NCBI GenBank assembly: GCA_934247125.1
Contig: CAKQIZ010000037.1
Span: forward strand, 1-18,629
Reading direction: 5' to 3'
Length of the DNA: 18,629 bases
Origin: an uncultured Clostridia bacterium
GTDB taxonomy: Bacteria; Bacillota; Clostridia; Peptostreptococcales; Anaerovoracaceae
Shown here: in pieces, positions 1 to 18,629 of the stretch
Position numbering within the stretch: the stretch's first letter is position 1
Layout: each line of letters opens with the position of its first letter
Notes under the pieces: generated by a model
Database searches by the model: none
What the model was told of the DNA's origin: nothing
Seen by the model: the letters and a program-made list of their open reading frames with translations, nothing else
Made by a program: the position numbers and the translations under genes

Positions 1-1
1 C

Positions 2-67
2 AGCATATGGGATATCCTGCGTCGTGAGCTCATCGGCAAGGGCGCTGTACGTGTGAGGAAGTACTGA
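2..67 (+). CDS. C-terminal end of an unidentified gene, cut by the window edge
   Basis: An open frame enters from the left edge and stops at TGA 65-67. Only 21 residues are visible, ending in the basic stretch RVRKY. I do not recognise the family. The frame is supported mainly by the rho-independent-type hairpin that follows about 40 bases later, which suits the end of a plus-strand gene. A non-coding reading is possible. Confidence 0.4.
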   Translation, partial: SIWDILRRELIGKGAVRVRKY

Positions 68-104
68 TCACGTCCGCAGAAAGCAGTATGATAGTAAAAG
101 TATC

Positions 105-141
105 GCGATCTGTGATTCGTTCACAGTTTGCGATATTTTTG
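105..141 (+). terminator. Intrinsic terminator of the upstream gene
   Basis: Positions 105-115 and 121-131 pair over 9 of 11 bases, with a perfect inner CTGTGA/TCACAG stem and a 5-base loop. ATATTTTTG follows directly. The IS200-type left end begins just past this site, so the element appears to have landed immediately downstream of a host terminator. Confidence 0.6.
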
Positions 142-156
142 TATGCTTTAGCAGAA

Positions 157-182
157 GTTCCAACTACGAAAGTAGTTGGAAC
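157..182 (+). repeat. IS200 left-end hairpin
   Basis: Positions 157-167 and 172-182 are perfect 11-bp complements around the loop GAAA. In this family TnpA binds subterminal hairpins at each end as single-stranded DNA. A second perfect 7-bp stem with the loop TAT follows at 190-206. Confidence 0.75.
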
Positions 183-239
183 CAGAAACCACCGGCTATG
201 CCGGTGAGGATAGGAAACTTGAGTTTTAGGCAAAAAACA

Positions 240-294
240 CCTCCTGTGCTAAGATAGAAAAGGTTTGCCAACCAATCTATTAAAGCAGAGGAGG
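240..294 (+). promoter_or_regulatory. tnpA leader hairpin sequestering the ribosome binding site
   Basis: CCTCCTGTGCT (240-250) pairs over 10 of 11 bases with AGCAGAGGAGG (284-294), which contains the Shine-Dalgarno site of tnpA (start ATG 303). The loop holds an inner GGTT/AACC stem. Folding would hide the ribosome site, the translational brake known from IS200 of enterobacteria. Here it would keep transposase expression low. Confidence 0.65.
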
Positions 295-302
295 AGAGTT
301 TA

Positions 303-334
303 ATGAAAGACAATAACAGTTTAGCACACACAAA
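303..334 (+). pseudogene. tnpA: IS200 transposase TnpA, 5' part (split gene)
   Basis: ATG at 303 lies 7-9 bases after GGAGGAG and encodes MKDNNSLAHT plus two bases of codon 11. This is the usual N-terminus of clostridial IS200 transposases. The frame then runs into the inserted element and stops at TAG within a few codons. The rest of the gene resumes at 1794. Joining position 334 to 1794 recreates an AAG lysine codon followed by WNCKYHIV, giving 153 residues, the expected family length. Confidence 0.85.
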
Positions 335-358
335 AGTACAGTTTACAAGGGTCTACAC
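333..358 (+). repeat. Left attachment half-site of the inserted element
   Basis: It consists of core AA (333-334), spacer AGTA, then CAGTTTACAAGG (339-350), two bases, and CTACAC (353-358). It is the inverted partner of 1768-1793. The equal four-base spacers on both sides of the core argue for a recombinase-recognised site rather than a chance repeat. Confidence 0.75.
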
Positions 359-391
359 AGGGTAGGTATCTGACGGGAGGGGTTCTGCCCG

Positions 392-535
392 TCAGATTTT
401 CCATGTGATGTTCAAACTGTCGCTTGTGGCGGCTATGATGGTAATCATCAAGTCCATCATCCGCCGCTTGTCGTCAAAGGATACATTCTCCCAGGTGTCG
501 AGGTAGCCGTAAATCTGGCTGACCTGTTCCAGCAG
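392..535 (-). pseudogene. 3' end of a large serine recombinase gene (truncated)
   Basis: On the minus strand a 47-codon frame ends at TGA (394-392). It reads LLEQVSQIYGYLDTWENVSF, followed by DDKRRMMDLM and a close ending in NITWKI. The pattern of a helical linker, W-x-x-(L/V)-S-F-(E/D)-(E/D)-K-R, an aliphatic stretch and a final WKI is how many large serine recombinases of clostridial elements end. Just upstream in the gene's sense there is a TAA (538-536), and homology disappears into unrelated DNA, marking a deletion joint. The resolvase domain and catalytic serine are absent, so it is non-functional. Its stop lies about 55 bp from the element edge, the normal place for an element's own integrase. 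Confidence 0.65.
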
Positions 536-610
536 TTAGCGAAGAAGATGATTAAGCAGGTGGGAAAGTAATCATAAAGAGTAAAGAGAAAAAAGGAAAT
601 AAAATTCTCG

Positions 611-639
611 TTGTCCGCAAAAAGATAGTGTGATATAAT
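611..639 (+). promoter_or_regulatory. Promoter of the methyltransferase gene
   Basis: A -35 box TTGTCC (611-616) is separated by 17 bases from a consensus -10 TATAAT (634-639), preceded by TGA to form an extended -10. It lies inside the inserted element, so the cargo gene is independently transcribed. Confidence 0.75.
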
Positions 640-677
640 GTGGTTAGCTAAAGATAACTATGAAAGGAGCATTGTGT

Positions 678-1301
678 ATGTCTTTTTTTCAAAATACTTG
701 TAAGCCCAAAGGGATTGGCGGCAAAATTATGGTTAATATGATGAATACCGGACATTCATCTATGGCTGAATGGGGATTTACGCATATAGAAATTAGAAAT
801 AATTACATATGTCTGGATATTGGGTGTGGCGGTGGAGCAAATGTAAAAAAGCTATTGGCAAAAACTCCATACGGCAAAGTGACAGGTATTGATTATTCAG
901 AAATTAGTGTAATAAAATCCCAAAAAATCAATAAGGCAGAAATAGAAAATAGGCGTTGCGAAATCTTGCAAGGTAATGTAATGAAACTTCCTTTCGGAAA
1001 TGAAACTTTTGATATAATTACTGCGTTTGAAACAATATATTTTTGGCCTGATATTAATGAGGCATTTAAGCAAGTATATCGAGTTTTGAAAGGCAGCGGA
1101 ACTTTTATGATTTGCAACGAATCAAATGGCGAAAATTCCAAAGAAGAAAAGTGGACTAAGATTATACAAGGAATGAAAATATACAATTCTGGACAAGTCA
1201 AAAAATCTTTAGAGGGTGCTGGTTTTACAGACATAAAAATACACAAAAATGAAAAAGGCTGGCTCTGCGTAGTTTGTAAAAAAGATAAAGATGTAAATTA
1301 A
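678..1301 (+). CDS. Class I SAM-dependent methyltransferase (mobile-element cargo)
   Basis: The 207-residue protein has a Rossmann-type SAM-binding fold. Motif I is LDIGCGGG (residues 46-53), the acidic strand-2 end is GIDYS (70-74), and motif IV-like LPFGNETFDII follows near 104-114, in the Methyltransf_11 style. The substrate cannot be named; a small molecule or antibiotic target is possible, but no specificity motif is recognisable. The ATG at 678 is chosen because AAGGAG lies 8-9 bases before it; an in-frame ATG at 660 has no ribosome site. The gene is clearly more AT-rich than the chromosomal genes around it, consistent with horizontal arrival. It is the only intact gene of the inserted element, and it runs opposite to the recombinase remnant. 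Confidence 0.85.
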   Translation: MSFFQNTCKPKGIGGKIMVNMMNTGHSSMAEWGFTHIEIRNNYICLDIGCGGGANVKKLLAKTPYGKVTGIDYSEISVIKSQKINKAEIENRRCEILQGNVMKLPFGNETFDIITAFETIYFWPDINEAFKQVYRVLKGSGTFMICNESNGENSKEEKWTKIIQGMKIYNSGQVKKSLEGAGFTDIKIHKNEKGWLCVVCKKDKDVN

Positions 1302-1767
1302 CTATTGTCCACCCATTCAGCGGGACGGTGGGCGGCGGTCAAGGCCGGGTGTAAACTCGTTCGTTTCAACCTTGACGCTTGCCCGCTGCCCTGCTACTTT
1401 TCTGGGAATGTGGCCACACTTCGGGACACTTTGTCCACAAGTCGGAGCGTAGGTCGAGGGACGGGGGGCTTTCATATACGCCCTGTCTGCTGATGAAACC
1501 AGACCTGCGCTTGCGGCTCCACGCCACGCAAGCACAGCCCTGTTTTCCTGCCGCTTCAAATGCCCTTGCCCTCCCCGGCGGCAACGGCATTTTCACGGCA
1601 ACGCCGACAGAGCGTATAACATACTACACTTTGCTACGCAAAGTCGTGTGCCAAAGGGGTACCCTTTGGAAACCCCAAACAACAAAACAGGCTGAATATC
1701 TCGCACTTTCCCGGTGCTTGATACTCAGCCTGTATTTGTTGTCAGCAGCCTCCGTTTCGTGGTCTGC
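1302..1767. other. Non-coding, G+C-rich Tn1549-like tail of the inserted element
   Basis: No convincing gene is seen here. Several frames stay open on both strands, but none has a ribosome site or a recognisable fold, and their composition is that of overlapping spurious frames. The G+C content rises sharply from the AT-rich cargo gene. The sequence reminds me of spacer DNA near the mobilisation genes of Tn1549-type conjugative elements, though this is memory of pattern and not a comparison. Confidence 0.4.
1628..1732. repeat. Cluster of three hairpins, possible origin-of-transfer relic
   Basis: Three consecutive inverted repeats occur: ACTTTGC/GCAAAGT (1628-1644, perfect, loop TAC); CCAAAGGG/CCCTTTGG (1651-1669, perfect, loop GTA); and CAGGCTGAATATC/GATACTCAGCCTG (1688-1732, 12 of 13 pairs). 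On the minus strand the first is followed by a GTGTAGTATGTTATAC stretch, like nick regions near relaxase genes in Tn1549-type elements. No relaxase is present. The third stem alone could act as a terminator. Confidence 0.45.
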
Positions 1768-1793
1768 GTGTAGTTCCTTGTAAACTGACCTAA
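1768..1793 (-). repeat. Right attachment half-site of the inserted element
   Basis: GTGTAG (1768-1773), two bases, CCTTGTAAACTG (1776-1787), spacer ACCT, and core AA (1792-1793) form the inverted partner of the left half-site, with two mismatches in 20. The host tnpA frame resumes with G1794 and TGG. Confidence 0.75.
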
Positions 1794-2223
1794 GTGGAAT
1801 TGTAAGTATCATATAGTGTTTGCCCCAAAGTATCGTAGGAAAGTGATTTATGGAAAAATACGGGCTGACATTGGGAAGATATTAAGATTATTATGTGATC
1901 GAAAAGGAGTAGAGATCATTGAAGCCGAATGCTGTCCTGATCATATCCATATGTTGGTAAGAATACCGCCAAAGTATAGTGTTTCCTATATTGTTGGATA
2001 TCTCAAAGGGAAAAGCTCACTGATGATTTTTGATAGACATGCAAATTTAAAATACAAGTATGGGAACAGACATTTCTGGTGTCGGGGTTACTATGTAGAT
2101 ACAGTTGGAAAAAACACAAAGAAAATAGAAGAATACATACGTACACAATTGCAGGAAGATATTGCTGAAGATCAAATATCCATGAAAGAGTATATAGATC
2201 CATTCGTGCAAAATAAGGAATAA
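1794..2223 (+). pseudogene. tnpA: IS200 transposase TnpA, 3' part (split gene)
   Basis: This part encodes the catalytic body of a Y1 HUH single-strand transposase. Numbered on the rejoined 153-residue protein, it has the metal-binding HIH at 61-63 (in CPDHIHMLV) and the nucleophilic tyrosine 125 in EEYIRTQ. All key residues remain, so only the insertion after codon 10 disables it. An internal GTG at 1816 could begin a shortened 135-residue product, but no ribosome site precedes it and the first beta strand would be lost. The absence of decay in this 142-codon stretch suggests the insertion is recent or still reversible. Confidence 0.85.
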
Positions 2224-2339
2224 CCCTTTAGGGTTTGTAGAGAAGTTAGTGCACTTGGCGAACTAATTCAGCGCATCTTGAGATGCTGCTGGCAACAGAC
2301 CCTTCTAGGGTCTAAACATACCGCCGGCTGAGCCGGCGG
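2222..2339 (+). repeat. Hairpin array at the IS200 right end
   Basis: Four perfect stems follow the tnpA stop: AACCCT/AGGGTT (2222-2235), GCATCT/AGATGC (2273-2286), AGACCCT/AGGGTCT (2297-2313) and CCGCCGGC/GCCGGCGG (2321-2339). The last matches the position of the family's right-end recognition hairpin. The others suggest a folded 3' transcript. No U-run follows, so this is not a simple terminator. Confidence 0.65.
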
Positions 2340-2472
2340 TTATGATTTAAAAGGAAGCCATCTGCCGCATTGCTGGCAAGAGGCCGGTATCGCATCAGAG
2401 AAACACGAACAGGCTGAAAATCGTGAACGGTTCCTTTGCGCAAAACTGCAGGTTACGTTACGTAAAACCCTC

Positions 2473-2501
2473 TTGATAGCGCGTGCTCATAGTGGCATAA
2501 T
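2473..2501 (+). promoter_or_regulatory. Promoter of the DUF1275 gene
   Basis: TTGATA (2473-2478), a 17-base spacer and CATAAT (2496-2501) precede the gene. A perfect 8-bp hairpin GATGCGGC/GCCGCATC with loop ACA (2519-2537) lies in the predicted leader, seven bases before the AGGAGG ribosome site. Confidence 0.6.
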
Positions 2502-2558
2502 ATACCGATAGAAAAACAGATGCGGCACAGCCGCATCGTCGACAGGAGGCAGATCATC

Positions 2559-3377
2559 ATGGGAAAGCGGGGGAGCTGCAGTATGGATATACAAAAAGCA
2601 GAAAGGGCAGATGCCTGTAATATAGAAGAGAAAAGGAATTTTGACGCGAAAGCGCTGGAAGGTGCGGAAAGTTCGAAAGATCCGCAGAACATGACCAGGA
2701 TACAGATGTCGGAGACTATACTGATAGGTTCGCTGCTGGCACTGGCCGGCGGTTTTCTCGATGCGTACACATACATCTGCAGAGGCGGAGTCTTTGCAAA
2801 TGCGCAGACAGGAAATATCGTGCTGTTCAGCATGCATCTGTGCCAGATGGAGTGGGAGCACGCGCTGACATCAGCGATCCCGATCATTGCCTTTGCGGCA
2901 GGGATAATGATGACAGAGGCGGTACGGCGCCGACAGAAAACAGCAGGCTTTCTGCACTGGAGACAGTGCATGCTTTTGCTTGAGATCGCAATGATCACAG
3001 TTGCCATGTTCATACCGCACGGACATCTGGATCCGGTCGTGAACATCATGATCGCATTCGTCTGCTCACTGCAGGTCCACAGCTTCAGACGCGTACACGG
3101 ACACGGAGTGGCATCGACGATGTGTACAGGCAATCTCAGAAGCGGTACGGAAGCACTTTACTGCTATCTTGAGACAAAAGATCCGTATTACAGGCATAAA
3201 TACCGCTGTTACTACGGGGTCATACTGGCCTTTATCGCAGGTGCGGTCGGAGGCACTGCAGCATCGCATCATTTTCCCGAATGGGCGCTGATCTGCCCTG
3301 TGATGATCTATATGATCACGTTTGCGATAATGATAAAAGAAGACGGCGGCATGATCGAGCATTACGGCAGGAAGTAG
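2559..3377 (+). CDS. YoaK family (DUF1275) integral membrane protein
   Basis: The 272-residue protein has about 50 hydrophilic N-terminal residues and then several membrane helices. The family signature spans residues 63-90: GGFLDAYTYICRGG, then VFANAQTGNIVLF. The function of this family is unknown; a small-solute transporter role has been guessed for it. The start at 2559 is chosen because AGGAGG (2544-2549) lies 9 bases before it. An in-frame ATG at 2583 behind GGGGGAG is a reasonable alternative, and the long charged N-terminus makes it attractive. The gene is single, with its own promoter, next to the IS element. The paired histidines in RRVHGHGVAS and the YYRHKYRCYYG loop face the membrane-helix boundaries, but I assign them no role. 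Confidence 0.85.
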   Translation: MGKRGSCSMDIQKAERADACNIEEKRNFDAKALEGAESSKDPQNMTRIQMSETILIGSLLALAGGFLDAYTYICRGGVFANAQTGNIVLFSMHLCQMEWEHALTSAIPIIAFAAGIMMTEAVRRRQKTAGFLHWRQCMLLLEIAMITVAMFIPHGHLDPVVNIMIAFVCSLQVHSFRRVHGHGVASTMCTGNLRSGTEALYCYLETKDPYYRHKYRCYYGVILAFIAGAVGGTAASHHFPEWALICPVMIYMITFAIMIKEDGGMIEHYGRK

Positions 3378-3422
3378 CACTGTGGACGTGACCGGACAGC
3401 TGATAAACCGATTACAAAGATA

Positions 3423-3451
3423 TTGCCAATAAACGAATAGTCTGATAAAAT
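3423..3451 (+). promoter_or_regulatory. Promoter of the acetyltransferase-ogt operon
   Basis: TTGCCA (3423-3428), a 17-base spacer ending in TGA (extended -10) and TAAAAT (3446-3451). The roughly 80-base leader contains nested repeats built on CTGCAG and CGCAG/CTGCG, which could fold but lack a U-run. Confidence 0.6.
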
Positions 3452-3536
3452 TCCTACATCTGCAGAGCGCAGGCACGCTGCGGATTTGCAGCAGACTGCA
3501 GAAAATCCAAAAACGAAAGAAGGCTGATCATTATAG

Positions 3537-4031
3537 ATGAACGAAGCATTTATCATAGAAGCATTTGACAAAAAATACGAGAAGTTTGTGATACCGTTCC
3601 TGGAGAAATGTCTGCCGCAGTCGGGGCGGACGCTCGATCTGGAGGAGCGGCACAGACTGTATCTGGATATCGAAGAGAATTTCGCATACTTCTGGTGCAT
3701 GTTCGACTGCAGGCCCGGAAAAAACAAACTGATAGGGACTATCGCGGTCAGAGATCTGGGTGCAGGCCGGTGTGAGCTGAAGTCCGTGTATCTTCTTGAA
3801 AAGTACCACGGGCGGGGACTCGGATACATGATGCTGCAGAAAGCTGTTTCCAAGGCGCGTGAAGCCGGTTACAGCGCGATGTATCTCGATACGATGTCGT
3901 CAAGCAGGAAAGCGATCGCTTTGTATGAAAAGGCAGGGTTCGTCATGACGGACAGGTATAACAAAAGTCCGTTCACAGATGTTTTTATGGTGATGCCGAT
4001 ACGGCAGAATACAGGAGGTGCTGCAGGTTGA
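3537..4031 (+). CDS. GNAT family N-acetyltransferase
   Basis: The 164-residue protein carries the GNAT acetyl-CoA site, motif A, as VYLLEKYHGRGLGYMML (84-100) with HGRGLG as the pyrophosphate loop. It is followed by the typical motif B region AIALYEKAGFVMTDRY (127-141). It transfers acetyl from acetyl-CoA to an amine; whether that is a small molecule or a protein N-terminus cannot be told. AGAAGG (3518-3523) is 13 bases from the ATG, a weak and long spacing. Its TGA stop overlaps the TTG start of the next gene by four bases, so the two are co-transcribed and probably translationally coupled. Confidence 0.85.
   Translation: MNEAFIIEAFDKKYEKFVIPFLEKCLPQSGRTLDLEERHRLYLDIEENFAYFWCMFDCRPGKNKLIGTIAVRDLGAGRCELKSVYLLEKYHGRGLGYMMLQKAVSKAREAGYSAMYLDTMSSSRKAIALYEKAGFVMTDRYNKSPFTDVFMVMPIRQNTGGAAG
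4013..4030 (+). promoter_or_regulatory. Ribosome binding site fixing a TTG start
   Basis: AGGAGG (4013-4018) sits nine bases before TTG 4028-4030, inside the 3' end of the acetyltransferase gene. No ATG or GTG near it fits better, and the predicted protein begins MIYTLKYSSPLG, a normal start for this family. Confidence 0.7.
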
Positions 4032-4573
4032 TATACACATTGAAATACAGTTCGCCTCTGGGAGGCATAGTTGTCGCATGCGACGGCGAAGCGCTGACAG
4101 GACTGTGGTTCGAGGGGCAGAAATACTTTGGCGATACGCTGCCGGAGCAGTATGAGGAAAAAGAAGCAGAGGAAATGCAGGTACTCGGGGAAGCGAAGCG
4201 CTGGCTGGACATTTACTTTTCAGGCAGGGATCCGGGCTTCACACCACCGCTGGCGATGGAACAGATGACAGAGTTTCGCAGACAGGTATGTGAGATAATG
4301 CTCAAGATACCGTTCGGAGAAACTATGACATACGGACAGATCGCAGACCGTGTCGCGCAGATGCGAGGGCTTGAAAGCATGTCTTCGCAGGCCGTGGGCG
4401 GCGCGGTAGGCCACAATCCGGTATCGCTGATAATACCGTGCCACAGAGTAGTCGGCACGAACGGAAGTCTGACGGGATATGCCGGTGGTATAGACAGGAA
4501 GACAGCGCTGCTCAGGCTTGAGGGTGCAGATATGTCAGGCTTTTTTATCCCGAAAAAAGGAACAGCTCTGTAG
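4028..4573 (+). CDS. ogt: Methylated-DNA--protein-cysteine S-methyltransferase
   Basis: This 181-residue suicide enzyme removes methyl or larger alkyl groups from O6 of guanine (and O4 of thymine) in DNA, taking the group onto its own cysteine. The active-site motif PCHRV is at residues 137-141, making Cys138 the acceptor. The DNA-binding helix lies just before it (TYGQIADRVA 101-110, then a GAVGHNP turn). The N-terminal ribonuclease-like domain (1-85) is complete and the length is normal. Translation starts at TTG 4028, overlapping the acetyltransferase stop. A stand-alone repair protein of this kind acts constitutively. The insertion QMRGLESMSSQ between the helix and GGAVG is slightly longer than usual and typical of some clostridial members. 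Confidence 0.93.
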   Translation: MIYTLKYSSPLGGIVVACDGEALTGLWFEGQKYFGDTLPEQYEEKEAEEMQVLGEAKRWLDIYFSGRDPGFTPPLAMEQMTEFRRQVCEIMLKIPFGETMTYGQIADRVAQMRGLESMSSQAVGGAVGHNPVSLIIPCHRVVGTNGSLTGYAGGIDRKTALLRLEGADMSGFFIPKKGTAL

Positions 4574-4669
4574 AATAAGCCGGGAAAAATTCAAGATGCT
4601 GCTTGTTGTGGTATTTCAGATCATTTTTATGCAAAAGCTGCAGCTTACGGTATGCAGAACGATAATAGA

Positions 4670-4732
4670 CCGGCCGGCGTTTTCCGGGAACCTGAATGTG
4701 TTCCATGCGGAAAATACCGGCCGGCATTTTTT
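4670..4732 (+). terminator. Intrinsic terminator after ogt
   Basis: A 17-base stem with two mismatches (4670-4686 with 4708-4724, built on CCGGCCGG) is followed by CATTTTTTAT. The strong G+C stem and U-run mark the end of the acetyltransferase-ogt transcript. Confidence 0.85.
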
Positions 4733-4781
4733 ATGCAGGCGTAATATTCGTTTTTAAGTTGACGATTGCACATTGACTTAC

Positions 4782-4810
4782 TTGACTTTGTAACGGAATA
4801 GTTTTATTAT
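4782..4810 (+). promoter_or_regulatory. Promoter of the ABC transporter operon
   Basis: TTGACT (4782-4787), a 17-base spacer and TATTAT (4805-4810). Two further TTGACN copies lie just upstream (4759 and 4773) and could be alternative -35 boxes or repeats bound by a regulator. Confidence 0.75.
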
Positions 4811-4814
4811 CTAG

Positions 4815-4832
4815 TTAGTTAGCATAAACTAA
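4815..4832 (+). promoter_or_regulatory. Palindromic operator at the transcription start
   Basis: The perfect inverted repeat TTAGTT-6-AACTAA begins four bases after the -10 box, so it covers the predicted start of transcription. A second TAGTTAG phase overlaps it. The layout suits repression by a dimeric winged-helix regulator such as a MarR-type protein. No regulator gene is visible in the window. Confidence 0.5.
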
Positions 4833-4887
4833 TTGCTGGCAAATAAAAAATAACCCGAAAATCTGGATATATAGAAGGAGAAACATT

Positions 4888-5589
4888 ATGGCAATTGTAG
4901 AATTCAAAGATGTTTCCCGCGTGTACACCAGCGGAGAACATCAGCTGCGGGCTCTCGACGGAGTGGATATGAGTATAGACGAGGGAAAATTCGTAGTGAT
5001 CCTGGGGCCGAGCGGAGCGGGCAAGAGCACTATGCTCAATCTTCTCGGAGGACTGGACAGCCCGACGGAAGGAAAGATAATCGTCGGCGGCAGAGACATA
5101 TCAACGCTTTCAAACGATGAGCTGGCAGAATACAGAGCGGAGACGGTAGGATTCGTGTTCCAGTTCTATAATCTCGTACCGACTCTTACAGTCAAGGAAA
5201 ACGTTGCGCTCGTAAAGGAGATCACAAAAGATCCGCTGCCTGCGGAACAGATGTTGAAAGAAGTGGGACTGGAAGATCATCTGAACAATTTTCCATCGGA
5301 GCTTTCCGGCGGAGAACAGCAGAGAGTTTCCATCGCCAGAGCCCTTGCTAAAAACCCAGGGATCCTCCTGTGTGACGAGCCGACAGGAGCACTGGATTCG
5401 GAAACCGGCGTGAAAGTCCTCAAACTGCTCCTTTCCATGGCAAGAAACTACGGAAAGACGATCGTGATCGTGACGCACAACCAGAATATCGCGAAGATGG
5501 CAGACGTCGTGATACATGTGAAAAACGGCAGGATAAAATCGTACGAAGAACAGGCTCGTCCGATGAGCGCTGATGAAGTGGAGTGGTGA
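4888..5589 (+). CDS. ABC transporter ATP-binding protein (MacB/LolD type)
   Basis: The 233-residue ATPase has all canonical motifs: Walker [11 protein letters not shown]-loop FQFYNLVP, signature LSGGEQQR, Walker [12 protein letters not shown] and switch histidine VTHN. The MacB/LolD/BceA group pairs with FtsX-like permeases, and the next gene encodes one with a one-base gap. Such pairs act as mechanotransducers for peptide efflux, lipoprotein handling or cell-envelope stress rather than ordinary transport. GAAGGAG (4874-4880) precedes the ATG by seven bases. The gene is driven from the strong promoter with the palindromic operator. Confidence 0.93.
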
Positions 5590-5590
5590 T

Positions 5591-7870
5591 ATGCTGTTCA
5601 GGAAATTATGGAGGACTATGGGGCTGTACAAAGCGCAGTTCATCTCGATGATACTGATGGTCGCTCTGGGAGTCGGGATCTTCGTCGGCTTCAATATGGA
5701 GTGGTACAGCATAGACAAAAATACGAGCGCTTTCTTTGAAGAGACCGACTTTGCGGATTACAGGATCGTATCGCAGCAGGGATTTTCGAAAGATGATGTC
5801 GACAAGATAAAAGATCTTGATGAAGCGGAAACGGCGTCGAGGTTCATTTCCGTGCAGGCTGATGTAAAGGGCGAGAAGGGAAAATCCCTGGCGCTGACTG
5901 CGGTCGAGGATGAAGGGATATCGGATTTCAAGCTGATGAAGGGTGAAAAATACGACCCGGAAAGCAGCGACGGGATCTGGCTTTCTGACAAGTATGCCGC
6001 TGCCAACGATGTTAAGATCGGCGATGAGATGACGCTTTCATACAGAAATCTGGAGATAAGCGGAAAAGTGAAGGGGCTGATCAAGTCGTCGGAATATCTG
6101 ATCTGCGTGCGCGATGAGACGCAGCTGATGCCGGATCTGGAAACGTACGGCTATGCGTATATATCGCCGGCGATGTACGAGGATGCAGTCGGAATGGATT
6201 TTTATCCGCAGATAAATGTTATATCTGACAGTGGCAGGAAAGCATTCACCGAGGCTGTCGACGATGCGCTGGGCAAAACAACGCTCATACTTACAAAGGA
6301 TGAAAACATATCTTATTCGGGAGCGACAGGTGAGTCCGATGAAGGCAAGACGATGGGATCGATACTGCCTGTGCTGTTCCTGCTGATCGCGATACTGACT
6401 ATGGTCACGACTATGCACAGGCTGGCAGCACAGGAAAAGACACAGATCGGAACACTGAAGGCGCTCGGCTTCAAGGACAGACGCATACTCAGACACTACA
6501 CCTCATACGCGTTCATGGTAGCAGCGGCAGGTTCGGCCGCCGGTATCGCACTGGGATATTTCGTAGCGTGGTTCATCATGAATCCGGACGGCTCGATGGG
6601 TACATATCTGGATATGCCGGAGTGGAAGCTCTGCATGCCGTGGTTCTGCAGCGTGATCATCATAGCGCTGATCGTTCTGATGACTCTGATAGGATACCTT
6701 TCTGTGAAGAAGATGCTTCAGGGAACAGCTGCGGATGCGCTGAGACCGTATGCACCGAAGAAGATGAAGAAGCTTCTCATAGAAAAGACCTCTATCTGGG
6801 AGAAATGCGGCTTCGGTACGCGATGGAACCTCAGAGATATCATGAGACACAAGACGAGGACGCTGATGAGCATGACAGGCATCGTGGGCTGCACTTTGCT
6901 GATGGTCGGATCGCTGGGAATGAGAGATACGATGGAGGGATTCTTGGAACTCTACTATAACGGCGCCTCTAACTATTCGTCATGCATCCATGTTGCGGAG
7001 GATGCCACTGATGCGCAGAGACAGGAGCTTCTCGACAGGTATGACGGGGATTACAGCGGCTCGGTGAGCGTACAGATAGAAGACAAGGCTGTGGCACTCG
7101 ACATATACAGCGTGGAAAACGACAGAGTGCGCTTTCCGGATATAGAGAACGGTTATGAAAAGATAGGCGACAGCGGAGCGTATGTGTGCAAGAGGATTGC
7201 TGACGAATACGGCCTTGAAAAAGGCTGCCGTATCACGGTGAGTCCGTACGGATCTGATGACGAGTACGAACTTCGCATAGCAGGTGTGATAAGGTCTGTT
7301 TCGGAAAATATCGTGATCTCGCCGGAATATGCTGACAAGCTCGGCATAGGATATTCGATCGATTCGATATATACCGGTACAGACAAGAAAGATGTGGATA
7401 AGGACAGCAGTATCTCCAGTGTACAGTCAAAACAGTCTATCATGGATTCGTTCGATACGTTCATGGAGATAATGAACATGATGCTCGCCGTGCTCATAGT
7501 CGCAGCTGTGATACTCGGTATAGTCGTGCTTTACAATCTTGGAGTGATGAGCTATACTGAGCGATACCGCGAGATGGCGACGCTGAAAGTCGTAGGATTC
7601 AAGGACAGGGAAATAGGCAGGCTGCTGGTAAGTCAGAATATGTGGGTGACGGTTATAGGAATAATCATAGGCATACCGGCGGGAAGAGCTGTGCTGAAGT
7701 ATCTGCTCGATGCGATGGCTTCCGAGTATGAAATGAGGCTGATGACAGGTGCAGGCACTTACCTGTTCAGCACCCTGATGACACTGGCAGTGTCTCTGTT
7801 TGTAAGCCTGATGATAGCGAGGAAGAACAGAAAGATAGACATGGTAGAGGCGCTTAAAGGCGCAGAATGA
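5591..7870 (+). CDS. ABC transporter permease, FtsX/MacB type with eight helices
   Basis: The 759-residue protein is a tandem of two FtsX-like units. Helix 1 is near residues 15-35, followed by a large extracytoplasmic domain to about 250 (MacB periplasmic-core-like) and helices 2-4 around 255-370. Unit two repeats this, with helix 5 near 420-440, a second external domain to about 640 and helices 6-8 to the end. The cytoplasmic loops GTLKALGFKDRRI and ATLKVVGFKDREI are the same segment in both halves, evidence of internal duplication and the likely contact to the ATPase. An upstream ATG at 5573 overlaps the ATPase gene; the ATG at 5591 is preferred because GGAG (5580-5583) lies seven bases before it. 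Substrate unknown. The genes appear co-transcribed; the end lacks an obvious terminator. Confidence 0.92.
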   Translation: MLFRKLWRTMGLYKAQFISMILMVALGVGIFVGFNMEWYSIDKNTSAFFEETDFADYRIVSQQGFSKDDVDKIKDLDEAETASRFISVQADVKGEKGKSLALTAVEDEGISDFKLMKGEKYDPESSDGIWLSDKYAAANDVKIGDEMTLSYRNLEISGKVKGLIKSSEYLICVRDETQLMPDLETYGYAYISPAMYEDAVGMDFYPQINVISDSGRKAFTEAVDDALGKTTLILTKDENISYSGATGESDEGKTMGSILPVLFLLIAILTMVTTMHRLAAQEKTQIGTLKALGFKDRRILRHYTSYAFMVAAAGSAAGIALGYFVAWFIMNPDGSMGTYLDMPEWKLCMPWFCSVIIIALIVLMTLIGYLSVKKMLQGTAADALRPYAPKKMKKLLIEKTSIWEKCGFGTRWNLRDIMRHKTRTLMSMTGIVGCTLLMVGSLGMRDTMEGFLELYYNGASNYSSCIHVAEDATDAQRQELLDRYDGDYSGSVSVQIEDKAVALDIYSVENDRVRFPDIENGYEKIGDSGAYVCKRIADEYGLEKGCRITVSPYGSDDEYELRIAGVIRSVSENIVISPEYADKLGIGYSIDSIYTGTDKKDVDKDSSISSVQSKQSIMDSFDTFMEIMNMMLAVLIVAAVILGIVVLYNLGVMSYTERYREMATLKVVGFKDREIGRLLVSQNMWVTVIGIIIGIPAGRAVLKYLLDAMASEYEMRLMTGAGTYLFSTLMTLAVSLFVSLMIARKNRKIDMVEALKGAE

Positions 7871-8260
7871 TAAAAAAGTCGTGCAGTGCGGGATACGCAT
7901 AGCACAGGACTGCATACAGAGCGATCCGCTGAATACAGAGATATACGGGATCCGGACGCTTGGCAAGATGATGTTTCGTTTTTGGCCGGGTTGAGTTATA
8001 ATGCAGTATATGAACAGGAGATTGCGAAATACGATTCTGATCGTTGTGATGCTGTGAACGATCCGTGGACGTCGGGATCGTCAAATATATACTGAAGCCG
8101 ATAGAACCGCAGCAGCTCGAAGAAGCACTGCTGAAATGCGACAGGGGAACAGTACAGACCGGCGGCAAGTGAGATCAATACAAGAGCGTGCAGCGACTGG
8201 CTGTGCTTTGAAAAGATATGAATATAGCTGTAGAAGTCTTTCGGAAGGGGGCAACAACAA
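7871..8260 (+). other. Gene-poor stretch with a decayed response-regulator fragment
   Basis: These 390 bases hold no intact gene. A consensus TATAAT (7997-8002) lacks a good -35 box. A 69-codon open frame at 7886-8095 has no ribosome site. The readable content is a receiver-domain remnant at 8050-8172. No terminator with a U-run is seen after the permease gene. Confidence 0.5.
8050..8172 (+). pseudogene. Response-regulator receiver domain remnant
   Basis: A frame ending at TGA 8170-8172 reads VKYILKPIEPQQLEEALLKC and then a short tail. The K-P after two aliphatics, then an acidic-rich alpha-5 helix, is the hallmark of the conserved lysine region at the end of receiver domains (compare DYLLKPVxPEEL). 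Nothing upstream in any frame shows the phospho-acceptor aspartate; the frame is closed by a TGA at 8047-8049, and no output domain follows. It is therefore a C-terminal fragment of a lost regulator, perhaps one that governed the preceding ABC transporter. Confidence 0.55.
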
Positions 8261-9049
8261 ATGGAAGACATACTGGTAAGAAAAGAAGGACACATAGCAT
8301 TCGTGACGATCGATCGTCCGAAAGTACTGAACGCATTCCGTTCACAGACTCTCAGGGAGCTGACTGAAGCGGTGATCGCGGCGGGAAGTGATCCCGATAA
8401 TTACGTGATAATACTGAACAGCTCTATAGGCAAGGCGTTCACAGCAGGCGGCGATATAAACGAGGAAAGTCAGCTGACCGAAGAGACAGCGGCGGATTTT
8501 TCGAGAAGAGGGCAGGCATGCGCCATGGCGATATACAACAGCCCTGTTCCTGTGATCGCGGCAGTGGACGGATATGCGCTGGGCGGCGGTATGGAACTGA
8601 TACTTGCAGCTGATATAACGATCGCTGCAAAGACTGCAAAGATCGGCGTGCCGACGATAAATCTCGGAGGCATACCGTGCTGGACTGCAACGCAGCTGCT
8701 GCCGAGGATCGTGGGACCGTCGTGTGCTGCGGACATACTGCTGACTGGCAGGATGCTTAGCGCGGAGGAGTGCTACAGGCTCCATCTGGTAGAGTATCTG
8801 ACGGAAAAAGATGAGCTGATGGACAAGGCGATGGAGGTCGCATCGGTGATCGCAGACAAATCGCCTAACGCTGTCAGACTGATGCGCCAGGCGATCAAGC
8901 AGGGGCTGGAGCTGCCGCTGCAGGATGCGCTCGGACTGGAGCAGGAGCTGTTCGCAGAGTGCTACAGGAGTGACGACAGGGCTGAGGCTGTCACGGCATT
9001 CCTTGAGAAGAGACCGCATAAGCCGTACAGGAATCGTGACGGGAAATAA
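8261..9049 (+). CDS. Enoyl-CoA hydratase/isomerase (crotonase) family protein
   Basis: This 262-residue protein has the crotonase fold. The oxyanion-hole segments are AFTAGGDI (59-66) and ALGGGMEL (106-113), and the CoA-binding N-terminal strand IAFVTIDRPKVLNAF (12-26) is intact. Compared with mammalian enoyl-CoA hydratase, the two catalytic glutamates are replaced. The GxPEI motif reads GVPTI (Thr132), and the second glutamate position is Asp158 in CAADILLTG. The usual GGTQ loop reads CWTATQLL. Classical hydratase chemistry is therefore doubtful; an isomerase, decarboxylase, thioesterase or other acyl-CoA reaction is more likely. GGAAGGGGG lies about 11 bases before the ATG. No beta-oxidation partner genes are next to it. 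Confidence 0.85.
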   Translation: MEDILVRKEGHIAFVTIDRPKVLNAFRSQTLRELTEAVIAAGSDPDNYVIILNSSIGKAFTAGGDINEESQLTEETAADFSRRGQACAMAIYNSPVPVIAAVDGYALGGGMELILAADITIAAKTAKIGVPTINLGGIPCWTATQLLPRIVGPSCAADILLTGRMLSAEECYRLHLVEYLTEKDELMDKAMEVASVIADKSPNAVRLMRQAIKQGLELPLQDALGLEQELFAECYRSDDRAEAVTAFLEKRPHKPYRNRDGK

Positions 9050-9080
9050 CAGTAAATAAACGCGAATAAAAACAAAGAAA

Positions 9081-9158
9081 AAAGAGCTGATACAGGCTGC
9101 ATCAGTCATATGGTATGCTCCCTTTTGGGGGTGTGATGCAGCCGGACAGCTCTTTTTT
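9081..9158. terminator. Bidirectional terminator between convergent genes
   Basis: AAAGAGCTG...GGCTGCATCA pairs with TGATGCAGCC...CAGCTCTTT, giving two stacked stems. The plus side ends in TCTTTTTT and the minus side runs into a run of A residues read as U. It can stop both the crotonase transcript and the hydCBA transcript. Confidence 0.85.
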
Positions 9159-9217
9159 CGTGTCATCAGTGCCATTAATGAAGGCTTTAATGTTTGAGGT
9201 CGATCATTATTTCATTA

Positions 9218-10960
9218 TCAGTCTCTGTAACTTTTCCTAGGCCTGTAGTGCGTGTGGAGCAGCTGGTGAGCCTTGCTGCCGTTTGCCATACCGAGGAAGT
9301 CCTTGTACAGTCTCTTGACTGCAGGATTGTTATGGGATTTTCTGATATATGTGTTTCTGTCTTCCCTGTACAGCCCTTTTGCTCTCTCTTCCTTGATGTC
9401 GATCCAGTTGCGCACATCTGAGAGCTGGAGCGGCTGACCGCCTCCGTTGATGCAGCCGCCGGGACATGCCATGATCTCTACGAAGTGGAATTCTTCACCG
9501 GCTTCGATGGCATCCATCAGTTTTCGGGCATTGCCGAGTCCATGAGCCACTGCAGCACGGATGTTGAGATCGTTGATCTTTATCGAAGCAATCTTGATGC
9601 CTTCAAGCCCGCGTATATCTTCGTACTCGAAGTTGTCCGCAGAGCTTCCTGTTAGCAGATCGGACACGGTCCTCAGTGCAGCCTCCATAACGCCGCCTGT
9701 GGTGCCGAATATCACGCCGGCGCCTGACGCGTTGCCGAACGGTGTATCGAAATCGCTGTCTCCGAGGTCAGGAAAATCTATACCGGAGTCGTATATCATC
9801 GTAGCGAGCTCTCTCGTCGTGATGACGATATCGACATCAGCCAGACCGTTCACTGACATTTCAGGTCTTGCAGCTTCGAATTTCTTGGCAGTGCAAGGCA
9901 TTACCGATACGACTACGATATCTTCAGGATCTATGTCGTTTTTCTCAGCATAATACGTTTTCAGGATGGCGCCGAACATCTGGTGCGGTGATTTGCATGT
10001 CGACAGGTTGTCGAGCATGTCAGGATAATTGTGTTCGCAGAACTTTATCCATCCGGGTGAGCACGATGTTATCAGAGGAAGCTTGCCGCCGCCTCTTATC
10101 CTGTCGATCAGCTCCGCACCTTCTTCCATTATCGTCAGATCGGCGCCGGTATCTGTATCGAACACCTTGTCGAATCCCAGCATCCTCAGCGCTGTCACCA
10201 TCTTGCCGGTGACAGGAGTGCCTATAGGCATGTCGAAGTCTTCGCCGAGTGCGACTCTGACTGCCGGAGCTGTCTGTGCGATGACATGCTTTGAAGGATC
10301 GTGTATAGCTTCCCATACCTTATCCATGTCTCTCTTTTCGCGGAGTGCGGCCACAGGACATACATTGATGCACTGACCGCAGTTGACACAAGGCGTATTG
10401 CTGAGCGACATATTGAACGGTGATGCCACCTGCGTATTGAAGCCTCTGTTCACAACATCTATAACGCCGACCGTCTGCACGTTTTTGCATACGCTGACGC
10501 ACCTTCTGCAAAGTATGCACTTGTTCGGATCCCTCACGATTGAGGTGCCTATATCCAGAGGCATCTTCTTGCTCTCTCCTTCAAAGCGCACTTCTCCGAC
10601 TGACAGCTTGTTTGCCAGAGCCTGGAGTTCGCAGTCCATCCAGCTTCGCGAGCATGTCTGGCATCTCGCATTGTGGTTCGAAAGTATGAGCTCGAGGTTG
10701 ACCTTTCTCGCTTCCATTACCTTAGGTGTGTGAGTGTATACCTCCATGCCTTCTGAAACCGGATGTACACATGCAGCCTGCAGTGCACGGGCGCCCTTTA
10801 CTTCAACGACGCACATCCTGCAGCAGCCGATCTCGTTGATGTTCTTGAGGTAGCAGAGCGTAGGTATGTTGATGTTCACTTCCTTTGCAGCCTCAAGTAT
10901 CGTATAGTTTTCCGGAACATATAAATTAATGCCGTCTATTGTTATATTCACTTTGTTCAT
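9218..10960 (-). CDS. hydA: [FeFe]-hydrogenase catalytic subunit HydA (NADH/ferredoxin-linked, trimeric type)
   Basis: This 580-residue subunit makes or oxidises H2 at the H-cluster. Domains in order are: an N-terminal [2Fe-2S] ferredoxin-like domain (C36, GCCRMC 45-50, C64); a His/Cys [4Fe-4S] region (H96, C100, C103, C110); two [4Fe-4S] clusters (CILCRRCVSVCK 148-159, CVNCGQCINVCP 191-202); the H-cluster domain with L1 TSCSPGW (298-304), L2 MPCTAKKFEA (354-363) and L3 MACPGGCINGGGQP (497-510); and the C-terminal small-subunit tail. L1 has serine where the textbook motif TSCCPxW has its second cysteine. The size fits the shorter M3 layout without an extra C-terminal [2Fe-2S] domain. GGAGG lies 11 bases before the ATG, and the gap after hydB is 22 bases. 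Confidence 0.95.
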   Translation of the reverse strand: MNKVNITIDGINLYVPENYTILEAAKEVNINIPTLCYLKNINEIGCCRMCVVEVKGARALQAACVHPVSEGMEVYTHTPKVMEARKVNLELILSNHNARCQTCSRSWMDCELQALANKLSVGEVRFEGESKKMPLDIGTSIVRDPNKCILCRRCVSVCKNVQTVGVIDVVNRGFNTQVASPFNMSLSNTPCVNCGQCINVCPVAALREKRDMDKVWEAIHDPSKHVIAQTAPAVRVALGEDFDMPIGTPVTGKMVTALRMLGFDKVFDTDTGADLTIMEEGAELIDRIRGGGKLPLITSCSPGWIKFCEHNYPDMLDNLSTCKSPHQMFGAILKTYYAEKNDIDPEDIVVVSVMPCTAKKFEAARPEMSVNGLADVDIVITTRELATMIYDSGIDFPDLGDSDFDTPFGNASGAGVIFGTTGGVMEAALRTVSDLLTGSSADNFEYEDIRGLEGIKIASIKINDLNIRAAVAHGLGNARKLMDAIEAGEEFHFVEIMACPGGCINGGGQPLQLSDVRNWIDIKEERAKGLYREDRNTYIRKSHNNPAVKRLYKDFLGMANGSKAHQLLHTHYRPRKSYRD

Positions 10961-10982
10961 TTTTTACGCGACCTCCTTCATA

Positions 10983-12872
10983 TTATGCGTTCTTGAGAAT
11001 GGACTTGAACGGACATTTTTCCATACAGATGCCGCACTTGACGCATTTATCCTGATCGATAACGAATGGAGTGTTTTTGTCGCCCGAAATAGCACCGGCA
11101 GGGCAGTTCTTCTTGCAGATGCTGCAGCGCTTGCAGGTGCTTTCGAAGATGATGTATCTCACCATGGATTTGCATACGCCGGCAGGACATTTCTTGTCGA
11201 CTACGTGTGCCATGTATTCATCTCTGAAGTATCTCATCGTGGAAAGGACAGGGTTAGGTGCTGTCTGGCCGAGTCCGCAGAGGGCCGAGGCCTTGATGTT
11301 CCTGGCTAGGATCTCAAGCTTTTCGAGATCTTCGACCTGGCCTTTTCCTTCTGTGATCCTCGTGACGATCTCAAGCATCCTCTTGGTGCCGATCCTGCAC
11401 GGAGGACATTTGCCGCATGATTCATCGACCGTGAACTCCAGGAAGAACTTGGCCAGATCGACCATGCAGGTGTCTTCGTCCATTACGATCAGACCGCCTG
11501 AGCCCATCATCGAGCCGAGTGCGATGAGAGAATCGTAGTCTATAGGAGTATCGAGTTCGGATGCAGGTATGCAGCCGCCTGACGGACCGCCTGTCTGCGC
11601 CGCCTTGAATTCCTTGCCGTTAGGTATGCCTCCGCCTATATCGTAGATGATCTCGCGAAGAGTCGTTCCCATAGGGATCTCCACAAGACCTGTGTTGTTT
11701 ATCTTGCCTCCTACAGCGAAAACTTTGGTTCCTTTTGACTTTTCAGTACCGATGTTTGCGAACCATTCCGCACCCCTGAGTATTATCATCGGGATATTTG
11801 CATATGTTTCAACGTTGTTCAGTATCGTAGGCTGTCCGAACAGACCCTTGACTGCAGGGAAAGGCGGTCTTGGCTTAGGCTCGCCGCGGTGTCCTTCGAC
11901 AGAAGTCATCAGTGCAGTCTCTTCGCCGCATACGAAAGCACCGGCGCCGAGTCTGACGTCGAGATTGAAGTCGAAGCCTGTGCCGAATATGTCTTTGCCC
12001 AGCAGTCCGTATTCTCTGGCCTGGTTTATCGCGATCGTGAGTCTTTCAACGGCGATTGGATATTCAGCTCTGACATAGACGTAACCCTGGTTTGCTCCGA
12101 TGGCATATCCGGCGATAGTCATCGCTTCTATAACTGAGTGAGGGTCGCCTTCGAGGACTGATCTGTCCATGAATGCGCCGGGGTCGCCTTCATCGGCATT
12201 GCAGCAGACATATTTCTGTGCGATCTGCTGAGAAGCGGCAAAGGCCCATTTAACACCTGTCGGGAAGCCTCCGCCTCCGCGTCCTCTGAGCTGAGAATCC
12301 TTTATCGTATCTATGACGTCTTCAGGCTCCATCTTAGTGAGGACTTTTTCAAGTGCCAGGTATCCGTCGCGCGCTATGTATTCATCGATGTTCTCAGGGT
12401 TTATCGCACCGCAGTTCCTGAGTGCGACACGTTTCTGTTTCGAGAAGAAATCGACATTCTCGAGAGCGTTTTCGATCTTTTCGGCTTCCTTGTCTCCGGC
12501 CAGAAGTCTTCGTACAGGAGCACCGTTCTTGATGTGACTTTCGAAGATCTCGTTCACATCTTCCGGCTGGACCAGAGTGTACATGATGTGTTCGGGATAG
12601 AACATCATGATGGGGCCTTCTGCGCAGAGCCCGAAGCATCCTGTCTTGATGATCTTGATGTCATCTTCGAGCTGGTTTATCTTGATCAGGATTTCCAGTC
12701 CCTCGATGATCTTCATGGAGCCTGAGGACGTGCATCCTGTTCCTCCGCATACCATGATGTGCATTTTTCCGCCTTCTTTAGTAGGCGATGCATCCGGGTT
12801 TACACGGATCATGAGGTCGGCCTGTTTGCTTTCTCTTATTCTATTGATATCCGCAATGCTTTTTATCATCAT
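10983..12872 (-). CDS. hydB: Hydrogenase subunit HydB (NuoF-like, NADH- and FMN-binding)
   Basis: The 629-residue protein accepts or donates electrons to NAD(H) through FMN. A thioredoxin-like [2Fe-2S] domain comes first (C42, C47, C79, C83). The NuoF core has the FMN loop RGRGGGGFPTG (196-206), the NADH loop GAGAFVCGEETAL and the N3-type cluster ESCGKCPPCR (484-493). A C-terminal bacterial ferredoxin domain has two [4Fe-4S] sets (C580/583/586/590 and C610/613/616/620). This order is that of HydB of bifurcating hydrogenases and of NADP-reducing relatives. Two adjacent ATG codons follow AGGAGG, at 12872 and 12869; the second has the better seven-base spacing, so the product may be one residue shorter. 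It is the middle gene of hydCBA, eight bases after hydC. Confidence 0.95.
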   Translation of the reverse strand: MMIKSIADINRIRESKQADLMIRVNPDASPTKEGGKMHIMVCGGTGCTSSGSMKIIEGLEILIKINQLEDDIKIIKTGCFGLCAEGPIMMFYPEHIMYTLVQPEDVNEIFESHIKNGAPVRRLLAGDKEAEKIENALENVDFFSKQKRVALRNCGAINPENIDEYIARDGYLALEKVLTKMEPEDVIDTIKDSQLRGRGGGGFPTGVKWAFAASQQIAQKYVCCNADEGDPGAFMDRSVLEGDPHSVIEAMTIAGYAIGANQGYVYVRAEYPIAVERLTIAINQAREYGLLGKDIFGTGFDFNLDVRLGAGAFVCGEETALMTSVEGHRGEPKPRPPFPAVKGLFGQPTILNNVETYANIPMIILRGAEWFANIGTEKSKGTKVFAVGGKINNTGLVEIPMGTTLREIIYDIGGGIPNGKEFKAAQTGGPSGGCIPASELDTPIDYDSLIALGSMMGSGGLIVMDEDTCMVDLAKFFLEFTVDESCGKCPPCRIGTKRMLEIVTRITEGKGQVEDLEKLEILARNIKASALCGLGQTAPNPVLSTMRYFRDEYMAHVVDKKCPAGVCKSMVRYIIFESTCKRCSICKKNCPAGAISGDKNTPFVIDQDKCVKCGICMEKCPFKSILKNA

Positions 12873-12880
12873 TCCACCTC

Positions 12881-13375
12881 CTAAAGCTTGTCGAATCTGT
12901 CGATTATGCCGTCGACGTCATCAGGCACCAGTTTGCCGAAGACCTCGTCGTTGATCGTCACTACAGGTGCCAGTCCGCATGCTCCGATACAGCGGCACGC
13001 ATCGAGAGAGTATCTGCCGTCTTCCGTACATTCTCCGACATCGATCGAAAGCCTTGTCTTGAATTTGTCAAGGATATCGTTAGCCCCCTTGACATAGCAT
13101 GCAGTACCCATGCATACGTTGATCTGGTACTTGCCTTTAGGATTTATGGAAAACTGTGTGTAAAAGCTTACTACGCCGTATACCTCGGCCAGAGGGATCT
13201 CCAGCTTTTCAGCGATATCTCGCTGTACTTCAAGCGGCAGGTAGCCGTATATTTCCTGCGCTTCGTGGAGTACAGGGATGAGTGCGCCCTGAGTATCTTT
13301 GTACTTTGCAATGATTTCGTCTAGTTTTGCAGCGTTTTCTTTCGCTGTGGTACACATCGTGCAACTGTTGCTCAT
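12881..13375 (-). CDS. hydC: Hydrogenase subunit HydC (NuoE-like [2Fe-2S] protein)
   Basis: The 164-residue thioredoxin-fold ferredoxin passes electrons in the HydABC complex. The [2Fe-2S] ligands are C88 and C93 (CMGTAC) and C129 and C133 (CIGAC), in the C-x4-C...C-x3-C order of NuoE. The helical N-terminal part, including the YGYLPLEV segment, is complete. The start at 13375 is preferred to upstream ATG codons because AAAGGAG lies six bases before it; the longer reading would extend into the promoter. The extra CTMC pair at residues 5-8 is unusual and could be a redox or metal site, or have no role. It is the first gene of the operon. Confidence 0.94.
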   Translation of the reverse strand: MSNSCTMCTTAKENAAKLDEIIAKYKDTQGALIPVLHEAQEIYGYLPLEVQRDIAEKLEIPLAEVYGVVSFYTQFSINPKGKYQINVCMGTACYVKGANDILDKFKTRLSIDVGECTEDGRYSLDACRCIGACGLAPVVTINDEVFGKLVPDDVDGIIDRFDKL

Positions 13376-13435
13376 GCAAATCTCCTTTCGTGGGTTACGT
13401 GATTCTGAAAATTGCGATTTTTGGAAACTATCCAT

Positions 13436-13465
13436 ATAATACAATTATTCTCAACAAGCTGTCAA
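13436..13465 (-). promoter_or_regulatory. Promoter of the hydCBA operon
   Basis: On the minus strand a consensus -35 TTGACA (13465-13460), an 18-base spacer and TATTAT (13441-13436) precede hydC by about 60 bases. The spacer begins with TTGTTGA, which resembles one half of a Rex operator, but the other half is not recognisable. Confidence 0.75.
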
Positions 13466-13493
13466 TAAAAAAGGAAGGCATATTACTGAAAAT

Positions 13494-13536
13494 CGTTAAA
13501 AAAATATCCGGAGATGCGAACAGGCGCATCCCCGGA
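13494..13536 (-). terminator. Intrinsic terminator of the flavoprotein gene
   Basis: TCCGGAGATGCG (13507-13518) pairs with CGCATCCCCGGA (13525-13536) over 11 of 12 bases. Read on the minus strand, ATATTTTTTT follows. It lies about 130 bases after the flavoprotein stop and just ahead of the hydCBA promoter, separating the two minus-strand transcripts. Confidence 0.8.
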
Positions 13537-13669
13537 ATGTGGCAGATCTTTATCACGTTTTAAAAGAAAGATGATGAAAGTGATGTGTTTTTTTTTGATG
13601 GCAAAAACGCTACATATGTAATCGTTTATGAATCTGTACATAGTATAGGACCGCCAGCCTGCAGTCATA

Positions 13670-14860
13670 TCAAACTGTCCGGGCTATATCGTCTGCGGCA
13701 GCACATGCAGATGAATATGCGAACTGCAGATTGTAGCCGCCGGTGATGCCGTCGATGTCCAGTGCTTCTCCTATGACATAGACCCCCGGGAGTTTTTTTG
13801 CCTGCATAGTCGACAGATCGATACACGAAAGATCCACACCTCCGCTTGTGCACATGGCTTTACTGAAGCCTGACACGGAGCTGATCTCAAAAGTCTCTCC
13901 GGTCAGCTGCGCGGCAAGCCTTTTAAGTGATTCGCCGTACCGGGACGTCAGCAGCTGGCAGAAGCGCTTAGGCAGGCCGAATTCATCGGCGATGACATTG
14001 GAAAGCCTGGAGCTGCTTTGATGGGCAGCTTTTTTGAGTCTGCTGAGGACGGTATCCCGGTCGAGCGGATGCAGATAGCTGATCTGTATCGTATCGTCCG
14101 GTGCAGCATATTTGGATATGTTCAACACGGCAGGACCTGACAGATCGTTGTGTGTAAAGAGCAGGCCGCCGGAGTTTGAGGCTTCTTTCCTGCCGCCTTT
14201 AAATATGGAAACCGCAGCATTTTCGAAAGAGATACCTGAAAGCTCGCCGTACGGGTAGTTCGTCACATGGACAGATGACAGTGCGGGCTTTAGTTCCGTG
14301 CATCTGAGTTTGAGGTCGCGCTCTAGGATGCGGAATATCGAGCCGTCCGAGCCTGTGCGTGGATATGAGCAGCCGCCGGTCGCGATAACAAGCGTTTTCG
14401 TGTCGAACAAACGCCCTGATGACAGCACTGTCCAGCCATGCGGTCTCTTTTCGATCTTTTCCGCAGGTGAATCGTATTCTATGGAAAAACCGCACTCTCT
14501 GCTTCTGCGGAGCAGCATATCGAGCACGTCATGCGCGTCCATAGATGCCGGGAAGACCTTGCCGTCTTCCCGGGTGACCACAGGCACGCCGCCGCTTTCC
14601 ATAAACCCGGTCAGCGATGTGTTGCTGTAGCGGTAGAGACATTTTCTGATCCTGCCGCCGTGCTTGCCGTAGCAGTCGATGAAATCCTTGATGGAGCCGG
14701 CGTGTGTTATATTGCACTGTCCGCTGCCGCTCATCAGCAGCTTTGTGCCGGGATGTTTTGTCTTTTCCAGAATGAGGCCTCTGACGGCTCTGCTCATCGA
14801 GGCACTGCAGAACAGGCCTGAGGCGCCTGCGCCTGCTATTATACAGTCATATATCATCAT
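13670..14860 (-). CDS. NAD(P)/FAD-dependent oxidoreductase, HI0933/BaiN family
   Basis: The 396-residue flavoprotein has the N-terminal FAD dinucleotide fold GAGASG (10-15). The family stretch KLLMSGSGQCNITH (40-53) follows, then ATGG (about 160-163) and the C-terminal FAD contact GGYNLQFAYSSA. These features define the HI0933-like family, which includes BaiN, linked to bile-acid reduction in gut Clostridia, and proteins of unknown role such as YhiN. The family name should not be read as proof of bile-acid activity. Two ATG codons (14860, 14857) follow only a weak AGGT, so translation may be modest. It forms a single-gene transcript with its own terminator, divergent from the chloride transporter gene. 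Confidence 0.88.
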   Translation of the reverse strand: MMIYDCIIAGAGASGLFCSASMSRAVRGLILEKTKHPGTKLLMSGSGQCNITHAGSIKDFIDCYGKHGGRIRKCLYRYSNTSLTGFMESGGVPVVTREDGKVFPASMDAHDVLDMLLRRSRECGFSIEYDSPAEKIEKRPHGWTVLSSGRLFDTKTLVIATGGCSYPRTGSDGSIFRILERDLKLRCTELKPALSSVHVTNYPYGELSGISFENAAVSIFKGGRKEASNSGGLLFTHNDLSGPAVLNISKYAAPDDTIQISYLHPLDRDTVLSRLKKAAHQSSSRLSNVIADEFGLPKRFCQLLTSRYGESLKRLAAQLTGETFEISSVSGFSKAMCTSGGVDLSCIDLSTMQAKKLPGVYVIGEALDIDGITGGYNLQFAYSSACAAADDIARTV

Positions 14861-14891
14861 TAGTTACCTGTGCGTTCCTTTCCGGTCATGT

Positions 14892-14935
14892 GTTCCAGGC
14901 GGCACCGGTCTGTGAGACAGTGGTGCCTGGGAATC
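14892..14935. repeat. Composite hairpin between divergent genes
   Basis: TTCCAGGC...GCACC and GGTGCCTGGGAA form the outer stem with a two-base bulge; CTGT-GAG-ACAG forms the inner stem. There is no U-run on either strand. It sits about 30 bases before the flavoprotein start, so it would fold in that gene's leader, and might act there or as a binding site. Confidence 0.55.
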
Positions 14936-15039
14936 TGAAATAATGACTACAGTATACCATATATAAGCGGGTGCGAATATGCTCGTTTGATGCAGATATA
15001 TCGTATTTTATGCAGGTGGAAAAGCTGAATGAAATAATG

Positions 15040-15045
15040 TATACT
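15040..15045 (+). promoter_or_regulatory. Possible -10 box of the chloride transporter gene
   Basis: TATACT lies only 11 bases before the first possible start codon at 15057, and the -35 region (around TGGAAA 15017-15022) is weak. If real, the transcript would be leaderless for ATG 15057 or have a very short leader for GTG 15069. Confidence 0.35.
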
Positions 15046-15056
15046 GGAATAAAGAA

Positions 15057-16634
15057 ATGGAGGAAGACGTGGCAAAAAACATAGCAGATACGATAAAACG
15101 TGCAGACAGATTCAAAGTAATACTGATCGGAGAAGGTATCCTTGTAGGTGTTTCCGCAGGCTTCGTGGTGCTGCTTTACAGGGTGGCGCTGGAGTTTGCG
15201 GGAGAGTGGATGAAGGCGATAGTGAGATTCGCGTCGCAGAATGTGCTGAGTATGGCAGCCTGGTTCGCAGCTCTGGTGATCATGGCGTGTATAGTCGCAG
15301 CTCTCATCAGCTTCGATCCAATGATAGCCGGCAGCGGGATCCCGCAGGTCGAAGGCGAGGTGGCAGGCATGCTGGAACATAAGTGGTGGCGTGTGATCAT
15401 CGCAAAGTTCGCCGGAGGATTCCTGTGCATGCTGGGAGGGCTGGCGCTTGGCCGGGAAGGACCTTCGATACAGCTGGGCGCGATGACCGGTAAGGGTGTT
15501 TCTAAAGCACTCGACAGAGGCAAGACGGAAGAGCATTTTCTGATAACATGCGGGGCGAGTGCAGGTCTGGCAGCTGCTTTTCATGCGCCGCTTGCGGGAG
15601 TGATGTTTTCTCTTGAAGAAATCCACAAGAATTTTTCGGTTTCAGTTCTCATTTCCGTCATGACAGCTTCACTTACGGGTGACATATTGTGCTGTGTAGT
15701 GCTGGGAACGGATTCTGTGTTCAGATTTGAGATCACAGGGGCGATCCCTCCGAGATATTACTGGATGATAGCAGTACTCGGTGTCATACTCGGACTGCTG
15801 GGTGCGTTTTACAACTGGTTCACTCTGAAGGTGCAGAGCCTCTACGGCAGGCTCAGAGTACCGAATGCCGTGAAGCTGGTGATACCGTTCATGTGTGCAG
15901 GGATACTTGCGTTCACGGCTCCGGAGCTTCTGGGGAACGGTTTCGATCTCATAGAACAGCTTACGACAGGGCCGCGTATGATGTTAGGTACGATACTGTT
16001 CCTGCTGATAGGAAGATTCGTCTTCTCAGCAGTGAGTTTCGGTCCGGGAACTCCGGGCGGGATATTCTTCCCGCTGCTGGTGATAGGAGGATTCATAGGC
16101 GGTGCGTTTGCTACAGCCTGCACTGATATTTTTGGTATCACAGACGCATATATAAATAATTTCATACTTATCGCCATGGCGGGATATTTTGCGGCGATCG
16201 TAAGGGCGCCGCTGACGGGTATAATACTGCTTTTCGAAATGTCAGGCACGCTCAACAATATGCTGTCGCTGACGACAGTCTCAGTCGTAGCGTACATAGT
16301 TGCTACCCTGCTCGGTTCAAAGCCGATATATGAGAGCCTTCTGGAAAGGTTCATGGCCGGCAGAGGTCAGGCGAAAGCGCCGGGAGATGATGTGAAGCAG
16401 AAGATACTGAACAATTTTGTGATAAAGAAAGGATCGGATCTGGACGGCGCGCTGATAAGAGATGTATCGTGGCCGGAAAAGTGTCTGCTCGTTTCGATAC
16501 AGAGAGGAGCCCAGGAGATAATACCGAGAGGCAGCACGCAGCTCATGTCAGGGGATATCATAGTGACGATGAATGATGAGCGTGATATGACGGATATAAA
16601 CAGGAAAATGGAAGATCTTTGCGCGGGACTTTAG
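15057..16634 (+). CDS. CLC-type chloride/proton antiporter with TrkA-C domain
   Basis: The 525-residue membrane protein has the three anion-pathway signatures: GSGIP (92-96), GREGP (132-136, gating Glu134) and a late GTPGGIFFPLLV segment. SLEE (185-188) places Glu188 at the internal proton-transfer glutamate (E203 of the E. coli protein), and KPIYESLL keeps the pore tyrosine. Both glutamates point to 2 Cl-/1 H+ exchange rather than a passive channel. About 85 C-terminal residues form a TrkA-C (RCK-C) regulatory domain beginning near DLDGALIRDVSWPEKCLL. A GTG at 15069 is an alternative start: GGAGG (15059-15063) lies five bases before it, whereas ATG 15057 has no good ribosome site. The gene stands alone. 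Confidence 0.92.
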   Translation: MEEDVAKNIADTIKRADRFKVILIGEGILVGVSAGFVVLLYRVALEFAGEWMKAIVRFASQNVLSMAAWFAALVIMACIVAALISFDPMIAGSGIPQVEGEVAGMLEHKWWRVIIAKFAGGFLCMLGGLALGREGPSIQLGAMTGKGVSKALDRGKTEEHFLITCGASAGLAAAFHAPLAGVMFSLEEIHKNFSVSVLISVMTASLTGDILCCVVLGTDSVFRFEITGAIPPRYYWMIAVLGVILGLLGAFYNWFTLKVQSLYGRLRVPNAVKLVIPFMCAGILAFTAPELLGNGFDLIEQLTTGPRMMLGTILFLLIGRFVFSAVSFGPGTPGGIFFPLLVIGGFIGGAFATACTDIFGITDAYINNFILIAMAGYFAAIVRAPLTGIILLFEMSGTLNNMLSLTTVSVVAYIVATLLGSKPIYESLLERFMAGRGQAKAPGDDVKQKILNNFVIKKGSDLDGALIRDVSWPEKCLLVSIQRGAQEIIPRGSTQLMSGDIIVTMNDERDMTDINRKMEDLCAGL

Positions 16635-16815
16635 GGGCAGCGATCGGGCAGGACATGTCTGCAGAAAAGTCTGCAGCTGATTGCGATTGCGCTGAGATAT
16701 ATACGCCCCTATATATGCAGGGATCTGAGAACCGGGAGCAATAAAATTCAGCAGGACAATAATAAGTATGTAGGATCTGTACAGGTCTGAGGATCATGAA
16801 AGAGGAGGCTTGTTT
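16635..16815 (+). promoter_or_regulatory. murE leader with two hairpins and a candidate promoter
   Basis: CTGCAGA/TCTGCAG (16659-16676) and ATATATA/TATATAT (16697-16716, loop CGCCCC) are perfect 7-bp repeats. The second overlaps a candidate promoter, TTGCGC (16687-16692), 17 bases, TATATA (16710-16715). No U-run follows either hairpin, so neither is a clear terminator for the transporter gene. Confidence 0.4.
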
Positions 16816-18324
16816 ATGAATTTGCAAAAGCTTTGCGAGAGGATCGGGTATGCTGTCATCCAGGGCGATCCCGATGTCGAAGTTTCGGATATAGTATATG
16901 ATTCGCGTAAGATGAAAGAAGGGACTGTGTTCGTATGCATTACGGGCGCAGTGAACGACGGCCACCGGTATATACGGGAAGTCGTTGAAAAGAAGGCGGC
17001 GGCAATAATCGTTGAAAAGGCAGAGGAACTGCCGGAGATACCGGATGATATCACAGTGCTGCAGGTGCATTCCACGAGAAAAGCGCTGGCGCATATGTCT
17101 GCCGCATATTTCGGATATCCCGACAGAAAGCTCACGACTATAGGTGTTACGGGAACGAAAGGCAAGACTACGACGACGTACATGATAAAGAGCATCATCG
17201 AGCAGACCGGCAGCATGGTCGGACTTATAGGAACGATTTCAATGATCACGGGAGAGGCGACAGTTCCTGCGAGGAATACGACGCCGGAGTCGTATGAGCT
17301 GCATAAGGCCATGGCAGAGATGGTCGATGCGGGCTGCGATTATATGGTCATGGAGGTGTCGTCCCAGGGGCTGAAACTTGACAGGACTGCAGGCCTTCAG
17401 TTCGACTATGGAGTTTTCACTAATCTGTCGCCGGATCACATAGGGCCGGCAGAGCATACGGATTTTGAAGAGTACATGATGTGCAAAGGCAGGCTTTTCA
17501 GGCAGTGCGATACGGGAGTGCTCAATATCGATGATGAGCACGCCGGGCAGGTGATCGAAGGACATACGTGCCGGCTGGTAACATTTTCTGCCGAAAAAGA
17601 AGCTGATCTAAGGGGATATGATATAAGTTTCCTGAATGAAAACGGCAGGCTCGGCATGAGCTTCAGGACCAAGGGAATCATGGACTGCAGTGCGAAGATA
17701 TATATACCGGGTATGTTTTCCGTGAGCAATGCGCTCACTGCGATGGCAGTATGCGCGGCTGCGGGGATCCCGGAAAAGGCCGTACTTAAAGGGCTGGAAG
17801 AAGTGCATGTAAAGGGCAGAGTCGAGCCGGTGCATGTTTCAGAGGACTTCAGCGTTATCATAGACTATGCGCACAATGAAGTCAGCACGCGAAGCGTACT
17901 GGAGACTCTGCGCAGATATGAGCCTGGGCGTCTGATAGCTGTGTACGGATGCGGCGGCAACCGCTCGAAGGTCAGGCGTTACGACATAGGCGAGGCTGCC
18001 GGTGAGCTGGCAGACCTCAGCATACTGACGATGGACAATCCCAGAAACGAGAAAGTGTCGGATATCAATGCAGATATAAAGGTAGGCCTTGCGCGGAGCG
18101 GCGGGCATTTCATAGAGATCGAGGACAGAAAAGAAGCACTGGCATATGCGATAACTCACGCGCTGCCGGGAGACATGATCGTGACCCTGGGAAAGGGACA
18201 CGAGGACTATTTTGAGATCAACGGAGTGAAATACCATTTCTCCGAACGTGAAGCGATAAATGAGATAGTGAACGAAGTGAAAGACGGAAAACGGAATATG
18301 GAAAACGGAGTGAGCCTGCTGTAG
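16816..18324 (+). CDS. murE: UDP-N-acetylmuramoyl-tripeptide synthetase MurE (meso-diaminopimelate type)
   Basis: The 502-residue cytoplasmic ligase adds the third amino acid to UDP-MurNAc-L-Ala-D-Glu in peptidoglycan synthesis, using ATP. Residues 25-98 form the UDP-binding domain (SDIVYDSRKMKEG). The ATP loop is TGTKGKTTT (112-120), NTTPES (154-159) binds the substrate, and the carbamylated lysine is K224 in CKGRLF. The amino-acid motif DNPRNE (407-412) and GKGHEDY (459-465) are those of meso-diaminopimelate enzymes; lysine users carry a different loop. The DYAHNEVS segment (350-357) differs from the common DYAHTPD and recalls a clostridial subgroup. ATG 16816 has AGGAGG seven bases before it; an upstream TTG at 16810 is rejected. 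No other mur gene is adjacent. Confidence 0.92.
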   Translation: MNLQKLCERIGYAVIQGDPDVEVSDIVYDSRKMKEGTVFVCITGAVNDGHRYIREVVEKKAAAIIVEKAEELPEIPDDITVLQVHSTRKALAHMSAAYFGYPDRKLTTIGVTGTKGKTTTTYMIKSIIEQTGSMVGLIGTISMITGEATVPARNTTPESYELHKAMAEMVDAGCDYMVMEVSSQGLKLDRTAGLQFDYGVFTNLSPDHIGPAEHTDFEEYMMCKGRLFRQCDTGVLNIDDEHAGQVIEGHTCRLVTFSAEKEADLRGYDISFLNENGRLGMSFRTKGIMDCSAKIYIPGMFSVSNALTAMAVCAAAGIPEKAVLKGLEEVHVKGRVEPVHVSEDFSVIIDYAHNEVSTRSVLETLRRYEPGRLIAVYGCGGNRSKVRRYDIGEAAGELADLSILTMDNPRNEKVSDINADIKVGLARSGGHFIEIEDRKEALAYAITHALPGDMIVTLGKGHEDYFEINGVKYHFSEREAINEIVNEVKDGKRNMENGVSLL

Positions 18325-18335
18325 CAGGCTCTTTT
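18312..18335 (+). terminator. Intrinsic terminator overlapping the murE stop
   Basis: GAGCCTGCT (18312-18320) pairs perfectly with AGCAGGCTC (18323-18331), followed by TTTT. The TAG stop of murE (18322-18324) lies in the loop and right arm, so a ribosome finishing murE would cover the hairpin. The U-run is short. Confidence 0.7.
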
Positions 18336-18351
18336 GCTGGCAGTCGCTTTC

Positions 18352-18368
18352 CTTAATGAATTCTTAAT
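18352..18368 (+). promoter_or_regulatory. Direct repeat, probable OmpR-family response-regulator site
   Basis: CTTAAT occurs at 18352-18357 and 18363-18368, exactly 11 bp apart, so both copies face the same side of the helix. It ends 21 bases upstream of the -35 region of the next gene, the usual place for activation by PhoB/OmpR/BceR-like regulators. Confidence 0.5.
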
Positions 18369-18389
18369 CAAATGCGAAGCCTACATTAA

Positions 18390-18418
18390 TGGCAACGGTA
18401 TGATGCGTATGGTATAAT
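18390..18418 (+). promoter_or_regulatory. Promoter of the second ABC transporter gene
   Basis: TGGCAA (18390-18395), 17 bases and a consensus TATAAT (18413-18418) preceded by TGG (extended -10). The poor -35 box and strong -10 fit a promoter that needs an activator bound upstream. Confidence 0.65.
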
Positions 18419-18441
18419 TCAGGAACAAGGAGGTATTTGCG

Positions 18442-18629
18442 GTGATACAGCTAAAAAACGTTTCAAAGTACTATTACAGCAAAGGGATGATCGCGAGCGG
18501 GATAACGAAGGTAAGCCTGACTTTCGACCTCGGCGAATTTGTTGTGATAACGGGGGAGTCCGGCAGCGGCAAATCCACGCTGCTCAATGTGATATCAGGA
18601 CTCGATTCATATGAAGAAGGCGAGATGTA
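18442..18629 (+). CDS. ABC transporter ATP-binding protein, 5' end only
   Basis: The visible 62 residues begin at GTG 18442, eight bases after AAGGAGG (18427-18433). They open with VIQLKNVSKYYYS and contain Walker A GESGSGKST, followed by LLNVISGLDSYEEGEM. The style is that of MacB/BceA-type ATPases that work with FtsX-like permeases. The rest lies beyond the window, so the partner and substrate are unknown. The upstream direct repeat suggests control by a two-component system, as in bacitracin- or peptide-responsive transporters. Confidence 0.85.
   Translation, partial: MIQLKNVSKYYYSKGMIASGITKVSLTFDLGEFVVITGESGSGKSTLLNVISGLDSYEEGEM

What the first reader, a model, noticed from the sequence alone, without database searches (positions are those of the whole stretch)
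303..2223. A serine-recombinase-type element sits inside an IS200 transposase gene with attachment sites that would restore the gene on excision
Both junctions carry AA, flanked at equal four-base distance by 20-bp inverted half-sites matching 18 of 20. Deleting from one AA to the other (1459 bp) rejoins codon 11 as AAG and yields a 153-residue TnpA with all catalytic residues. A symmetric attP-like site with a non-palindromic 2-bp core is the signature of large serine recombinases. An IS200 tnpA gene as the integration target would make a mobile target, since the element could ride on copies of the insertion sequence. I do not know a described element with this target.
Basis: partly seen in the sequence, partly recalled or inferred. 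Interest (0 to 1): 0.82.

Follow-up and report, generated by a model that had tools for sequence, protein, structure and literature searches.

The report
Serine-integrase element inside IS200 transposase
A small gene-carrying DNA element has slotted itself into the transposase gene of a bacterial jumping sequence, and relatives from many gut bacteria have landed at the same base of the same gene, so one kind of mobile DNA is repeatedly using another as a landing site.

Summary
Window 335-1791 is an insert between AA dinucleotides in an IS200 tnpA gene; its ends carry inverted half-sites (18 of 20), and joining the flanks gives a 153-residue TnpA. It is an internally deleted, non-autonomous derivative of a family of integrative mobilizable elements (503-residue large serine recombinase, MobV relaxase, AA core). 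It keeps both ends, the recombinase's last 47 codons and a SAM methyltransferase cargo, but no recombinase or relaxase. A nearly identical derivative (99.2%) sits at the same site of a different IS200 (67% identical), so it probably moved after the deletion. A database scan found 27 of 38 left ends at this same tnpA base, but its pattern favoured such hits. In samples not chosen by target, 6 of 37 genomes with the family had the insertion in IS200 tnpA, mostly genomes rich in IS200. Identical recombinases also sit at unrelated sites: this is a multi-targeting integrase with IS200 tnpA as a recurrent hot spot, not an IS200-dedicated one. Riding on IS200 transposition is not shown. New variant of a known kind; my nine answered literature searches listed no description of this target.

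The parts
190..206 (+). Left-end (LE) subterminal hairpin of the IS200 copy
   Evidence: DNA fold of 180-225: -8.2 kcal/mol, z -3.5; role as LE inferred from position
303..334 (+). 5' piece of the IS200 tnpA gene (codons 1-10 and the first two bases of codon 11), ending in the left AA core 333-334
335..1791 (+). Inserted element: non-autonomous derivative of a serine-recombinase integrative mobilizable element
   Evidence: ends defined by comparison with 57 left and 26 right junctions; whole-element comparison
339..358 (+). Left inverted half-site CAGTTTACAAGG-gt-CTACAC
392..535 (-). 3' remnant of the large serine recombinase gene (47 codons and stop, ending ...DSLNITWKI); left-end homology to full elements stops at about 530
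   Evidence: translation and coordinates; same C-terminus as 503-residue recombinases; 88-95% DNA identity over element positions 1-196 in the six distinct full-length versions compared
521..528 (.). GACCTGTT at the deletion joint between recombinase 3' end and the segment ahead of the methyltransferase (apparently the tail of an XRE-regulator ORF, 521-571 +)
   Evidence: W, L049 and L199 printed side by side; coordinates and 16-codon tail; the regulator reading is inference
660..1301 (+). Class I SAM-dependent methyltransferase cargo (Methyltransf_11; substrate unknown; alternative start at 678)
1305..1791 (+). Conserved right-end block of the element family
   Evidence: 91% to L049 over 386 bases, 77% to L125 over 521; partial copies in other mobile elements
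1768..1787 (-). Right inverted half-site CAGTTTACAAGG-aa-CTACAC
1792..2223 (+). 3' piece of the IS200 tnpA gene, starting with the right AA core 1792-1793
2317..2344 (+). Right-end (RE) hairpin of the IS200 copy
   Evidence: DNA fold of 2308-2345: -13.3 kcal/mol, z -5.3; role as RE inferred from position

Best explanation
The insert is an internally deleted, non-autonomous member of a family of serine-recombinase integrative mobilizable elements of gut Clostridia. Full-length members (6.8-13.7 kb measured) encode a 503-residue large serine recombinase at the left end; the one annotated in full also has a MobV relaxase, regulators and cargo. The recombinase joins a symmetric attP (half-site, 4 bp, AA, 4 bp, half-site) to AT-rich attB sites by exchange at a 2-bp AA core; it accepts many sites, but the start of IS200 tnpA (codons for SLAHT-K/W) is a site it uses again and again. 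In the window's lineage a deletion between the recombinase 3' end and the segment ahead of the methyltransferase removed recombinase and relaxase, leaving a 1457-bp element with both ends. That derivative was later moved in trans into at least two different IS200 genes, and would need an intact relative's recombinase to leave; excision at AA would leave an uninterrupted tnpA reading frame. Shown by sequence: anatomy, family, recurrent target, shared deletion joint in two different IS200s. Inferred: catalysis by this recombinase, trans mobilisation, excision.
For: Ends and core. Recombinase tail in the window and 503-residue recombinases in relatives, with Resolvase, Recombinase and Zn-ribbon domains in the one scanned. 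MobV relaxase in L125. Recurrent target: 27 of 38 scan loci at the same tnpA base; 9 of 9 of these whose right end was recognised on the same locus or fetched contig have tnpA on both sides; 31 IS200 left flanks fall in 28 sequence groups. Samples not chosen by target: 2 of 18 ends (17 genomes) in Oscillospirales, 4 of 19 genomes in Lachnospirales, 0 of 2 ends (1 genome) in a phylum-wide sample; together 6 of 37 genomes (95% interval 6-32%). IS200 insertions occur where IS200 is abundant: in the 34 genomes with counts, after taking off one match for the interrupted copy itself, 5 of 10 genomes with at least 3 matches against 1 of 24 with fewer (p 0.005; rank test p 0.0005). Independent motif: a matrix from 32 left and 14 right non-IS200 half-sites puts the four complete IS200 sites scored in the top 0.16-0.91% of 1868 AA sites. 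Trans movement: window and L017 elements identical at 1445 of 1456 aligned bases with the same joint, while the tnpA 3' pieces agree at 286 of 425.
Against: No excision or integration was measured. The motif does not fully explain the hot spot: IS200 left half-sites score like ordinary sites of the family (median 0.96% of background sites score as well, against 0.54% for other targets left one out), and the right halves worse (median 3.4%), so neutrality of the target, copy number or an unmodelled feature must add to it (matrix of 46 half-sites, background from one 16-kb stretch). The scan was built to favour CAY codons before the core. In six IS200 loci of that scan with 4.3-10.3 kb of contig beyond the left end no right end was recognised, and in G033 the only recognised right end, on another contig, is not in tnpA. 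Two of the six IS200 cases in the unselected samples (G999, G1036) are decayed tnpA copies recognised from a short stretch. The 99% identity in two IS200s could come from homologous recombination instead of trans integration.
Confidence: 0.88

Rival explanations
1. The element uses a recombinase dedicated to IS200 tnpA, i.e. a site-specific integrase for which IS200 is the only natural target (the strong form of the first reader's view).
For: 27 of 38 scan hits at one base of tnpA.
Against: Recombinases with identical protein sequence sit in IS200 (L125, L055) and at three other sites (L039, L116, L119); the 7.6-kb elements L055, L116 and L119 are at least 99.97% identical to L125. In the samples not chosen by target 31 of 37 genomes have the insertion elsewhere.
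Confidence: 0.04
2. The element and its IS200 form one composite that spreads by IS200 transposition (TnpA supplied in trans), which would explain many copies at the same internal position.
For: IS200 end hairpins remain in the window; genome G004 holds two decayed copies each in an IS200, whose tnpA pieces group weakly (support 68).
Against: The interrupted tnpA genes are diverse (28 groups among 31 flanks), and even near-identical 7.6-kb elements (L055, L124, L125) sit in different tnpA sequences, the opposite of what one spreading composite gives; in G004 both interrupted tnpA copies are closer to uninterrupted copies than to each other.
Confidence: 0.06
3. Window and L017 share their element through homologous recombination between IS200 copies rather than through recombinase-mediated movement of the deleted derivative.
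For: Same position in both, and 84% identity (27 of 32) in the short tnpA 5' piece gives some homology for a crossover.
Against: Identity is 99.2% inside and 67% from the right core on; on the left it is 84% over the 32-bp tnpA 5' piece and 68% above the gene. The change coincides with the AA cores, which homologous recombination would not favour.
Confidence: 0.08

Closest known systems
Tn4451/Tn4453-type mobilizable transposons (TnpX), and Tn6104 of Clostridioides difficile
   Same: Serine recombinase, 2-bp target/core, relaxase (MobV for Tn4451), low integration specificity, Clostridia (PMC5704250 and PMC3158075, passages read)
   Different: Recombinase here is 503 residues (TnpX is longer, recalled); a solved TnpX catalytic domain (2mhc) matches residues 3-109 only; core AA; the window copy has lost recombinase and relaxase; recurrent target IS200 tnpA
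Multi-targeting large serine recombinases (Durrant et al. 2022, PMC10083194, passages read)
   Same: One recombinase at several unrelated targets sharing a dinucleotide core and AT-rich arms
   Different: No DUF4368; that paper's target-gene Pfam enrichment left out the multi-targeting clade, and its main text does not contain the word IS200 (0 occurrences; supplements not seen)
IME_Rho_tet (PMC12904643, abstract and passages read)
   Same: Serine-recombinase integrative mobilizable element of gut Bacillota with inverted terminal repeats and one gene family hit preferentially (MAFF2, 116 of 256 sites in that paper); also a class I SAM methyltransferase among its genes
   Different: Other target, tet genes, mobC accessory gene; I did not compare the sequences of the two elements
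IStrons (IS605-type IS with a group I intron; PMC4227781, search listing only)
   Same: A second kind of mobile element associated with an IS200/IS605-type element
   Different: IStrons splice at RNA level; here a DNA element with serine-recombinase sites interrupts tnpA

Membership tests
Integrative and mobilizable element with serine integrase | Ends with att sites sharing a 2-bp core | tested here: met
   AA at both junctions of the window copy; 35 of 36 left and 7 of 8 viral-contig right ends of the family found without AA in the pattern
Integrative and mobilizable element with serine integrase | Encodes its own integrase | tested here: not met
   Window copy has only a 47-codon 3' remnant; a 503-residue ORF in 18 of the 20 relatives whose ORF was at least 400 residues. 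So the window copy is a derivative, not itself such an element
Integrative and mobilizable element with serine integrase | Encodes a relaxase | tested here: not met
   No relaxase among the ORFs of 335-1791; MobV in relative L125
Integrative and mobilizable element with serine integrase | Excision and mobilisation observed | not testable with these tools
   needs reads or PCR
Large serine recombinase (full-length relatives) | Resolvase + Recombinase + zinc-ribbon domains, about 500 residues | tested here: met
   L125 recombinase, all three Pfam domains over cut-off
Multi-targeting large serine recombinase | One recombinase sequence at more than three different targets | tested here: met
   100% identical protein in L125, L055 (IS200) and L039, L116, L119 (other, mutually different sites)
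Multi-targeting large serine recombinase | DUF4368 (present in 63% of that clade, PMC10083194) | tested here: not met
   not among Pfam hits; not a strict requirement
IS200 (target) | Y1/IS200 TnpA with end hairpins | tested here: met
IME_Rho_tet | Integration mostly in MAFF2 genes; tet gene cargo | tested here: not met
   window target is tnpA and its cargo a methyltransferase; L125 carries a Mef(A)-like transporter; whether any scattered target is MAFF2 was not examined

The most novel reading that the evidence does not exclude
IS200 tnpA serves as a self-multiplying landing pad: a multi-targeting serine-recombinase element family gains broad host range and multiple sites per genome by using a conserved protein-coding stretch of another mobile element, silences that IS in doing so, and supports a class of MITE-like deletion derivatives (window 1457 bp, L017 1583 bp, G004 1770 bp) that move in trans and may also be carried when the interrupted IS200 is mobilised by an intact sibling.
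Probability: 0.22. Interest if true: 0.72.

Novelty: new variant of a known kind. Interest (0 to 1): 0.52.

Why it matters
It gives a natural, testable hot spot for a relaxed-specificity serine recombinase: one nucleotide in a gene that can be present in many copies in gut Clostridia. If the attB reaction is confirmed, it explains how such elements find a harmless home in distant hosts, offers a defined att pair for a compact 503-residue recombinase, and shows how elements that carry resistance-like or methyltransferase cargo interact with, and interrupt, insertion sequences.

Tried and rejected
Rejected: a dedicated IS200 integrase (identical recombinases elsewhere). Rejected: chance inverted repeat (same ends bound elements in many genomes). 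Tried without result: whole genome of the window (none held); Rfam on the window at gathering scores (0 families); methyltransferase relatives in viral contigs (none confirmed); naming the methyltransferase (NCBIfam models shown all below cut-off). Inconclusive: whether two decayed IS200-borne copies in G004 come from two insertions or from one composite.

Counting. IS200 was called from a five-residue motif upstream or a six-residue motif downstream of the element, or by eye for decayed copies. The first classification of the scan hits mislabelled three loci (L037 and L043 wrongly IS200, L027 missed); one search replaces it. Dropped: G003 (centre of the Oscillospirales sample) and G028 (centre of the other two); L082 (no AA) and the right end of L001 (AG) were left out of the motif matrix. 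In the Lachnospirales sample 54 of 392 genomes matched some part of the element. I first read ends of 15 genomes (14 readable; G1030 not), plus G002 and G004 already held; on recheck I added G1030 and two genomes first overlooked, G937 and G1060, whose ends are more diverged; none of the three is in IS200, so the count went from 4 of 16 to 4 of 19, and the total from 6 of 34 to 6 of 37. G1123 (core TA) and G1074 (ambiguous, counted as not IS200) are in the 19. Genomes matching only inner parts were not read further. The IS200 copy counts cover 34 of these 37 genomes; one match per insertion genome was taken off for the interrupted copy itself, checked by position for G765 and G771 only. An earlier test with a threshold of four matches, chosen after seeing the counts and without that correction, gave p 0.0005; the corrected figures replace it. 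In one search nine or ten IS200 sites were meant to be scored whole, but only four had both halves under one name.

Only open-licence papers are held, and I read passages of four papers only (PMC10083194, PMC3158075, PMC12904643 with its abstract, PMC5704250).
Full report
What is there. The window holds an IS200 copy with a hairpin near each end (190-206 and 2317-2344). Its tnpA gene starts at 303 and is broken after the second base of codon 11. The break is filled by 335-1791, with AA on both sides. Four bases inside each AA lie inverted half-sites that match 18 of 20. Joining the flanks gives an uninterrupted 153-residue TnpA.

What the insert carries. On the minus strand near the left end, 47 codons (392-535) encode the tail of a large serine recombinase. 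A class I SAM methyltransferase occupies 660-1301; near relatives of it are in metagenome protein clusters with hundreds of members. The right 487 bases are a block shared in part with other mobile elements. There is no intact recombinase and no relaxase.

Family. A scan of viral contigs for the end motif returned 16 stretches, and a plasmid search returned the same insert in Subdoligranulum variabile record OY725857.1 (L017). A scan of GTDB species genomes for the left end preceded by CAYNNNAA gave 38 stretches. Eleven full-length relatives with both ends on one contig measure 6773 to 13727 bp. A 503-residue recombinase ORF was read in 18 of the 20 relatives that had an ORF of at least 400 residues there. 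One relative, L125, was annotated in full: recombinase with Resolvase, Recombinase and zinc-ribbon domains, MobV relaxase, RepA_N protein, Cys-rich VLP protein, XRE regulator and a Mef(A)-like transporter that stays below that model's cut-off. L119, L116, L055, L124 and L117 are at least 99.9% identical to L125 over 7.6 kb; by the record titles of their genomes the six come from five genera, Anaerostipes, Neglectibacter, Fusibacillus (two copies), Negativibacillus and Roseburia.

Core and motif. Among ends found by patterns without AA, AA stands between element and chromosome in 35 of 36 distinct left flanks and 7 of 8 distinct right ends of viral contigs; the exceptions are L082 and L001 (the latter identical to L004). 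Outside the AA the non-IS200 targets share T-rich bases about 11-13 positions from the core on the left and A-rich bases at the mirrored place on the right, as expected for two recombinase subunits binding a symmetric site.

The IS200 hot spot. Of the 38 scan loci, 27 lie in IS200 tnpA at exactly the window's base and 11 elsewhere. For the 9 of these 27 whose right end was recognised on the same contig, all 9 right flanks are tnpA too. Where left and right ends lie on different contigs, G010 and G015 have tnpA on both, G033 does not; six further IS200 loci have 4.3-10.3 kb of contig without a recognised right end. The 31 IS200 left flanks collected make 28 groups at one mismatch. Because the scan pattern favours CAY codons, I took samples not chosen by target. 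Oscillospirales: 394 genomes, 18 ends in 17 genomes after dropping the centre, 2 in IS200. Phylum-wide: 398 genomes, 2 ends in one genome after dropping the centre, 0 in IS200. Lachnospirales: 392 genomes, 19 genomes with a readable end after dropping the centre, 4 in IS200, two of them decayed tnpA copies. In all 6 of 37 genomes (95% interval 6-32%). The insertions fall in genomes with many IS200 matches: counting 34 of the 37 genomes and taking off the interrupted copy itself, 5 of 10 with at least three matches against 1 of 24 with fewer (p 0.005; rank test p 0.0005). Half of the 30 genomes have no IS200 match.

Why there. A matrix built only from non-IS200 targets ranks the four complete IS200 sites scored in the top 0.16-0.91% of 1868 AA sites, the window's own site at 0.91%. 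IS200 left halves have a median rank of 0.96%, right halves 3.4%, other targets left one out 0.54%. That makes IS200 a good target but not an exceptional one by this small matrix, so the motif does not by itself explain 6 of 37. Harmlessness of the target, copy number and features missed by a 46-sequence matrix are the likely remainder. This is the main unexplained point.

Not an IS200-only integrase. Recombinases identical in all 503 residues are found in elements inside IS200 (L125, L055) and at three other places (L039, L116, L119); one genome (G034) carries the 7.6-kb element both in IS200 and elsewhere. In the terms of Durrant and colleagues this is a multi-targeting recombinase, although it lacks DUF4368.

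How the derivative arose and moved. The left 196 bases match full-length relatives; from position 184 on, the sequence matches a segment ahead of a methyltransferase in genome G1099 (85% over 777 bases). The parents share GACCTGTT, or nearly so, at the joint, which lies at window 521-528, so a deletion at a short repeat is likely (inference). L017 has the same joint and 99.2% identity over the aligned element, plus about 124 bases after the methyltransferase that the window lacks, while the tnpA 3' piece around it is 67.3% identical and the 32-base 5' piece 84%. The simplest reading is that the deleted derivative was integrated, in trans, into two different IS200 genes.

Within one genome. G004 has two short decayed copies, each in an IS200. 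Uninterrupted IS200 copies of the same genome run across the site within a base or three, an independent view of the empty site. Both interrupted copies are closer to uninterrupted ones than to each other, but a tree groups them weakly (support 68), so two insertions or one duplicated composite cannot be told apart.

Verdict. The window copy is a defective passenger of a multi-targeting integrative mobilizable element family, not a complete recombinase element, and the idea that it rides on IS200 transposition remains open.

Noticed in passing
L152 (AP025982.1, Campylobacter jejuni plasmid), 7001-14252; also NZ_CP028186.1: The same left end and a recombinase sit on plasmids of Campylobacter jejuni; in the first, aadE lies about 6.6 kb further in. 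The family therefore crosses phyla.
   Followed up: no
L018, L019, L020 about 8001-8400: The right-end block of the window element lies about 100 bases after aadE in Lactobacillus amylovorus, Subdoligranulum and Pusillibacter records.
   Followed up: no
L055, L116, L117, L119, L124, L125: A 7.6-kb element at least 99.9% identical in genomes of five genera, carrying in L125 a Mef(A)-like transporter below that family's cut-off: recent wide transfer.
   Followed up: partly
window 1305-1675: This inner right-end block matches many genome stretches whose match does not reach the terminal half-site, so it looks like a separate module of unknown role.
   Followed up: no
G999: One Lachnospirales genome has at least 99 IS200 tnpA matches, many with stops.
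   Followed up: no
L223 (G1060) about 430-500 on the minus strand: A related right block ends in a half-site of the other type, CCTTGTAAACCGTACT, instead of ...ACTGACCT: a variant terminus.
   Followed up: no
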